Source of the DNA: Intrasporangium calvum DSM 43043
GTDB taxonomy: Bacteria; Actinomycetota; Actinomycetes; Actinomycetales; Dermatophilaceae
DNA length: 64,000 bases
Direction: 5' to 3'
Assembly: GCF_000184685.1 (NCBI RefSeq)
Contig: NC_014830.1
Coordinates: forward strand, 2,976,001 to 3,040,000
Below, one piece after another: positions 1 through 64,000 of this stretch; position 1 is the stretch's first letter; each line of letters opens with the position of its first letter. The position numbers and the translations under genes are program-made. The notes below the pieces were generated by a model. The model saw nothing but the letters and a program-made list of their open reading frames with translations. It was not told the DNA's origin and did no database searches.

Positions 1-720
1 GAACGTGCCCGTGTTCCCTGCAGCGGACGCCTCGTCGACGGCCACCACGGCGTTGTCGGCGGCGACGTCGGGTGCCGTGTTCGACGGCGGGTTGACGCCG
101 GGAGCGTCGGTGCAGATGTCATCGACCTCGAAGTAGTTGCCGGTGTCATGGACCACGACGTAGGCGATGTCGGCCGAGGCCCGGGTGATCTTCAGCTCGG
201 CCATCGTTCCCGTGCCGAGGTTGGTGCCACTCGAGGCGGTTGACTCCAGCAGTGCAGCGGACGAGTCGTAAGCCTCCAGAACGACGGGCGTGTTGGTGCT
301 TGCGAGGAGGCTGAAAGTCGAGGCGGGCCCGTTGAGGAAGTCGATCCGGCCGGCGCCCTGGTCGACGCCGAGCCACGCCCAGTGCGTGCCGTGGCTGGTG
401 TACTGGCCAGAGGGGTACTTGCCGTTGTAGCCGCCGGTGGCGAAATCGCCCACGAGCCAGCTGTATCCGGCCGTGGTCGTGAACTGCACCCCGCCGATCG
501 CACCGGCCGAGAGATTGGTGCTGTCGGGGAGGTCCTCGAACCCGATGTAGCCCGCCTCGCTGCAGACGTAGGCATCCGGGTTGGAGATGACGGTCACCGA
601 GTTGGCCGCGGAGGCGGCCGTGGGTACGGCGACGGCAGACGTGGCAGCCAGGGCCAAGCCGGCCAGGAGTGCTGCGGGCTGGCGCCGAGGGCGCAGGGCA
701 GCACGGATTGAGCTCTTCAT
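1..720 (-). CDS. Secreted protein, 3' end beyond window
   Basis: The frame is open from an ATG at 720 to the window edge, giving 240 codons with no stop. AAGGGGG lies just upstream as ribosome binding site. The first ~40 residues form a signal peptide (basic start MKSSIRAALRPRR, then an Ala/Leu-rich core ending near ASAAN). The next ~170 residues are a beta-rich, Thr/Ser/Gly-rich domain with no motif I recognise. After a Pro/Asn linker near residue 215 the sequence NAVVAVDEASAAGNTGTF resembles the opening strand of VCBS/HYR-type Ig-like repeats, so more such domains may follow outside the window. Function unknown; probably cell-surface or extracellular. Confidence 0.75.
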   Translation of the reverse strand, partial: MKSSIRAALRPRRQPAALLAGLALAATSAVAVPTAASAANSVTVISNPDAYVCSEAGYIGFEDLPDSTNLSAGAIGGVQFTTTAGYSWLVGDFATGGYNGKYPSGQYTSHGTHWAWLGVDQGAGRIDFLNGPASTFSLLASTNTPVVLEAYDSSAALLESTASSGTNLGTGTMAELKITRASADIAYVVVHDTGNYFEVDDICTDAPGVNPPSNTAPDVAADNAVVAVDEASAAGNTGTF

Positions 721-999
721 GGTTCCCCCTTGAAGGACGTGATCCCTCGAGCCACGGAGCGGACACGCTGGCACGAGGTGAGACATCGGAAATCGTTCCG
801 TCCAGGCGCCGTCCCCACGGCGCCAACCCCCTTTGGCGGGCCCCGGATCCCCCGATCCTCGACGATGGCCCCTCCTCAGGATGCCGACCTGAGCCGCTCC
901 TGTCTCGCGAATCGCGGATCTGCCTTGCGCTGGGAGGGAACTCAGCGGCATACGACCCTTTTGCGTGTCGTCCACCGTGCGGAAGGCCACGGCACGCAC
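721..999. other. Intergenic spacer
   Basis: Leader region of the minus-strand secreted-protein gene. It holds that gene's ribosome binding site next to 720 and one copy of the dispersed motif (CTCAGCGGCATACG, 941-954). No other gene or convincing promoter hexamer was seen. Confidence 0.4.
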
Positions 1000-1032
1000 G
1001 ACCCGGAGGTCTCGACTGAGAACCTCCGGGTC
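1000..1032 (-). terminator. Hairpin terminator after BNR gene
   Basis: Perfect 11-bp inverted repeat: GACCCGGAGGT at 1000-1010 pairs with ACCTCCGGGTC at 1022-1032, with an 11-nt loop. It lies 50 nt beyond the stop of the minus-strand gene ending at 1082. There is no T-run, as is usual in high-GC actinobacteria. Confidence 0.7.
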
Positions 1033-1081
1033 GTCGCGTTCCTGCCTGCCGCTCCGGCTGCACCAGGGCGGTCAGGGCCGC

Positions 1082-2938
1082 TCAGCTGTCGTCGCTGAAG
1101 GTGCCTCCGTAGATGCTCGAGTTGCCGAAGGCCGGGTCGCACGCGTTGTTCGGGCCCGGACGCAAGGCGAGCGAGTGGCTCGCCGGGAGCTCCGCGGCCG
1201 ATGCGCGGTCCCTCGGCCGGTCGGCCACGATCGGCTCCGCGTTCGCGCCGGTGACGTCATCGACGAAGGCCTGGCGGTATGCGTTGATCTCCGGGCAGAC
1301 CACGCCGTCCCGCATGTCGTTCCAGACCGCTGCCCCGTAGTCCCGGGTGGCAACTGCGTAGTTGTAGTCGCCGAGGAACTCTGCCGTCAGGGCGTTGGCG
1401 CTCGACGCGCGGCCGTCGCCCTCCGGGCCTCGCAGCTCGGTCGTCCACGACGTGAGGGCTCCTGTGTCCGGGGCCATCTCGGCGTGCATCACCACTCCGA
1501 GGACGCGCCGGGGTTCCGTCGTGTTGGTGCGCCACGGGTCGAGCCAGGCGTTGTAGACGAGCCAGACGTCGGTGCCGTCCGGTGAGACCGCGACGGCCGG
1601 GAAGTTCGCCCGATCGCCGGGTGTGCTCACCGCCTCGGCCCCGGAGTACGACTCTCCGCCGTCGGTCGAGACGCTGACGAAGGCACGTTCCTCGTTGGTC
1701 CCTTGCCGGTCGTCGGCCCAGGTGACCACGATGTCGTCGGTCGCGTCCGCGCCGCTGGGTGCCCCGTTGGCGATGTCGAGGCTCGGGAAGTTGATCGTCC
1801 GGGCTCCGGCGATGCCGTCGATGGTGAACCGTCCTTGGGCCGGGTCGAACTGGCCAAGGCCATGGACGTCGAGGACGGCTCGCGGCCGCTCGAAGTTGGC
1901 GCCGCCGTCGAACGAACGGGCCTGGAAGAAGACGTCGCCGCGCGTCTGGATGTCCGTGCCGACCCACATGACGTAGACGACGCCCCGGCTGTCGGTCCGG
2001 ATGCCGCAGCCCTGGCGCCCACCGGTCTGCCAGGTGTTGGTGGCCGCCGTGATCTGGCGCGTCGTCCACCGGGCGCCACCGTCGGTGGAGCGGGCGAAGA
2101 GGACCGGCTCCGAGCCGGCCGCGCCCCGGAACCCGACGTTGCAGACGTAGACATTGCCGAAGTGCGGGCTGCTCGCGGCGTTGTCCGCCCAGAGCTGCTC
2201 CTTGTCGCTGAAGAGCGCCGAGTTCTGCCGCGTCACGACGACGGGCGGCATCCAGGCGTCCTTGTCGCCGGCCATGGCCGCGGCGACGTCGTCCGTCCGC
2301 GAGACCGCGATCGCGCCTGCGCCGAGGAACCCCGGGTTGCCCGGGAAGTTCGTCGCGATGTTGGCGTAGTACAGGCGCTGCCCGTTCTCCCACGAGAAGC
2401 TGCCATCGTCCGCCGGGACAGGCCCGAAGACGAGCTCGGGGTCGCCGTTGGAGACCATCCCGTTCTCGTAGTACCAGGGCAGCGTCCCGATGGGGCCTTC
2501 GGGGTCCGGCTGGCAGCCAGTGTCGCCTGCCGGCGGCACACCCACTGAGATGTCGGGCTGCCCGAGGCAGCTGGGGGCGACGCGGGCCGAGAAGCCGGTG
2601 TAGTCCGGCTGGACCCACGTCCTGCCGGCGTCGTTGGAGAACTGGACGCCGGAGACGCCGACGCCCGCGGTGAAGGGACACGTCCGGTCGTCGCCGGCGT
2701 TGCACGCCTCCATGTCGATGTTGTCGTTGGCCCCCGCCACGAGGATGTTCGTGTCAACCGGGTTGACCGCGAGGCCGGGCTCGTTCTGCTTGTTCTGCGA
2801 GAACAGGTTGTCGTTGCTGCCGACGGTCACTTCCGTCGAGCCGCCAGGGGTGACCGGGTCGGCGAACGCCGCCCCCGCCACCAACAAGGACGCAGCAGTC
2901 GCCGCCGCCGCGAGGGACGTTCTGAAGTGGTTGCGCAT
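1082..2938 (-). CDS. Secreted BNR/sialidase-like beta-propeller
   Basis: A 618-residue exported protein. The start is the ATG at 2938 (MRNHFRTSL), chosen because AGGAG sits 7 nt upstream and it is followed directly by a signal peptide ending near [11 protein letters not shown]. At least four Asp-box-type motifs are visible ([40 protein letters not shown]), each marking one blade of a sialidase-type six-bladed propeller. Known families with this fold include exo-alpha-sialidases and many non-catalytic carbohydrate-binding propellers. I could not pick out a catalytic Arg triad, so sialidase activity is not claimed. Divergent from the PhoX-like gene at 3278. Confidence 0.75.
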
Positions 2939-3277
2939 GACACTCCTAGAGAGAATGGGACAACATGCGCGGCGCGCCATGCCCCAGAATCCTGGGGGCG
3001 GTGGCCGGTGGCCCCGGCCCGTCCCCGGGCACAGTGGTCGCCATCACATCGTGCGACGATCCACGCGGGTCGGCAAGACGAAGCGGCCGGCGTCGAGCTC
3101 GGCAGGTCGTCAACCGCGCCCGCCTCCCGGTCCGGCGTGCGTGCGGACCGCGGTCCGCCCGCGGCGGTCTCAAGCGTTGGCGTCCCCGACTCAAACCGGC
3201 CAGACCTGGGTTGCCCCCGGTTCACCGGACGCCGAGAAGGTGCGGGTGTCATCACGACGCAGACCTTGGAGGATCGT
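2939..3277. promoter_or_regulatory. Divergent promoter region
   Basis: A 339-bp spacer between two outward-facing genes for secreted proteins, so both promoters must lie here. Ribosome binding sites are visible at both edges. No gene was seen in it. A possible PHO-box-like repeat lies at 3210-3229. Confidence 0.5.
3210..3229 (+). promoter_or_regulatory. Possible PHO-box-like direct repeat
   Basis: Two adjacent 10-nt units, GTTGCCCCCG and GTTCACCGGA, 49 nt before the PhoX-like start. Streptomyces PhoP boxes are direct repeats built on GTTCACC. Only the second unit fits well, so this is a weak candidate, supported mainly by the phosphatase identity of the downstream gene. Confidence 0.3.
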
Positions 3278-4507
3278 GTGAAGAAGCACCTCACCGTCGC
3301 GGCCGCCGCCGTCGCCACGCTCAGCGTGGCCGGTCCCGCGGTCGCCGCGAACGGCCCATTCGCCTTCGAGCCGATCGACGGCTCCGCCTACACCCAGCAG
3401 AGCGCGGCTTGGGGGCAGCCGCTCGTCGCGCCGGCCGGCTTCACCCAGCAGCTCGTCGCAGACGAGACCGTGCTGGACATCTACGGCGGCGGCGCCGACG
3501 ACCTGACCGACATGAACGTCCACAACGAGACCGGCCCGGACGCCGGACGCTACCTCATCCGTACGCACGAGGTGGGCTCCAACGGGGCTGTGTCCGTCGT
3601 CGACCTGCGGACCGGCGAGGCCCGTGTCGTCGCCCAGGACGCGGGGTTCAAGCGTCTCGACGGCATTGAGTGGACCCCTTGGGGCACGGTCCTGTTCGCG
3701 GAGGAGACTGCGGGCGGACGCCTCTTCGAGGGCTTCTTCGACCCGAAGAACCCCTTCGCGCCGATGGAGTGGGTGGCGCGCCCCGAGGTGGGCATCCTGC
3801 GCCACGAAGGCATCGGTGCGATGGCCGACGGCACCGTCTTCGTCATCGACGAGCTGAACGGCGGCTCGATCTTCAAGTTCGTGCCGACCACCCGTGGTGA
3901 CCTGTCCGACGGGCAGCTCTACGCCCTGAAGGTCAGCGGCCTCTCGGATGCCGAACAGCTGTGGAACGCATCGTCGTACCTCGCCAAGTCAGGCGCCTTC
4001 GAGTGGGTCGCCCTCGACATGGACCAGGTCGTCCTCGACGCAAACGTGGCAGCCGATGCCGTCAGCGCGTCCGAGTTCGGGCGTCCCGAGGACGTCGAGA
4101 TCATCGGCCAGAAGGTCTATGTCGCCAACACGACCGAGGACCGCGTCGTCGAGATCGACCTGGCCAAGAGCGTCCTCAACACCTTCGTCCACGCCGGCGA
4201 CAACGTCCCGACGGAGAACCGCAGCGCCGGCGTGACCGGCTTCAACTCGCCCGACAACCTGGCCAAGAGCGGCGACGGCCGCCTCTGGATCGTCGAGGAC
4301 AACGTGCCCAGCGACATCTGGGCCACCCAGCCGGACACCGACGGCGACGGGCAGGCCGATCGGGTCGAGCTCTTCGCCTCAGCCGTGGACCCGGGAGCGG
4401 AGATCTCCGGCATCTACTTCGGCACGGACCCGAAGACGCTCTACTTCAACATCCAGCATCCGACCAAGCCGCTGGCCGACGGCACGTGGAAGATCACCCG
4501 CCGCTGA
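3278..4507 (+). CDS. PhoX-like (DUF839) secreted phosphatase
   Basis: A 409-residue protein with an N-terminal signal peptide (VKKHLTVAAAAVATL to PAVAANG). The GTG at 3278 is chosen because GGAGGA lies 4 nt upstream and it begins the signal peptide; longer versions of the frame add sequence unlike a secretion signal. The body has features of the DUF839/PhoX family: IEWTPWGTVLFAEET, RPEDVEI, FNSPDNLAKSGDGRLWIVED and the C-terminal EISGIYFGTDPKTLYFNIQHP. Characterised PhoX enzymes are exported alkaline phosphatases using iron and calcium; orthologous activity here is inference. A strong terminator follows. A phosphate-starvation role would agree with the weak PHO-box candidate upstream. Confidence 0.8.
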   Translation: MKKHLTVAAAAVATLSVAGPAVAANGPFAFEPIDGSAYTQQSAAWGQPLVAPAGFTQQLVADETVLDIYGGGADDLTDMNVHNETGPDAGRYLIRTHEVGSNGAVSVVDLRTGEARVVAQDAGFKRLDGIEWTPWGTVLFAEETAGGRLFEGFFDPKNPFAPMEWVARPEVGILRHEGIGAMADGTVFVIDELNGGSIFKFVPTTRGDLSDGQLYALKVSGLSDAEQLWNASSYLAKSGAFEWVALDMDQVVLDANVAADAVSASEFGRPEDVEIIGQKVYVANTTEDRVVEIDLAKSVLNTFVHAGDNVPTENRSAGVTGFNSPDNLAKSGDGRLWIVEDNVPSDIWATQPDTDGDGQADRVELFASAVDPGAEISGIYFGTDPKTLYFNIQHPTKPLADGTWKITRR

Positions 4508-4554
4508 CGCAGCGGGTCTGCCCAGCCAAGGGAAAGCCGGCGCCGTGGCGCCAC

Positions 4555-4586
4555 ACGTGGGGCCGTCCGGGGGGACGGCCCCACGT
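4555..4586 (+). terminator. Strong hairpin terminator after phoX-like gene
   Basis: Fourteen-bp perfect stem (ACGTGGGGCCGTCC at 4555-4568, complement at 4573-4586) with a four-G loop, 48 nt after the stop codon. Confidence 0.8.
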
Positions 4587-4618
4587 CGCGTTCCACGTCG
4601 CGGATGACAACCCGTGAT

Positions 4619-4902
4619 CACACGTTGAAGCTCTCCGCCCGGACGAGCGCCTTGATCCGATGGTTCCGGAGTTCGGCGACGGCGAGGTGGCCGCTCCTGG
4701 GTGACATCGCGACGAGGCGGATCACCAGCCGTTTCATCTCGCGCCGCCATGCGACAGCCTGTTCAGCGGCGAGGCGCTTCCAGTCCCAATCGGCCGGGAG
4801 AAGGTGATCGGATGAGACCGTTTTCCCTGTCGTGCACTCTCGCTGCAGCGTGGCGTAGAAGTCGCGCTGAGCACTGTCCGCTTGGCGCCGGCTACGACGG
4901 CG
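4619..4902 (-). pseudogene. Unrecognised decayed coding remnant
   Basis: A protein-like minus frame runs about 94 codons to a TGA at 4619, ending LRNHRIKALVRAESFNV. It contains plausible coding sequence (LLPADWDWKRLAAEQAVAW) but no start codon, and is closed upstream by TGA near 4900. The neighbouring frame continues upstream with equally protein-like sequence (LDLLSLACDAVVAGAKRTVL), so a frameshift near 4870 probably broke one gene. It lies next to the ychF fragment, in a region of debris. Family not recognised. Confidence 0.35.
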
Positions 4903-4998
4903 TCACAGGCCAGTGACAAGAGGTCCAGGGGACTTCTTCTCGGCAAGGAGAGATAGCTGGCCTCCTCCGGCACCAACTGACTACCCCCAGAACCGTCC

Positions 4999-5265
4999 GC
5001 CGGGGCGACCGACGCCGCGAGCTCCGTCTTGAGGTCCGCGTCGGCGAGCTGGTCCTCGTCGAGGTTGAACATGTAGATGAAGGGCTTCGTCGTCAGCAGA
5101 CCCAGCCCCCTCGCCTCGGCCAGGTCGACCCCGGAAGCGAGCCCAGCGGCATACAACATCCTGCCTTCCTCGAGCCCCTCCCCCACGCTGGCGCCGCGGA
5201 CCAGCCCGGCGATGTCGACGAAACTCACCGTCGCCGGCAGGATCCGCTCGCTCCCGAAGATCGCA
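4999..5265 (-). pseudogene. Partial internally deleted ychF copy
   Basis: Nearly identical to the middle of the intact ychF at 24607-25701: FGSERILPATVSFVDIAGLV, then LYAAGLASGVDLAEARGLGL and DEDQLADADLKTELAASVAP. It lacks the P-loop and the C-terminal TGS domain, and about 85 internal codons are missing. The junction fuses GEGL directly to EEG, where both parental sequences share GCTCG, so deletion between short repeats is likely. Flanks match nothing in ychF. It cannot make a functional GTPase. One base differs in the embedded dispersed motif (AGCGGCATAC here, AGCAGCATAC in the intact gene). Confidence 0.9.
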
Positions 5266-5405
5266 CACGCGGGTCCACGTGGGGCGAGGGCGGTTTCTGC
5301 TGAACCGCTGCATCGGGACGCCTGCGTGGGTAGGTTGAAATTCCGGACCGTCGTACAGGTCGGTGGTGGTTGGGGCGCCACCGAACCCCCTCGAGAGGAA
5401 TACCC

Positions 5406-5675
5406 ATGCCGGTCTTCATGGTGGAGCGCCAGTTCGCCGAGCAGCTGGACGTCCCCCCGGAGACCGCCGTGGAGATCAACGCCATCAACGACGACTCCGG
5501 GGTGCGCTGGCTCTCCTCGTTCCTCTCGGCCGACAAGCGCAAGACCTTCTGCCTGTACGAGGCGGACAACATCGAGGCGATCCGGGCGGCCGCCGTCCGG
5601 GCGGGCCTCCCCGCCGACACCATCATGGAGCTCTCCGGGACGATCTCTCCGGACGGGTCGTTCACACCGATGTAG
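5406..5675 (+). CDS. DUF4242 small (nickel-binding-like) protein
   Basis: An 89-residue protein, MPVFMVERQFAEQL to SPDGSFTPM. The start is fixed by AGAGGA about 6 nt upstream. Length and sequence (VRWLSSFLSADKRKTFCLYE, ADNIEAIRAAAVRAGLPAD) fit the DUF4242 family, whose Streptomyces member SCO4226 is a ferredoxin-fold nickel-binding protein. Metal binding here is inferred only from family. Its stop lies 10 bp from the stop of the convergent LuxR gene. Confidence 0.75.
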   Translation: MPVFMVERQFAEQLDVPPETAVEINAINDDSGVRWLSSFLSADKRKTFCLYEADNIEAIRAAAVRAGLPADTIMELSGTISPDGSFTPM

Positions 5676-5685
5676 CTGGACCTGG

Positions 5686-8616
5686 TCATCGCCCCGAACG
5701 GAGCAGACCGTGCTCAGTGGCGAAGATCGCAGCCTTGGTGCGGTTGGGGGCAGCGGTCTTGCCCAGGATGCTGCGGACGTGGTTCGCGGCCGTGTTCGCG
5801 CTGAGGAACAGCCGTTCGCCGATCTCGCGGTTGGACAGGCCCTCGGCGACCAGACGGAGAACATCCACCTCCCGCTCGGTCAGGCCGTTGGGAAGAGGTG
5901 GGTGTACCGCGTCGGGCGCCGGGACGGTGTCGAGGTCGCGAAGGACGGCCCAATGACCGATTCGCCGTGCCAGCGCACCCGCCTCGTCGGCGAGCCCGGC
6001 GGCCGACGGCCCGGCCGTCGTGCCTGAGACCCGGGCCCGGTGACGGCTCCAGGCGGCCAGTGTCTCGGCTTGGTGGGTGACCGCCCCCATCCGCCTGTCC
6101 ATGGCCAGGGCGCGCTCAAAATGAAGGTCAGCGCTCGACGCACCCAGCAGCGAGTCCAGCTCGCCCAGACGGCGATCGGCGCTCCCGAAGACCGCGACGA
6201 ACTGCCCGGCCATGAGATTCCCGTCGGCGTGTCTGGCCAGCAGCGGCCGTAGCACCCGGGCGGTGGACACGTCGTCGAGCTTCACCGCCGCCTCGGTCAT
6301 GAACGCCAGGACGCCGCCCCACTGAGCACCGGTCCGATGGTCCTGGATCTGGTCACACAGGTGGCTCAGCAGAGGGGCCGCCGCCGGCCACATCTCCAGC
6401 TCGGTATACAGCGCCAAGAGACCTGGGAGCCAGTGACCGTCGAGATGCTCCTTGCCGGTCAGGAACGGGCGCACCTGTGCCAGGCGGCCGGTGACACGCC
6501 GCAGCATGAACTGTTGCACTCCCCAGGATCCCTCGGTAGCGCCGTCGAACTCCTGGTTGAACTGTTCCAGCCAGGCCACAATGCGCTCGGCCGCCGCATA
6601 GTCTCCTACCGCGTACCGATGGGCGTACCGGCTGCACCCGGCGACGTACCGGAAGAACGGCTGTCCGCGGGACAGAGCAAGCTCGGTGAGGTCGCGCTGA
6701 GCACTGGTCCAAGCAGGCTCGTCCCCCACGATGTAGGCGAAGACGGAGCGATAGAACGCGGCCGGACCGAGATGGTCGGCGTCCCCGAGACGGGAGCCGA
6801 TCTCGTACAGCTCGACTGCCCTGGCCAGCAGCTCGGGCGCCAGCTGAGGGGTCATCCCCTGCCACAGGGTCCGACCGAGCGCGTGAGCGACCAGCTCCGC
6901 GTCCCCGTCCGCGCGGGCCAGCGCCAGCGCATCCTCTCCCCACACTCGAGCCCGTTGCGAGTCACCCGTGAACGCGGACGCTCTGCCCATGCTCGCGAGA
7001 GCGCGCACGTACAGCGGGTCACTGCGGTCCAGGGCGGCGCCCTCAAGAGCCTCGCTGAGCATCACCAGCGACGGCTGGCCGTTGACCCCGGGCCGGGCGG
7101 AGGCGTCCTCGTGACCAATCGCGGCCAGCAGCCGGGTTCGCGGGCTCTTGCTCGAAGCCAGGTCGGCGTACAGCCGTCGGGCGGTCGTGAAGTCGCCGGC
7201 GTGCATGTAACAACGGGCCGCGGTCAGGAGCAGCTCCACCCGGGGCGGGCCTTGGGCGGCGTGCAGCTGCGCTGCCCGCTCGTAGAGCGCCGCGGCCTCA
7301 CCCGGGGCGATGCTGCGCACCGCCTGCTCAGCCGCCAGCACCAGGTAGTGCACCGCCTTGTCCCCGTGTCCGAGCGCTTTGGCCTGGAGGTAGTGATGCG
7401 CCAGCTGGGCGACCAGTCCCGGATCGTCCTCAGCCATCCGGCCCTCGAGAACCTCCGCGACCCGCGCGTGGGCAGCCGCGCGACCAGTGGAGGACATCCG
7501 ATCGAGCACGGCCTGCCGGGCCAGCGCGTGCGCGAACCGGAAACCCCCACCGTCCGGGTCTGTGCCGAGAAGGCCGGCCCGGACCCCGAAGTCCAGCCCC
7601 TCGAGAACCACCGCCGAGTCCAGGTCATCAGCCTGGACCAGGACCGAGGGATCAATCTGGTCGCCTGCAACTGCTGCCAGCTCGACGACACGCGCGTGCT
7701 CCGCGCTGAAGGCGGCCAGCCGACGCTCCAGCGCGTCCTGGACCGAACGTGGCGCCTGGGCGAATCCGGAGCGCATGGCCTCCAGCCCTCCGCGGGTCTG
7801 GAGGTCGTGCCAGTACTCCTGGAGGAAGAACGGATTGCCCCCGGTGTGGTCCCGCAGCACCGGGGCGGCCGCCCGGACCGAGGCCCGCGACACGCCGGTC
7901 TGGCGCAACAGGTACTCCGCCACGTCCTCGGTGGAGAGCCCGACCAGGTCGATCCGCTCGACTCCGTCAAGACGGTGCAGGTCCGCGATCGCATAGGTGA
8001 CGGCGTCAGTGCGGTCCGGGGCCGTGGTCCGACGCGTGGCCAGCACGAGCAGCTGCTCCCCCGCGGTCGACTCGGCCATGTGGGAGAGCAACGCCAGGGT
8101 CGGCTCCTGTGCCCAGTGCAGGTCTTCGAGAACCAGCACCAGCGGCCCACGCTCGGCCACCGCCAACAGGACGCGCAGCACCGCGTCGAAGAGGACCGGC
8201 CGGGACTCGGGGTCGCCGGGAGCGGGTTGTGGCGACTGTGGCCAGTGGTGGGCGGCCTTGGCGGTCAGCCTGAGGAGCGGGGCCGCCGCCGACGGCGGAA
8301 TCTCTGCGAGCGCTGCGGGGGTCGCCTGGCCGAGCGCCTGCTCCAGGATCGCGATGAACGGCCGGTAGGGGATGTCGAGGTCCTCCCGGCAGGCACCCCA
8401 GAGCACCGTGGCCCCATGCTCGCGCAGCGCCTTCGCGGCCTCCGCCACCAGCCGGGTCTTGCCGACCCCCGGCTCACCACCTACGAAGACCAGTTGCCGT
8501 CGGTCGTCCTCGACCGCTGCCCAGACCGCCTCCAGACGTTCGATCTCAGCGTGGCGGCCGACGAAGGCTGTACCACTTGGCCCGGGCCCGGTCGCTGAGC
8601 CCAGCGAGGCGGTCAC
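5686..8616 (-). CDS. Large LuxR-family (LAL) ATP-binding regulator
   Basis: A ~976-residue regulator. Residues ~15-300 form an AAA/NB-ARC-like ATPase with Walker A GGEPGVGKTRL (~residues 46-56) and Walker B LVLVLEDLHWAQ. The middle is helical TPR-like sequence. The last ~65 residues are a LuxR-type helix-turn-helix (LTEREVDVLRLVAEGLSNRE, SANTAANHVRSILGKT). GTG at 8616 is preferred over GTG at 8622 because GAAAGG is then spaced 5-8 nt upstream. MalT-like LAL regulators sense small ligands and activate nearby genes; the divergent flavin oxidoreductase at 8775 and the convergent DUF4242 gene are the obvious candidates, by position only. Confidence 0.85.
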   Translation of the reverse strand: MTASLGSATGPGPSGTAFVGRHAEIERLEAVWAAVEDDRRQLVFVGGEPGVGKTRLVAEAAKALREHGATVLWGACREDLDIPYRPFIAILEQALGQATPAALAEIPPSAAAPLLRLTAKAAHHWPQSPQPAPGDPESRPVLFDAVLRVLLAVAERGPLVLVLEDLHWAQEPTLALLSHMAESTAGEQLLVLATRRTTAPDRTDAVTYAIADLHRLDGVERIDLVGLSTEDVAEYLLRQTGVSRASVRAAAPVLRDHTGGNPFFLQEYWHDLQTRGGLEAMRSGFAQAPRSVQDALERRLAAFSAEHARVVELAAVAGDQIDPSVLVQADDLDSAVVLEGLDFGVRAGLLGTDPDGGGFRFAHALARQAVLDRMSSTGRAAAHARVAEVLEGRMAEDDPGLVAQLAHHYLQAKALGHGDKAVHYLVLAAEQAVRSIAPGEAAALYERAAQLHAAQGPPRVELLLTAARCYMHAGDFTTARRLYADLASSKSPRTRLLAAIGHEDASARPGVNGQPSLVMLSEALEGAALDRSDPLYVRALASMGRASAFTGDSQRARVWGEDALALARADGDAELVAHALGRTLWQGMTPQLAPELLARAVELYEIGSRLGDADHLGPAAFYRSVFAYIVGDEPAWTSAQRDLTELALSRGQPFFRYVAGCSRYAHRYAVGDYAAAERIVAWLEQFNQEFDGATEGSWGVQQFMLRRVTGRLAQVRPFLTGKEHLDGHWLPGLLALYTELEMWPAAAPLLSHLCDQIQDHRTGAQWGGVLAFMTEAAVKLDDVSTARVLRPLLARHADGNLMAGQFVAVFGSADRRLGELDSLLGASSADLHFERALAMDRRMGAVTHQAETLAAWSRHRARVSGTTAGPSAAGLADEAGALARRIGHWAVLRDLDTVPAPDAVHPPLPNGLTEREVDVLRLVAEGLSNREIGERLFLSANTAANHVRSILGKTAAPNRTKAAIFATEHGLLRSGR

Positions 8617-8774
8617 GATCACCTTTCGACTCTATCCGGATCAACCTCTTCGACAGATAGTCAGATCTGACCCTCTCGGCTGCCGCATTGGGTCAGATCA
8701 GGTCAGGCGCCCAGGCCCGGCTCTCCGTAGCCTCGATTGCACCAGCAGAGCCCGACCCCCAACCAGGAGCGGCC

Positions 8775-10151
8775 ATGAACGGCACACCGGCACTCAGCAT
8801 CCTCGAGGCAGCACGTGGCTCGGTTGTCACGGCGCACTCCCCCGATTACGAACAGGCGCGCTCTGTCTACAACGGCATGATCGACCGCCACCCCCTCGCC
8901 GTCGTGCGCGCCGTCGATGTCGCCGACGTGCGTGTCGCGGTCGCAGCGGCACGGGAGAGCGGCCTCGACCTCGCCATCCGGGCGGGGGGGCACAGCGTTC
9001 CAGGGTTCGGGACGGTGGACGACGGCATCGTCCTCGACCTCAGCCGCATGAAGGGGATCCGCATCGACCCGAGCAAGCGGACCGCCCGAGTACAAGGAGG
9101 CTGCACCTGGGGGGACTTCGACCATGCTGCGCACGCCTTCGGCCTGGCAACCACGGGCGGGATCATCTCGACCACCGGAGTGGCCGGCCTCACCCTCGGC
9201 GGGGGTATCGGCTACCTCGCCCGTGCGCACGGACTCTCCATCGACAACCTTCGCTCGGTCGACGTCGTCCTTGCCGATGGCAGCTTCGTGACCGCGAGCG
9301 AGAACGAGCACGCCGACCTGTTCTGGGCGCTGCGCGGCGGTGGCGGGAACTTCGGGGTGGTGACCGAGCTGGAGTTCGACCTTCACCCGGTCGACACGAT
9401 CTACGGCGGCCCGATGTTCTTCGAGCTCGAGAACGCCGAGGCCCTGCTCAAGACCTATCGCGAGTGGATCGCCGCCGCCCCCCGCGCCATGGGAGCCTTC
9501 CCTGCGTTCCAGATCGCCCCACCGCTTCCCTTCGTACCCGAGGACCGGGTCGGCGAGCCGTTCGCGCTGCTGGTGTCCTGCTTCAACGGCAGTGACGAGG
9601 ACGCGGAGGCGCTGCTCCAGGAGCTGCGTGCGGTCGGAACGCCGGTCGCCGAACACGTCGGCCGGATGCCCTACCCTGCACTCAACTCCGCGTTCGACGG
9701 CTTGTTGCCCGCCGGCCTCCAGCACTACTGGAAGGCCGCGTTCCTCCCCGAGCTCACCGACGGCGCCATCGCCGCGCACCTGGAACATGGCCCGAACGTG
9801 CCGGCGATGCAGTCCACGATGCACCTCTACCCGATCGACGGGGCGGTCCAGGACGTCGCCGCAGATGCGACCGCGTTCGCCTATCGCGATGCGAAATTTG
9901 CCCCCGTGATCGCGGGCATGTGGCCGGACCCGGCAGACAACGAGGCCAACACTAGGTGGGTTCGCGACTACCACGCGGCACTCGAGCCCCACACCAGCGC
10001 CGGCGGCTACATCAACTTCATGGCGCAGGACGACCAGAGCCGCATCCAGGCCAACTACGGGCCGAACTACGAGCGCCTCGCCCTCGTCAAGAACACCTAT
10101 GACCCGAAGAACCTGTTCCACCTCAACCAGAACATCGCTCCGTCGGAATGA
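8775..10151 (+). CDS. BBE-type FAD-binding oxidoreductase
   Basis: 458 residues, ATG at 8775 with AGGAGC just upstream. It is a PCMH-type FAD domain (roughly residues 40-210) followed by a substrate domain and a C-terminal berberine-bridge (BBE) motif: NYGPNYERLALVKNTYDPKN. His73 in RAGGHSVPG is the expected covalent FAD ligand. The position that carries the second flavin-linking Cys in bicovalent members reads IISTTGVAGLTLGGG, without Cys, so single covalent attachment is likely. Such enzymes oxidise sugars or secondary metabolites with O2; the substrate here is unknown. Divergent from the LAL regulator, which may control it. Confidence 0.85.
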   Translation: MNGTPALSILEAARGSVVTAHSPDYEQARSVYNGMIDRHPLAVVRAVDVADVRVAVAAARESGLDLAIRAGGHSVPGFGTVDDGIVLDLSRMKGIRIDPSKRTARVQGGCTWGDFDHAAHAFGLATTGGIISTTGVAGLTLGGGIGYLARAHGLSIDNLRSVDVVLADGSFVTASENEHADLFWALRGGGGNFGVVTELEFDLHPVDTIYGGPMFFELENAEALLKTYREWIAAAPRAMGAFPAFQIAPPLPFVPEDRVGEPFALLVSCFNGSDEDAEALLQELRAVGTPVAEHVGRMPYPALNSAFDGLLPAGLQHYWKAAFLPELTDGAIAAHLEHGPNVPAMQSTMHLYPIDGAVQDVAADATAFAYRDAKFAPVIAGMWPDPADNEANTRWVRDYHAALEPHTSAGGYINFMAQDDQSRIQANYGPNYERLALVKNTYDPKNLFHLNQNIAPSE

Positions 10152-10245
10152 GTCGCGAGTCCACCATTCCGCAGCCGCCACCTCGGGTCGGCTGACGCAT
10201 CGCCGCCCCTCGCGGTGGAGACGTTGAGTGGCTTGATGGACTTAG

Positions 10246-10745
10246 TTCACACGGAAGCTGCTCGTGCTCGCCCGGCTGGACGGTCATGTCCCTGTGGCCC
10301 AAAACGAGGTGGACCTCGACGACGTCGCGCACGACGCGGTCGAGACGCTGCGCCGCCACACCGACCTCGTCCTCGACATCGCAGTTGACCCCCTGCCCGC
10401 CGTGCGAGTGCGCGGAGACGGACCGCAGCTGGCCCGCGTCGTGCGAAACCTCCTCGAGAACGCGGCGCGGCACGCGCGTTCGAGGGCACGTCGCGTTGGC
10501 GGCCGAGGGCGCCTGGGCCGTGGTGCGGGTGCGTGATGACGAGCCGGGAGTGCCGCCGGAGGACCGCGAGCGCATCTTCGAGCGATTCACCCACCTCGAC
10601 GACGCCAGGGCCCGCGATCGCGGCGGCAGCGGCCTGGGGCTGGCGATCAACCGTGAGACGTCACTGGCTCGCGGCGGGTCCCTGCATGTGATGCAGGACA
10701 CGTCGGACGGCGCCCTGTTCGAGCTGCGCCTTCCCTGTGGAAGGG
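10246..10745 (+). pseudogene. Truncated, frameshifted histidine kinase
   Basis: Only the C-terminal part of a sensor kinase remains. KLLVLARLDG (end of the HisKA region) leads to the N-box QLARVVRNLLENAARHA, then near 10480 the reading frame shifts and continues in another frame with VALAAEGAWAVVRVRDDEPG, IFERFTHLDDARARDRGGSG and LGLAI. The sensor domain and phosphorylated His are gone, and a stop at 10243 closes the frame upstream. Not functional. The downstream ABC/two-component operon carries its own intact kinase. Confidence 0.8.
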
Positions 10746-10753
10746 ATGAGGGC

Positions 10754-10769
10754 TCTCACGCTGGTCTCA
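10754..10769 (+). promoter_or_regulatory. Candidate response-regulator operator
   Basis: Direct repeat TCTCACGCTGG/TCTCAGGTGG: TCTCA at 10754-10758 and again at 10765-10769, an 11-bp period typical of OmpR-family sites. It ends 25 nt before the ABC ATPase start, and the operon encodes an OmpR-type regulator, so autoregulation is plausible. No Shine-Dalgarno is obvious at that start. Confidence 0.45.
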
Positions 10770-10794
10770 GGTGGCTGTTCGTAGCGTCGGGGCC

Positions 10795-11532
10795 ATGAGT
10801 GACATCGCGATCAGAACGACAGGGCTCTGCAAGTCCTACGGCGACAAGACGGCCCTGGTCGGCCTGGACCTCGAGGTCCGCGCCGGTGAGGTCTTCGGCC
10901 TCCTCGGGCACAACGGCGCCGGCAAGACGACGACCGTCAATCTCCTGACGACCCTGCTCCAGCCCACCGGCGGTCAGATGGTCATCGGCGGGCAGGACGG
11001 CAGGCGCAACCCCGACGGGGTGCGCCGCATCATCGGCTACCTGCCGGAGAACGTGCAGTTCTACGACAACCTCACGACCCTGGAGAACGTGCGCTACTTC
11101 GGTCGGCTCTCTGGGCTGCGCAGGCCCGACGCCCGGATCGGCCAGGTCTTGGAGTACCTCGACTTCACCGGGCACGAGAACGAGCGCCTGGGCACATTCT
11201 CCAAGGGCATGCGTCAGCGGGTCGGCATCGCCCAGGCGATCCTGCACGAGCCCGCCGTGCTGTTCCTGGACGAGCCCACCTCGGGGCTGGACCCCCAAGG
11301 GGTCCGCAAGCTCCGCGAGATCATCGTCGGGCTCAACCGGGACCTCGGCATGACGATCTTCATGAACACCCACCTGCTGTCCGAGGTGACGAAGACCTGC
11401 ACCAGCATCGGCGTGCTCACAGCCGGTGAGCTGCGCTACCACGACTCGCTCGAGGCGACCATTGGCGCCTTCCCCGACGAGTCCTCGCTGGAGGACATCT
11501 ACCTGCACCTCGACTCACCGAGGGTCGCATGA
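10795..11532 (+). CDS. ABC transporter ATP-binding protein
   Basis: 245 residues with Walker A LLGHNGAGKTTT, Q-loop region, signature FSKGMRQRVGIAQ, Walker B AVLFLDEPTSGLDP and H-loop MNTHLLSEV: a complete ABC-2 exporter-type ATPase. ATG at 10795 begins MSDIAIRTTGL; there is no clear ribosome binding site. First gene of a tight operon (ATGA overlap with the next gene) of ATPase, two permeases, a lipoprotein and a two-component pair. Such modules commonly export or sense peptides, antibiotics or lipids; the cargo here is not known. Confidence 0.85.
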   Translation: MSDIAIRTTGLCKSYGDKTALVGLDLEVRAGEVFGLLGHNGAGKTTTVNLLTTLLQPTGGQMVIGGQDGRRNPDGVRRIIGYLPENVQFYDNLTTLENVRYFGRLSGLRRPDARIGQVLEYLDFTGHENERLGTFSKGMRQRVGIAQAILHEPAVLFLDEPTSGLDPQGVRKLREIIVGLNRDLGMTIFMNTHLLSEVTKTCTSIGVLTAGELRYHDSLEATIGAFPDESSLEDIYLHLDSPRVA

Positions 11533-12425
11533 CCGGCTTCAGGGCCACCCTGCAACAGGAGGTGCTCAGCGCCCGCCGCGAGCGGATGCCGCAGGTGCTC
11601 CTGGTCGTCTTCCTCGGCATGGTGTCCGTCTCCAGCCTCATCGGCTGGCTCACCCATCGCACGGTGACAAGCGTGTGGGAGACCACCAGGGCGGCGGGCC
11701 TGACCACAGCACCCAACCCCTTCGCGCACGCCGCCTCGCTGAGCTACGTGACGAACGTGGTGATCTACGTGATCCTCATCGGCGCGCTCCTCGCGATCGT
11801 CCTGGGCGTCAGCTCGACACTGCGGAGCCGGAAGTCGCGGACGACGGACCTCGTCCTGAGCCGGCCGGTCGACGTGGCCGTCCACCTCGGAGCCAAGCTC
11901 ACGGGCATGGCGATCTGGCTCGCCACGATCCTCACCGCAGCAGCGGTGCTCACCTGGGCGAGCATCGCCCTGATCGCCCGGGCCGCCCTCGGCGCCGGAG
12001 ACACCGTCCGGCTCGCCTCGTTCTTCGGCCTGGCCTGGGTGTTCCTCCTCGTCTTCGTCGTCGTCGGGATGCTCAGTGGCATCCACAGCCGGCGCGAGAC
12101 CTCAGCGCTCCTGCTGCCGATCGTCGGCTGGAGCGTGATCACGTTCGTCCTGCCCCAGCTCGGCACGGCAGCACTCCCAGTGTCCCTGCTCAACCCGGTG
12201 GCCGCGGTCCCCGTCCAGGGCGGCGCATTCGCCCTCGTCCAACAGATCGTCGGCCCGCTCGCCCTGGGCGAGCAGTTCAAGACCCTCAGCGGCGCGGCCC
12301 TCGGAACCGGAGGCTCCAGCAGCCTCGGGCTCGCCGCGACCGCGATCGTCACCGCCCTCGCGGCCGGCCTCCTGGTGCTGCTGGCGACCAAGCGCGACCA
12401 CCTGAGAAGAGACCTCCGTGACTGA
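11529..12425 (+). CDS. ABC-2 type permease, first subunit
   Basis: 298 residues with about six hydrophobic segments (for example VLLVVFLGMVSVSSLIGWL, IYVILIGALLAIVLGV, VFLLVFVVVGML and the C-terminal TAIVTALAAGLLVLLA). SSTLRSRKSRTTDLVLSRPV is the cytoplasmic-loop pattern of NosY/ABC-2 permeases. Its start overlaps the ATPase stop and its stop overlaps the next start, so translation is coupled. Partner of the ATPase at 10795 and the permease at 12418. Confidence 0.8.
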   Translation: MTGFRATLQQEVLSARRERMPQVLLVVFLGMVSVSSLIGWLTHRTVTSVWETTRAAGLTTAPNPFAHAASLSYVTNVVIYVILIGALLAIVLGVSSTLRSRKSRTTDLVLSRPVDVAVHLGAKLTGMAIWLATILTAAAVLTWASIALIARAALGAGDTVRLASFFGLAWVFLLVFVVVGMLSGIHSRRETSALLLPIVGWSVITFVLPQLGTAALPVSLLNPVAAVPVQGGAFALVQQIVGPLALGEQFKTLSGAALGTGGSSSLGLAATAIVTALAAGLLVLLATKRDHLRRDLRD

Positions 12426-13389
12426 CACCCTCGTCGTCGCCCGCAAGGAGCTGCTCGACCTGCGCCGCAACCGGTTCATGGCCCTGCTGCTCGGCTTCAT
12501 CCTCGTCGCCGCCACCCTCTCGGTGATCGTCGGGGCCGCCCAGTTCCGGATCAAGCTCGACGAGTACCACCAGTACGTCGACGCACTCAAGGCCAGCGGG
12601 AGCACGGTCGCCCCGGCCGCCCCGCAGCTGTTCCCGCTCCAGCTGCTGCGCGGGAGCATCGAGTACATCGAGCTGATCGGCGGGCTCTTCGCCATCGTCG
12701 TCGGCTACGGCATGGTCGCCAAGGAGAAGCAGCGCGCCACCATCCAGCTCCTCTTCAGCCGGCCCGTCCGACGCTACTCGGTCGCCGGCGGCAAGGTGCT
12801 CGCTCTGGGGCTCACCTGGCTGGTCGCGGTCGCAGTCGTCTTCTCCGTCATCACCGGTGTGCTCCTGGTCGTCGGCCGGGCCCCGCTGCAACCGGTCGAC
12901 ATCGGACGGCTGTTGATCGCCGCCGCCGTGGCGTGGGCCTACCTGCTGCTCTGGAGCGCCCTGGCCATGGCACTCGCCTCCTCGACCAAGCACCTGAGCA
13001 CCGGCCTGATCGCCGTCCTGGTCCTGTGGCTCGTCGTGGTCCTGATCATCCCGCAGATCGGCGACACCATGGATCCGGACAACCAGGTGCCCGGTGGGCT
13101 GTTCAAGAGCCTGCAGATCGCCAAGCCGGACGAGAAGGCCGTGCTGGCCCACTTCACGGGCTACGACACCGTGCGCAACGGCCTGGAGGTCACGTCCGTC
13201 ACCAAGCACTTCGAGCGGCTCTCGTTCGCCTTCCTCGGGATCAAGGACACCTTCAACCAGCTGCCCATCGCCGCCGTCGCACGCGAGACCCTGACCTACT
13301 CCCTCTCCCTCGTCCTGGCCTCCGCCGCTGCGGTCGGCCTCGCCCTGCTCACCACCACCCGCAAGACGCTCCTCAGGAGGAACTCATGA
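12418..13389 (+). CDS. ABC-2 type permease, second subunit
   Basis: 323 residues, GTG start overlapping the previous gene by 8 bp. Hydrophobic segments include FMALLLGFILVAATLSVIVG, LIGGLFAIVVGYGM, WLVAVAVVFSVITGVLLVV, AYLLLWSALAMALA and LIAVLVLWLVVVLIIPQIG. The loop KEKQRATIQLLFSRPVRRYS is the counterpart of the loop in the first permease, so the exporter is probably a heterodimer. Followed at once by the lipoprotein gene. Confidence 0.8.
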   Translation: MTDTLVVARKELLDLRRNRFMALLLGFILVAATLSVIVGAAQFRIKLDEYHQYVDALKASGSTVAPAAPQLFPLQLLRGSIEYIELIGGLFAIVVGYGMVAKEKQRATIQLLFSRPVRRYSVAGGKVLALGLTWLVAVAVVFSVITGVLLVVGRAPLQPVDIGRLLIAAAVAWAYLLLWSALAMALASSTKHLSTGLIAVLVLWLVVVLIIPQIGDTMDPDNQVPGGLFKSLQIAKPDEKAVLAHFTGYDTVRNGLEVTSVTKHFERLSFAFLGIKDTFNQLPIAAVARETLTYSLSLVLASAAAVGLALLTTTRKTLLRRNS

Positions 13390-13988
13390 ACCGCACCACG
13401 CTCACCATCGCCGGCGTGTCCGTCCTGCTCACCGCAGCAGCCCTCACGGGTTGCGCCTCCACCTCCACGAGTCCCCCGGGGCCCGGCACAGCGGCGGCTT
13501 CGGCCTCCACGGCGCCGACGGCAGGGTCGACTGCCGGCGGCACGTCCGTGGTACTCCCAGTCACCGCGAACCCCATCGCGAACACCGCCACCGACCCCAC
13601 CCTGCAGATCACCTACGCGGCCGTCGAGGACAACGTCGACCCGAGCACGAAGAAGGCGATCAGCGACCGCCTGGAGATCACCCTGAAGAACACCGGGACC
13701 AAGCCGCTGACCGGGTTCGAGATCTACTACGAGATGACCGACCTCACCACGGGCACCAAGGAGGGCTACTACCAGAAGCTCGACGGGCTGACGGTGGCCG
13801 CCGGTACGGAGCAGACGATCTACTTCGACAACGAGACCGGCCCCGGGCACTACCCGGAGAACCAGTTCAGCATCTACCGGAGCTCGACCAACCAGGTCGA
13901 CTTCACGATCCAGGTCAGCGCCTCCGGTGCGAAGATTGCCACCGGCACGGCGACGAAGTCCGTCGGGACCGGCGAGAAGTCCGACTGA
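13386..13988 (+). CDS. Exporter-associated lipoprotein
   Basis: 200 residues with a type II signal peptide and lipobox LTGC; Cys near residue 22 would be acylated. A Ser/Thr/Ala/Pro linker follows, then a ~130-residue beta-rich domain (LQITYAAVEDNVDP, RLEITLKNTGTKPLTGFEIY, TIYFDNETGPGHYPEN) resembling Ig-like DUF4352-type domains. AGGAGG lies just before the ATG at 13386, which overlaps the permease stop. A surface partner of the ABC exporter is the natural inference; ligand unknown. Confidence 0.75.
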   Translation: MNRTTLTIAGVSVLLTAAALTGCASTSTSPPGPGTAAASASTAPTAGSTAGGTSVVLPVTANPIANTATDPTLQITYAAVEDNVDPSTKKAISDRLEITLKNTGTKPLTGFEIYYEMTDLTTGTKEGYYQKLDGLTVAAGTEQTIYFDNETGPGHYPENQFSIYRSSTNQVDFTIQVSASGAKIATGTATKSVGTGEKSD

Positions 13989-14029
13989 CAGCGGGCCAGC
14001 AACTCATCCCAGGAACGGAGGCGAGCGAC

Positions 14030-14710
14030 GTGAGGATCTTGGTCGTGGAGGACGACGCCCGGCTCGCCGACGTCGTCCGGCGGGCGCTGGGCGAGGCGGG
14101 CTACGCGGCCGACGTCGCGCACGACGGGCCGGCGGCCCTGGAGGCCTTCGAGGTCGAGACCTACGACCTGGTCGTCCTGGACCTCATGCTCCCAGGAATC
14201 GCGGGCGGCGGGATGGAGGTCTGCCGGGTGATGCGCCGGCACAGCAGCGACGTCCCGATCCTCATGCTCACCGCGCTCGACTCGCTCCGGCGCAAGGTCG
14301 AAGGGCTGGACGCAGGCGCGGACGACTACCTGGTCAAGCCCTTCCACCTCTCCGAGCTCCTCGCGCGGGTGCGCGCCCTGATGCGGCGCGCACCCCGTGC
14401 GGACGCCCCCGTGCTCGAAGCGGCGGGCGTCTTGCTGGACCCGGCGACCCGCACCGCTCACCGTGCCGGGCGGTCGATCCCGCTCACCGCCAAGGAGTAC
14501 GCCGTCCTGGAGTACCTCATGCGCAACGCCGGGCACGTGGTCAGCTCGAGCCAGCTCATTGACCACGCCTGGGACACGAACTACCAAGGGGTGAGCAACG
14601 TCGTCCAGACCTACATCCGCTACCTGCGGGTCAAGCTCGCCGAACCCGGCCTGCCCGAGGTCATCGAGACGCGGCGCGGCTACGGGTACCTGATAGCGGT
14701 GGACGGATGA
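14030..14710 (+). CDS. OmpR-family response regulator
   Basis: 226 residues: receiver domain with acidic pair E7/D8/D9, phospho-acceptor Asp51 (LVVLDLMLPG), Thr/Lys switch residues (MLTALDS, DDYLVKPF), then a winged-helix domain ending VSNVVQTYIRYLRVKL and VIETRRGYGYLI. GTG at 14030 is supported by GGAGG about 9 nt upstream; longer starts run through the lipoprotein gene. The stop overlaps the kinase ATG. Likely activates or autoregulates this operon through the TCTCA repeat at 10754. Confidence 0.9.
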   Translation: MRILVVEDDARLADVVRRALGEAGYAADVAHDGPAALEAFEVETYDLVVLDLMLPGIAGGGMEVCRVMRRHSSDVPILMLTALDSLRRKVEGLDAGADDYLVKPFHLSELLARVRALMRRAPRADAPVLEAAGVLLDPATRTAHRAGRSIPLTAKEYAVLEYLMRNAGHVVSSSQLIDHAWDTNYQGVSNVVQTYIRYLRVKLAEPGLPEVIETRRGYGYLIAVDG

Positions 14711-15675
14711 TCTTCCGCCGCGCCGTCCTACGGCTGACCCTGACGTACACCGCCATCCTGCTCACCCTGTACGGCGCGGTCGCCGTCGGGGTCTACGCCT
14801 TCGTCACGGGCACCTTCGACTACGACACGGTGACCAGCGACGGAGCCGTCCAAGCCAGCGGGGTCGAGCTCGGCTTCGCCCACCTGCGCACGGGCCTGCT
14901 CCTGGGGTTCGCCGCCCTCGTCGTCGTCGTCCCGGTCCTCAGCTACGTGATGGCGCGGCGCGCACTCGTGCCGGTCAGGGCGAGCTACAAGGCCCAGGAG
15001 CGCTTCGTCGACGACGCCTCGCACGAGTTCAGGACCCCACTGAGCGTCCTGCAGGTCGAGATGGAGCTCGCGCTCAGCAGACCGCGGACCCCCGCCGAGT
15101 ACGTCCACGTCCTGGAAGGAAGCCTCAGCGAGGTCGCGAGCCTCACCCGACTCACCGAGGATCTCCTTCTGCTGGCTCGCGGCGGGTCATCCGACCTCAC
15201 CGCCGCCTTCGACATGGTCTCGCTCGGCGCGGTCGTGCGGACCGCGGCCGCCCGCTCGGACAGGTCCGCCGCCGGTGGCCCCCCGGTCACGATCGACGTG
15301 CGGTCCGAGGCCGTCGTGCGAGGCTCCCGAGAGCTCCTCACCCGCGCGATCGGGAACCTCATCGACAACGCACTGCGACACACCCCGCCCACGGGGGCGG
15401 TCGTGGTGACGGTCACCGACGACGGCTCTTCACCAACCATCAGGGTCGCGGACTCGGGAGTGGGCATGAGCCCGCAGACCGCAGCGCGCGCCTTCGACAG
15501 GTTCTGGCGTGGCGACGAGTCCCGATCCCTGCCGGGCCACGGGCTCGGCCTCGCCCTGGTCCAGCAGATCACCGCAGCACACCAGGGGCGCGCCACGATC
15601 ACCGAGACCCCCGGAGGCGGCACGACCGTCTCGCTGGTGCTGCCCGCCCCGCGCCGCATGCACCCAGCGGGGTAG
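14707..15675 (+). CDS. Sensor histidine kinase
   Basis: 322 residues. Two N-terminal membrane helices (LRLTLTYTAILLTLYGAVAV and LLLGFAALVVVVPVLSYVMA) enclose a very short (~35-residue) external loop, so sensing may be intramembrane or through the partner exporter. His106 in DDASHEFRTPLS is the phosphorylation site. The ATPase domain has IGNLIDNALRHTPP (N box), RVADSGVGM (G1), FDRFW (F) and GLGLALVQQI (G2), all intact. Overlaps the response regulator by 4 bp. Last gene of the operon. Confidence 0.9.
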   Translation: MIFRRAVLRLTLTYTAILLTLYGAVAVGVYAFVTGTFDYDTVTSDGAVQASGVELGFAHLRTGLLLGFAALVVVVPVLSYVMARRALVPVRASYKAQERFVDDASHEFRTPLSVLQVEMELALSRPRTPAEYVHVLEGSLSEVASLTRLTEDLLLLARGGSSDLTAAFDMVSLGAVVRTAAARSDRSAAGGPPVTIDVRSEAVVRGSRELLTRAIGNLIDNALRHTPPTGAVVVTVTDDGSSPTIRVADSGVGMSPQTAARAFDRFWRGDESRSLPGHGLGLALVQQITAAHQGRATITETPGGGTTVSLVLPAPRRMHPAG

Positions 15676-15698
15676 TCGCCCGACGTCGGTGTTCGGGT

Positions 15699-15955
15699 GT
15701 GGAGCTGATGCTGGTCAACGCCCGGCACGTCAAGACGGTGCCGAGGCGCAAGACCGATGTCGCGGACGCGACCTGGCTCGCCCAGCTCGGTGCCCAAGGC
15801 TTGGTGAAGGCATCGTTCGTGCCGCCGGAGCCGATCCGCGCATTCCTGGCCCGGGTGCATCTGGACCTGATCGACCGGCACACCGGCGAGATCAACAAGC
15901 TGACCGCGCGGATCGCGGGGATGATGGAGCCGATGGGTCGCCCGCGGCAGGGTCG
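15699..15955 (+). pseudogene. IS110-family transposase fragment
   Basis: VNARHVKTVPRRKTDVADAT, then WLAQLGAQGLVKASFVPP, is the conserved N-terminal DEDD region of IS110/IS1111 transposases, joined to IDRHTGEINKLTARIAGMME from further along the same family. Both ends of the gene are missing, no terminal repeats are visible, and the frame runs into unrelated integrase debris. A dead insertion-sequence remnant. Confidence 0.8.
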
Positions 15956-16044
15956 CCGACGACGTGCTCGAGGTCGTGATGGTCGCCCTCGGCGCGGTCG
16001 GGGCATGGATCGGCTGTCGACGCGCGGCCGCCGGCATCGAGAGC

Positions 16045-16290
16045 ATGCGACTGCACGACCTCCGGCACTTCTACGCATCCGGCCTGATCGCTGCCGGCGG
16101 CGACGTCGTGACCGTGCAGCGAGCCCTCGGGCACAAGTCCGCGACGGTGACTCTGTCGACTACTCGCACCAGTGGCCGACGGCCGAGGACCGTATCCGGA
16201 AGGCCGCCCAAGGCATGGTCCTCAGCGCTCTTGCGGACTCCCTGCGGACTGAGGGCCAAGAAACCGCGGGTGACCAGGGCAGTTACACGT
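16045..16290 (+). pseudogene. Tyrosine integrase C-terminal remnant
   Basis: MRLHDLRHFYASGLIAAGGD, then VVTVQRALGHKSATVTLST, is the box II region of phage integrases (Arg, His-x-x-Arg and the LGHxS motif). A frameshift near 16155 follows; the other frame continues DYSHQWPTAEDRIRKAAQG with the expected catalytic Tyr. The N-terminal two thirds are absent. Evidence of an older integrated element at the spot later used by the serine-integrase satellite. Confidence 0.8.
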
Positions 16291-16303
16291 TGAAGCGGAA
16301 CTC
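16284..16303 (-). other. Displaced native 3' end of ychF
   Basis: On the minus strand this reads GAG TTC CGC TTC AAC GTG TAA, that is EFRFNV-stop, the canonical YchF C-terminus. The rest of ychF is 8.3 kb away at 24607-25701, where it now ends EFRHSATTK. This stretch therefore marks the chromosome before insertion. Confidence 0.85.
16296..16303 (+). other. attL core of the integrated satellite
   Basis: CGGAACTC, shared exactly with attR at 24629-24636. The left flank is the native ychF end; the right flank leads into the serine integrase 35 bp on. Eight bp of identity is within the range for serine-integrase crossover cores. Confidence 0.8.
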
Positions 16304-16337
16304 CACCGGATCACCTGAGAAGGCAACACTATGTGGC

Positions 16338-17714
16338 ATGAGCACAAGACCCCCACGAAGAGCGGCCGTCTACTTGCGGATCTCGCTCGACGCGACCGGC
16401 GAAGGGCTGGCCGTCGACCGGCAGCGCAAAGAGTGCCTGGCCATCGTCAAGGCCCGCGGGTGGGACGTCACGCGCGAGTACGTCGACAACTCGATCTCCG
16501 CCTCGGACGCTCGCAAGAACCGCCCCGGCTACGACGCCCTCGTGCGCGACTTCCAAGCCGGACACTACGACGCACTGGTCTGCTACGACCTCGACCGGCT
16601 CACCCGGCAGCCACGGCAGCTCGAGGACTGGATCGACGCCGCCGAGGCCCGCGGGCTGGCCCTCGTGACCGCCAACGGTGAGGCCGACCTGACCACCGAC
16701 GCCGGCCGACTGTTCGCCCGGATCCGGCTCGCCGTCGCCCGCGCCGAGGTGGAGCGCAAGAGCGCGCGTCAGCGGTCCGCCGCCCGTCAGCGGTCCGAGC
16801 TGGGCAAGCCACCGCTGGGAGTCCGGCTCACCGGGTACACGCCGAGGGGCGAGCTCGTGCCCGAGGAGGCCGCGGTCGTGCGCCGGATCTTCGACGAGTT
16901 CCTCGAGGTGCGCAACCTGCGCAGGGTCGCCCGGTCGCTCACCGAGGACGGCATCGTGACCCGGCGCGGCAAGCCGTGGCACCCCTCGACCGTACAGACG
17001 ATCCTGCGCAACCCACGGTATGCCGGTCGTGCGGTCTACCAGGGCCAGCAGACGGGCCAGCGGGGCGCGTGGGTGCCCATCGTCACCGACGACGAGTACG
17101 AGGCCGTACAGGCGATCCTCGACAACCCTGAGCGGGTCGCCAACTCGACCGGCTCGACCGAACGGAAGCACCTCGGGTCAGGGCTCTACCTGTGCGCCGT
17201 GTGCCGGCAGCCGCTCAGCGCATGGTCGGGGGCGCGCTACCGATGCCGCGACGGTGCCCACGTCAACCGCTCCCGAGGCCCGGTCGACCAGTACGTGCGA
17301 GCCGTCATCGCCGCCCGGCTGTCCCGCCCTGACGTCGCGGACCTACTCGCCCCGACCACGGCCACCACGGCGCCGCTGCAGGAGGAGGTTGCCCGGCTTC
17401 GGAAGCGGCTCGCCCGGCTCGACGCCGACTACGACGCCGACTTCATCGACGGGCCACGGTACAAGGCAGCCCGCGACCGCGGCCGCGAGGAGCTGGTCAA
17501 GGCTCAGGCTGCCCTGGCCGCTGCGCAGACCCGCGGCGAGCTGTCGGCCGTCGTGACCGCACCCGACCCGGCCGAGGCGTTCCTGGCCGCGCCGCTGGCG
17601 ACGCAACGGGCCGTCGTCGACGCGCTCGCCGTCGTGGCGCTCGCCAAGGGCACCCGCTACTCGCGCACGTTCGACCCGGCTACCGTCGTCATCGAGCCCA
17701 AGGGGGAGAAGTGA
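16338..17714 (+). CDS. Large serine integrase
   Basis: 458 residues. Catalytic Ser16 lies in AVYLRISLD; the resolvase domain continues with YDALVCYDLDRLTRQPRQLE and RSARQRSAARQRSELGKPPL. The recombinase domain (TILRNPRYAGRAVYQG), a zinc ribbon (LYLCAVCRQPL with a later Cys and His) and a C-terminal coiled coil (PLQEEVARLRKRLARLDADY) follow. ATG 16338 is used because it is 35 bp inside attL and begins at the family's usual N-terminus. The architecture matches the phiRv1/Bxb1 group. It presumably inserted the element into ychF; a directionality factor was not recognised. Confidence 0.9.
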   Translation: MSTRPPRRAAVYLRISLDATGEGLAVDRQRKECLAIVKARGWDVTREYVDNSISASDARKNRPGYDALVRDFQAGHYDALVCYDLDRLTRQPRQLEDWIDAAEARGLALVTANGEADLTTDAGRLFARIRLAVARAEVERKSARQRSAARQRSELGKPPLGVRLTGYTPRGELVPEEAAVVRRIFDEFLEVRNLRRVARSLTEDGIVTRRGKPWHPSTVQTILRNPRYAGRAVYQGQQTGQRGAWVPIVTDDEYEAVQAILDNPERVANSTGSTERKHLGSGLYLCAVCRQPLSAWSGARYRCRDGAHVNRSRGPVDQYVRAVIAARLSRPDVADLLAPTTATTAPLQEEVARLRKRLARLDADYDADFIDGPRYKAARDRGREELVKAQAALAAAQTRGELSAVVTAPDPAEAFLAAPLATQRAVVDALAVVALAKGTRYSRTFDPATVVIEPKGEK

Positions 17715-18106
17715 ACCGACGCAAGCGTGAGGATGCCGACCGTCTGGCGCTCGAGGGCCTCTACCTGGGCGATCCCTCATACTGCGTCGGCCCCGAGCGT
17801 CTGCCGGCCGGCGCCTACGTCGTCGAGCTCATCCTCAAGTGCCGACGACACCCGCGCACCAACATGGGCGGCATCGCCCGATTCACGATCCCTGAGGGCG
17901 AGCCCGGGCACGATATGCGCACGATGGTTCTCGGCATCGCCGGCACGAGCTACCTACCCGAGCAGCCCAACCCGGAGCACCCGAAGCTGCACTTCGTCTG
18001 TCCCGACTGCAAGCATCATGTGCTCATGAGTCACGAGCAGGCCGGCCGCGCTCTGGACGTCATCTGGCAGCCGTGGTCCCGGCGTGTCGTCTCCAAGCGC
18101 GTGTAG
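17711..18106 (+). CDS. Satellite hypothetical protein, Cys-rich
   Basis: 131 residues, GTG start overlapping the integrase stop by 4 bp, so probably coupled. It has a CRRH pair and FVCPDCKHH, a possible zinc ribbon. No family recognised. Position next to the integrase makes a recombination accessory role possible but unproven. Confidence 0.6.
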   Translation: MNRRKREDADRLALEGLYLGDPSYCVGPERLPAGAYVVELILKCRRHPRTNMGGIARFTIPEGEPGHDMRTMVLGIAGTSYLPEQPNPEHPKLHFVCPDCKHHVLMSHEQAGRALDVIWQPWSRRVVSKRV

Positions 18107-18219
18107 CGGTCGCTGCTACCATGAGTGGCAGCAACACCGGATAGCGGCACCGAGACAAACCGCTGGCTAGTCACCTGTTGGCCGCAGGGCGAGAAGTTCC
18201 ACGCCCTGCGAGGTCCCGA

Positions 18220-18438
18220 ATGGCTGACACCGCCTCTCCCGCATCACTTCGAGCGACGATCGCCGCGCTGTCGCGGTCCCGAACCCCCGACGACCCCGAC
18301 TTGGTCGCCGCCCGCCAAGCACACAAGGCGGCGCGGCTCCAGGGCTACATCGAGCGCGTCGTCGCCGACTGGCCGCCGCTGTCCGACGAGCAGCGCGCCC
18401 GCCTGGCCGTCCTCCTTCGAGGTGGCGGGGCCGCATGA
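18220..18438 (+). CDS. Satellite small conserved protein
   Basis: 72 residues, MADTASPASLRATIAALSRS to RARLAVLLRGGGAA, with SRTPDDPDLVAARQAHKAAR and YIERVVADWPPLSDEQRARL. I associate this pattern with small hypothetical proteins of actinobacterial prophages, from memory only. The ATG at 18220 has GAGG 6-9 nt upstream; the stop overlaps the next start (ATGA). Function unknown. Confidence 0.6.
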   Translation: MADTASPASLRATIAALSRSRTPDDPDLVAARQAHKAARLQGYIERVVADWPPLSDEQRARLAVLLRGGGAA

Positions 18439-18734
18439 GCGCAAAGAGAAGCCGCCCGGCAGGGGAACCGGGCGGCAACAAGACGTTTCGCGGCGTCACC
18501 TCGATCGTACCTCCTGCCGACCATGACCGGCCGCGCGAGCTGCACCGCGGCACCCGCACGAGGTCGTGGTGCACGCGATGCCGGCGCCCGATCAGCGGAG
18601 GCTATTTCGGGGCACAGCGTCACGCCGCGATCCTCGGGCACGCCGTCGAGGTGGTCACCGAGTACTGGTCGACGTTCGGGCCCCTGGCCGCCCTGGCCGA
18701 CGAGGAGCTGCTGCGGCGGGAGGCCTCCCGATGA
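18435..18734 (+). CDS. Satellite hypothetical protein with CxxC
   Basis: 99 residues, coupled by ATGA overlaps on both sides. A basic N-terminus precedes WCTRCRRPISGGYFGAQRHA, which could be a small metal-binding or nucleic-acid-binding knuckle, then a helix (LADEELLRREASR). No family assigned. Part of the integrase-primase transcription unit. Confidence 0.6.
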   Translation: MSAKRSRPAGEPGGNKTFRGVTSIVPPADHDRPRELHRGTRTRSWCTRCRRPISGGYFGAQRHAAILGHAVEVVTEYWSTFGPLAALADEELLRREASR

Positions 18735-18964
18735 GCGGCAACTACTCCCTCGACGACCTGCTGGCGGCCGAGCTCGCCGGCCGCGAGTACCCCGACCCGG
18801 ACCTGATCGAGCGCCTGGCCGAGCAACGTGCCCACGAGCTGCTCCACGAGCGCGCCGTCGAGATGCTCGGCCTCGCCCGACGCGAGGCGCTCGACCGGCA
18901 CGGGCCCGCCTGGGCCGCGCTGATCGCTGACCAGGCCGCGGCCGAGTGGGAGGTGGCCGGATGA
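18731..18964 (+). CDS. Satellite small helical protein
   Basis: 77 residues, almost entirely helical and charged (LDDLLAAELAGREYPDPDLI, HELLHERAVEMLGLARREAL). ATG at 18731 overlaps the previous stop and its own stop overlaps the primase ATG. Unknown role; coupling to the primase suggests a replication accessory function. Confidence 0.6.
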   Translation: MSGNYSLDDLLAAELAGREYPDPDLIERLAEQRAHELLHERAVEMLGLARREALDRHGPAWAALIADQAAAEWEVAG

Positions 18965-20352
18965 CCGCCACCGCCGACACGAGCATCTTCGACGAGAACG
19001 GCCGACCCATGTCCTCGTCCGGTGAGAACCACACCGGACAGGTCCGAATGGCCTACCGGCTCGCCCGCCGCTACGTCGACAGGCTGCTCTACGTCCACGG
19101 ACTCGGCTGGCACCACTTCGACGGCAAACGCTGGGCCGAGGACGACCAGGGCCACGCCCGACGTGCGGTGCTCGAGGTGCTGCGCGAGTCGCTGGCCGAG
19201 TCGGTCGGAGACAAGCAGCTGCGCATGGACGTCACCCGCTGCGAGTCCGCGGCTGGCGTCTCCGGGGTGCTCGACATCGCCGCCGCCCTCGTCGAGTTCG
19301 CCGCCACCGTGCGCGACGTCGACGCCGACCCCTGGCTGCTCAACTGCGCCAACGGCACGCTCGACCTGCGCACCCGCGCCCTACGGCCGCACGACCCCAG
19401 CGACCGGCTCACCAAGGTCACGACGGGCGCCTACGACCCCGAGGCCGACTCGAGCGAGTGGCATGCCTTCCTGGCCTCGGTCCTGCCCGACCAGGACGAG
19501 CGTGCCTACCTGCAGCGGGTCATCGGCCAGAGCGTCTACGGCCGCGTCCGTGAGCACCTGTTCCCGGTCCTGATCGGCGTGGGCGCCAACGGCAAGGGCA
19601 CCACCTACGGCGCCATCAGCCACGCGATGGGCGACTACGCCTCGATCATCAACCCTGAGCTGCTCATGGTCCGCGAGCGTGGCGGCGTCGGTGGTCCCGA
19701 GATGATGACGCTGATGGGTGCCCGGCTCGTCATCGGCTCCGAGACCGAGGACGGCCGCAAGCTCGACGAGACGCTGATGAAGCGGCTCACCGGCGGCGAC
19801 GAGCTGACCGCGCGCCGGCTCTACCGGGAGCCTGTCTCCTGGCGGCCGAGCCACCAGCTCATCTACGTCACCAACCACCTGCCGAAGGTCAAGGGCAACG
19901 ACCCAGCGACCTGGCGGCGAATCCGCGTGGTCCCGTTCGACGTCGTGGTGCCGGTCATGCAGCGCGACCCCGAGCTGCCCGAGCGGCTGGCCCTGCATGC
20001 GGACGCGATCCTCACGTGGGTCATCGCCGGTCACTTCGACTACGAGGATAACGGCGGCATGCGAGAGCCGGCCTCCGTCGTTCGAGCGACCGGCGCCTTC
20101 CAGGCAGACTCGGACGCCGTCGCACGGTTCATCGCGGAGGAGTGCGAGACCGGCGACTACGTGCACGTTCGGACCCGTGACCTCTACGGCGCCTGGCGAC
20201 GCTGGGCCGTCAGCGAGGGCGCCGACGAGATGAGCGAGCGAGCGTTCGCCAAGGAGCTGGACCGGCTCGGATACGAGGCCCGAAGGACCCGGAACGGCGC
20301 GGTGCGAGCCGGCTTGACCCTTCCGGACGACGCTCAGGGCGAGGGGTGGTGA
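18961..20352 (+). CDS. P4/D5-type primase-helicase
   Basis: 463 residues. The N-terminal ~200 residues match the D5_N region of phage/plasmid primases (WHHFDGKRWAEDDQGHARRA, WLLNCANGTLDLRTRALRPH). An SF3 helicase follows: Walker A LIGVGANGKGTT (~204-215), the helicase C region LVIGSETEDGRKLDETLMKR and sensor-like YVTNHLPKVKGND. The C-terminus carries a winged-helix-like tail (RDLYGAWRRWAVSEGADEMS). Length is shorter than full primase-polymerase-helicases, so an N-terminal polymerase domain seems absent. It would replicate the excised element from a nearby origin; candidate modules start at its stop codon. Confidence 0.85.
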   Translation: MTATADTSIFDENGRPMSSSGENHTGQVRMAYRLARRYVDRLLYVHGLGWHHFDGKRWAEDDQGHARRAVLEVLRESLAESVGDKQLRMDVTRCESAAGVSGVLDIAAALVEFAATVRDVDADPWLLNCANGTLDLRTRALRPHDPSDRLTKVTTGAYDPEADSSEWHAFLASVLPDQDERAYLQRVIGQSVYGRVREHLFPVLIGVGANGKGTTYGAISHAMGDYASIINPELLMVRERGGVGGPEMMTLMGARLVIGSETEDGRKLDETLMKRLTGGDELTARRLYREPVSWRPSHQLIYVTNHLPKVKGNDPATWRRIRVVPFDVVVPVMQRDPELPERLALHADAILTWVIAGHFDYEDNGGMREPASVVRATGAFQADSDAVARFIAEECETGDYVHVRTRDLYGAWRRWAVSEGADEMSERAFAKELDRLGYEARRTRNGAVRAGLTLPDDAQGEGW

Positions 20353-20429
20353 CGCATGTGACGCTTCTATGCAAACTCTCCACGCGTGCGCGTATAGGGA
20401 AGTTCTCATTCATCCGTCACATGCGTCAC
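20349..20429. repeat. Module A: inverted arms around shared core
   Basis: Perfect 14-bp inverted repeat GTGACGCATGTGAC (20349-20362) and GTCACATGCGTCAC (20416-20429). Each arm is two GTGAC-type units. Between them is the core TCTCCACGCGTGCGCGTATA (20377-20396, continuing GGGAA to 20401), shared exactly with module B. Begins at the primase stop codon. Confidence 0.85.
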
Positions 20430-20458
20430 GTCGTGCTCATGGCGAGGCAGGAAACGCC

Positions 20459-20851
20459 ATGGTGACCCGGAGTGTGGAGGGTGTGGAGGGTCAATGGGAA
20501 ATCTCCACGCGTGCGCGTATAGGGAAGGTTCGCATCAACCCTCCACATGCTCCACATCGTGCTCAGCCGACCCCGCACGAGGCACTCGCCCTGGCCCTGG
20601 CCGTGGCCCTCACGCACGGGCTGCGGATCCCGTGCGCCGACGGCGACGCCTGGATCTCCGACGACCCACGCGAGCGAGCTCGTGCCGCCCCGCTGTGTCG
20701 CTTCTGCCCGGTCCGCTCCCAGTGCGCCGAGGCCGGCGAGTCCACGCGCGAGCGCTTCGGAGTCTGGGCCGGGCGCGACCTCACCCCGTTCACGCGCAAA
20801 CCCGGCCGTCCGCGAGGAAAGAAGCCCGAAGAGAAGGAGACGTCACGATGA
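20459..20851 (+). CDS. WhiB-like Fe-S transcription factor
   Basis: Up to 130 residues; the conserved part is PCADGDAWISDDPRERARA, then PLCRFCPVRSQCAEAGES and GVWAGRDL. The four Cys in C...CxxC...C arrangement and the G-V-W-A-G turn are the WhiB signature; a basic tail (RKPGRPRGKKPEE) follows. The start is uncertain: ATG at 20459 has CAGGAA 7-10 nt upstream but makes module B coding; no in-frame ATG lies closer to the domain. WhiB proteins occur on several actinophages and bind sigma factor; here it may time expression of the capsid region. Confidence 0.7.
   Translation: MVTRSVEGVEGQWEISTRARIGKVRINPPHAPHRAQPTPHEALALALAVALTHGLRIPCADGDAWISDDPRERARAAPLCRFCPVRSQCAEAGESTRERFGVWAGRDLTPFTRKPGRPRGKKPEEKETSR
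20473..20556. repeat. Module B: second arm-core-arm repeat
   Basis: The left arm is two GTGGAGG units (20473-20490); the right arm CCCTCCACATGCTCCACA (20539-20556) is its complement at 16 of 18 positions. The core (20502-20526) is identical to module A for 25 bp. Spacing is nearly the same as in A, but the arm sequence is entirely different. Confidence 0.8.
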
Positions 20852-21246
20852 CCGACGCCGCGCACATCCGCCAATGGATGATCAGGACAATGCCGGATGG
20901 GGCACTGATCACGGGGAAGATCGGCGGCGAAGAAGGCGACTGGGCCGCGCTCTGGGCGCAGCGCAACAACGTCACCCCGCCACCCACCCCCGCCGAGCTG
21001 AACAACGAACGCATCCGCAGGGTCGAGTGCGAGCGGCTCAACCGCAACAACCTCCCATCCGTGCTCGCCGAGATGCCAGACCTCTACTTCATCCCCACGC
21101 ACGACTACCGCGTGATCGAGTCCCTCGATACCTGGCTCTGGCACAAGGAGGAGCGCCGCATGTGGCTGGACGGGAATGCCCTCGACAACGAGCGGATCCG
21201 CCGCGGCCTCCCCACCACGCTCCGCCCAGACGGGAAGGAGTGGTGA
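20848..21246 (+). CDS. Satellite tandem paralogue 1
   Basis: 132 residues. Key stretches: IRQWMIRTMPDGAL, PPPTPAELNNERIRRVECER, LPSVLAEMPDLYFIP and a C-terminal RRGLPTTLRPDGKEW. Clearly homologous along its whole length to the next gene. ATG overlaps the WhiB-like stop. Mixed helical and charged, no Cys cluster, no membrane segment. Family not recognised; the position after the WhiB gene suggests a regulatory or capsid-accessory role, which is guesswork. Confidence 0.65.
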   Translation: MTDAAHIRQWMIRTMPDGALITGKIGGEEGDWAALWAQRNNVTPPPTPAELNNERIRRVECERLNRNNLPSVLAEMPDLYFIPTHDYRVIESLDTWLWHKEERRMWLDGNALDNERIRRGLPTTLRPDGKEW

Positions 21247-21248
21247 GC

Positions 21249-21644
21249 ATGACGCACCCCGACCTCCGCCAATGGCAGATCAGGACAATGCCTGACTGGG
21301 CGCTGAGCGAAAGAGCGATCGGCGGCCCCGAGGGCGGATGGGTGTCGCTCTGGGGGAAACGGGAGGGCATCGACCCGCCCCCCACTCCGGCCGAGCTCGC
21401 GAACGAACGCGCCAGGCGCGCCGAGTGCGAGCGACTCAACGCATCCAGCCTCCCATCCGTGCTCGCTGAGATGCCAGACCTCTACTTCATTCCGAGCATC
21501 GACGGCCAGGCTCTCCGGTCGCTGATCGACTGGCTGTGGAACGAAGGCGAGCGCCGGATGCACCTCAGCGCGCAGGACCTGGATGCCGAGCGCCGTCGCC
21601 GCGGCATCCCCACCATGCACCGCCCCGGCGGCAAGCCATGGTGA
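21249..21644 (+). CDS. Satellite tandem paralogue 2
   Basis: 131 residues, starting 2 bp after the stop of paralogue 1. It shares LRQWQIRTMPDWAL, PPPTPAELANERARRAECER, LPSVLAEMPDLYFIP and the RRGIPTMHRPGGKPW tail, so this is a tandem gene duplication. The middle (residues ~20-45 and 85-105) has diverged most. Stop codon is followed after 6 bp by a run of ten G. Function unknown. Confidence 0.65.
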   Translation: MTHPDLRQWQIRTMPDWALSERAIGGPEGGWVSLWGKREGIDPPPTPAELANERARRAECERLNASSLPSVLAEMPDLYFIPSIDGQALRSLIDWLWNEGERRMHLSAQDLDAERRRRGIPTMHRPGGKPW

Positions 21645-21650
21645 CCACCC

Positions 21651-21660
21651 GGGGGGGGGG
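21651..21660. repeat. Homopolymer run of ten G
   Basis: CCACCC followed by ten consecutive G, between the stop of paralogue 2 and the broken end of the minus-strand HTH remnant. Runs of this length are prone to slippage in replication and in sequencing. Confidence 0.9.
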
Positions 21661-22045
21661 CGGTGGCCGGACGGCCGCAGGGTGCCGCCCGGACCCGCGC
21701 CGGACCGACATCCGGTGCGGGGTAGTCGTCGGAGACCTCACCGGTCTCGGTGTCGAGGTGGGAAGTACTTCCCACCTGCAAGTCGGTCCGCACTTGGCGA
21801 TCGGTGACGCCGACAACGGGGGCGATCGCGCGGGATGACATGCCAGCCGACGCCAGCTCGTGCACGACCGGCCGGCGCAGGTCGACGGGCAGGCGAGTCA
21901 GCGCGCCGCCGAAGCGGTCCTGCACGTAGTCACTGACGCCGTTGTAACCGAGGGTCTCTCTCGACCTTTTCTCCCTCCTCGGGGCCCCGGGTAGCGCTAC
22001 AGAAGCGCTAAACCGGCGTTCAGCGCCACCGACCCCGGCGTTCAA
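21661..22045 (-). pseudogene. Truncated HTH/ParB-like phage regulator
   Basis: The minus frame reads RSRETLGYNGVSDYVQDRFG, then ALTRLPVDLRRPVVHELASA and GMSSRAIAPVVGVTDRQVRT, followed by a Pro/Ala-rich stretch. This resembles HTH DNA-binding proteins common in actinobacterial plasmids and prophages (LPxxLRRPVVxELxxAGMSxRAIA). No good start codon exists upstream (only TTG at 22045, with non-homologous sequence), and after the G-run the frame enters the antisense of paralogue 2. Probably a dead fragment, though short functional forms cannot be excluded. Confidence 0.6.
21992..22010. promoter_or_regulatory. 19-bp palindromic operator candidate
   Basis: TAGCGCT-N5-AGCGCTA, perfect 7-bp arms. It sits in the spacer between the minus-strand HTH remnant and the plus-strand 90-residue/capsid genes, where a phage repressor site would be expected. 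No cognate repressor identified. Confidence 0.45.
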
Positions 22046-22138
22046 CTCGGGGGGGTATCGGTGTGACGCGACGGGTCACGGCGCCGAGGCATCCCCGTCC
22101 AGCACCCTCCCCCCCATCGACACCAAGGAATGATCACG

Positions 22139-22411
22139 ATGACGACTCCCGTCCCCGCCCCGATCGGGCACAACGACCAGGACCGCGAGGCGCTCGCCAG
22201 GGCGGCCGCGTGGTGCTCGGCGCACGTCCGCGACGACGCGCTGGAGATCTCCGTCCTGCTCGACGGCCTGGACAGCAGCCGGCCGCTGGAGGTCTTCGAC
22301 CTGGCCCGTGCGATGGTGGAGCTCGTCGCGGCGCTGCACGCGCAAGTGCCGGCCGAGGTCGAGCAGCTGCTCGGGGAGACGCGACGGCGGAACCTGCCCC
22401 GGTTCGAATGA
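22139..22411 (+). CDS. Satellite hypothetical protein
   Basis: 90 residues, MTTPVPAPIGHNDQDREALA to ETRRRNLPRFE. ATG at 22139 is preferred over ATG at 22130 because AAGGA is 9 nt upstream of the former and touching the latter. All-helical prediction by eye (WCSAHVRDDALEISVLLDGL, LARAMVELVAALHAQVPAEV). No family recognised. Precedes the capsid gene by 180 bp. Confidence 0.6.
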   Translation: MTTPVPAPIGHNDQDREALARAAAWCSAHVRDDALEISVLLDGLDSSRPLEVFDLARAMVELVAALHAQVPAEVEQLLGETRRRNLPRFE

Positions 22412-22420
22412 CACGGGTGG

Positions 22421-22590
22421 TATTCTCGTCCACGAAGGACGTCGCAAACCGTCCCGGCGTGGAGCCGGGCGTACGCCCCGAGTGCACAACCCCCGCAGCG
22501 CGGGCCCAGCAGTGGCCGCCACCGGGCGAAAGTTACGCCGTTCGAGCGCACCGCTCCGGCGTCCCTTCACGCATTCGAGGTGACATCCCG
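22421..22590 (+). promoter_or_regulatory. Capsid promoter and structured leader
   Basis: TATTCT at 22421-22426 resembles a -10 box and would give a leader of about 160 nt. The leader contains CCCGGC-gtgga-GCCGGG and an adjoining GGGCGTACGCCC palindrome (about 22455-22480). A -35 at normal spacing is not evident. The ribosome binding site GAGGTG lies 8 nt before the capsid ATG. Confidence 0.35.
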
Positions 22591-24177
22591 ATGAGCAACA
22601 TCCAGACTCCCCTGATCGGCGCTCGCGGCCTCACGGTCGACGAGCTGCTGGCCTTCCACCGCGCGCACTTCGGTGCCGCCCGGATGGACGCGACGCCGCG
22701 GCGCCCGGACCTGCCCGACCTGCGCGACCCGGTCGTCATCAACCGACTGAGCGCCGGCGAGCTCGACCGCTGCGTGGCCGATATCGACGACTACCTGCGC
22801 TCGCTGCACGCGGTGGGCGAGGCGCGCGACCTGTCCGAGCCAGAGCAGCAGGCCTTCGACGAGACGATCGAGCTGCGCGACCGGGTCACCCGCCACCAGC
22901 GCCTCGCCAAGGTCCTGCGCGACCGGCCCGGCACTCTTCGCGCCGCGTACCACGGCCTCGCCGACGACGACGCCTCCGGCGGGACCTTCGACGCGTGGAC
23001 CGACGTGGCGCGCATGAGCGACCAGCAGGTGCGCGACGTGGCGCTGCGCGGCCTCGAGGCCCGGGAGCGCGACCTCAGCGCCGACCAAGCCGCACGGGTC
23101 GACCGGCTCGTCCGCACCGTCCGCACCGAGGAGAACCCGAACTACGACGGGGCCGCCCTCGCCCGGCGGATCATCCTGACCGAGAACGAGCACTACCGCT
23201 CGGCGTTCCGGCGGGTCATGTCCACCCCACACCCGCTGCTCTCCGAGCCGGAGATCCAGGCGCTGCGCGCGTTCCAGGACTTCGAGAAGTCCGAGCTGCG
23301 CGCGATGGGTGAGGGCACCGGCGCCGCCGGCGGCTACGGCGTGCCCGTCTTCATCGACCCGTCGGTCATCATGACCGCACAGGGCTCCGGGAACGTCTTC
23401 CTCGACCTGTGCAAGGTCGTCGAGGTCAACACCAACGTGTGGAAGGGCGTCTCCTCCGCCGGCGTCTCCTGGTCTTTCGACGCCGAGGGCGCCACCGTCT
23501 CGGACGACTCGCCGACCCTCGACCAGCCGGTCGTGAACGTCTTCACCGCCCGCGGGTTCGTGCCGTTCTCGATCGAGGTCGGGCAGGACTACCCGGGGTT
23601 CGCCTCGGAAATGGCCGAGCTCCTGGCCTCCGGCTACGACGAGCTGCTCGTCGACAAGTTCACCCGCGGCTCCGGCACGGGTGAGCCCCAGGGCATCGTC
23701 ACCGCCCTCGACGCGGACCCGACCGCCGAGGTCCTCCTCGGGACCGCGGGCACGCTGGCCCTGGCCGACGTCTACAACGTGTGGGCGAAGCTGCCGCAGC
23801 GGTTCCGCCGGCGCTCCAGCTGGATGGGCGCGGTCGAGATCAACAACAAGATCCGGCAGCTCGGCACGGCCGCCAACTTCCACGGCACGACCGTGGACCT
23901 GACCGCCGGCGCAGCCGACGTGCTGATGAACCGGCAGTGGTACGAGACGCCGTACATGACCGACCTGACGACGACGACCCACACCAACGTCGCGATCGTC
24001 GGTGACTTCAGCAACTACGTCATCGCCCGCCGGTCCGGGCTGAACGTCGAGCTCGTCCCGACCCTGTTCGACGTGACGAACAACCGCCCGACCGGGCAGC
24101 GCGGCTGGTTCGCGTACGCCCGCATCGGCGGCGGCTCGGCCAACAACAGCGGGTTCCGGCTGCTCAACCAGACCTGA
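22591..24177 (+). CDS. HK97-type major capsid protein
   Basis: 528 residues. The C-terminal ~310 residues are phage capsid: EGTGAAGGYGVPVFIDPSVI, WKGVSSAGVSWSFDAEGATV, SIEVGQDYPGFASEMAELLA, LVDKFTRGSGTGEPQGIVTA and FRRRSSWMGAVEINNKIRQL are typical HK97-fold segments. The first ~215 residues are charged and helical (HRAHFGAARMDATPRRPDLP, ARERDLSADQAARVDRLVRT), compatible with a fused scaffolding (delta) domain. No prohead protease gene is present, so either helper protease is used or no cleavage occurs. ATG 22591 has GAGGTG upstream. In satellites, an own capsid gene makes smaller shells for the smaller genome; that is inference here. Confidence 0.85.
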   Translation: MSNIQTPLIGARGLTVDELLAFHRAHFGAARMDATPRRPDLPDLRDPVVINRLSAGELDRCVADIDDYLRSLHAVGEARDLSEPEQQAFDETIELRDRVTRHQRLAKVLRDRPGTLRAAYHGLADDDASGGTFDAWTDVARMSDQQVRDVALRGLEARERDLSADQAARVDRLVRTVRTEENPNYDGAALARRIILTENEHYRSAFRRVMSTPHPLLSEPEIQALRAFQDFEKSELRAMGEGTGAAGGYGVPVFIDPSVIMTAQGSGNVFLDLCKVVEVNTNVWKGVSSAGVSWSFDAEGATVSDDSPTLDQPVVNVFTARGFVPFSIEVGQDYPGFASEMAELLASGYDELLVDKFTRGSGTGEPQGIVTALDADPTAEVLLGTAGTLALADVYNVWAKLPQRFRRRSSWMGAVEINNKIRQLGTAANFHGTTVDLTAGAADVLMNRQWYETPYMTDLTTTTHTNVAIVGDFSNYVIARRSGLNVELVPTLFDVTNNRPTGQRGWFAYARIGGGSANNSGFRLLNQT

Positions 24178-24309
24178 TCCCCCGCCAGACCTCCGGTGGT
24201 GGCGTCAACGTCACCGCGGCCGCCTGAACTCCGCTCCTCCCGGGCGGCCCGGAACGATGGCAGGAACGGGTCACACCAATGCCGTCCCGCCAGCGCCCAG
24301 CCGGAGAAC

Positions 24310-24356
24310 AGACAGCACCCCCGCGCGACTTCCTCGGGCGCGCGGGGGTGCTGTCT
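24310..24356. terminator. Bidirectional terminator after capsid gene
   Basis: Perfect 18-bp stem (24310-24327 with 24339-24356), 11-nt loop, followed by TTT on the plus strand. It separates the capsid gene from the convergent small gene at 24365. Confidence 0.9.
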
Positions 24357-24364
24357 TTTCGCGT

Positions 24365-24574
24365 TCAGGCGCGGTCCTTGCTCTCCTCGACGGCCGCGGC
24401 CGCGCCGATGCGTTCGAGCAGCTCGTGCTTCCTGAACGCGAAGAGACAGCGCTCCTCCTCGGTGCCTCCATCGCGGGCGAGGCGGGTCGCCTCGCGGATC
24501 AGCTCGAACGCCTCGTCGACGAGGGGCCCGGTTCGGATGTACTCGGGCGAGGTCTGGCTGTTGGTGGTGCTCAT
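24365..24574 (-). CDS. Satellite reverse-strand small protein
   Basis: 69 residues, MSTTNSQTSPEYIRTGPLVD to AAAVEESKDRA; the core EAFELIREATRLARDGGTEE and RCLFAFRKHELLERIG is helical. ATG at 24574 with GGAAGG about 10 nt upstream. It is the only intact gene opposite to the rest, beside attR, as the oppositely oriented end genes are in phiRv1. Function unknown. Confidence 0.65.
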   Translation of the reverse strand: MSTTNSQTSPEYIRTGPLVDEAFELIREATRLARDGGTEEERCLFAFRKHELLERIGAAAAVEESKDRA

Positions 24575-24606
24575 TGGAGGGCTGCCTTCCCCCCGGCCGG
24601 GCCACC

Positions 24607-25701
24607 CTACTTAGTAGTTGCAGAGTGTCGGAACTCGACGACATCGCCGTCCTGCATCACGTAGTCCTTGCCCTCGATGCGGACCTTGCCGGCCGCCTTG
24701 GCCGCCGCCATCGAGCCCGCGGCCACCAAGTCGTCGAAGGACACGACCTCCGCCTTGATGAACCCGCGCTGGAAGTCCGTGTGGATGACGCCCGCAGCCT
24801 GGGGCGCGGTCCAGCCCTTGCCGATCGTCCACGCCCGCGTCTCCTTGGGCCCGGCCGTGAGGTAGGTCTGCAGCCCGAGCGTGTGGAACCCCTGCCGCGC
24901 GAGCTGGTTCATCCCCGACTCCTCGGCGCCGAAGGACTGGAGCAGCTCGAGCGCCTCCTCGGCGTCCATGTCCATCAGGTCCATCTCGAGCTTGGCGTTG
25001 AGGAAGACCGCGTCGGCCGGGGCGACCGACGCCGCGAGCTCCGTCTTGAGGTCCGCGTCGGCGAGCTGGTCCTCGTCGAGGTTGAACACGTAGATGAAGG
25101 GCTTCGTCGTCAGCAGACCCAGCCCCCTCGCCTCGGCCAGGTCGACCCCGGAAGCGAGCCCAGCAGCATACAACGTCCTGCCTTCCTCGAGCACCTGCTG
25201 CGCGGCGAGCGCGTTGTCGAGGGCGGCCTTCTTGTCCTTGTTGATCCGGGCGTCCTTCTCGAGGCGCGGGACGGCCTTCTCCAGGGTCTGGAGGTCGGCG
25301 AGGACGAGCTCGGTCTCGATGGTCTCGATGTCGCCGCGGGGGTCGACCTTGCCGTCGACGTGGACGACGTCGTCGTCGGTGAAGACGCGCACGACCTGGC
25401 AGATCGCGTCGGACTCGCGGATGTTGGCGAGGAACTTGTTGCCGAGCCCCTCCCCCACGCTGGCGCCGCGGACCAGCCCGGCGATGTCGACGAAGCTCAC
25501 CGTCGCCGGCAGGATCCGCTCGCTCCCGAAGATCTCCGCGAGCGTGGCCAGCCGCTCGTCGGGCAGCGGCACGACCCCGATGTTGGGCTCGATCGTCGCG
25601 AACGGGTAGTTCGCCGCGAGGACGCTGTTCTTGGTCAGCGCGTTGAAGAGCGTCGACTTGCCGACGTTGGGGAGACCGACGATTCCGATGGTGAGTGCCA
25701 C
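24607..25701 (-). CDS. ychF: YchF/OLA1-type ATPase with phage-altered tail
   Basis: 364 residues. P-loop GLPNVGKSTLFNALT at the N-terminus, DIAGLVRGASVGEGLGNKFL (switch II), the FNLDEDQ motif in place of NKxD and a C-terminal TGS domain (WTIGKGWTAPQAAGVIHTDF, VRIEGKDYVMQDGDVVEF). YchF is a universally conserved, ribosome-associated nucleotidase. The last residues read EFRHSATTK instead of the usual EFRFNV because the satellite is inserted at the codon for that Arg; the native end is at 16284-16303. The core and length are otherwise normal, so function is probably kept. A degraded partial copy lies at 4999-5265. Confidence 0.95.
   Translation of the reverse strand: MALTIGIVGLPNVGKSTLFNALTKNSVLAANYPFATIEPNIGVVPLPDERLATLAEIFGSERILPATVSFVDIAGLVRGASVGEGLGNKFLANIRESDAICQVVRVFTDDDVVHVDGKVDPRGDIETIETELVLADLQTLEKAVPRLEKDARINKDKKAALDNALAAQQVLEEGRTLYAAGLASGVDLAEARGLGLLTTKPFIYVFNLDEDQLADADLKTELAASVAPADAVFLNAKLEMDLMDMDAEEALELLQSFGAEESGMNQLARQGFHTLGLQTYLTAGPKETRAWTIGKGWTAPQAAGVIHTDFQRGFIKAEVVSFDDLVAAGSMAAAKAAGKVRIEGKDYVMQDGDVVEFRHSATTK
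24629..24636 (+). other. attR core of the integrated satellite
   Basis: CGGAACTC, identical to attL at 16296-16303. Everything to its right is ychF coding sequence; everything to its left is element. On the minus strand the core encodes GAG TTC CG, the E-F-R of the YchF tail. Confidence 0.8.
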
Positions 25702-25798
25702 GGGGTCAAGAGTCTAGTGGCCGTGTGGCTGGCTCCCGACCATCCCGTATGCCGCTGAGCTCGCTCCCAGCCTTCGCACCCTCCCAGCCCTCCCGTGG

Positions 25799-26638
25799 TC
25801 AGGCGGGGCGGACGCCGCACAGCTGGCGGGACTGGGCCACGAGCGACCCGGCGGAGTCCCAGATCCGGGCGTCCTCCTCCATCAGCCCGCCGCCGACGTT
25901 CTCGGTGTTGATGGCGATGCGCAGCCAGCCCGGGGCCGGCCGGCGACGGATGTGGCCGGTGAACTCGAGCGTCGGGGTCCACCCGTAGAGGCCGAGGTCG
26001 AAGGCGACCGGCGGGAACGCGTCGAGGGCGAGCGCCAGCATGGTCGTGTCGGGCTCGCGCGGGTCGCGCAGCCGGAGCCAGCCCTGGATGAGCCCGCGCA
26101 TCGACGGCTTTCCCACGGCCCAGCCCGCCGTCGCCGGGTCGAGCCGGATGTCGACGCGGTCGAGGAAGTGGTTGTGGCGCAGGAAGTCCGGCGGGGCCTG
26201 CTGCGCGGAGACGCACTCGTCGGGCGGCGGCAGGTCCGGCGGGGTGGACTGGCGGTAGGTGTCGGCACCGTCGAGGTTGCCGAAGGAGGCGATGGCCCGC
26301 ATCCGCTCGGTGGGCTCGCCGTCGACGTCCTGCCACACGCTGACCTGGCCGGTCGTGAGGCGACGCCCGGCGCGCATCAGCTCGGTCGTCGCGGTGAAGG
26401 GGCCCGGGGCGGACGCGGTCATGAAGTAGGCGCTGAGGACGACGGGGTCGATGTGCTCGGCCACCTCCTGCGGGTCGGTGGAGAGGTGCTGCCGCAACGC
26501 CGTCAGGCCGGCCGCCATGACGACTCCGCCGTTGACGGCGTTGCCGATCATCCACGACTCGGTGAAGGCGCCCTGCCTGCGGTCGGGGTGGTCGGTCGGC
26601 TCCAGCCGGATGACGTCGTCGTACTCGCTCACAAGCAC
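25799..26638 (-). CDS. Acyl-CoA thioesterase-like protein
   Basis: About 279 residues with a double hot-dog pattern: an N-terminal half with AFTESWMIGNAVNGGVVMAA and YFMTASAPGPFTATTELMRA, and a C-terminal half with YGWTPTLEFTGHIRRRPAPG and WDSAGSLVAQSRQLCGV. This fits the TesB/4HBT_3 thioesterase family. Start is GTG 26638 or GTG 26632; neither has a clear ribosome binding site. Divergent from rmuC across 70 bp. Substrate unknown. Confidence 0.75.
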   Translation of the reverse strand: MLVSEYDDVIRLEPTDHPDRRQGAFTESWMIGNAVNGGVVMAAGLTALRQHLSTDPQEVAEHIDPVVLSAYFMTASAPGPFTATTELMRAGRRLTTGQVSVWQDVDGEPTERMRAIASFGNLDGADTYRQSTPPDLPPPDECVSAQQAPPDFLRHNHFLDRVDIRLDPATAGWAVGKPSMRGLIQGWLRLRDPREPDTTMLALALDAFPPVAFDLGLYGWTPTLEFTGHIRRRPAPGWLRIAINTENVGGGLMEEDARIWDSAGSLVAQSRQLCGVRPA

Positions 26639-26708
26639 GGTGTCTAGCAGATGGCCCCGACGGCGTGGCCTGCCGGGCGCTGTCGGTGCCCTCTGACACG
26701 GTTGCCGC

Positions 26709-27965
26709 ATGGACCCAGCAGCGCTGTTCACCGGTCTCGTCGCGGGCCTGCTCCTCGGCGGGCTGATCGCCGCCCTCTGGGTGCGCGGTTCCCTCCTGTC
26801 CCGGGCCACCGCCGCGGAGGCGGAGCGAGACGTGCTGCATCAGCGACTCGACGACCTCGAGCTGGCCCGGGCCGAGTCGGCCGACGCCGCAGCCCTGCTG
26901 GCCCCGCTGCGCGACACCATCGGTCGGGTCGAGCGCCAGGTCGGCGCCCTCGAGCGCGACCGGGTGGAGCAGTTCGGCGAGCTCGGCGAGCGGCTCTCCT
27001 CGGTCAGCCGGTCGACCGAGTCGCTCCGGTCAGAGACGGCGACCCTCGCGAGCGCGCTCAACGCCTCGTCGGTCCGCGGCGCGTGGGGTGAGGTTCAGCT
27101 CCGCCGGGTGCTCGAGCTGTCCGGGCTGCTCGCCCGTTGTGACTTCGACGAGCAGGTGACGTTGACCTCGAGCCACGGGGCGACGATCCGCCCCGACGTC
27201 GTCGTCAACCTGCCGGGCGGGCGGCACGTCGTCATCGACAGCAAGGCCCCGATGTCCCACTTCCTCCAGGCGCAGGGCGAGTCGGTCAGCGCCACGGAGC
27301 GCACCGAGCTCCTCGGCGCCCACGCCACGTCGCTGCGCCGGCACGTCGAGGCCCTCGCCGGGAAGGCGTACTGGAGCGCCTTCACCCGCTCTCCCGAGGT
27401 GGTCGTCTGCTTCGTGCCCGGCGAGGCGATCCTCGGTGCGGCGCTCGCCGACGACCCCGGCCTCTACGAGCACGCACTGAGCCGCAAGGTCGTCCTCGCG
27501 TCGCCCGGCACCCTCTTCGCGGTGCTGCGCACCATCGGAGCGGTCTGGCAGCAGGACGCCCTCGAGCAGAACGCCCGCGACCTCCTCGCCCTCGGCCAGG
27601 ACCTGCACGCCCGGCTCTCGACGCTGGGCGGCCACGTCTCGGCGATGGGCCAGTCGCTCGCCCGGAGCGTCGAGAACTACAACCGGTTCGTCGGGACGCT
27701 CGAGTCGCGGGTCTTCGTCACGGCACGGCGGCTGCGCGAGCTCGGGATCGCCCAGCCGGACGAGCAGCCCGAGCCACTCCCCCTCGAGGCATCGCCCCGG
27801 ACCCTCAGTGCACCAGAGCTCCTCGACGAGGCCGGGCTCGGCGAGCTGAGCCGCACGGCACGTGACGAAGTTCACCTCGCGCGCGAACGGGTGCTGGACG
27901 TGGGGCCGGGCGACGAGCGCGCCGACCGTGACGACCGTGACGACCGCCGCGAAGCGAGCGCCTGA
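26709..27965 (+). CDS. rmuC: DNA recombination protein RmuC
   Basis: 418 residues: an N-terminal membrane helix (LFTGLVAGLLLGGLIAALWV), a coiled coil (residues ~35-120) and the RmuC nuclease-like domain with RGAWGEVQLRRVLELSGLL, ATIRPDVVVNLPGGRHVVID and SKAPMSHFLQAQGE; SPEVVVCFVPGEAILGAAL and LASPGTLFAVLRTIGAVWQQ are further family hallmarks. E. coli RmuC limits inverted-repeat rearrangements; the biochemical role remains partly unclear. ATG at 26709 follows the divergent thioesterase promoter. Confidence 0.9.
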   Translation: MDPAALFTGLVAGLLLGGLIAALWVRGSLLSRATAAEAERDVLHQRLDDLELARAESADAAALLAPLRDTIGRVERQVGALERDRVEQFGELGERLSSVSRSTESLRSETATLASALNASSVRGAWGEVQLRRVLELSGLLARCDFDEQVTLTSSHGATIRPDVVVNLPGGRHVVIDSKAPMSHFLQAQGESVSATERTELLGAHATSLRRHVEALAGKAYWSAFTRSPEVVVCFVPGEAILGAALADDPGLYEHALSRKVVLASPGTLFAVLRTIGAVWQQDALEQNARDLLALGQDLHARLSTLGGHVSAMGQSLARSVENYNRFVGTLESRVFVTARRLRELGIAQPDEQPEPLPLEASPRTLSAPELLDEAGLGELSRTARDEVHLARERVLDVGPGDERADRDDRDDRREASA

Positions 27966-28162
27966 GCGTCGAGCGCCGCTGCCAGCGGGCCGAGCTCGCG
28001 GTCCCGCACGGGCTGCCGGGCCCCGGCTCCTGACCCGGCCCGCCCGGCGAAAGCGGCCACCACCTGCGCAGATCCGGCGAAGCGGGCAACTCCGGCGCGC
28101 CCGAGACGGTGGACTTCCACCGACTGTCCCCCGAGAATTGCGTCCGTGACAGGTGGTGTGAA

Positions 28163-29869
28163 GTGACCGCGGGTGGGGGGCCCGTGCCGGAAGAGGAGCC
28201 AACCAGACCGCGACGGCGCGTCGGACCCTACGAGGCCTCGCTCCAGGAGTCGGCCCATCAGGCCGAGGTGGCCCACCGGGCGCGGATGCGGGCGGCCCGT
28301 CGCCGCCACGCCCTCATCGCCGCCGTCACCGTGGTGGCCCTCGTCGCGGTCGGCTTCGTCGGCTGGCGGCTGCTCACCCCCGCCGCCCCGCCCACGTCCG
28401 TGCCCGCCACGGCCGCGGCTCCGGTGTCCTGCACCGACGCCACCGCCGTGACCATCGCCGCCGCTCCCGCAGTGGCGCCGGTTCTCGCCGCCCTGGCCGA
28501 GACCCTGAGCAAGGAGGCGAGCGGCCCATGCGCCGCCTTCACCATCGAGCCCGTCGAGTCCTTCACCGTCTCGGGGACGGTCGGCACGGCAGCAGAGCCC
28601 GACGCGTGGGTCACCGACTCCGCTGAGTGGATCGCCCGCGCAGGGACGCTCGCCGGCCGGGAGATCACCGTCCCGGAGCCCTTCGCCTCGACCGGCGTCG
28701 TCGTGGCCCTCCCGGTCCCCGCGGCGGAGGAGATCGGCGACCAGGCGAAGTGGTCCGCGGCGATCACGTCCCGGACCCCGGTCCGGGTCCCCGACCCGGC
28801 CCGTTACGCCGTCGGCGCGGCAGCGCTCGCGTCCGCCGCCGGTGGCCTGCCGCCGGACCGGGTCGCTGCCGTGGCCCAGGCCAACGCCTCCGCACCCGCC
28901 CCGGGCCTCGGGGCCGTGGCGGAGGCCGCGACCCCCCTGGGCGTCGTCGTGACGGCGGCCCAGCTGCTGGCCCACAACGAGTCGAACGACGCCCGGGCCC
29001 TCGCGGCCGTGGCGCCCGTCGACGGAGCCGCGTTCCTCGGCTACCGCCTGGTCACCCTCACCGACAAGGCCGAGGTGGCCGAGCTCGTCGCCGACTTCGC
29101 CGCCTACCTCACGACCGAGGAGGCCAAGACGGCCTTCTCGGAAGCAGGGTTCGCCACGCCCGGCGGTCCCGAGCCCCAGATGCCCTCGCCGCTCTACGGA
29201 ACGGTCACGGACCGGCCTGCCCCGGACGCCGCGGCCCTCAAGGCTGTCCGGGCCGCGTGGGCCGCCGCCACCCCCAAGCGCCAGACCCTCCTCGCTCTCG
29301 ACGTCTCGGGGTCGATGCTGCGCCGGACCGACCAGGGCACCCGGCTCGCGGTGATGCAGGAGGCGACCCTCCAGGCGATCGCCGGGATGCCGGGCTCGAG
29401 CCGGCTCGGGCTCTGGGCCTACTCCCTGCACATCGGCAAGCAGGGCGACGACTTCCGCCCCCTGCTCAACGCCGCACCGGTGGGCCATTCGTCGCACCTG
29501 CTCGACCTGCGCAAGCAGGTGGGGGGGCTGACCCGCTCGGTCGGCGGCGGGCGAGGGCTCTACGACACGATCGTGGCCACCTACCAGCGGGCCCGGGCGA
29601 CCTACACCAAGGGCCAGCTCAACTCCGTCGTCATCGTCACCGACGGGCTCAACGACGACGACTACGGCGCCTCCCTCAGCGTGGCGCTCAGCAGGGTCAA
29701 GAAGCTCGTCGACCCGCGCAACCCGATCCGCATCACCATCGTCGGCTTCGGCAGCGAGCCGGACGCCAAGGCCATGACTCCCTTCGCCCAGCTCACGGGT
29801 GGGCGCTACGTCAACGCCGCCGAGCCCAAGGACCTGCTCCCCACGCTCCGAGGAGTGTTGGGCGGCTGA
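28163..29869 (+). CDS. Membrane-anchored SBP-VWA protein, paralogue 1
   Basis: 568 residues. A short cytoplasmic N-terminus with RRRVGPYEASLQES, one membrane helix (ALIAAVTVVALVAVGFVGW), an extracellular solute-binding-like domain (residues ~90-345) and a C-terminal VWA domain. The MIDAS motif LDVSGSM begins near residue 379 and TDG follows in VVIVTDGLNDDDYG; both are intact. GTG 28163 has AGGTGG 6 nt upstream; an upstream GTG at 28109 (VDFHR) resembles the start of paralogue 2 and cannot be ruled out. Similar fused proteins occur in actinobacteria without firm function. First of three paralogues here. Confidence 0.75.
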   Translation: MTAGGGPVPEEEPTRPRRRVGPYEASLQESAHQAEVAHRARMRAARRRHALIAAVTVVALVAVGFVGWRLLTPAAPPTSVPATAAAPVSCTDATAVTIAAAPAVAPVLAALAETLSKEASGPCAAFTIEPVESFTVSGTVGTAAEPDAWVTDSAEWIARAGTLAGREITVPEPFASTGVVVALPVPAAEEIGDQAKWSAAITSRTPVRVPDPARYAVGAAALASAAGGLPPDRVAAVAQANASAPAPGLGAVAEAATPLGVVVTAAQLLAHNESNDARALAAVAPVDGAAFLGYRLVTLTDKAEVAELVADFAAYLTTEEAKTAFSEAGFATPGGPEPQMPSPLYGTVTDRPAPDAAALKAVRAAWAAATPKRQTLLALDVSGSMLRRTDQGTRLAVMQEATLQAIAGMPGSSRLGLWAYSLHIGKQGDDFRPLLNAAPVGHSSHLLDLRKQVGGLTRSVGGGRGLYDTIVATYQRARATYTKGQLNSVVIVTDGLNDDDYGASLSVALSRVKKLVDPRNPIRITIVGFGSEPDAKAMTPFAQLTGGRYVNAAEPKDLLPTLRGVLGG

Positions 29870-30094
29870 CCGGCTCACCGGAACTCCGGCCGCACACTCG
29901 GTGAACTCCTGTCGCCACGGCGGTGTCGACAACATGAACAAGCCTGCCTCACCGGGTGCCTGACCTCTCTGGCGAAAGGACTGGGGCACAACCGATTTCA
30001 GCCGCCTGACCGATCTGCCTGACGCCACTGACCGCCCGCCCGGCGGGCGCTGACCCCGGTTGGCCGCTCGCTCGGATCGGCCCATACTCCGGTC
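29870..30094. other. Intergenic spacer between SBP-VWA genes
   Basis: No gene seen. CATACT at 30083-30088, 6 nt before the next GTG, looks like a -10 box for a leaderless transcript. A GC-rich self-complementary stretch near 30038-30050 could terminate the upstream gene. Confidence 0.4.
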
Positions 30095-31945
30095 GTGGAC
30101 TTCGGCGGGCGCAACGAGACAGGCAGGGACGACACCACGGACGCTCCTCGTGCGGGGAGCCGGCGGATCGGGCCCTACGAGGCCTCCCTCGTCGACAACC
30201 GCGAGCGCGTGCAGCAGGCCGTGAAGCGCCAGCAGCAACGGCGACGCCAGGTGCGGATCAGTGTCGCTGCCGCTGGTGCCGTCGCCCTCGTGGCCGCTGG
30301 CGGGGTGGGTCTCCAGCTGCTCCGCGACGGGACACCCACCCAGCTCGCGGCCCCGGGAGTCGTCCCCGAGGCACCGACGAGCCAACGCGTCGCCTCGGGC
30401 TGCAAGCGGCCGGCGAACCTCACCGTGGCCGTCCCCTCCGCCATGGCGCCGGCGTTCGCCGAGGTGGTCGAGGCCTTCAACGCGCAGCCGGGGGTGCCGT
30501 GCGCGAGCTTCACGGTCGTCCCGCTCGAGGCGAGCACCGTCGCCCAGTCGCTGGCCGGGCCGACGCGCCCGGACGCCTGGGTCCTCGACGCCGACCTCTG
30601 GCTCGAGCAGGCCAACAGCCGCGCCGGCCTCGGACTCGTCGCTGACGAGCCCTTCGCCGCCTCGCCGGTCGTGCTGGCCATGACCGGCCCTGCCGCCGAC
30701 GAGGCCGAGGGCTCCGGCTGGCCGCAGGTGGTCGCGCCGGCAGAGGAGGACCTGCGGCTCGTCCTGCCGGACCCGGCGACGTCGACCGTCGGCCTGCTCA
30801 GCCTCGCAGCGTCGGCCGCCCACCTCCCCCAGTCCCGAGAAGCCGGCGAGTCGGCTCTGCGCCAGGTGGCCGAAACGAGCGGTTCGGTGCCCGTAGCCGC
30901 CTCGGCGCTGGTCGCCGCCAGCGACCCCGGTCGGAACGTGACCACTCCCGTGTCGCTTTCCGAGCTGGCCCGCTACAACGCTGCGAACCCCCGCTCGCCG
31001 CTGACCGGGGTCGCCCCGGCCGAGGGGTCGCCCGTCCTCGAGTACTCGCTCGTGGCCGTGGCGGACGGCACCGTGGCCTCCCGGGTCCTGCGGAGCCTGC
31101 GCGACTTCCTCGCCTCCGACGAGGCCCGCGCCGTGGTGACGACCCACGGCTTCACGGCGCCGGGGCAACCCGCCGCGGCGCCGGCGCAACCCGGAGCGGC
31201 GCCGGGGCAACCCGCCGCGGCGCCGGCGCAACCAGCGGCGGCACCCTCGACAGCGGCGACACCCGTGCGAGGGACGGTGCAGCCGCTGCCGGCCCCGAGC
31301 CTCGCGGCCACCGAGAAGCTGCGCGACACGTGGGCCGCACTCCAGCCGGCGCCACACGGCATCCTCGCCCTCGACACCTCGGCGACCACGCTCACGAGGC
31401 TCGACGGGGAGACGATCCTCGACCACATCACCCGGGGCGCCCAGATCGGCCTCGCGGCGCTGTCGGACCGCTCGAAGGTCGGGGTGTGGCTCTACGGGCA
31501 GCACCTCGGCCCCAAGGGAGAGGACCACCGCGTGGTCGTCGCGCCCGGTGCGCTGAGCGGGGCCGGACAGCTGCAGGCGATCGCGCAGGGGCTCGAGTCC
31601 CTGCCGTCGGTCGCGGGCGGCGGCCGCGGGCTCTACGACACGGTCATCGCCGCGGTCGACGCCGCCCGGACCGGGGGCCAGCCCGGGCGCGCGAACACGG
31701 CCGTCGTCGTCACCGCCGGGCCCAACGACGACGACTTCGGCGCCTCCCTCGGTGCGGTCAAGGCGGCCCTGCGCCGCAGCTCCACCGAGCCGGCCGTGCG
31801 CCTCGTCATCATCGGCGTCGGCCCGAAGCCGGACGCCAAGCTGCTGACCGAGGTCGCCGCCTCGGCCGGCGGGACCTACACCGCGGTGCAGCAGGCCGGC
31901 GACCTGGCCCCGGCGATCACCGCCGCCCTCAACGGCGGTCAGTGA
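30095..31945 (+). CDS. SBP-VWA protein, paralogue 2, altered MIDAS
   Basis: 616 residues with the same layout as paralogue 1: RRIGPYEASLVDNRERVQ, a membrane helix (VAAAGAVALVAAGGVGLQLL), solute-binding-like domain, then VWA. The MIDAS reads LDTSATT (from residue ~425) instead of DxSxS, and the later TDG position reads TAGPNDDDFG, so metal binding is probably weakened or lost. A Pro/Ala/Gln linker of near-repeats (GQPAAAPAQ) separates the two domains. Probable leaderless GTG start after CATACT. Lies 225 bp after paralogue 1. Confidence 0.75.
   Translation: MDFGGRNETGRDDTTDAPRAGSRRIGPYEASLVDNRERVQQAVKRQQQRRRQVRISVAAAGAVALVAAGGVGLQLLRDGTPTQLAAPGVVPEAPTSQRVASGCKRPANLTVAVPSAMAPAFAEVVEAFNAQPGVPCASFTVVPLEASTVAQSLAGPTRPDAWVLDADLWLEQANSRAGLGLVADEPFAASPVVLAMTGPAADEAEGSGWPQVVAPAEEDLRLVLPDPATSTVGLLSLAASAAHLPQSREAGESALRQVAETSGSVPVAASALVAASDPGRNVTTPVSLSELARYNAANPRSPLTGVAPAEGSPVLEYSLVAVADGTVASRVLRSLRDFLASDEARAVVTTHGFTAPGQPAAAPAQPGAAPGQPAAAPAQPAAAPSTAATPVRGTVQPLPAPSLAATEKLRDTWAALQPAPHGILALDTSATTLTRLDGETILDHITRGAQIGLAALSDRSKVGVWLYGQHLGPKGEDHRVVVAPGALSGAGQLQAIAQGLESLPSVAGGGRGLYDTVIAAVDAARTGGQPGRANTAVVVTAGPNDDDFGASLGAVKAALRRSSTEPAVRLVIIGVGPKPDAKLLTEVAASAGGTYTAVQQAGDLAPAITAALNGGQ
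31158..31245 (+). repeat. Coding Pro/Ala/Gln repeat
   Basis: Four 21-bp units alternating GCGCCGGGGCAACCC and GCGCCGGCGCAACCC types plus variable codons, encoding the APGQPAAAPAQP linker of paralogue 2. Paralogues 1 and 3 lack it. Confidence 0.8.
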
Positions 31946-32079
31946 CCGGAGCCGCACAGGCGAAGCGCCGTCCTTCGGGTACGGGTGACCCGACGTGGCG
32001 TCGGGTCAAAGAGCGGCCCGGCGTCCCGCCACGTCCGGACCCGTGTGGACGAGCGCCCGTGGGACGCCGATCAGTCGGG

Positions 32080-33099
32080 TCAGTGCAGCGACCCGGCGTC
32101 CTCGAAGGCCCCGTCGTGGCGCACCGCGTCCGCCTCGGACCCGGAGAGACGCTTGATGTCGCGGCTCAGCTCGTGCGGCAGGGCGAAGAGGAGCGACTCC
32201 TCGGCCGCGACGACCGGCTCCACCGTGGCGTAGCCGCGCTCGGCGAGCCAGGACAGGACGTCCCGCACGAGCACCTCGGGCACGCTCGCGCCGGACGTGA
32301 CGCCGACGGTGGTGACGCCCTCGAGCCACGCCTCGTCGATCTCGTCGGCGAAGTCGACGAGGTGCCCGGCCCGCGCGCCGTGCTCGAGCGCGACCTCCAC
32401 GAGGCGCACGGAGTTGGAGGAGTTGCGCGAGCCGACGACGATCATGAGGTCGGTGTCGGGGGCCATCTGCTTCACGGCGAGCTGGCGGTTCTGCGTGGCG
32501 TAGCAGATGTCGTCGCTCGGCGGGTTCTGCAGGGCCGGGAACTTCTCCCTGAGCCGCTTGACCGTCTCCATCGTCTCGTCGACGGACAGCGTCGTCTGCG
32601 AGAGCCAGACGACCTTCTCGGGGTCGCGGACGGTGACGTTGTCGACGTCGGCGGGGCCGTCGACGATGGTGATGTGCTCGGGAGCCTCACCCGAGGTGCC
32701 GATGACCTCCTCGTGCCCCTCGTGCCCGATGAGGAGGATGTCGTAGTCGTCGCTCGCGAACCGCACCGCCTCCCGGTGCACCTTGGTCACGAGCGGGCAG
32801 GTCGCGTCGATCGTCTTGAGGCTGCGGGTGCGGGCCTCCTCGTGGACGACGGGGGCGACACCGTGCGCGGAGAAGATGACGGTGGCGCCCTCGGGCACCT
32901 CCTCCGTCTCGTCGACGAAGATCGCGCCGCGTCGCTCGAGCGTGCTGACGACGTGCTTGTTGTGCACGATCTGCTTGCGGACGTAGACCGGCGGACCGTA
33001 CAGCTCGAGCGCCTTCTCCACCGTCACCACCGCGCGGTCGACGCCCGCGCAGTAGCCGCGGGGGGCGGCAAGGAGAACCTTCTTCTCGGGCTGACTCAT
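32080..33099 (-). CDS. ispH: HMBPP reductase IspH
   Basis: 339 residues; last enzyme of the MEP isoprenoid pathway, reducing HMBPP to IPP and DMAPP. The three cluster-binding Cys are visible: C17 (APRGYCAGV), C102 (DATCPL) and C200 ([11 protein letters not shown]). The HGV (IFSAHGVAP), the proton-relay Glu region and SRNSSNS motifs are intact. ATG at 33099 begins [17 protein letters not shown], the usual IspH start; longer frames enter the spacer. Divergent from xseA, with one copy of the dispersed motif in the spacer. Confidence 0.95.
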
Positions 33100-33215
33100 G
33101 CGTCCATGGTAGGTGGGCGAGCGATGACCTCCCCAATCGTGACCGTATGCCGCTGGGCTCACTCCCAGCCCCGTCGCACCTCCCTGGGTCGGCGGCGGGC
33201 CGTAGGGTGACCCCC

Positions 33216-34637
33216 GTGAGCACGATGGGACCGCTGCCGGAGCGGGCGGCCGAGACCACCGCCGAGCAGCCGTGGCCGGTGCGGGTCCTCAGCCTCAAGA
33301 TCGCGGACTACGTCGACAAGATGTCCCAGCTCTGGGTCGAGGGCCAGGTCATCCAGTTCAGCCCCCGGGGCGGGACCGCCTTCCTCACCCTGCGGGACCC
33401 GGACGTCGACATGTCCCTGTCGGTCTCGGTCTCGATGAACGCCGTCAACGCGATGCCCATCCCGCTGACCCAGGGCGCCCGGGTCGTGCTCCAGGCGAAG
33501 CCGACCTTCTGGACCAAGCGCGGGACCCTCCAGCTCGAGGCGAGGCAGATCCGGCCGGTGGGCATCGGCGACCTCCTCGCGCGGGTCGAGATCCTCAAGC
33601 GGACCCTGGCCGCGGAGGGGGTCTTCGACGCGGACCGCAAGAAGCCCATCCCGTTCCTGCCCCAGCGGGTCGGCCTCATCACGGGGCGCAGCTCGGCCGC
33701 GGAGAAGGACGTCGTCGAGAACGCGCGGAGACGGTGGCCGGCCGTGCGCTTCGAGATCCGGGAGGTCGCCGTCCAGGGCAGCACGGCCGTGACCGAGGTC
33801 TGCGCCGCGCTCGTCGACCTCGACGCACACCCCGAGGTCGACGTCATCGTCATCGCCCGGGGCGGCGGCGCCCTCGAGGAGCTGCTGCCCTTCTCGAACG
33901 AGGCGATGATCCGCGCGGTCGCCGCCGCGCGCACCCCGGTCATCAGTGCCATCGGCCACGACGTCGACCAGCCCCTGCTCGACCTCGTCGCGGACTGGCG
34001 CGCGTCGACGCCGACCGACGCGGGCAAGAAGGTCGTGCCCGACGCAGCCCGCGAGACCGCACTCGTGACGGCTGGCCGCGACCGGCTCCGGCTGGCCCTG
34101 GGCCGCCGGGTCGAGGTCGAGCGACGCGGGTTGCGCTCGCTGCTCAGCCGGCCGGTCCTCGCCGACCCGGTCGCCCAGGTCCGGGTGCGCCGGACCGAGA
34201 TCGAGGCGCTCCGGGGGCGGGCCGCGGTGCGCATGGAGGGCCGTCTCACCCGCGCCGGCGACCAGGTCGAGCACCTGCTGCGCCAGGTCGCGGCCCTGTC
34301 CCCCCAGTCGACCCTCGACCGGGGCTACGCCGTCGTCCAGCACCGCGACGGACGGATCGTCATGGACCAGGACGACGTCGGGATCGGCGAGCTGCTCCGG
34401 GTCCGGGTCGCCCGCGGTGACTTCGGCGTGCGCCCGGTCACCGATGGTGTCGACACGCCACCCGAGCGCGATGCCCCTGCCCGGGGCAGGTTCCCGGCCG
34501 GCTCAAGGACCATCTCCAAGGGCACCTCCAAGGGCACCTCCAAGGGCACCTCCACGGGCACCTCCACGGGCACCTCCACGGGCACCTCCACGGGCACGGC
34601 CACGCCGACGAAGCGTGCCCGGCGGACCGCGTCATAG
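33216..34637 (+). CDS. xseA: Exodeoxyribonuclease VII large subunit
   Basis: 473 residues: OB fold ([20 protein letters not shown]), the catalytic domain ([60 protein letters not shown]) and a helical part ending [18 protein letters not shown] 33216 with AGGG about 9 nt upstream. The protein then extends past the normal end with a Ser/Lys/Thr/Gly repeat tail (SKGT then STGT units) and RARRTAS. With XseB it degrades single-stranded DNA. xseB starts 9 bp downstream. Confidence 0.95.
34515..34598 (+). repeat. 12-bp coding minisatellite in xseA
   Basis: Seven uninterrupted 12-bp units: three of TCCAAGGGCACC, three of TCCACGGGCACC and a final one ending CACG. The period is a multiple of three, so unit gain or loss keeps the frame. 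Confidence 0.95.
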
Positions 34638-34646
34638 GCTGTCACC

Positions 34647-34901
34647 ATGGCTGAGACCGACTCCCAGACGACGTTCCCCGACATCGCGCAGCTGCGCTAC
34701 GAGGACGCCCGCGAGGAGCTCATCGGGATCGTCGCCAAGCTCGAGGCCGGACAGGCGCCGCTCGAGGACTCGATGCACCTCTGGCGTCGCGGCGAGGCGC
34801 TGGCGGCCCACTGCCAGAGGTGGCTCGACGGTGCGCAGGCCGAGATCGAGCGAGCCACGGGGGCGCGCGACACAGCCCGCCCCGACGAGCCCGCGGAATG
34901 A
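34647..34901 (+). CDS. xseB: Exodeoxyribonuclease VII small subunit
   Basis: 84 residues, typical length. YEDAREELIGIVAKLEAGQA and PLEDSMHLWRRGEALAAHCQ match the XseB helical hairpin that binds the large subunit. ATG at 34647 directly follows xseA. A copy of the dispersed motif and a hairpin lie downstream. Confidence 0.95.
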   Translation: MAETDSQTTFPDIAQLRYEDAREELIGIVAKLEAGQAPLEDSMHLWRRGEALAAHCQRWLDGAQAEIERATGARDTARPDEPAE

Positions 34902-34940
34902 CCCGCGAAGCGAGCCCAGCGGCATACCCCCACTTCCAAC

Positions 34941-35012
34941 GCAACACACCCGCTTACCGTCTGGACCCACCGCCTGCAGAAGGCACCACCACGCGACAAG
35001 CGGGTGTGTTGC
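34941..35012. terminator. Bidirectional hairpin between xseB and DUF4245
   Basis: Perfect 15-bp inverted repeat, GCAACACACCCGCTT at 34941-34955 and its complement at 34998-35012, extended by CTTCC/GGAAG after a bulge. The 42-nt loop is long, so it may fold further. It lies between two convergent genes. Confidence 0.65.
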
Positions 35013-35019
35013 GGAAGCG

Positions 35020-35616
35020 TCAGGGGGCCGGGGGGACTTCGCGCAGTGCGGCGACGAAGGCCTTGAGCTCGTCCTCGGCCGCGGTGCCGCTCGCGACGAG
35101 CGTCGTGTCGTCGGCGCCCGCCGCCGGCTCGACGTAGCTGACCTGCGACCCGCTCCGCGCCACGTACCGCTCGAAGGTGCGCCCGGCCACGGTGACGGAA
35201 CCGTCCCGCGTGCCGTCGTTGACCGACCGGGCGACCCAGCCGTCGGTGGCGTCGGCCGCCTCCTTGAGCGCGATGTCGCCACCAGCGGGCGTCTGCCACA
35301 CCGTGGTGAAGGTGGGGACGTTCTCGGTCCCGGGGCCGTAGGTCGCCACCGTCGGGACCCAGCCCGCGCCGAGGCCCTGGGGCAGCTCGAGCGACCGGCC
35401 TGTCTCGGCGACCGTCGCCCGCGCCTTGCCGACGGCGTCGACCGCCGGGCGCTGCACCTCGCTGATCCGGGGCACGATCGCGACCAGAGCGGCGACGAGG
35501 AGGCCGATGAAGAGCAGCGACCGCAGCATGTTGGGAAGGGAGCCCATCGAGTAGCGGCTGGGACGCGGCGCGTCGCTCGGCACGTCACTCGGCGGGACGG
35601 TCTCCGGGGCGGTCAT
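35020..35616 (-). CDS. DUF4245 membrane-anchored protein
   Basis: 198 residues: acidic/proline-rich N-terminus, one membrane helix (MLRSLLFIGLLVAALVAIVP) and an external domain (GAGWVPTVATYGPGTENVPT, WVARSVNDGTRDGSVTVAGR, TFERYVARSGSQVSYVEPAA). This matches DUF4245, an actinobacterial family of unknown function often found near glpX. ATG 35616 chosen as it starts the non-conserved tail in-frame with the family. Divergent from glpX. Confidence 0.75.
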   Translation of the reverse strand: MTAPETVPPSDVPSDAPRPSRYSMGSLPNMLRSLLFIGLLVAALVAIVPRISEVQRPAVDAVGKARATVAETGRSLELPQGLGAGWVPTVATYGPGTENVPTFTTVWQTPAGGDIALKEAADATDGWVARSVNDGTRDGSVTVAGRTFERYVARSGSQVSYVEPAAGADDTTLVASGTAAEDELKAFVAALREVPPAP

Positions 35617-35760
35617 GGGACCATCGTCCCCGAGGTGGCGGACCGCAGCCAAACCCGCCCCACCGAACGCTGCTCGGGCCGGGTCGGTGGCAGGTCGGTG
35701 ACCGCCTGGGCGGACCGATAGGCTGGCGGCGTCCGCGATGACGCAGAGCCGGAGGATCCG

Positions 35761-36753
35761 ATGAAGCACAGCCCCCCCGATCGCAACCTAGCCCTCGAGC
35801 TCGTCCGAGTCACCGAGGCAGCAGCGATGGCCGGTGGGCGCTGGGTCGGCCGCGGGGAGAAGAACAAGGCCGACGGGGCCGCCGTCGAGGCGATGCGGGC
35901 GATGATCTCGACGGTCAGCATGAACGGCATCGTCGTCATCGGCGAGGGCGAGAAGGACAACGCCCCGATGCTCTACAACGGCGAGCACGTCGGGGACGGC
36001 ACCGGCCGCGAGTACGACGTGGCCGTCGACCCCATCGACGGGACGACGCTGACCGCCAAGGGCATGCCCAACGCCGTCTCGGTCATGGCCGTCGCCAACC
36101 GGGGTGCGATGTACGACCCGTCCGCCGTCTTCTACATGGACAAGCTCGCCACCGGGCCCGACGCGGCCGACGTCGTCGACATCCGTCTGCCCGTCGCGGA
36201 GAACATCCGCCGCGTGGCCAAGGCGAAGAACGAGACCCCGGCCGACGTGACCGTCGTCATGCTCGACCGCCCGCGCCACGACGAGCTCGCCGACGCGGTC
36301 CGGGCCACGGGCGCCCGGATCCGCTACATCACCGACGGCGACGTCGCCGGCGCCGTCATGGCGGCCCGGCCCGGGACCGGGGTCGACCTCCTGCTCGGGG
36401 TCGGCGGCACGCCCGAGGGCATCATCGCCGCCTGCGCGATCAAGTGCGTCGGCGGAGTGATCCAGGGCCGCCTCTGGCCCAAGGACGACGACGAGAAGCA
36501 GCGGGCGCTCGACGCCGGCCACGACCTCGAGCGCGTCCTGTCCACCGAGGACCTGGTGACGAGCGACTGCTTCTTCGTCGCGACCGGCATCACCGACGGC
36601 GAGCTGCTCCGCGGCGTCCGCTACGGCAGCAACTCCGCGCGCACCCACTCGCTCGTCATGCGCTCGCGCAGCGGCACCATCCGCACCATCGAGAGCGAGC
36701 ACAACTTCAGCCGACCCGGCTGGTTCGGTGCAGCCGACATGGTCGAGGACTGA
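35761..36753 (+). CDS. glpX: Class II fructose-1,6-bisphosphatase
   Basis: 330 residues. Hallmarks: [60 protein letters not shown] (metal site) and [19 protein letters not shown]. GlpX removes the 1-phosphate of fructose-1,6-bisphosphate in gluconeogenesis and is the usual FBPase of actinobacteria. GGAGGATCCG precedes the ATG. Followed by a sugar kinase 11 bp on, likely an operon. Confidence 0.95.
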
Positions 36754-36764
36754 CGGACCCGTCC

Positions 36765-37718
36765 ATGCCTGCGCCTTCGTCAGCAGCCGGCCCCCGCGCG
36801 CGCACCCTCGTCATCGGCGAGGCGCTGATCGACGCGGTGACCAGGGCGACCGGTGCCGGTGAGGAGCACGTCGGCGGCAGCCCGGCCAACGTCGCGATCG
36901 GCCTCGCGGCGCTCGAGCACCCGGTCTCGCTCGCGACCTGGATCGCCACGGACGACCACGGCAACCGGATCGCCGACCACTGCCGCGAGCGCAAGGTCGA
37001 CCTGACCCCGGGCTCCCAGGGTGCGCCGTTCACGTCGGTGGCGCACGCGACCCTCGACGAGCAGGGCGCAGCGACCTACCGCTTCGACCTCGAGTGGCAG
37101 CTCCCCGCCGTTCCGGGCCTGCCGGACTACGGGCACGTCCACACGGGCAGCATCGCCGCCGTCCTCGAGCCGGGCGGCAGCGCCGTCCGTGACACCCTGC
37201 GGGTCGCGCGCTCGACGGCGACCATCTCCTATGACCCCAACGCCCGGCCCACGCTGATGGGCGACCCGGTGCTCGCCCGGAGCCTGATCGAGGAGTGCGT
37301 CGCCCTCGCCGACGTCGTCAAGGTGTCGGACGAGGACATCGCCTGGCTGCGCCCCGACGAGAGCGTCGAGGACGTCGTCGCCGACTGGTGCGCGCAGGGA
37401 GCGGCCCTCGTCGTCGTCACCCGCGGCGGCCAGGGCGCCACCGCCACACTGTCCCGGACGGGTGAGACCCACACCACGTCCGTCCCCCCCGTCACCGTGG
37501 TCGACACGGTCGGCGCCGGCGACTCCTTCATGGCCGGCCTCGTGTCCGGGCTGCTCGACGCCGGCCTGGCCGGCGGGCCCGAGGCCCGAAACCGCTTGCG
37601 GCGCGCGGACATCGGCGACGTCGTGCCCGCGCTCGAACGAGCCGTCGCCACCAGCCGGCTGACCGTCGCCCACCCGGGCGCGCACGCGCCGACCCGGACC
37701 GACCTCGCCGGTGGATGA
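36765..37718 (+). CDS. PfkB-family carbohydrate kinase
   Basis: 317 residues. LVIGEALIDAVTR and GEEHVGGSPANVAIGLAALE are the PfkB N-terminal signature; DTVGAGDSFMAGLVSGLL contains the catalytic Asp (~residue 250) and anion hole. Closest in style to bacterial fructokinases, but substrate cannot be fixed. Start ATG 36765, 11 bp after glpX; pairing with FBPase fits fructose/hexose-phosphate metabolism. Confidence 0.85.
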   Translation: MPAPSSAAGPRARTLVIGEALIDAVTRATGAGEEHVGGSPANVAIGLAALEHPVSLATWIATDDHGNRIADHCRERKVDLTPGSQGAPFTSVAHATLDEQGAATYRFDLEWQLPAVPGLPDYGHVHTGSIAAVLEPGGSAVRDTLRVARSTATISYDPNARPTLMGDPVLARSLIEECVALADVVKVSDEDIAWLRPDESVEDVVADWCAQGAALVVVTRGGQGATATLSRTGETHTTSVPPVTVVDTVGAGDSFMAGLVSGLLDAGLAGGPEARNRLRRADIGDVVPALERAVATSRLTVAHPGAHAPTRTDLAGG

Positions 37719-37838
37719 CCAGCCATTCGACAAGACCGACTGTCACCCGCGACAATCGGCGCGAATCCCCGAGTAGGTTGCTCGGTGGTTCATGTCTCGA
37801 CGCCCATCCCCCGGGGCGTCTTCATGTGAGGATCACCC

Positions 37839-39572
37839 GTGACCAACCCCCTACCTCCACAGCGTCCATCCGGTTCCTACGAGCAGAGCCTGACCGAGAC
37901 GCGGGCGGCGCGGAAGGCGCTTGAGGCGCGCATCGCTGCCGCCCGCCGCCGGCGGAGACTGGGGGCCGTCGTCGCGATCCTCGCCGTCATCGGCGGAGGC
38001 ATCGGTGGGGTCGCCTGGTGGATGGGCCGCGACACGGCGCCGCAGACCGCCCCGGTCGTCGCCTCCGCCCCGACCAAGCGGTGCTCGACGCAGACGCCCG
38101 TGACCCTGTGGTCCGCCCCCTCGATGCAGCCGGCCGCGGTCGCGCTCGTCAAGGCCTTCCAGGCCGACCCGAACTCCCCCTGCGTCGACTACCAGGTCAT
38201 CTCCCGCAAACCGATCGAGGCGATGATCGGGCTCGGCAAGGGCCAGCCCAACCGCCCGGACGGCTGGATCCCGGACTCCCCCCTCTGGGTCCAGAAGGTC
38301 AACCAGGCAGCGGGCCTCAACGCCAAGATCGCCACGCCGTTCGCCGAGAGCCCGCTCGTGGTCGCGATGGACCCCGCCGAGGCCGCCAAGCTCGACGCGC
38401 AGCCCGCATGGCTCGAGCTCGTCGCCTCCGATTCGCCCATCCGGATGAGCGACCCGCGGAGCACCACCGCCGGGATGCTCACCCTGTCGACGACGCTGCC
38501 GCTGCTCAGCCCGGAGCAGGGCCGGGTCATCATCCCCAAGCTCGCGCAGCAGATGGCGGCCTCGGACGACCAGCTCTTCGCCACCTACACCTCCGAGCCG
38601 GCCAAGGCGAGCGCCTTCCCGACCTCGGAGGCGGCCCTCGCCGAGCACAACCGGGTCAACCCGCAGAACAAGATGGTGGCCGTCATCCCCGCAGAGGGGA
38701 CGCCGTCCTTCGAGTACACCCTGATCAACGTGTCGACCAACCCGGCCAAGGCGCAGGGCATCGAGGCGCTGCGCGCGTTCCTCCGCTCCGAGGAGGCGGC
38801 CAAGACGCTCGCGTCGTTCGGGCTGCGCTCGACCGCGGTCCCGGTGACCCTCCCCACACCGCCCGGCAGCATCGGCGAGATCAAGCCGGGCTCGACGCCG
38901 AACGCCGCCCAGGTGACCGCCGCGATCGACGTGTGGCAGGCCGCGACGACGAGCTTCCAGCTGCTCTCCGTCTTCGACGTCTCCGGCTCGATGAACGAGA
39001 AGGTCGGCAACACGACGCGGGTCCGGATCACCCAGGAGGCCGCCGGGATCGCGCTCAACGCCCTCCCCCGTTCGACCAAGCTCGGCCTCTGGGTCTTCTC
39101 CAGCGACAAGGGCGGGGGCCGCGACTACAAGGAGCTCGTGCCGCTCGGCCTGCTCAGTGATGACGCCCAGCGTGCCCGGATGGCGGCTGCTGCAGCCTCG
39201 CTGAGCAAGGAGGTCGACGGCTGGACCGGCCTCTACGACACGATCTGGGCCGCCTACTCCAAGGTGAAGGCGAGCTACGACCCGCAGCGGGTCAACGCCG
39301 TCGTCATCCTCACGGACGGCAAGAACGAGGACCCCGGTGGCGGGCTCTCGCTCGAGCAGCTGCTCGCCAAGATCAAGGACGCGACCGATCCGAAGCGGCC
39401 GATCGCCATCACGACCATCGGGATCGGCCCCGGCGTCGACGCCGAATCGCTCCGCAAGATCTCCCGAAGCTCCTACTCCGACTACTACGGCGCCGAGAAC
39501 CCGGCCGACATGACGACCGTCCTCGCGAAGGCGCTGTTCGACCACGAGTGCAAGGACGGGGTCTGCGCCTGA
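37839..39572 (+). CDS. SBP-VWA protein, paralogue 3
   Basis: 577 residues. Cytoplasmic PSGSYEQSLTETRAARKALE, membrane helix (LGAVVAILAVIGGGIGGVAW), solute-binding-like domain, then VWA with intact MIDAS FDVSGSMNEK (from residue ~378) and LTDGKNEDPGG. GTG 37839 has GAGGATC upstream. A TAGGTT -10-like box and a small hairpin lie in the 120-bp leader. Ends in KDGVCA at the start of an 80-bp tandem repeat. The Gly-x-Tyr-Glu-x-Ser-Leu motif near the N-terminus is shared with paralogues 1 and 2. Confidence 0.75.
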   Translation: MTNPLPPQRPSGSYEQSLTETRAARKALEARIAAARRRRRLGAVVAILAVIGGGIGGVAWWMGRDTAPQTAPVVASAPTKRCSTQTPVTLWSAPSMQPAAVALVKAFQADPNSPCVDYQVISRKPIEAMIGLGKGQPNRPDGWIPDSPLWVQKVNQAAGLNAKIATPFAESPLVVAMDPAEAAKLDAQPAWLELVASDSPIRMSDPRSTTAGMLTLSTTLPLLSPEQGRVIIPKLAQQMAASDDQLFATYTSEPAKASAFPTSEAALAEHNRVNPQNKMVAVIPAEGTPSFEYTLINVSTNPAKAQGIEALRAFLRSEEAAKTLASFGLRSTAVPVTLPTPPGSIGEIKPGSTPNAAQVTAAIDVWQAATTSFQLLSVFDVSGSMNEKVGNTTRVRITQEAAGIALNALPRSTKLGLWVFSSDKGGGRDYKELVPLGLLSDDAQRARMAAAAASLSKEVDGWTGLYDTIWAAYSKVKASYDPQRVNAVVILTDGKNEDPGGGLSLEQLLAKIKDATDPKRPIAITTIGIGPGVDAESLRKISRSSYSDYYGAENPADMTTVLAKALFDHECKDGVCA

Positions 39573-39732
39573 GCCAAGGCGTGAGGACACGAGCGAGGAA
39601 CGAGCGAGGCCCGGAGCGCCGATTCGGCTCAGGCGCCAGAGAGCGCGCCTGAGCCAAGGCGTGAGGACACGAGCGAGGAACGAGCGAGGCCCGGAGCGCC
39701 GATTCGGCTCAGGCGCCAGAGAGCGCGCCTGA
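39565..39732. repeat. 80-bp tandem duplication with inverted ends
   Basis: Two perfect 80-bp copies (39565-39644, 39645-39724) and the first 8 bp of a third. Each copy carries GCGCCTGAGCC near one end and its complement GGCTCAGGCGC near the other. The stop codon of the SBP-VWA gene is inside the first copy. Confidence 0.95.
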
Positions 39733-39746
39733 GGTAACAGCAGGTG

Positions 39747-39774
39747 AAGGGCCCCCGGCGCGCCGGGGGCCCTT
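39747..39774 (+). terminator. Palindromic terminator
   Basis: Perfect 14+14-bp palindrome (AAGGGCCCCCGGCG and its complement) followed by T, after the 80-bp repeats. Strong intrinsic terminator for the upstream gene. Confidence 0.9.
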
Positions 39775-39868
39775 TGCCGTCGTCTGGGCCCGGTGGCAAC
39801 CCGTTGGCAACGTTTCGTCGCACCTACTGGTTTCGGCCCACGCTAAAGGGTAGGAATGAGAGCGGTGG

Positions 39869-39884
39869 TGTGACTCACCTCACG
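39869..39884. promoter_or_regulatory. Candidate CRP/GlxR-type site
   Basis: TGTGACTCACCTCACG fits the TGTGA-N6-TCACA consensus of actinobacterial CRP/GlxR regulators at 9 of 10 fixed positions. It lies 45 nt before the sugar-binding protein start. TGGCAAC occurs twice at 11-bp spacing slightly upstream (39794-39811), another possible operator. Confidence 0.5.
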
Positions 39885-39928
39885 GGCACAGCTGCCCGGA
39901 TGGCACAACTCACGACGAGGAGTGGCGA

Positions 39929-41278
39929 ATGAGCGGTATCCGTAAACGAGTCGTGCTGGCGGGGGGCGTGGCGGTCGCCATGACCTTGCTGACGGGATGC
40001 CTCCAGAACCCCAACCCCACGGGCGGGGCCGGCGGCGCCGGTCTCGGCGGCTTCGTGGACGGCGGCAGTCCGGACGGGGACAAGAAGGTGACGATCCTCG
40101 GTGCGTTCGGTGGTGCCGAGCAGAAGGCCTTCGAGTCGTCCCTGACTGCGTGGGAGCAGCAGAGCGGCATCGACATCCAGTACACCGCCGACCAGGACTT
40201 CACCACCACCATCAAGCAGAAGGTCAACTCGGGTGACTCGCCGGACATCGGCCTCTTCCCCCAGCCAGGCGGTCTCCTCGAGTTCGCCGGCCAGGGCAAG
40301 GTGCAGCCGATCGACACCTTCCTCGACTACGACAGCCTCGACTCCACGCTGATCCCCGGCCTGCTCGACTCGGCTCGCTACAAGGGCCGGGTCTACGGCG
40401 CGCCGATGCGGTTGGCCGCCAAGAGCTTCGTCTGGTATCCGAAGGAGCCCTACAAGGCCGGCGGGTACGACCCCCAGCCGAAGTCGATCCAGGAGCTGCA
40501 GAAGGTCGCCGACCAGATCAAGGCCGACGGCATCGCCCCGTGGTGCATGGGCTGGGAGTCCGCCCAGGCCACCGGCTGGGTCGGCACGGACTGGATCGAG
40601 GAGCTCGTCCTGCGGATGTGGGGACCGGACGTCTACGACGACTGGACCTCGCACCGCATCCCGTTCAACGACGACCGGATCGTCAAGTCGTTCGACGAGT
40701 TCGCCAAGATCGCCAAGGACGAGACGATGGTGCTCGGCGGCCCCAAGGGCGTGCTCAGCACGGCCTTCGGCAAGGCCGCGCTGCCATCGTTCAAGAACCC
40801 ACCCCAGTGCATGATGGAGCGCCAGGGCAACTTCGTCCTCTCGTTCTACCCGAAGGACGTCCTCGCGGACCTCAACAACAAGGTCGGCATCTTCGTGTAC
40901 CCGCCGTACGACGGTGGCTTCGAGGGCCAGCCGATGCTCGGTGGCGCGGACCTCGCCGCGGTGTTCAACGGCAACGACGACGACGTGAAGAAGGTCATGG
41001 AGTTCCTCACCTCCGACAAGTTCGGCGCCGAGTGGGCCAAGGCCGGCGGCTGGCTGTCGCCGCACAAGACCTTCGACGGCTCCAACTACCCCGACGACAT
41101 CACGCGGTCCGTCGCGAAGTTCGCCGCCGACGCCGATGTCTTCCGCTTCGACGGTTCGGACGTCATGCCCAAGGCCGTCGGCTCCGGCAGCTTCTGGACC
41201 GAGATGGTCAAGTGGGAGAACGGCCAGTCCTCGAAGGAGACGGCTGACAACATCGAAGCAAGCTGGCCGAAGTCATGA
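39929..41278 (+). CDS. CUT1 sugar ABC transporter binding lipoprotein
   Basis: 449 residues. Signal peptide with lipobox LTGC (Cys ~residue 24), Gly-rich linker, then an extracellular solute-binding family 1 domain (KKVTILGAFGGAEQKAFESS, GVLSTAFGKAALPSF, KDVLADLNNKVGIFVYPPYD). Nearest in type to alpha-glucoside or oligosaccharide binding proteins (AglE-like), but the sugar cannot be read from sequence. Possible GAGGAG ribosome binding site before the ATG. First gene of a three-gene operon with no ATPase; such CUT1 systems often share a distant MsiK-type ATPase. Confidence 0.85.
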   Translation: MSGIRKRVVLAGGVAVAMTLLTGCLQNPNPTGGAGGAGLGGFVDGGSPDGDKKVTILGAFGGAEQKAFESSLTAWEQQSGIDIQYTADQDFTTTIKQKVNSGDSPDIGLFPQPGGLLEFAGQGKVQPIDTFLDYDSLDSTLIPGLLDSARYKGRVYGAPMRLAAKSFVWYPKEPYKAGGYDPQPKSIQELQKVADQIKADGIAPWCMGWESAQATGWVGTDWIEELVLRMWGPDVYDDWTSHRIPFNDDRIVKSFDEFAKIAKDETMVLGGPKGVLSTAFGKAALPSFKNPPQCMMERQGNFVLSFYPKDVLADLNNKVGIFVYPPYDGGFEGQPMLGGADLAAVFNGNDDDVKKVMEFLTSDKFGAEWAKAGGWLSPHKTFDGSNYPDDITRSVAKFAADADVFRFDGSDVMPKAVGSGSFWTEMVKWENGQSSKETADNIEASWPKS

Positions 41279-42441
41279 GCACCGCGATCCCGAAGGTCAT
41301 CAACGAGGAGGCCCAGCCACCAGATCGCACGGTGGAGGGTCCGGACAACGTCGGTCGCGCCCAGCCGGTCAAGATCCTCATCGGCATCGTCGGCATGCTC
41401 GTCGTGGTCTGGTTCCTCGCCAACCTCTTCCTCGCCTTCAGCTACTACCCGGAGTGGTTCGGCCACAAGATCGTCATCGGTCTGCTGGCGATCGTCGGCG
41501 GGGTCGGCGGGGCGGCGGTGCTCTTCTTCTTCCTCAACATGTTCGTCGAGGGGTTGCCGGGCCGGCTGTCGCAGGGTGTCATCCCCTATGTCTTCCTGCT
41601 GCCGGGCCTGTTCTTCGTCGCTCTGATGCTGATCTATCCGACGTTCCAGACGATCAACTACTCGTTCGCCAACTCGGACAGCACCGCCTACGTCGGCCTG
41701 CAGAACTACCGGACGATCTTCGGGGACCCGGAGTTCCGGCAGTCGATCGTCAACAACATCCTCTGGCTGCTCATCGTGCCGGCGGTCGTGGTGGCCTTCG
41801 GCGTCATCGTCGCAGTGCTGACCGACAAGCTCTCGGCTGGCGGTGAGAAGCTCGCCAAGAGCCTCATCTTCCTGCCGATGGCCATCTCGGCCGTGAGTGC
41901 GTCGGCGATCTGGCTGCTCATCTACGCCTACAACAACCCGGGCCAGGAGCAGATCGGCCTGCTCAACGCCATCTGGACCGGCCTCGGCGGCACCCCGCAG
42001 GTCTGGCTGCAGATCGAGGCGGCCAAGCTCAACTCGATCCTGCTCATGGTGATCCTCATCTGGCTCCAGGCCGGGTTCGCCATGGTCCTGCTCTCCTCGG
42101 CGATCAAGGGCGTCCCGGAGGACACCCTCGAGGCGGCGCGGATCGACGGGGCGAGCGAGCTCCAGATCTTCTGGCGCGTCGTCATCCCCCAGATCAAGGG
42201 CACCATCATCACGGTCTTCGTCACCGTGTTCATCACCGTGCTCAAGATCTTCGACGTCGTCTACGTCACGACCAACGGTTCCTACGGGACCAACGTCATC
42301 GCGAACCTCTTCTTCAACAAGCTCTTCGCGGCCAGCGAGGCGGGTCAGGCCACGGCCATCGTCGTCGTCCTGCTCATCGCGGTGATCCCACTGATCTGGT
42401 ACCAGATCAGGCACTTCCGCAACGAGGAGGCAAACCGATGA
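41275..42441 (+). CDS. CUT1 ABC permease, MalF-type
   Basis: 388 residues, ATGA overlap with the binding protein. Two extra N-terminal helices (ILIGIVGMLVVVWFLANLFL, IVIGLLAIVGGVGGAAVLFF) precede the six-helix core; the EAA loop is EDTLEAARIDGASELQIFWR. N-terminal extra helices are typical of MalF/AglF subunits. Works with the MalG-type subunit at 42438. Confidence 0.9.
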   Translation: MSTAIPKVINEEAQPPDRTVEGPDNVGRAQPVKILIGIVGMLVVVWFLANLFLAFSYYPEWFGHKIVIGLLAIVGGVGGAAVLFFFLNMFVEGLPGRLSQGVIPYVFLLPGLFFVALMLIYPTFQTINYSFANSDSTAYVGLQNYRTIFGDPEFRQSIVNNILWLLIVPAVVVAFGVIVAVLTDKLSAGGEKLAKSLIFLPMAISAVSASAIWLLIYAYNNPGQEQIGLLNAIWTGLGGTPQVWLQIEAAKLNSILLMVILIWLQAGFAMVLLSSAIKGVPEDTLEAARIDGASELQIFWRVVIPQIKGTIITVFVTVFITVLKIFDVVYVTTNGSYGTNVIANLFFNKLFAASEAGQATAIVVVLLIAVIPLIWYQIRHFRNEEANR

Positions 42442-43301
42442 GCCGCCGGATGATGAAGGATGGACGGCCGCTCAGCCCGTTCTCCATCGTGGTGATGACG
42501 CTGCTCACGCTGCTCTGGTCGATCCCGACCATCGGCCTGCTCGTCACCTCGTTCCGCAGCCGGGACGACGCAGCCGGGTCCGGCTGGTGGTCGGCGCTGT
42601 TCAACCCCTTCGCCAGTGACTGGACCACGAGCAACTACAGCGGCGTGTGGACCGGTCAGGACTTCTCGAGCGGGTTCATCAACAGCATCGTCGTGGCCAT
42701 CCCGGCGACGATCATCCCGATCATGTTCGCGGCCTTCGCGGCCTACGCGTTCACGTTCATGGACTTCCCGTTCAAGGAGTTCTTCTTCCTCATCATCATC
42801 GCGGTCATGGTGGTGCCGATCCAGGTGGCGTTCCAGCCGATGCTCGACATCCTCGGCCCGCGCGGCCTGGGGATCTCGGGCAGCTACATCGGGGTCTGGC
42901 TGCTCCACACCGGCTTCGGCATGCCCCTGTGCATCTACGTGCTGCGCAACTACATGAGCACGCTGCCGCTGAGCGTCGTCGAGTCCGCCAAGATCGACGG
43001 AGCCACGCACTTCCAGACGTTCTGGAAGCTCGTCGCGCCGATGTCGATCCCGGCCATCGCCGCGTTCGCCACCCTCCAGTTCCTCTGGGTGTGGAACGAC
43101 CTGCTCGTCGCGAAGCTGTTCCTCAACAGCGCCAACACGACGGTCATCGTCAAGCTCCAGCAGCTGCTCGGCACTCAGGGCCAGGGGCAGGAGCTGCTCA
43201 CCGCGGGCGCGTTCATCTCGATCGTCGTCCCGATGATCGTCTTCGTCGCGCTGCAGCGCTACATGGTCCGCGGCATGACGTCCGGCGCTGTGAAGGGCTG
43301 A
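42438..43301 (+). CDS. CUT1 ABC permease, MalG-type
   Basis: 287 residues, overlapping the previous gene by 4 bp. Six membrane helices ([40 protein letters not shown] and others), EAA loop [20 protein letters not shown], and a C-terminal [15 protein letters not shown] that is near-invariant in this subunit. Followed by a 27-bp tandem duplication and a terminator. Confidence 0.9.
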
Positions 43302-43355
43302 ACGATCGCTGTCGCAATCAACGGCTGAACGATCGCTGTCGCAATCAACGGCTGA
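43296..43355. repeat. 27-bp tandem duplication
   Basis: GGCTGAACGATCGCTGTCGC plus AATCAAC occurs twice in a row (43296-43322, 43323-43349), with GGCTGA a third time. The stop codon of the MalG-type permease is in the first unit, so extra copies add further in-register TGA triplets. Confidence 0.95.
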
Positions 43356-43382
43356 CGCCCACCCGCTGACCCAGCCACGTCG

Positions 43383-43416
43383 GTCCCCTCCCAGCCCAAC
43401 TACGCTGGGAGGGGAC
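43383..43416 (+). terminator. Hairpin terminator after sugar transporter
   Basis: Thirteen-bp perfect stem (GTCCCCTCCCAGC and complement) with an 8-nt loop, followed by TTTC. Confidence 0.85.
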
Positions 43417-43419
43417 TTT

Positions 43420-43447
43420 CGTATGCCGCTGAGCTCAGCGGCATACG
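43420..43447. repeat. Perfect palindrome of two dispersed motifs
   Basis: 28-bp perfect palindrome made of two opposed copies of the dispersed motif (arms CGTATGCCGCTGAG and its complement, meeting at GAGCTC). It stands in the spacer before the fumarase gene, directly after a terminator. Confidence 0.9.
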
Positions 43448-43494
43448 GCCGTGGCCTCCCAGCCCTCCCGCGCAACCCGAGAAAGGACACCTCC

Positions 43495-45219
<1,725 letters not shown>

Positions 45220-45226
45220 GGACAGC

Positions 45227-45742
45227 ATGAGCGAGAACACCACTGCCCCCGACGGGTTCGACGACCTGCTGGAGGCCAACCGGCGCTACGCCGACGACTT
45301 CCACCTCGGCGGTTTCGATGGGATCGCCCAGGCGGGCGTCGCCATCGTCACCTGCATGGACTCGCGGATCGACCCCCTGGGGATTGTCGGGCTCAAGCCG
45401 GGCGACGCGAAGATCTTCCGCAACCCGGGTGGCCGCGTCACCGAGGCGGCGCTCGAGGCGCTGGTCCTCGGGACGCACCTGCTCAACGTCAAACGGATCC
45501 TCGTCGTCCCGCACACTCGCTGCGCGATGACGAGGTTCTCCGAGAACGAGCTGCGAGCGCGGATCACCGAGCTGTCGGGGGTCGACGCGTCGTGGCAGAG
45601 CTTCGGCGTCATCGACGACCAGGTGCAGAAGCTGCGCGAGGACCTGGCCAAGGTCCGTGCGCACCCGCTCATCCCGGCCGACACGGTGGTCGGGGGCTTC
45701 GTCTACGACGTCGACACGGGCCTGCTCGAGCCAGTGGCCTGA
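45227..45742 (+). CDS. Beta-class carbonic anhydrase
   Basis: 171 residues. Zinc ligands C43 (VTCMDSR), H96 and C99 (VVPHTRCAM), with catalytic Asp45/Arg47; KIFRNPGGRVTEAALEALVL is the family core. Converts CO2 and bicarbonate. Small size matches the minimal actinobacterial type. Downstream hairpin and 34-bp repeats separate it from the convergent peptidase. Confidence 0.9.
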   Translation: MSENTTAPDGFDDLLEANRRYADDFHLGGFDGIAQAGVAIVTCMDSRIDPLGIVGLKPGDAKIFRNPGGRVTEAALEALVLGTHLLNVKRILVVPHTRCAMTRFSENELRARITELSGVDASWQSFGVIDDQVQKLREDLAKVRAHPLIPADTVVGGFVYDVDTGLLEPVA

Positions 45743-45759
45743 TCCGAGCACCCACCCAC

Positions 45760-45845
45760 TCGAGTGTGCATTTCCTGCCCGGCACGAAGTGCACACTCGA
45801 CGAGGAGGGGGCCCGGCACGAAGTGCACACTCGACGAGGAGGGGG
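45760..45845. repeat. Hairpin plus 34-bp tandem repeat
   Basis: TCGAGTGTGCATTTCCTGCC (45760-45779) pairs with 45781-45800 at 18 of 20 positions, a likely bidirectional terminator between convergent genes. The right arm belongs to a 34-bp unit repeated twice (45778-45811, 45812-45845). The next unit is cut by a weak copy of the dispersed motif (CGGCGGCATACGG). Confidence 0.8.
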
Positions 45846-45876
45846 CCCGGCGGCATACGGCCGAAGGGTCTGCCTC

Positions 45877-47946
45877 TCAGAGCAGGCCGCGCCGCTCGAG
45901 GAGGTGGCGCGGATCGGCGTCCTGCCCTCGGAACTCGCGGTAGGACGCGAGCGGGTCGCCGGCACCACCGAGCCCGATGACGTACCTGCGGTAGCGGTCC
46001 CCGTTGGCCCGGGTGAGGCCGCCGTTCTCGGTGAACCAGGCCACGGTGTCCGCGTCGAGCACCTCGCTCCAGATGTAGGCGTAGTAGGCCGCGTCGTAGG
46101 CATAGGCGAAGACGTGCGCGAAGTACGGCGTCGAGTAGCGCGGCGGCACCAGCGGGTTCGCGAGACCGACGTCCTCGAGCGCCCGCTGCTCGAACGCGTC
46201 CACGTCGGCGACCGCGGCCGCCTGTTCCACGTCCAGGGCGTGCCAGGCCTGGTCGAGGAGCGCCGCCGCCAGGTACTCGCTCGTCGCGAAGCCCTCACCC
46301 CACGAGCGTGATGCGACGAGCCGGTCGACGAGGTCCTGCGGCATCGGCTCCCCCGTCTCGTGGTGCACCGCATAGTTGGCCAGCACCTCCGGCCAGAGCA
46401 TCCACATCTCGTTGACCTGGCTCGGGTACTCGACGAAGTCGCGGAACACCTGCGTCCCCGAGAAGTGCGGGTAGGTGACTCGCGCGAGCAGCCCGTGCAG
46501 CGCGTGACCGAACTCGTGGAAGAACGTCGTCACCTCGTCGAAGGTGAGCAGGGTCGGCTCGCCCGGAGCGGGCTTCGGCACGTTGAGGTTGTTGGTGACG
46601 ACCGCGTGCGGCTCGTCCAGCAGCGTGGACTGGTGGACGAGGCTCGACATCCATGCCCCGCCCTTCTTCGTGTCTCGGGTGTAGAGGTCGAGCAGGTAGA
46701 GACCGACCGGCGTCCCGTCCTCGCGGACCTCGAAGACCCGGACGTCGGGGTGGTACCCAGGCAGGTCGGGGCGCTCGTGAAAGGTCAGGCCGTAGAGCCG
46801 CTCGGCGGCGAAGAAGATCCCGTCGCGCAGGACGCGCTCGGCCTCGAAGTAGGGGCGCATGGCCGCCGTGTCGACGCGGTACGTCGCCGCCCGGACACGG
46901 TTGGAGTAGAAGGCCCAGTCGGGCGCCTCGATGGGGTGGCCGGCCTCGGACTCGAGCGCCGCCTGCTCGGTGCGGGCATTGGCGGCCGCGGCCCGAGCCA
47001 TGGGGGCCAGCCGCTCGAGGACGCGCTCGGGCGACTCGGCGGTCGAGTCCGCCAGTGCCGCGTGAGCATGGGTCGGGTAACCGAGGAGGCGGGCCCGCTC
47101 GGCGCGGAGCCGGACGATCTCGAGGACGAGGTCCCTCGTGTCGTTCTCGTTGCCGCGGCTACCGCGGGCCCGCTGGGCGTCATGAAGCCGTCGGCGCAGC
47201 TCCCGGTTGGTCAGCGACGCCAGATGCGGGTGGTTCGTCGGCAGCACCAGGCTGATCAGGTACGAGCCCTCGTGTCCGTGCTCGCGGGCGGCCTCGGCGG
47301 CCGCAGAGACCTCCCCCGCCGTGAGCCCGTCGAGCTCGGACACCTCGTCGACGGCGACGGCGAGGTCGTTCGCGTCGGCCAGCAGCTGCTTCTCGAACCG
47401 GGTGGTCAGGCTCGCCAGAGCCTCGTTGAGCTGGCGCAACCGGGCCTTGGCCTCGTCGTCGAGCCCTGCCCCGGCGACCGTGAACTCCGTCAGATAGCGC
47501 TCGACGAGGTAACGCGCCTCGGCATCGAGAGCGGCCAGCTGATCGGCGTCGTCGTGAACGGCCCGGATGCGCGCATAGAGCCGCGAGTCGAGACCGATGG
47601 CATCGCTGTGAGCCGCGAGCTTCGGGGCGTACTCCTCCTGGATGGCCTGGATCTCCGGCGTGGCGAGCGCGCTCGCGGTACCGAAGAAGGCCGTGCCGGT
47701 CCGCGTGAGCAGCTCGCCGGAGCGCTCCAGCGCGAGGAGGGTGTTGGCAAAGGTGGGCGGCTCGATGTTGGCGGCGATCGCCTCCACCTCGGCGCGGTGC
47801 TGCGCCATCCCGGCGTCGAACGCCGGGCCGTAGTGCTCCGGCTGGATCCGGTCGAACGGCGGCAACGAGAACGGCAGGGGGCTCGGGGTCCCGAAGGGGT
47901 TGCCCTGCAGGGAGGAGTCGTCGGCGGCTTCGGTGGGGTCGACCAT
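45877..47946 (-). CDS. M3-family oligopeptidase (Dcp/PrlC type)
   Basis: 689 residues. Zinc motif HEFGHALH near residue 477, with the downstream Glu in FVEYPSQVNEMW. The N-terminal ~230 residues are the M3 helical lid; KKGGAWMSSLVHQSTLLDEP and NLNVPKPAPGEPTLLTFDEV are family marks. A cytoplasmic metallopeptidase cleaving short peptides. ATG at 47946 preferred over the longer frame; TAGTGT 7 nt upstream suggests a leaderless transcript. Confidence 0.9.
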   Translation of the reverse strand: MVDPTEAADDSSLQGNPFGTPSPLPFSLPPFDRIQPEHYGPAFDAGMAQHRAEVEAIAANIEPPTFANTLLALERSGELLTRTGTAFFGTASALATPEIQAIQEEYAPKLAAHSDAIGLDSRLYARIRAVHDDADQLAALDAEARYLVERYLTEFTVAGAGLDDEAKARLRQLNEALASLTTRFEKQLLADANDLAVAVDEVSELDGLTAGEVSAAAEAAREHGHEGSYLISLVLPTNHPHLASLTNRELRRRLHDAQRARGSRGNENDTRDLVLEIVRLRAERARLLGYPTHAHAALADSTAESPERVLERLAPMARAAAANARTEQAALESEAGHPIEAPDWAFYSNRVRAATYRVDTAAMRPYFEAERVLRDGIFFAAERLYGLTFHERPDLPGYHPDVRVFEVREDGTPVGLYLLDLYTRDTKKGGAWMSSLVHQSTLLDEPHAVVTNNLNVPKPAPGEPTLLTFDEVTTFFHEFGHALHGLLARVTYPHFSGTQVFRDFVEYPSQVNEMWMLWPEVLANYAVHHETGEPMPQDLVDRLVASRSWGEGFATSEYLAAALLDQAWHALDVEQAAAVADVDAFEQRALEDVGLANPLVPPRYSTPYFAHVFAYAYDAAYYAYIWSEVLDADTVAWFTENGGLTRANGDRYRRYVIGLGGAGDPLASYREFRGQDADPRHLLERRGLL

Positions 47947-48018
47947 GCCCCAGACACTACGGTGCTCGCCCGGAGCCTCAGCGCCCCGGGATGCGAGCAC
48001 GCTCAGCCGGGCTGAGGG

Positions 48019-48185
48019 GTCCGCGACCGGATCGCGTTCATCAAGGAGAACTTCCTGCTCGACGGCGAGAGCTTCGTCCCACCGGCGGGCATCTGGATCG
48101 CCGTCTCCTCGTCCCGGTCCCACACCAAGGGCCACCCGAGCGCCGAGGGCCAGGGCCTTCTCGACGGTGGCGAGCTGGTCAGTCG
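48019..48185 (+). pseudogene. Possible decayed gene fragment
   Basis: A plus frame reads VRDRIAFIKENFLLDGESFV, then PPAGIWIAVSSSRSHTKGHP and a short Gly/Glu tail before losing protein character. It has no start and no recognisable family. It lies in the spacer between the divergent peptidase and Arr-fusion genes. Low certainty that it was ever a gene. Confidence 0.25.
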
Positions 48186-48232
48186 TCCGCACGGACGTTT
48201 TCGGGGACGCCAGTTGTGCAAGACTCGGGAGG

Positions 48233-49186
48233 ATGCAGACCCGCTCCGGGCACTTCGAGCTGACCATGGACGAGCTGCGCGCGATCGCCGGCTATGCCGT
48301 GGCCTGCGCCGAGCCGGCGCTCGTCCTCTTCGAGAAGGACCGGCCCGATGACCGTCGCCCGGCCGCCGCGCTCGAAGCCGCTCGACTCTTCGCCGAGGGA
48401 GCGCCCCGTTCCCGCCTCCAGCGGACCGCCGCGGCTGAGTCCCATCGCGCCGCCGAGGATGCGAGCGCTGAGCCGGCTCGACATGCGGCGATGGCGGCAG
48501 GGGATGCCGCCGCGGCCGCCTACCTCCACCCGCTGGCGAAGGCCACCCAGGTGCGGCACATCCTCGGGCCGGCCGCCCATGCCGCGCGGGCGGCCGAGCT
48601 GGCCCGAGGGGACGACCCCGTGGTCGCCGAGTACGTCGTCGCCGCAGCCGCGAAGCGCGCCTCCCCCGTCGTTCTCGACGTGCTGAGCCGATACCCTCGG
48701 GCCCCGGAGGGGCGCAGTCGGGTCGCGGCCCTGATGGGGCGGCTCGACAGCCTGCTCCGTGATCCGCCCCCGCCGCGGCGCGTGGTCGACGACCCCGGGC
48801 CGTTCTTCCACGGGACCAGGGCGGACCTGCGGCCCGGCGACCTGCTCACACCGGGCTGGACGTCGAACTACGGTTCCCGACGACAGGCCAGACACATCTA
48901 CCTGACGGCCACCCCTGAGGGCGCGCCGCTCGCTGCCGAGCTGGCTCATGGCGAGGGGCCCGCACGGGTCTACCGGGTCGAGCCGCTCGGCATCATCGAG
49001 GATGACCCCAACGTCACCGACAAGCGGTTTCCGGGCAACCCCACCCGGTCCTACCGGACGACCGAGCCGTTGCGGGTCGTCGAGGAGATCACCGGGTGGG
49101 AGCCCCCACCGGCGGAGCGGATCGCGAAGATGCGCGCGGGGATGGCCGAGCTGGCCGAGCTCGGCATCGAGGCGATGGACGACTGA
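48233..49186 (+). CDS. Imm-5-like/Arr ADP-ribosyltransferase fusion
   Basis: 317 residues. Residues ~5-180 resemble the Imm-5-like family (FELTMDELRAIAGYAVACAE, PALVLFEKDRPDDRRPAAAL, AAAAYLHPLAKATQVRHILG). Residues ~188-310 are a complete rifampin ADP-ribosyltransferase domain: FFHGTRADLRPGDLLTPGWT, SNYGSRRQARHIYLTATPEG, GIIEDDPNVTDKRFPGNPTR, SYRTTEPLRVVEEITGW. Arr enzymes inactivate rifampicin by ADP-ribosylation; His193 and the Tyr/Asp residues are present. Stand-alone Arr is ~140 residues, so the N-terminal fusion is unusual. GGGAGG touches the ATG, so the start may be a later one (ATG 48266). Confidence 0.75.
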   Translation: MQTRSGHFELTMDELRAIAGYAVACAEPALVLFEKDRPDDRRPAAALEAARLFAEGAPRSRLQRTAAAESHRAAEDASAEPARHAAMAAGDAAAAAYLHPLAKATQVRHILGPAAHAARAAELARGDDPVVAEYVVAAAAKRASPVVLDVLSRYPRAPEGRSRVAALMGRLDSLLRDPPPPRRVVDDPGPFFHGTRADLRPGDLLTPGWTSNYGSRRQARHIYLTATPEGAPLAAELAHGEGPARVYRVEPLGIIEDDPNVTDKRFPGNPTRSYRTTEPLRVVEEITGWEPPPAERIAKMRAGMAELAELGIEAMDD

Positions 49187-49229
49187 CCGCGGTGACAGAT
49201 ACGAGGGCGCCGCGGTCGTGGCGCCGTCG

Positions 49230-49919
49230 TCACCACTTGTACATCGTCCCGTGGGCGAGGTTGTAGTACATGCCGATGTGCGTGTAGAAGTTCATCGCAC
49301 CAAAGAGCAGGAACACCACGCCGCCAATGGTCCAGGCGCGGACTGCCCACCGCAGCAGCTGGGGCCGGTCGGTCAGCAGGGCGATCGCAAAGAGGAGCGC
49401 GCCGAGGGCGACGATCCCCCACAGCCCCCCGAGGAAGAGCGCCTCGAGAAGTGGCAGGTGTCCGAAGCGGCCACTGATCGGCTCCTCCGGAGGTGCCGCG
49501 CCGAGCTGGAAGCGCACGAACGCCACGGCCAGCACCGCCATGGCCAAGCCGAGGGCCCCCACGAAGATGCTGACTGGCTTGAACGCGGCGAGCGCGGCGG
49601 TGTTGGCCTCGTCGATGTCCCCGGCGAACACCGCCCGTTGGCGCCACAGGTACACAGCGGCGAAGAGGAGGAGCGCGCCGAACCCGGCCGCCGGTTGGCC
49701 GAAAGCGATGTTGGCGTACTCGAAGCCACCACCGCCGAACGGCCAGGTCACCGTGGTGTGCAGTCCGAGCGCCAGGAGGAGCAGCCCGGTGGGACCGAAG
49801 AACGCCGCCCATCCTTCGCTGTCTATTCGCTTCCCCCGAAGGAGGTGGGTGATGAACCACGCAAACCCGAGCAGTCCCGCACCTGCCGTGATGCCAACCA
49901 ATTCGTTGTAGACGACCAT
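49230..49919 (-). CDS. DUF981 multi-pass membrane protein
   Basis: 229 residues, about six or seven membrane helices (LVGITAGAGLLGFAWFITHL, GPTGLLLLALGLHTTVTWPF, VSIFVGALGLAMAVLAVAFV, WTIGGVVFLLFGAMNFYTHI). Pattern and length match DUF981, an uncharacterised membrane family. AGGAG lies about 10 nt before ATG 49919. A TTGAA-TG-TTCAA palindrome sits 46 nt upstream. Confidence 0.7.
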   Translation of the reverse strand: MVVYNELVGITAGAGLLGFAWFITHLLRGKRIDSEGWAAFFGPTGLLLLALGLHTTVTWPFGGGGFEYANIAFGQPAAGFGALLLFAAVYLWRQRAVFAGDIDEANTAALAAFKPVSIFVGALGLAMAVLAVAFVRFQLGAAPPEEPISGRFGHLPLLEALFLGGLWGIVALGALLFAIALLTDRPQLLRWAVRAWTIGGVVFLLFGAMNFYTHIGMYYNLAHGTMYKW

Positions 49920-49965
49920 TCGGCCCGATCTCCTTTGTCCTGTGCCGCGTGCTTCCCAGCAATAG

Positions 49966-49977
49966 TTGAATGTTCAA
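49966..49977. promoter_or_regulatory. Palindromic operator candidate
   Basis: TTGAATGTTCAA, a perfect 12-bp palindrome in an AT-rich patch upstream of the DUF981 gene. TTGAA-Nx-TTCAA is the kind of site bound by ArsR-family sensors; no regulator gene is adjacent. Confidence 0.4.
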
Positions 49978-50040
49978 GCATTAGGGTCAACGCGTGCGAC
50001 GTGGATGTATTCCCGCCGCTTTCCTGACAGGCTGGTCGTC

Positions 50041-50484
50041 ATGAGCGGATCCGAGCGTGATCGGGACGACCGCGGGCGGGCCCGTCAGGCACGCCCGAGA
50101 GACGCCCTGGGTCGGCCGCTGCCCTACGGCGCCGAAGGAGTCGAGCCGGTCCCGGAGGAGGCGCTGCCGCCCCTGGAGACACTGGACAGAGCGCGTGACC
50201 TCGTGGCAGGCGGTCGCCCCTTTGCGGCCCACGAGGTCCTCGAGGCCCGCTGGAAGGCCGGCCCGGCCGGAGAGCGCGACCTCTGGCAGGGACTGGCCCA
50301 GGTGTGCGTGGCCCTCACCCATGCCGCGCGCGGCAACCAGACGGGGGCGCAACGACTGTCCGACCGGGCAGCCATGCGGCTGGCGGCCTACTCGGCGTCT
50401 GGAGGCGACACCTACGGCGTCGACCTGAGCGCCGTCATGGAGTGCGCGCAAAGACACGTCGCGGAGGGTCGCGCCCAAGCCTGA
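50041..50484 (+). CDS. DUF309 family protein
   Basis: 147 residues. RARDLVAGGRPFAAHEVLEA, RWKAGPAGERDLWQGLAQVC and VALTHAARGNQTGAQRLSDR form the DUF309 helical bundle with the characteristic H-E-x-x-E-x-x-W arrangement (metal-site-like His/Glu). Function unknown. ATG 50041; no strong ribosome binding site. Confidence 0.75.
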   Translation: MSGSERDRDDRGRARQARPRDALGRPLPYGAEGVEPVPEEALPPLETLDRARDLVAGGRPFAAHEVLEARWKAGPAGERDLWQGLAQVCVALTHAARGNQTGAQRLSDRAAMRLAAYSASGGDTYGVDLSAVMECAQRHVAEGRAQA

Positions 50485-50563
50485 CGCGCCGCGGCGCCAG
50501 GGCATCCGTCACACACCCCCCGTAGAGCAGCCCCGAAGTCCAGCCCCCCCTACAGCGCCAGCC

Positions 50564-51910
50564 CTACAGCGCCAGCTCCGCCTTGACCACGTCGACGAGC
50601 CGACCCGCCACCAGGTGAGCCTGGTCTCCGTCGGCGGCCTCGACCATGACGCGCACGACTGGCTCCGTGCCGGACTTGCGCAGCAGCACGCGCCCGCTCT
50701 CACCGAGCTCCGCCTCGGCCAGCCGGACGGCGTCGGACACGACGCTGGAGGACTCGAGGCGGCTCTTGTCGACGCCCTTGACGTTGATGAGGACCTGGGG
50801 GAAGCGGCGCATGACGGCGGCCAGGTCCGCGAGGGTCCGGCCCGTCGAGGCCACGCGTGACGCGATCATGAGGCCGGTGAGGGTGCCGTCCCCCGTGGTG
50901 CCGTGGTCGAGCATGACGACGTGGCCGGACTGCTCGCCACCGAGCGTGTAGCCGCCGTCCTTCATGCCCTCGAGCACGTAGCGGTCCCCCACCGCGGTCT
51001 GCAGCACCTTGATGCCGGCCGCCGCGAGCGCCTGGATCATGCCGAGGTTGGACATGACGGTCGCGACGAGGGTGTCGCCGCGCAGGGTGCCCTGCTCCTT
51101 GAGGGACAGCGCGAGGATCGCCATGATCTGGTCGCCGTCGACCTCCTCGCCGGCGGCGTCGACCGCGAGGCAGCGGTCCGCGTCGCCGTCGAAGGCGAGG
51201 CCGAGGTCGGCGCCGACCTCGACGACCTTCTCCTGGAGCCGCCCCAGGTGGGTCGAGCCGAAGCCGTCGTTGATGTTGATGCCGTCCGGCTCGTTCCCGA
51301 TGACGGTGACCTTCGCGCCGGCCTCGGCGAACGCCCGCGGGGCGACCACGGAGGCGGCGCCGTGCGCGGTGTCGAGGACGACGTGCAGCCGGTCGAGGCG
51401 GTGCGCCACCACGGAGAGCAGGTGCGTCACGTAACGGTCCGCGCCGTCGCTCAGCGACAGGATCCGGCCGACGTCGGCGCCGGTCGGGCGCTGCCACTGC
51501 TCGCCCAGCCGCTTCTCGATGGCGTCCTCGAGCTCGTCGGCGAGCTTGTGCCCGCCGCGGGCGAAGAACTTGATCCCGTTGTCGGGCATCGGGTTGTGCG
51601 AAGCAGACAGCATCGCTCCGAGGTCGGCGCCCCGGTCGGCGACCAGGTAGGCGATGGCGGGCGTCGGCAGCACCCCGGCGTCCAGCACGTCGACGCCGGC
51701 GGAGGCCAGCCCGGCCATCGTCGCCGCAGCGAGGAACTCGCCGGAGGCCCGTGGGTCCCGACCGACGATCGCCACCGGGCGGTGCCCGTTGAACTCGCCC
51801 ACCTCGCCCAGGACGTGCGCCGCCGCGACGGACAGGTCGAGCGCCAGCTCTGCCGTGATGTCCTGGTTGGCGATCCCACGGACGCCGTCCGTTCCGAAGA
51901 GTCGAGCCAC
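50564..51910 (-). CDS. glmM: Phosphoglucosamine mutase
   Basis: 448 residues. [14 protein letters not shown] start, active Ser104 in [16 protein letters not shown], metal loop [15 protein letters not shown], sugar loop GGEQSGHV and phosphate loop [18 protein letters not shown]. Interconverts glucosamine-6-P and glucosamine-1-P for peptidoglycan and UDP-GlcNAc. GTG at 51910 (VARLF) is the family start. The stop codon and preceding 11 bp are duplicated just downstream. Leader carries three GCGTTCACCC repeats. Lies downstream of rplM-rpsI as in many actinobacteria. Confidence 0.95.
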
Positions 51911-51957
51911 GGTGGTGTGCCTTTCGTACGGGCGCCGATGGAGAAGAGGTGGAGGGT

Positions 51958-51987
51958 GGGTGAACGCGGGTGAACGCGGGTGAACGC
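51958..51987. repeat. Three 10-bp repeats upstream of glmM
   Basis: GGGTGAACGC three times without spacing (minus strand GCGTTCACCC), about 50 nt before the glmM start. The one-turn period invites a DNA-binding role; the GTTCACC core recalls PHO-box half-sites, although those have an 11-bp period. Confidence 0.85.
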
Positions 51988-52023
51988 ACGGCGCCAATGA
52001 GAACTTACTCCGCCGTCACAGGC

Positions 52024-52054
52024 GAAAGGCCCCGAGTGGCACTCGGGGCCTTTC
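52024..52054. terminator. Terminator after rpsI
   Basis: GAAAGGCCCCGAGTG (52024-52038) and its exact complement (52040-52054), ending CTTTC in both directions. Terminates the rplM-rpsI operon before glmM. Confidence 0.9.
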
Positions 52055-52073
52055 GTCGTGGTGCGAGGGCAGA

Positions 52074-52577
52074 TCAGCGCTTGCTGTACTGCGGGGCCTT
52101 GCGGGCCTTCTTGAGTCCGGCCTTCTTGCGCTCCGGGACTCGGGCGTCGCGGCTCAGGAAGCCGGCCTTCTTCAGGGCGGGGCGGTTGAGCTCGGTGTCG
52201 ACCTCGTTGAGCGAGCGGGCGACGCCGAGGCGGACCGCGCCGGCCTGGCCGGAGGGGCCACCGCCGTGGACGCGCACGAGCACGTCGTACGAGCCGTCGA
52301 GCTCGAGGAGCGTCAGCGGCTCCTTGACGATCTGCTGGTGCACCTTGTTGGGGAAGTACGAGTCGAGGGAGCGGCCGTTGATCTTCCACTCACCGGTGCC
52401 CGGGACGATCCGGACGCGGGCGATGGCCTGCTTGCGCCGGCCGGTGGCGGCGCCGGGGACGGAGACCTCGCGGGCCCGCTTCGGCTCGCCCAGGTCGGAC
52501 GTGGAGGACTCCGAGGTGTACTCGGTCAGCTCCGGCTCGTCGGTGTCGAGGACATCCTCGTTCACAATGTCAGTCAC
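52074..52577 (-). CDS. rpsI: 30S ribosomal protein S9
   Basis: 167 residues. An acidic N-terminal extension (~35 residues, usual in actinobacteria) precedes [20 protein letters not shown], the core, and the conserved basic C-terminus [18 protein letters not shown], whose last Arg reaches the P-site tRNA. Start GTG 52577. Second gene of the rplM-rpsI operon. Confidence 0.97.
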
Positions 52578-52627
52578 GTGCTTCTCTTTCTACGCAGTCA
52601 GTGCTCAGTCAGGAGCGCACGGGGCGC

Positions 52628-53071
52628 TTACTGCGCGACCTGGGTGATCTCGAACGGGACGGGCTGCTGAGCCGCGTGGGGGTGCTCGGCGCCGCGGTAG
52701 ACCTTGAGCTTGGCGAGCTGGTGGCGGGCGAGCGAGTTCTTCGGGAGCATGCCGCGAACTGCCTTCTCGATGGCCTTCTCGGGGCTCTTGGCGAGCAGCT
52801 CGGTGTAGCTCGTGGCCTTGAGGCCGCCCGGGAACCCGGAGTGGCGGTAGGCCTTCTTCTGCTCGAGCTTGGCGCCGGTCAGGGCGACCTTCTCCGCGTT
52901 GATGATGATGACGAAGTCACCGGTGTCGACGTGCGGCGCGAACTGCGGCTTGTGCTTGCCCCGGAGCAGGACCGCAGTCTGGCTCGCGAGACGGCCGAGC
53001 ACGACGTCGGTCGCGTCGATGACGTGCCACGTGCGAGTGACCTCGCCGGGCTTCGGGGTGTACGTGCGCAA
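52628..53071 (-). CDS. rplM: 50S ribosomal protein L13
   Basis: 147 residues, the normal size. [40 protein letters not shown] and [18 protein letters not shown] are L13 hallmarks. The only start that gives the family N-terminus ([16 protein letters not shown]) is TTG at 53071, with AAAGG about 10 nt upstream; the upstream extension reads through spacer sequence with a dispersed-motif copy. Confidence 0.95.
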
Positions 53072-53102
53072 TGGAGTCTGCCTTTGCTGTCGAAATAATG
53101 CC

Positions 53103-53276
53103 GTATGCCGCTGGGCTCGGTCCGCGTCGCCCGCCGCCCTCATCGGGTCGGCTGGGTTCGCAGGTGCCTGCTGCACAACCTCACCCATGTTACGGGCTCA
53201 CGGCGGGCTGCCCAAATCCTCGCCAGCCACCCACCAAAGGGCGTCTGACCTGCACAAACCCAGCCCAGCGGCATAC
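53103..53276. repeat. Inverted pair of dispersed motifs
   Basis: GTATGCCGCTGGGCTC at 53103-53118 and AGCCCAGCGGCATAC at 53262-53276 are exact inverted copies flanking the rplM leader. The 143-bp interval shows no gene. Second inverted pairing of this motif after the palindrome at 43420. Confidence 0.85.
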
Positions 53277-53311
53277 GTCCAAAAGAGTTGTGCAAACGAA
53301 GTGTGCATAGG

Positions 53312-53325
53312 TAGTGTGCACACTA
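53312..53325. promoter_or_regulatory. Operator overlapping -10 and start codon
   Basis: TAGTGTGCACACTA, a perfect 14-bp palindrome whose last A is the first base of the ATG and whose TAGTGT is a plausible -10 for a leaderless transcript. Half-site copies (GTGTGCA at 53301, TTGTGCA at 53288) lie upstream. Strong candidate for autorepression. Confidence 0.65.
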
Positions 53326-53927
53326 TGGCTGCACCTAGCGACTCCCCGACCAACATCTGGCTCACCCCGGAGAGCCTGCGCGTCCTCGCCCACCCGCTGC
53401 GCTCCCGCCTGCTCGGCCAGCTGCGGATCGGCGGCCCGGCCACCGCGACGCAGCTCGCCGCCGCCCTGAGCACCAACACCGGCGCGACCAGTTACCACCT
53501 GCGCAAGCTCGAGTCCGTCGGGCTCGTCGAGGACACCGAGGAGGGCGAGGGCAAGCGGCGGCTCTGGCGAGCGAGCACCGAGGCGCACTCCTGGTACCCG
53601 AGCGACTTCGCCGGGGACGAGGACAGCGAGACCGCGCTGAACTGGCTCTCGCACGACTACGCGCGACACTTCGGCGAGCAGTACGACAAGTGGCTGGGCG
53701 TGTCGATGACCTGGCCCGCCGACTGGCAGGACGCCTGTGGCAGCAGCGACTCCATGGTCCTCGTGACGAGCGAGCAGCTGCGCGAGATGCGTGACGAGAT
53801 CCACGAGGTGGTGGCCCGCTACCGCCGCGTCGGCCAGGGGAACCCACGCGCCCGGCGGATCGCGACCTACACCTTCCTCTATCCACTCGACCTCGACCGG
53901 CCCCCGACACCGGACCACCGGTCATGA
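53325..53927 (+). CDS. ArsR-like winged-helix repressor
   Basis: 200 residues. LTPESLRVLAHPLRSRLLGQ, then TATQLAAALSTNTGATSYHL and RKLESVGLVEDTEEGEGKRR, is an ArsR-like/HTH_20 winged helix. The ~110-residue C-terminal part (LNWLSHDYARHFGEQYDKWL) is seen in regulators of drug exporters. ATG 53325 is apparently leaderless. Overlaps the MFS gene by 4 bp, so it probably controls this pump. Confidence 0.85.
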   Translation: MAAPSDSPTNIWLTPESLRVLAHPLRSRLLGQLRIGGPATATQLAAALSTNTGATSYHLRKLESVGLVEDTEEGEGKRRLWRASTEAHSWYPSDFAGDEDSETALNWLSHDYARHFGEQYDKWLGVSMTWPADWQDACGSSDSMVLVTSEQLREMRDEIHEVVARYRRVGQGNPRARRIATYTFLYPLDLDRPPTPDHRS

Positions 53928-55216
53928 CCAGCGTGCTCAGCCCGGCGGCTGCGCGCCGCGTCTTCCTCATCCTGTCCTGCACCCGGTGGCTCTCCATCGG
54001 GCTCGTCGTCGGCATCTTCATGCTCTGGATCCTCGAGCGGGGCCTCACTGTCGGCCAGGCGGCTTTCGCGTTGTCGTTCACCGGCATCGTGGTCTTCCTG
54101 CTCGAGCTGCCGACCTCCGGCTTCGCGGACGCGTTCGGACGGCGACCGGTCTACGTGGCCGCCGCTGCCTTCGGCGTGCTGTCCTCCGTGGCCCTGCTCG
54201 TGGCCCATTCGTTCGCCGCGTTCGTGGTCGCTGCCGCCCTGACGGGCGTCTTCCGGGCGCTCGACTCCGGTCCGCTCGAGGCGTGGTTCGTCGACACCGT
54301 GCATGCCACCGAGCCCGACGCGGACGTCGACGGCGCCCTGGCCGCCCACGGGACGGTCGTCGGCGTCTCGATCGCTGCGGGCGCCCTGCTGTCGGGCGGT
54401 CTCATCGCGTGGCACCCCGTCGAACAGCAGTCCGCGCTGTGGCTGCCCGTGCTGTGCGGAGCCGGCTTGTCCGTGCTGCACCTCGTCATGGTCCTGCTCC
54501 TGCTCAAGGAGCCACGCGGCGTCGGCCACCTCGACGTCTCCGGTCTGCGTCGGGCGGCCGCCTCTGCCAAGGAGGCCCCGATGGTCGTGCGGGACGGCCT
54601 GCGGCTGGTGCGGTCGAGCCGCGTCCTGCAAGGGCTGATGCTCGCCGAGGTCGCCTGGTCGGTCGCCATGGTTGTGTTCGAGATCTTCCAGCCGGTGCGG
54701 TTGGCCGAGCTCCTTGGCAGTGAGGAGGCCGCCGGCGCGTGGATGGGACCCATCGCAGCCGGTGGCTGGGCCATCTTCGCGGCGGGGTCCGCGCTCGCCG
54801 GCCTGACGAGCAAGCGGCTCGGGGTGTCGCGCACGGCCATCCTCGGACGGCTGCTCAACAGCGTCGGAGCGATCGTGATGGGTCTCGTGGCCGGCCCGGT
54901 CGCGCTCGTCATCGCCTATGCGTTCACCTACTCGATGCACGGATTCCTCGGACCCATGCACGCCGCCCTGCTGCACCGGGTGGCTGAGGCGCGCAACCGC
55001 GCGACGATCCTGTCGATGAACTCCATGACCGCGTTCGCCGCCTTCTCGATTGCCATGCCCCTGCTGGGCGTGTTCGCCGAGCGTGCGTCGACGCAGGTCG
55101 CGATGCTCGTGGCGGGCGCGATCAGCCTCGCGGGTCTGCTCGCCTACCTCCCGGCCCGCCGGGCCGAGCGCACCCGCGCCCGCGCGAGTGGCTCCGGTGT
55201 GCACACCCTCGGCTGA
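53924..55216 (+). CDS. MFS transporter, probable drug efflux
   Basis: 430 residues, twelve helices. Motif A variant in the 2-3 loop (TSGFADAFGRRPVYVAAAAF), C-terminal half starting near SRVLQGLMLAEVAWSVAMVV. Translationally coupled to the HTH regulator, a layout typical of repressed efflux pumps. No substrate can be inferred. Followed by 51-bp tandem repeats. Confidence 0.85.
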   Translation: MTSVLSPAAARRVFLILSCTRWLSIGLVVGIFMLWILERGLTVGQAAFALSFTGIVVFLLELPTSGFADAFGRRPVYVAAAAFGVLSSVALLVAHSFAAFVVAAALTGVFRALDSGPLEAWFVDTVHATEPDADVDGALAAHGTVVGVSIAAGALLSGGLIAWHPVEQQSALWLPVLCGAGLSVLHLVMVLLLLKEPRGVGHLDVSGLRRAAASAKEAPMVVRDGLRLVRSSRVLQGLMLAEVAWSVAMVVFEIFQPVRLAELLGSEEAAGAWMGPIAAGGWAIFAAGSALAGLTSKRLGVSRTAILGRLLNSVGAIVMGLVAGPVALVIAYAFTYSMHGFLGPMHAALLHRVAEARNRATILSMNSMTAFAAFSIAMPLLGVFAERASTQVAMLVAGAISLAGLLAYLPARRAERTRARASGSGVHTLG

Positions 55217-55237
55217 TCCCGGAGCGGGCTGACGGGC

Positions 55238-55381
55238 GACCCAGGCCCGCAACTTTCGGACCCGCGTCCGATAGTGGGCGGCCGCTCCCGACCCAGGCCC
55301 GCAACTTTCGGACCCGCGTCCGATAGTGGGCGGCCACCCCGACCCAGGCCCGCAACTTTCGGACCCGCGTCCGATAGTGGG
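55238..55381. repeat. Three 51-52-bp hairpin repeats
   Basis: Near-identical units at 55238-55289, 55290-55340 and 55341-55381 (last partial), starting GACCCAGGCCCGCAACTTTC. Each contains TCGGAC-CCGC-GTCCGA, a 6-bp perfect stem extended by ACT/AGT past one mismatch. Between the convergent MFS and CsoR-operon genes; probably acts as terminator. Confidence 0.9.
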
Positions 55382-55400
55382 GCGCGGGGGCGGCGGTCTC

Positions 55401-56234
55401 CTACCTTCCTGGGACTCCGCAGACCGGCGGCTCGGTGAGGCGGCGAGCCAATGCGGCGCCGCCGAGCACCATCGCGAGGGCGGCCCGCTCCCCCTCGTGC
55501 GCCGTCTCGATGGCGAGCCACGGACCGGCGACGGCGAGAGCCAGGCCGGCCACGGCGCACGGCGCGCAGCCGAGGTCGGGTCGCCACCCTTCGCCCGGCC
55601 GCGGGACGAACAGGGCCAGCGCGAGGGACGACAGCACCGCGGCTCCGGCGGTCAGCACCGACCAGAGTGGCGCGTCCACCAGCGGCCAGCCCACGGTCGC
55701 CCCGATGAGCACGAGCAGTCCGACGAAGATCAGCACGGCCGCCACCCGCCGCCGCTGCGGCCACCGCACCCTCTCCCCGGACGCGGCAGTCGGACGCACG
55801 CCGCCGAGGATGGTCTGACCAGTGAGGATGTCCCCGACACCGGGAGCTGCCGGCCCACCGGCCCGCGCCCCCCGGAGGTCGTCCTCCAACGCGGTCAGGG
55901 CGTCGAGGCCGCCTGCGACGTACTCCCCGGAGCCGGGCCGGGCGGCGAGCGGCCCGCTGATGCCCTGCCAGGCTGACCTGACCTCCTCGATCACGGCCTG
56001 GGCGCGCTCCGCAGCCACGGCCCCGGTCGGCTCGCCGGCTTCACGCCGCAGCGCACGCCGCACGTCCGACAGCGCGGCCGCCGCGCCCTCGCTCGCCTTG
56101 ACGGTCTGCCGGGTGCCGTCGACCCGGCAGAGCGGGGCCCCGCCGGTCGTCGCCTCCAGCGCGGCCAGGGCCGCGGCCTGGTGCCGCTCGACGATCTCGA
56201 GTGGTGCTGCACTGCGCGGCGGCGACTCGGTCAT
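55401..56234 (-). CDS. Membrane protein with GCAPC motif
   Basis: 277 residues. The N-terminal ~150 residues are soluble and helical (EIVERHQAAALAALEATTGG, AVIEEVRSAWQGISGPLAAR); then about four membrane helices (VAAVLIFVGLLVLIGATVGW, LTAGAAVLSSLALALFVPRP) with DLGCAPCAVAGLALAVAG, a CxxC at a helix edge. ATG 56234 overlaps the stop of the upstream gene. Family not recognised; shares the CxxC-in-membrane feature and the CsoR-type promoter with its neighbour. Confidence 0.6.
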   Translation of the reverse strand: MTESPPRSAAPLEIVERHQAAALAALEATTGGAPLCRVDGTRQTVKASEGAAAALSDVRRALRREAGEPTGAVAAERAQAVIEEVRSAWQGISGPLAARPGSGEYVAGGLDALTALEDDLRGARAGGPAAPGVGDILTGQTILGGVRPTAASGERVRWPQRRRVAAVLIFVGLLVLIGATVGWPLVDAPLWSVLTAGAAVLSSLALALFVPRPGEGWRPDLGCAPCAVAGLALAVAGPWLAIETAHEGERAALAMVLGGAALARRLTEPPVCGVPGR

Positions 56235-56767
56235 GACGCACCCGCGACTCGGCACGCGCCGTCAGCGCACGGGCGGCGTCTGGCGGCATAGCCGACCGCC
56301 CCCACGAGGGCCAGGAGCGAGATCGCGGCGAGCCACGGCTGGAGCGGCTCCCAGATGCCGAGGGCACCGGACGTGCCCAAGGCGATGAGGACGATCTTGT
56401 TGCAGACCGGGCACGCCACGGCGAACAGGGCCAGGCCCGCTGCACCGACCGCCGGTGCGTTCGAGTCCTCGCCCGCCACCGAGCCGTCGGCGGCAACGAC
56501 CCGCCGGGCCCGCTGCAGACCGAACCAGAGGCCGGTGAGGACGCTCGTCGCCAGCAGGACCCACGGCTCCCAGGCGCGCACCGGCACCTGTCGCCCGAAG
56601 ACCGGGTTCGGCACGATGTCCGTCGGCACGCCGATGACGAGGAACGTCGCCGCAGCCGCCAGCAGGCTGATGCCGAGGTGGGGCCTGGGCCGTTCCCAGT
56701 GAGCCGTCTCGTCGGGCTGCGCACCGGCGCCCGGGTCCGGAGCGTGGGTGAGGTCGTCGGACACCAT
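56231..56767 (-). CDS. Membrane protein with CPVCNK motif
   Basis: 178 residues from ATG 56767 (181 if ATG 56776 is used). About four helices; LALFAVACPVCNKIVLIALG places a CPVCNK motif at the membrane, and the tail has RRRPCADGACR. A CsoR-type operator covers the first ATG, so the gene is probably metal (copper) induced. CPVCNK proteins are uncharacterised as far as I know; metal or thiol handling is inference. Coupled to the GCAPC gene downstream. Confidence 0.65.
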   Translation of the reverse strand: MVSDDLTHAPDPGAGAQPDETAHWERPRPHLGISLLAAAATFLVIGVPTDIVPNPVFGRQVPVRAWEPWVLLATSVLTGLWFGLQRARRVVAADGSVAGEDSNAPAVGAAGLALFAVACPVCNKIVLIALGTSGALGIWEPLQPWLAAISLLALVGAVGYAARRRPCADGACRVAGAS

Positions 56768-56774
56768 TCGATCC

Positions 56775-56790
56775 ATACCCCCTAGGGTAT
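56775..56790. promoter_or_regulatory. CsoR/RicR-type operator
   Basis: ATACCCCCTAGGGTAT: perfect ATACCC-N4-GGGTAT arms, the classic copper-responsive CsoR box. It overlaps the alternative ATG at 56776 and lies 8 nt before ATG 56767 of the minus-strand operon. A TATACC -10-like hexamer overlaps it. Confidence 0.7.
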
Positions 56791-56819
56791 ATGCCGCAGA
56801 GCCTCACCCCCAGCCGGTC

Positions 56820-57779
56820 TCAGCGATCCGGTCCCAGGGTGATGTCGTCCAGGGCCACGAGGTCCGCAGCCGTCGGCTCCCACGAACCGGCGCGCACGTT
56901 GTCGAGGACCTGTTCCGGGCTGGTCGCCCCCGAGATGACCGACGCCACCGCGGGCTGGGCCGCGAGCCCGCCGATGGCCACGTCGATGAGACGGAGACCG
57001 CGCTCAGCGGCATACGCCTCCAGAGCCTCGATCGTGTCCCAGTCCGCGCGGGCGAGCCGGTCGGAGGGGTCCGCCAGCCGCGTCCCCGTGGGCGCGGCCT
57101 CGCCGCGGCGGTACTTGCCCGTGAGGAGCCCGGACGACAGCGGGAAGTACGGGAGCACGCCGACGCCCACGTGGTCGCACGCCGGGACGAGCTCGTCCTC
57201 AACCCCCCGCTCGAGCAGCGAGTACTCGTTCTGCGCCGAGACGAACCGCTCGAACCCCTCCGACCGCGCCACCCAGTCGGCGTCGACGACCTGCCATCCG
57301 TCGAGGTTGGACGAGCCGAGGTAGCGCACCTTGCCCTCCTGGACCAGCTCGGTGAGGGCCGCGAGCGTCTCCCCGATCGGCGTCACCCCGTCCGGGCGGT
57401 GCAGCTGGTAGAGGTCGATCCAGTCGGTGCCGAGACGGCGCAGGCTCGCCTCCACGGCGCGGCGGACGTAGCGGCGCGAGCCCCGCGAACCCCAGTCCGG
57501 ACCGTTGGACCCCTGCATGTCCATCCCGAACTTCGTTGCCACGACGACGTTCTCACGCTCGGAGCCGAGCGCCCGGCCAAGCAGCTCCTCGCTCGCACCC
57601 TGTCCATAGGTGTCCGCGGTGTCGAAGAGCGTCACACCCGCGTGGAGCGCCTGGCGCACCACGGCCGCCGTCGTCTCCTCGTCGATCCGGCGGCCGAAGT
57701 TGTTGCAGCCGAGGCCCACCGTGGACACCGTGAGGCCGCTGTCGCCGAGCTGTCGGTACGTCATCTCTGGAGTGGTCAC
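56820..57779 (-). CDS. Aldo/keto reductase
   Basis: 319 residues. DTADTYGQGASEELLGRALG (catalytic Asp and Tyr), VVVATKFGMD (Lys), and LYQLHRPD (His) give the full AKR tetrad; RYLGSSNLDGWQV is the usual loop. NADPH-dependent carbonyl reduction of unknown substrate. GTG 57779 is favoured since TACGGT 7 nt upstream looks like a leaderless -10; ATG 57764 is the alternative. A dispersed-motif copy is embedded in the coding sequence (57005-57015, residues EAYAAER). Confidence 0.9.
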   Translation of the reverse strand: MTTPEMTYRQLGDSGLTVSTVGLGCNNFGRRIDEETTAAVVRQALHAGVTLFDTADTYGQGASEELLGRALGSERENVVVATKFGMDMQGSNGPDWGSRGSRRYVRRAVEASLRRLGTDWIDLYQLHRPDGVTPIGETLAALTELVQEGKVRYLGSSNLDGWQVVDADWVARSEGFERFVSAQNEYSLLERGVEDELVPACDHVGVGVLPYFPLSSGLLTGKYRRGEAAPTGTRLADPSDRLARADWDTIEALEAYAAERGLRLIDVAIGGLAAQPAVASVISGATSPEQVLDNVRAGSWEPTAADLVALDDITLGPDR

Positions 57780-57860
57780 GCACCACACCGTAGTTGGCGC
57801 GGCCCCGCGCCCGAGGGCACGGGGCCGCGTCAGCGAGCCCAGCGGCATACGACGTGGGTG

Positions 57861-60800
57861 TCAGCTGGGCTGGACGAAGACCGCCACCGTCCGCGCGGGC
57901 ACCGTCAGCGTCGACGACGACGAGTCGTATGCCGCTGACCTCGCCACGCTGTCCGCCCCCTCCCGCTGGACCGGGCTCAACGAGACCGGGCCGCTGAGTC
58001 CCGGGACCCGCTGGGCCACCGCGTCCGGCGAGGCGTTGAGGACGACGACGAGGCCGCGCAGGGCGGGGTCGACATCCGTCCCGACCGTGTCGTCGATCCG
58101 CATGACGATGACGCCGGGGTGCGCGTCCGAGGTGCCGGACACCGGGAAGCTCACCTTCGCGCGGATCGCCTCCGCCGAGCCGAGGCGGAAGAGGGGCGTG
58201 CTGAACCGCAGCTCGAGCAGGTCCTGGGCCATTGCCGTCGCCTGGCGGGCGTCGTCCTGCGTCGGCTTGAGGGCCGGGTCGGCGAGCAGCGGCCGCATGA
58301 ACGGCCACTTCGCCGCGTTGACCCCCTCCGGCGGCAGGCCGTGACCGAAGCCGTTGTCCTGCCCGGTCCAGTCGAGCTCGTTGAACCAGTCGCCGCTGTC
58401 GTAGGAGTCGCGGTTGAGGCTCTTGCTCCGGAGCAGGTCCGCGCCCGCGTGCCAGAACGACGGAGTCTGGGCGAGAGCGGTCGTCGCGAGGGACAGCGAG
58501 TTCATCCGGACCCGGTCGGCCATCGTCGTGGGGACGGGCAGCTTGTAGGTCAGGGCGTCGAAGAGCGTCTCGTTGTCGTGCGCGTCGACGTAGGTGACCA
58601 CCTCGTCGGGCTCGTCGGCGTAGCCCGCCGGCGACCCGTTGTAGTCGACGTCGGTGCCCTGGACGACCTCCCCGGTGGCCTGGCTGCGGAACGCGTAGGT
58701 GCGGAGGTTCCCGGCGAGCCCGAGCTGGACGAGGTCGGTCTCGTGGGCGAGACGTGCGGCGGCCGCGGCGGCGTCACCGTTCGTCGCGGCGCCGTTGGGG
58801 TCGGTCGCCAGCCCTGTGCCGAAGCCCTGCTTGCGCGGGTCCTCGTCGAACGGCCCACCGCCGCGGACGGCGTCGCGGAGCCGGTCGGAGAAGGTGCCGA
58901 TGTGGGTGCCGCCCAGCTGTCCCTGAGTCGCCTGCTCGAAGAGCGTGTTGCCGGCGACCTCCCCGAAGTTCCAGCCCTCTCCGTAGAGGTAGATCCTCGT
59001 GCCGTCGACCCCGTCCCTGGCCGGGGTGAGCGCGTCGAGGGCGGTGCGGATCGCGAGCAGGTTTGCCTTGCTGTGGTGGCCCATCAGGTCGAAGCGGAAG
59101 CCGTCGACCTTGTAGTCCCGGGCCCACGTGACGACCGAGTCGACCATCATCTTCTCGGCCATGGCGTGCTCGGTCGCGACGTTCTGGCAGCACGTCGACG
59201 TCTCGACCGCACCGGTGGCGTTGAGGCGGTGGTAGTAGCCGGGGACGACCTTGTCGAGCACGGACCTGGCGCCCTGACCCGACTCGGCGGTGTGGTTGTA
59301 GACCTCGTCGAGCACGACCCGCAGGCCGTCCTGGTGCAGGGCCCCGACCATGGTCCGGAACTCGGCGATCCGGGCCCCGCCGTCAGCGGCCGCGGCCGTC
59401 GAGGCGTAGGACCCCTCGGGCGTCGTCCAGTGGTACGGGTCGTAGCCCCAGTTGAAGGCGTCGGCGCCGGCCACCTTCGTCGTGCACTTCTGCTGCTCCT
59501 CGCTGTCGGGGGCGAAGGACTCGAGGTCGCAGTCCGGCTCCTGCTGCCTGGCCGGGTCCTCCTCGATCGAGGCGATGTCGAAGGTCGGCAGGAGGTGGAC
59601 CGTGTTGAGGCCGGCCTCGGCGAGCGCGCGGAGGTGCTTGCGGCCGTCGCCCTCCTGCGCGAAGGCGAGGTAGCTGCCCCGCAGCTCCTCGGGGACCGTC
59701 TCGTCCGTGGCCGAGAAGTCGCGCACGTGCAGCTCGTAGATCGTCGTGTCGACGTTCTGGGCCAGCTGCGGCGACGGGGTCGTGCGCCAGGCCGACGGCA
59801 TGTGCTCACGGTCCTTGAGGTCGACCGCGACCGAGTGGGTCGAGTTCAGCGTCAGGGCAACCGAGCTGGGGTCGGTGACCCGGTTGGTCTCGACCTTCCC
59901 GGTCGTCGGGGCGAAGACCCTCACCTCGTAGAGGTAGCGGGCCTCCTTGGCGGAGGCGCCGAGCGTCACGGCCCAGGAGCCGTCGGCCGCGCGCTTCATC
60001 GGGGTGCGCCTGGCCCGGTCGACACCGAGGTCGTCGGACCCGGCCGGCCAGGTGAGGAGGTCGACGTCCTGGGCGGTCGGCGCCCAGAGGGCGAACGAGA
60101 CCCCGCCCTTCGGGAAGCCGACGCCGTACGAGCGCTTGCGGGCGGCACCGGAGTACATGGCGTCGAGCGCGATGGCGATCTGCACGCCGGTCGCGTCGAG
60201 CAGCACGCCGGTCGAGTCGTACATCCCCACCGCGACCTGGCCCGTCAGGATCTCGGGCATCAGGGCGGCGGTCCGCTTGTCGGTGCGCAGGGCCACGGCG
60301 TCCTTCAGCTCGGGATGGGCGGCGAGCACCGCTGCGGGCAGCCCCTTGGGGTCGCGGGTGAGGGTCGCGACGGACCCGCCCGTCACGGCCTCGGCGTCGA
60401 CAGCGAGACCGCCGCCCGCCGACCAGTGCAGCCGCCACGTCAGGGTGGCCGGGTCGACCCCGGCCGGCACCGACGACGCCGGCCACGCGACGAGGTCGTC
60501 GTCGACGATGAACGCCTTCGCCTTGGTCAGGTCCGGAGCCGCGCCGGCGCGGGACGTCCGCACCGAGATCTGGTGGGTGGCGAGGACGTAGCTGATCGTG
60601 ACGAGCGTCCCGTCGGACGGCACGGAGAAGGCGACGTTGGGGCCGTTCTGCTCACCACCGGCGCCGTAGTTGACCTTCCACGACAGCCCGTGCGTGACCT
60701 TGAACTCGTAGCTGCCGGCGGGGACCTGGCTCGACGACCACGTGTAGGTGCCGTCGCCGTCGGGGTCCTGCAGCCAGGAGCGCATGCAGTCCGGCGCCCA

Positions 60801-63665
60801 GTCGCCCGCGCAGCCGAGCTCGCTCTGGAAGCTGCCGGGCGCGGTGATGATCTCGCCCTGGGCGTCGCTGGTCACCCAGTGCGTCCGGTGGTCGTAGTAG
60901 AAGGTCACCGGTGCCCCGGTCGCCGTGAGCGGGATGTTGGAGCCGTTGCGCGCGCCACCGAGGCCGTAGTTCTCGTCCCACCCCTTGTTGATCGCGGCCT
61001 TGTACTCGTAGTCGCCCGCGGGGATCGTGGTCGTCAGGCGCCAGATGTCGTCGTTCGGGTTGCGGGTCAGCTGGGCCCGGTCGCAGGCGGGGTCCCAGTC
61101 ACCGGCGCAGCCCATCTCGGAGTTGAGGTTCCCGGGGACCGAGACGTGGTCCGGCTGGACGACCGGGCCGGTCCCGCCGCCGCTGCCGCCGTCACCGCCC
61201 CCGGCCCTGGGGTCACCGACGATCCCGTAGGTCGACGTGGCCGCGAGGTTGCCCTCGATGTCGCGAGCGACCATCCGGTACTCGAGGAGGGTGCCCTTCG
61301 CGAGGCCCGTGACATCGTGGAAGACCCGGTAGGGCGCGTTGTCGTCGGTGCCGATCGGGGTCCACGCGGTCGTGCCCACGGGCCGCTGGAGGAAGGTGAC
61401 CTCCGCGAAGGCGTTGCCCGGCATCGCGGCGCCGATCTCGGCGCGGCCGCCGACCACTCCTCCGGCCGCCGGAGCAGCGGGATGGACGGTGATCGCCGAC
61501 TCCGGCGCGTGGAAGGCGGTCTTGGCGCGGAACACCTGGACCGACAGCGGCGGCACCGTGACGGTGACCCGCCCGGCCCGGTCCGAGGTGACGCCCTTCG
61601 ACGTGCCGAGCAGGGGCAGGAAGCTCGTCTTGGGGGACGCGGTGGCGAACGTCGCCGTCTTCGCTTCGGTCGCGTTGTTCGCGACGACGACGTACTCGCG
61701 GCGGGCGTTCTTGTCGATGCGGCTCACCGCGTAGATGCCGGCGGAGTCCGAGGCGTAGCGGTGCAGCTGGGCCCCGTCGGCGAGCGCCGGGTGGGCCTGG
61801 CGCAGGGCGGCGAGCCGGGCGGTGTGCGTGTAGAGCGGGCCGGCCGTGCCGTAGCGGTCGGCCGAGCCCATCGGCTCGTCGGCGCCGCCGTCGATGATGA
61901 CGTCGTCCTCGTAGTCCGCGACCTGCGTCGCGAACATGTCCTGGCGCGCGTCCTTGTCGCCGCCGGCGCCGGTGAAGCCCTGTTCGTCGCCGTAGTAGAC
62001 GACCGGCTGGCCGCGGGTGAGGAACATCAGCGAGTTGGCGAGCTCGGTGCGGGCGAGCAGCTCGTCGCCGCCGAACTCCGCGTCCCGCAGCATCGCGCCG
62101 ACGCGGCCCATGTCGTGGTTGCCGAGGAAGGTCGGCAGGGAGTAGGCGTTGGAGTCGAGGTCGGTGTAGTAGTCGTCACCGGCGAAGAGGTCGCGCAGGC
62201 CGGTCGTCGGTGTGCCGGAGGCGAAGCCGAGCGCCGCACCCTGGAAGCCGAAGTCGAGCGTCGCGGGCAGCCGACCCTCGGTCGTGTACCGGCTCATGTA
62301 GGCCGGGCTGCCGTCGAACACCTCCCCAAACATGAAGAAGTCATCGTTCCCGGCGGCCTTGGCGTGCTCCATCAGGGCCGGCCCGAAGCTGCGCCAGAAC
62401 GGCAGGTTGACGTGCTTGACGGTGTCGATCCGGAACCCGTCGATGCCGAGGTCGACCCACGCCTCGTAGATGTCCTCCATCCCCTTGACGACCACGGGGT
62501 CCTCGGTGAAGAGGTCGTCCAGGCCGAAGAAGTCACCGTAGAGGCTCGACTCGCCGGCGAAGGTCGAGTTCCCGCGGTTGTGGTAGCGCACGGGGTCGTT
62601 GAGCCAGGCGGGCACCTTGACCGTCTCGTCCTGGGGCGTGCGGAACGTCGGCACGTAGGGGAAGGACGTGGCGGGGTCGAGCGTGGGGAAGTCGCTCGTG
62701 CCGGCGACGTCGGTGTCGTCGAAGACGGTCCCGTTGGCGTCCTGGTACGGGTGGGCCTCCTTGGAGCGGTAGTCGTCCGAGTCGCCCTCGTAGTCGATGA
62801 CGTCCGCGGTGTGGTTGGTGATGATGTCGAAGTAGACCTTCATCCCCTTCGCGTGCGCGGCGTCGATGAGCGCCGTCATCTCGGCGTTCGTGCCGAGGTG
62901 CGGGTCGATCTGGGTGAAGTCGGTGATCCAGTAGCCGTGGTAGCCGGCGCTCACGTCGTCGCCGCTGCCTTGGACGGGGCGGTTCTTGAAGGACGGCGTG
63001 AGCCAGATGGCGGTCGTGCCGAGGCCCTTGATGTAGTCGAGCCGGTCGCTGATGCCCGCGAGGTCACCGCCGTGGTAGAAGCCCTTGTCCGTCGGGTCGT
63101 AGCCGGTCGCGAGCCGGTCCCCGGCGAGGCCGCCGTCGTCGTTGGACGGGTCGCCGTTGGCGAAACGGTCGGCCATGACGAAGTAGAACCGCTCCTTCGT
63201 CGGTGCCTGCCGGAGCGAGGGGGTGGCGAGCGCCGCGTCGGCGTCGGTGGCCGGGCCGGAGAGCTCGACCGGGGCGATGCCGATCTGGTGGGACACGTCG
63301 TCGTAGCTGAACCGGATGCGCGCCGGCCCTTCGAGCACGAGCGGCAGGTTGGCGCCGCCCTTCGCACCGTCCGCGCCGTAGTTCTCGTCCCAGGAGCGGT
63401 TGATCGCCACCTTGAGCTCGTAGCTGCCCTTCGGCACGTCGAAGACCTTGGCGTATGCCGCTGAGCCCGCTTCCAGCACCAGCTCCGTCGCGCTGCAGCC
63501 GGGGTCCCAGTCGCCCGGGCACCCGAGCTCGTCCTGCAGCGAGCCGACCAGGGTCACCGTGCGGTCCCCGGCCCACGCCGTGACCGCTCCGGACACCGGG
63601 GTGACGAGACCAGCTGCGGCAACGGCGGCGACCGTGGCGGCGGACAGGAACGGGCGTCGGCGCAT
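57861..63665 (-). CDS. Secreted bifunctional alpha-amylase/pullulanase
   Basis: 1934 residues, one of the longest genes of the window. Order: signal peptide; X25/SusF-like starch module (~35-130); GH13 alpha-amylase with DIITNHT (~278), GFRIDTVKH (~411), GEVFDG (~447) and NHDMGR (~514); Ig-like linker; two more X25 modules (~846-940 and 942-1040, each with CAGDW and ENYG/VNYG); pullulanase N-domains and CBM48 (YGVGFPKGG ~1181); GH13_14 pullulanase with DEVYNHTAE (~1455), GFRFDLMGHH (~1525), GEGWNFGEV (~1565) and DAHDNE (~1691). Both catalytic sites look intact. ATG 63665 has AAGGAG 5 nt upstream. Two dispersed-motif copies lie in frame. It would cut alpha-1,4 and alpha-1,6 bonds outside the cell. 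Confidence 0.92.
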   Translation of the reverse strand: MRRRPFLSAATVAAVAAAGLVTPVSGAVTAWAGDRTVTLVGSLQDELGCPGDWDPGCSATELVLEAGSAAYAKVFDVPKGSYELKVAINRSWDENYGADGAKGGANLPLVLEGPARIRFSYDDVSHQIGIAPVELSGPATDADAALATPSLRQAPTKERFYFVMADRFANGDPSNDDGGLAGDRLATGYDPTDKGFYHGGDLAGISDRLDYIKGLGTTAIWLTPSFKNRPVQGSGDDVSAGYHGYWITDFTQIDPHLGTNAEMTALIDAAHAKGMKVYFDIITNHTADVIDYEGDSDDYRSKEAHPYQDANGTVFDDTDVAGTSDFPTLDPATSFPYVPTFRTPQDETVKVPAWLNDPVRYHNRGNSTFAGESSLYGDFFGLDDLFTEDPVVVKGMEDIYEAWVDLGIDGFRIDTVKHVNLPFWRSFGPALMEHAKAAGNDDFFMFGEVFDGSPAYMSRYTTEGRLPATLDFGFQGAALGFASGTPTTGLRDLFAGDDYYTDLDSNAYSLPTFLGNHDMGRVGAMLRDAEFGGDELLARTELANSLMFLTRGQPVVYYGDEQGFTGAGGDKDARQDMFATQVADYEDDVIIDGGADEPMGSADRYGTAGPLYTHTARLAALRQAHPALADGAQLHRYASDSAGIYAVSRIDKNARREYVVVANNATEAKTATFATASPKTSFLPLLGTSKGVTSDRAGRVTVTVPPLSVQVFRAKTAFHAPESAITVHPAAPAAGGVVGGRAEIGAAMPGNAFAEVTFLQRPVGTTAWTPIGTDDNAPYRVFHDVTGLAKGTLLEYRMVARDIEGNLAATSTYGIVGDPRAGGGDGGSGGGTGPVVQPDHVSVPGNLNSEMGCAGDWDPACDRAQLTRNPNDDIWRLTTTIPAGDYEYKAAINKGWDENYGLGGARNGSNIPLTATGAPVTFYYDHRTHWVTSDAQGEIITAPGSFQSELGCAGDWAPDCMRSWLQDPDGDGTYTWSSSQVPAGSYEFKVTHGLSWKVNYGAGGEQNGPNVAFSVPSDGTLVTISYVLATHQISVRTSRAGAAPDLTKAKAFIVDDDLVAWPASSVPAGVDPATLTWRLHWSAGGGLAVDAEAVTGGSVATLTRDPKGLPAAVLAAHPELKDAVALRTDKRTAALMPEILTGQVAVGMYDSTGVLLDATGVQIAIALDAMYSGAARKRSYGVGFPKGGVSFALWAPTAQDVDLLTWPAGSDDLGVDRARRTPMKRAADGSWAVTLGASAKEARYLYEVRVFAPTTGKVETNRVTDPSSVALTLNSTHSVAVDLKDREHMPSAWRTTPSPQLAQNVDTTIYELHVRDFSATDETVPEELRGSYLAFAQEGDGRKHLRALAEAGLNTVHLLPTFDIASIEEDPARQQEPDCDLESFAPDSEEQQKCTTKVAGADAFNWGYDPYHWTTPEGSYASTAAAADGGARIAEFRTMVGALHQDGLRVVLDEVYNHTAESGQGARSVLDKVVPGYYHRLNATGAVETSTCCQNVATEHAMAEKMMVDSVVTWARDYKVDGFRFDLMGHHSKANLLAIRTALDALTPARDGVDGTRIYLYGEGWNFGEVAGNTLFEQATQGQLGGTHIGTFSDRLRDAVRGGGPFDEDPRKQGFGTGLATDPNGAATNGDAAAAAARLAHETDLVQLGLAGNLRTYAFRSQATGEVVQGTDVDYNGSPAGYADEPDEVVTYVDAHDNETLFDALTYKLPVPTTMADRVRMNSLSLATTALAQTPSFWHAGADLLRSKSLNRDSYDSGDWFNELDWTGQDNGFGHGLPPEGVNAAKWPFMRPLLADPALKPTQDDARQATAMAQDLLELRFSTPLFRLGSAEAIRAKVSFPVSGTSDAHPGVIVMRIDDTVGTDVDPALRGLVVVLNASPDAVAQRVPGLSGPVSLSPVQREGADSVARSAAYDSSSSTLTVPARTVAVFVQPS

Positions 63666-63786
63666 GCGCACTCCTTCGTGGCACGAGGAACTCGTGAGGC
63701 TTCGGCCGCGCGGTGGGAGCGCGACGGGGTCGCACCATGCTCGGCACGGGCAACCTAGCGCTGCGCAGGTTCGACACGCCAGAGGT

Positions 63787-63806
63787 TTCTGCAATTTTTT
63801 GCAGAA
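63787..63806. promoter_or_regulatory. MalR/LacI-type operator of amylopullulanase
   Basis: TTCTGCAATTTTTTGCAGAA: perfect 8-bp arms around TTTT, an AT-rich island in GC-rich DNA about 120 bp before the start. CTTGCGG-ATG-CTTGCGG follows at about 63819-63835. TTGCA-based sites are bound by LacI-family maltose regulators in actinobacteria. Confidence 0.55.
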
Positions 63807-63883
63807 CCGGTCCTGGTTCTTGCGGATGCTTGCGGGGAGCGTCCACCACTGACCGGACCCCGGCCCGATCGCGGGCGGACCGT

Positions 63884-64000
63884 TCAGAGGGTGAGGTCGA
63901 GTACCTCGGCGCCCGGGAGGTCCGCGAGTGCGGCACCGTCGACGAGCAGCTTCGCACCGCGAATCCCGGCGCCGATGACGACCGGCCCCGCACTGGCGAC
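63884..64000 (-). CDS. C-terminus of an unrecognised protein
   Basis: The minus frame is open from the window edge to a TGA at 63884: 38 residues, VASAGPVVIGAGIRGAKLLV to GAEVLDLTL. Sequence looks coded and ends just upstream of the amylopullulanase promoter in the same direction. Too short for family assignment. Confidence 0.5.
   Translation of the reverse strand, partial: VASAGPVVIGAGIRGAKLLVDGAALADLPGAEVLDLTL

Follow-up and report, generated by a model that had tools for sequence, protein, structure and literature searches.

The P1-P2 operon of Intrasporangium calvum DSM 43043 is on balance best read as a persulfide-defence operon that is controlled by a CstR-type repressor and that contributes a MerT-like cysteine relay, P1 and perhaps P2, to the membrane. 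The operon lies in a 64,000-nucleotide stretch of the chromosome (NC_014830.1, positions 2,976,001 to 3,040,000), referred to here as the window, and the operon and its operator are given in window coordinates.

Organization of the operon and its probable operator

The operon and its operator comprise three features:

56775 to 56790, no strand assigned: CstR/ScCsoR-type operator ATACCC-N4-GGGTAT, sequence ATACCCCCTAGGGTAT, an exact match
56231 to 56767, minus strand: P1, an open reading frame of 178 amino acids with four predicted membrane helices, CPVCNK (residues 119 to 124), a C-terminal CADGAC and a MerT-like C-terminal half
55401 to 56234, minus strand: P2, an open reading frame of 277 amino acids with a predicted N-terminal helical bundle (residues about 11 to 125) and a four-helix core containing GCAPC

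A first-pass annotation of this DNA had described a CsoR-family box ahead of a coupled operon for two uncharacterised CxxC membrane proteins, and the description is borne out in its main points. The box is exact, CPVCNK and GCAPC are both present in the translations, and the genes overlap by the 4 nt ATGA, the TCATGA at the 3' end of P1 enclosing an ATG in the P2 frame. Because of this overlap, P2 is probably a protein of 277 residues beginning at 56234 rather than one of 284 residues beginning at an upstream GTG. The annotation also placed the box across the start of the operon. This holds for an in-frame ATG at 56776, which would give a P1 of 181 amino acids, but not for the ATG at 56767, which in our judgement is the likelier start and lies 7 nt downstream of the box. 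The operon is flanked by an aldo/keto reductase gene and an MFS transporter gene, and genes for a copper ATPase, a chaperone or CsoR are absent both from it and from its flanks, as had been noted previously.

The copper-sensing CsoR of Streptomyces lividans is described as binding the consensus ATATACCCCTNAGGGGTATAT, in which TAC-X9-GTA corresponds to a spacing of N5 (PMC3902906). ScCsoR, a sulfane-sulfur sensor of Streptomyces coelicolor, is described as binding a 16-bp palindrome, ATACC-N6-GGTAT, which corresponds to N4, and as repressing a persulfide dioxygenase, a rhodanese, a sulfite transporter and itself (PMC7533328). The site at 56775 to 56790 matches the sulfane-sulfur palindrome exactly and, being N4, does not match the copper operator. 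The ScCsoR motif was, by the same account, derived by MEME jointly with the sites of the copper regulators CsoR of Geobacillus and RicR of Mycobacterium and is said to resemble them (PMC7533328); thus, spacing alone cannot tell copper from sulfur. When up to two mismatches are allowed, the window contains three N4 sites (0.32 expected from shuffles). An identical box is found at the P1 orthologue of a congener (locus L020).

Two kinds of repeat were also observed. A 41-nt unit is present in three direct copies (55238-55278, 55290-55330 and 55341-55381) in the interval separating the 3' end of P2 from that of the MFS gene. The genome has 768 copies of the 12-mer CAGCGGCATACG, of which 382 are forward and 386 reverse, versus 0 and 1 for the reversed-pattern control; the 12-mer looks like a dispersed genome-wide repeat, which we take to be comparable to uptake-signal or HIP1 repeats. 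Its positions in the window include 944, 5145, 57006, 57841 and 63453. AGCGGCATAC occurs 13 times in the window versus 0.12 expected.

N4 boxes and CsoR-family regulators of the genome

The 4.02-Mb genome contains nine exact N4 boxes where 0.08 are expected from base composition, while sites with one mismatch number three against an expected 3.6. Since the latter number is at chance level, the exact boxes are the signal. With up to two mismatches there are 21 sites, compared with 12 for the reversed-pattern control. Genes at the boxes, like the copper genes discussed below, were named by eye and the names then checked with HMMs. The targets of the nine exact boxes are as follows:

a rhodanese with a lipoprotein-like start (start judged by eye)
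thioredoxin-DUF302
an MBL-rhodanese (persulfide dioxygenase-like)
a type III sulfide:quinone reductase (SQR) with DsrC/TusE and DsrE
TauE/SafE
a second rhodanese
a CsoR-family gene encoding two Cys and no His
the P1-P2 operon
tRNA-Gln, the box overlapping its 5' end (L009:2824-2839, genome C1:2605323)

Six of the nine boxes thus stand at sulfur or thiol genes, and one each at a CsoR-family gene, P1-P2 and tRNA-Gln. The distance from box to start at the eight protein-gene sites is 7 to 82 nt. The one-mismatch sites are at 898273, 2349823 and 3945120, and only the last of these has a credible context, an MBL-rhodanese gene. The N5 boxes have other targets. The two exact ones stand before a csoR gene whose product has the metal-site His and before a gene for an HMA protein. 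Of the three with one mismatch, two are followed by genes for P-type ATPases that carry HMA or cupredoxin domains, and the remaining one has no recognised copper gene. Within the host genome, N4 and N5 spacing splits sulfur boxes from copper boxes.

The first-pass annotation had advised a search for further boxes and for csoR elsewhere, and the genome holds, besides the boxes, four CsoR-family genes. Two encode Cys-His-Cys and two Cys-Gly-Cys proteins. Both of the His-less regulators have C35 and C64, with Gly at the position of the His of copper CsoR. The same box is therefore found at sulfur-detoxification genes and at a two-cysteine regulator that lacks the metal-binding His. The solved structures nearest to this boxed regulator are 7mq1 and 7mq2, deposited under the csoR name; 7MQ2 is labelled CstR in PMC9774590. 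Its best NCBIfam match is RicR, far under the cut-off (44.9 of 175 bits). The second His-less gene is followed by an AhpD-like gene (named by eye) near a boxed rhodanese gene (L011:3636-4297).

The regulon assignment is well supported, and it is very likely that P1-P2 is under the control of a CstR-type repressor, which would bind the box. The box would be the operator for this repressor, a protein with two Cys and no metal-binding His that is encoded elsewhere on the chromosome under the same box. A build-up of sulfide, persulfide or polysulfide would modify the cysteines of the repressor and cause it to leave the box. P1-P2 would then be transcribed alongside SQR-DsrC-DsrE, MBL-rhodanese, the rhodaneses, thioredoxin-DUF302 and TauE. 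By analogy with ScCsoR of S. coelicolor, persulfide may be the inducer.

Some sites have unusual contexts. An N4 palindrome overlapping tRNA-Gln recurs in 43/149 genomes of the host's family (18/53 genera) and may be either a real operator or a pairing of the leader with the tRNA start. A SHOCT gene and a multicopper oxidase gene lie near a one-mismatch N4 box (L014:2824-4595, by HMM), and a multicopper oxidase and a SHOCT gene, named by eye, lie beside a CstR cluster (L069:2730-5096). Both arrangements hint at a link between copper and sulfur.

Relatives and possible role of P1 and P2

Neither P1 nor P2 attains a cut-off in Pfam or NCBIfam, and the N-terminal domain of P2 has no paralogue in the genome and no Pfam match. 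In the AF2 model of P1 (pLDDT 75, pTM 0.65), four helical regions are of membrane length; the third is broken at residues 117 to 119, beside the CPVC at 119 to 122. Judging from charge, both termini of P1 may be cytosolic. The model of P2 has a low pLDDT of 60. Neither model matched a PDB structure at E <= 0.001, and the P1 profile gave only weak GPCR matches among PDB sequences (E >= 0.04). VIA-align gave P1 Z values of up to 6.3 to MAPEG/TSPO helical bundles, within the range that the tool gives for common arrangements, and P1 is assigned to no fold on this basis.

MerT hands Hg(II) inward via Cys pairs. Profile comparison identifies it as a distant homologue of P1: hhalign against one MerT sequence gave a probability of 92% and an E value of 6.2e-7 with alignment A3 (32% identity over 74 columns) and an E value of 1.4e-7 with alignment A1, the probabilities for the two alignments ranging from 92 to 94%. 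The C-terminal CADGAC of P1 is paired with CKPGEVC of MerT. Controls (reversed and shuffled MerT, MerE, CcdA, TauE, part of an MFS protein and one further membrane protein) all had E >= 0.03, and the worst decoy in the run was the reversed P2 core (E 7.6e-5). Against the Pfam MerT family (PF02411), P1 scores 11.8 bits versus a gathering score of 32.9, and 9/28 members of P1 in the host's family have sub-threshold matches. Over 198 Actinomycetota genomes the Pfam model finds nothing above the cut-off; seven genomes have sub-threshold matches, four of them at loci with P1-type CPxCN proteins. P1 has CPVC instead of the vicinal CC of the first MerT helix. From its sequence, P1 appears to be distantly related to MerT and is not placed in the MerT family. 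CPVCNK is present in all 28 family members, a set collected without that pattern; its invariance in alignment A3 is in part built in, the members having been picked with the pattern V[GA]CPVCNK. Distant relatives have CPTCN or CPICN in place of CPVCN.

A possible kinship of P1 and P2 is supported by comparison of profiles (probability 88-92%, versus 1-10% for reversed profiles), whereas the single-sequence P2 core scored a non-significant 16% and the reversed core 62%. In a background set of 150 membrane ORFs, the three best were linked to P1 or P2 (a Cryobacterium ORF adjacent to P1, haloarchaeal hyp1 and a P2) and the fourth, the best unrelated one, had an E value of 0.0023. The comparison of P2 with MerT gave an E value of 0.32.

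P1 matches are found in 33/149 genomes of the host's family, its own included, and the 30 family loci used are the 34 matches minus three genomes and one second copy without a locus. At least 587 relatives are present in named genomes (pattern V[GA]CPVCNK), and the best 80 of these were used for counts of boxes and neighbours. Among the P1 matches listed, the closest is that of Intrasporangium calvum PheN6. Of the best 80 named relatives, 21 have an N4 box with no more than one mismatch in the 400 nt upstream of P1, as do 12 of the 30 family loci. The two sets share contigs, hence the combined figure of 33/110 rows becomes 28/94 when rows sharing a 40-amino-acid core are merged. Lack of the box at orthologues would have spoken against the first-pass annotation; it is present in these rows but absent from the same 400 nt in the other 77/110. 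Each of the other spacings from 0 to 12 occurs in at most 3 of the 110 rows. The best 80 loci together span 768 kb and contain 36 exact N4 sites, whereas exact sites spaced by N3, N5 or N6 are absent.

A CstR orthologue (E <= 1e-20) accompanies P1 in 33/33 P1-bearing family genomes, compared with 116/149 genomes overall (Fisher 7.7e-5, ignoring kinship). P2 is less common, with matches in 13/149 family genomes, its own included and one of them weak. CstR is present in 12 of these 13 genomes, which is not significant (p 0.17, kinship ignored). Co-occurrence of the two proteins, which the annotation had proposed as a check, is partial: eight of the 13 P2-bearing genomes have P1, and P1 is present in 33. 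The stretch around P2 contains an exact N4 box in 11/13 genomes, the exceptions being L057, where about 200 nt of upstream sequence is available on the contig, and L061, whose match is weak and N-terminal. In L069 a rhodanese gene stands between the box and P2. P2-like partners beside P1 are rare (1/115 small ORFs near P1 at E < 1e-3 in the best 80 of at least 587 loci).

Sulfur and thiol genes are frequent neighbours of P1. In the best 80 of at least 587 loci, sulfur genes are found in 23 and DsbA-like or CcdA genes in 29, with at least one of the two kinds in 39. Counting exact N4 boxes as well brings the number to 48, and the other 32 lack all three at the thresholds applied. The order RhodLP-P1-Trx-Rhod-CstR is found behind N4 boxes in L118, L129 and L130 and Trx-P1 behind an N4 box in L144 (neighbours named by blastp against own or family proteins; gene names in the L020 and L069 sets were given by eye, with an HMM check limited to single proteins). 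On a Streptomyces plasmid, CstR-P1-thioredoxin domain-CcdA faces rhodanese-TauE-rhodanese-rhodanese, and P1 is about 0.7 kb from the CstR-type regulator, which is annotated as 'metal-sensitive'. Rhodococcus pREL1 has an exact N4 box between CcdA/thioredoxin-domain genes and the divergent P1-DUF302, and the P1 locus of Arthrobacter pLDW-10 includes MBL, DsrE, thioredoxin-domain and CcdA genes. The alphaproteobacterium Azospirillum has DsbD-DsbA-P1-DUF2892-sulfurtransferase-MBL near TauE, YeeE/YedE and an ArsR-family gene. The haloarchaeon Haloprofundus has TauE-MBL-thioredoxin domain-hyp1-P1 and a YeeE/YedE gene in the same locus; hyp1 is a second CxxC protein and overlaps P1 by 4 nt. Cytochrome c and DsbA-family genes surround P1 in Tabrizicola. 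In Haloterrigena, one of two haloarchaeal loci, thioredoxins, a copper-binding protein and a multicopper oxidase are nearby. Cryobacterium lactosi has, in tandem, an N4 box, P1, a P1-like protein whose third membrane segment has no CxxC, and a rhodanese-like protein that begins like a lipoprotein (L145:4902-6437).

P1-P2 probably has a role in persulfide defence. What the proteins would do there is a matter for more tentative proposals. MerT-related P1, perhaps with P2, could pass on sulfane sulfur or else the reducing equivalents needed for its removal; such a relay would link extracytoplasmic rhodanese or DsbA-like proteins with cytosolic thioredoxin or rhodanese, much as MerT passes Hg(II). 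That the cargo of the P1 cysteines is sulfane sulfur is a tentative suggestion. Equally conjectural is the broader proposal that P1 founds an unnamed family of MerT-related transmembrane cysteine relays, which would carry sulfane sulfur from one side of the membrane to the other and so connect rhodanese or DsbA-like proteins outside the cytoplasm with thioredoxin, rhodanese and persulfide dioxygenase in the cytosol. In some genomes such a relay would have a CxxC partner encoded next to it (P2 here, hyp1 in two haloarchaea), and the family would have been recruited under unrelated sulfur regulators, of CstR type in actinobacteria and possibly of ArsR type in alphaproteobacteria.

The proteins might instead carry electrons, not sulfur, as CcdA/DsbD-like membrane thiol-disulfide oxidoreductases. 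Cytosolic thioredoxin would be the electron source and a DsbA-like protein outside the cytoplasm the acceptor, and the transfer would undo the disulfides and persulfides of sulfur stress. The DsbA-like and/or CcdA genes in 29 of the best 80 (of at least 587) loci, the thioredoxin-domain and CcdA genes adjoining P1, the thioredoxin gene under the same N4 box and the predicted position of CPVC at a helix break all fit this alternative. However, P1 lacks profile similarity to CcdA (hhalign E 0.13) and no such family is among the Pfam matches listed; in addition, CcdA/DsbD is already present beside P1 in those loci, and the similarity that was found is to MerT, a carrier. Electron transfer is less likely than the persulfide-defence operon with a MerT-like relay. 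The first-pass annotation had suggested copper handling or thiol-redox chemistry; the thiol-redox part stays live, whereas copper as the signal is not supported, given the sulfur content of the regulon, the N4 spacing and the neighbours of P1.

A copper-handling operon under a copper-sensing CsoR is accordingly improbable. The box does belong to the CsoR family, Cu-type csoR genes are present in the genome, a likeness of the N4 motif to sites bound by two copper regulators has been described (PMC7533328), P1 of Haloterrigena lies near copper proteins, and one of the one-mismatch N4 boxes precedes genes for a SHOCT protein and a multicopper oxidase. Nevertheless, exact N4 boxes stand at sulfur and thiol genes and exact N5 boxes at csoR and HMA genes, an N5 box is found within 400 nt upstream of P1 in 0/110 rows, and copper genes occur in only 2 of the best 80 (of at least 587) loci, as csoR-HMA about 3.6 kb away. 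It is highly improbable that P1 is a true soft-metal (mercury-type) transporter merely sitting in sulfur loci: its similarity to MerT includes the C-terminal Cys pair and 9/28 members have sub-threshold Pfam MerT matches, but these are under the cut-off, CPxCN replaces the CC of the aligned MerT, and no mer gene is annotated in seven annotated regions around P1 relatives.

Comparison with known systems

Among regulatory systems, the ScCsoR circuit of S. coelicolor (sco0618-0621), as described in PMC7533328, shares with the persulfide-defence regulon proposed here the N4 palindrome, a two-cysteine CsoR-family repressor and targets that include a PDO with a rhodanese domain, a rhodanese, TauE and the regulator itself. 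It is a set of four genes, whereas the nine exact Intrasporangium boxes, known here from sequence, are scattered over the chromosome and add SQR-DsrC-DsrE, thioredoxin-DUF302 and P1-P2. The genes sco0622-0623 adjoin the S. coelicolor circuit yet are reported to escape ScCsoR control. The cst operon of Staphylococcus aureus and Enterococcus faecalis is likewise described as placing sulfurtransferases under CstR, a persulfide-sensing two-Cys CsoR-family repressor, but the accounts of it in PMC9405070 and PMC9774590, as far as they bear on this operon, name no P1/P2-like protein. TTHA1953 of Thermus thermophilus is a CsoR-family protein with two Cys that controls sulfur genes dispersed away from its own gene and, according to PMC10318464, shares no sites with a copper CsoR paralogue. 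The same account gives it a Sox system as target, a different operator sequence and no response to NaHS in vitro, unlike the system proposed here. Copper roles may be over-assigned to such regulators and their targets, given the N4/N5 split in this genome and the 'metal-sensitive' annotation of a CstR-type regulator.

MerT (PF02411; the copy on Cupriavidus metallidurans pMOL28) resembles P1 in the helix with the cysteine motif, the next helix and the C-terminal Cys pair. It differs in that P1 has two extra N-terminal helices, CPxC for CC and sulfur-gene neighbours. The thiol reductants CcdA/DsbD have cysteine motifs in membrane helices. They are neighbours of P1 but, at an hhalign E of 0.13, share no profile similarity with it.

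Few membrane proteins are known that handle sulfane sulfur or thiosulfate, and YeeE/YedE is one example. The unnamed P1 family (at least 587 relatives), often with a persulfide-type operator and distant kin of MerT, is a concrete candidate for such a function. P1 and P2 have no Pfam match to a YeeE/YedE-type family, and the roles of P1 and YeeE/YedE probably differ because the two share loci in Azospirillum and Haloprofundus. YedE1E2, a zero-valent sulfur transporter, and YeeE/YeeD, for thiosulfate uptake, are each described as a membrane protein with a partner, conserved Cys and a sulfur cargo (PMC10812762, PMC11073785), YedE1E2 being a complex of two membrane proteins (PMC10812762). On these accounts, YedE1E2 and YeeE-YeeD are the closest functional analogues of P1(-P2).
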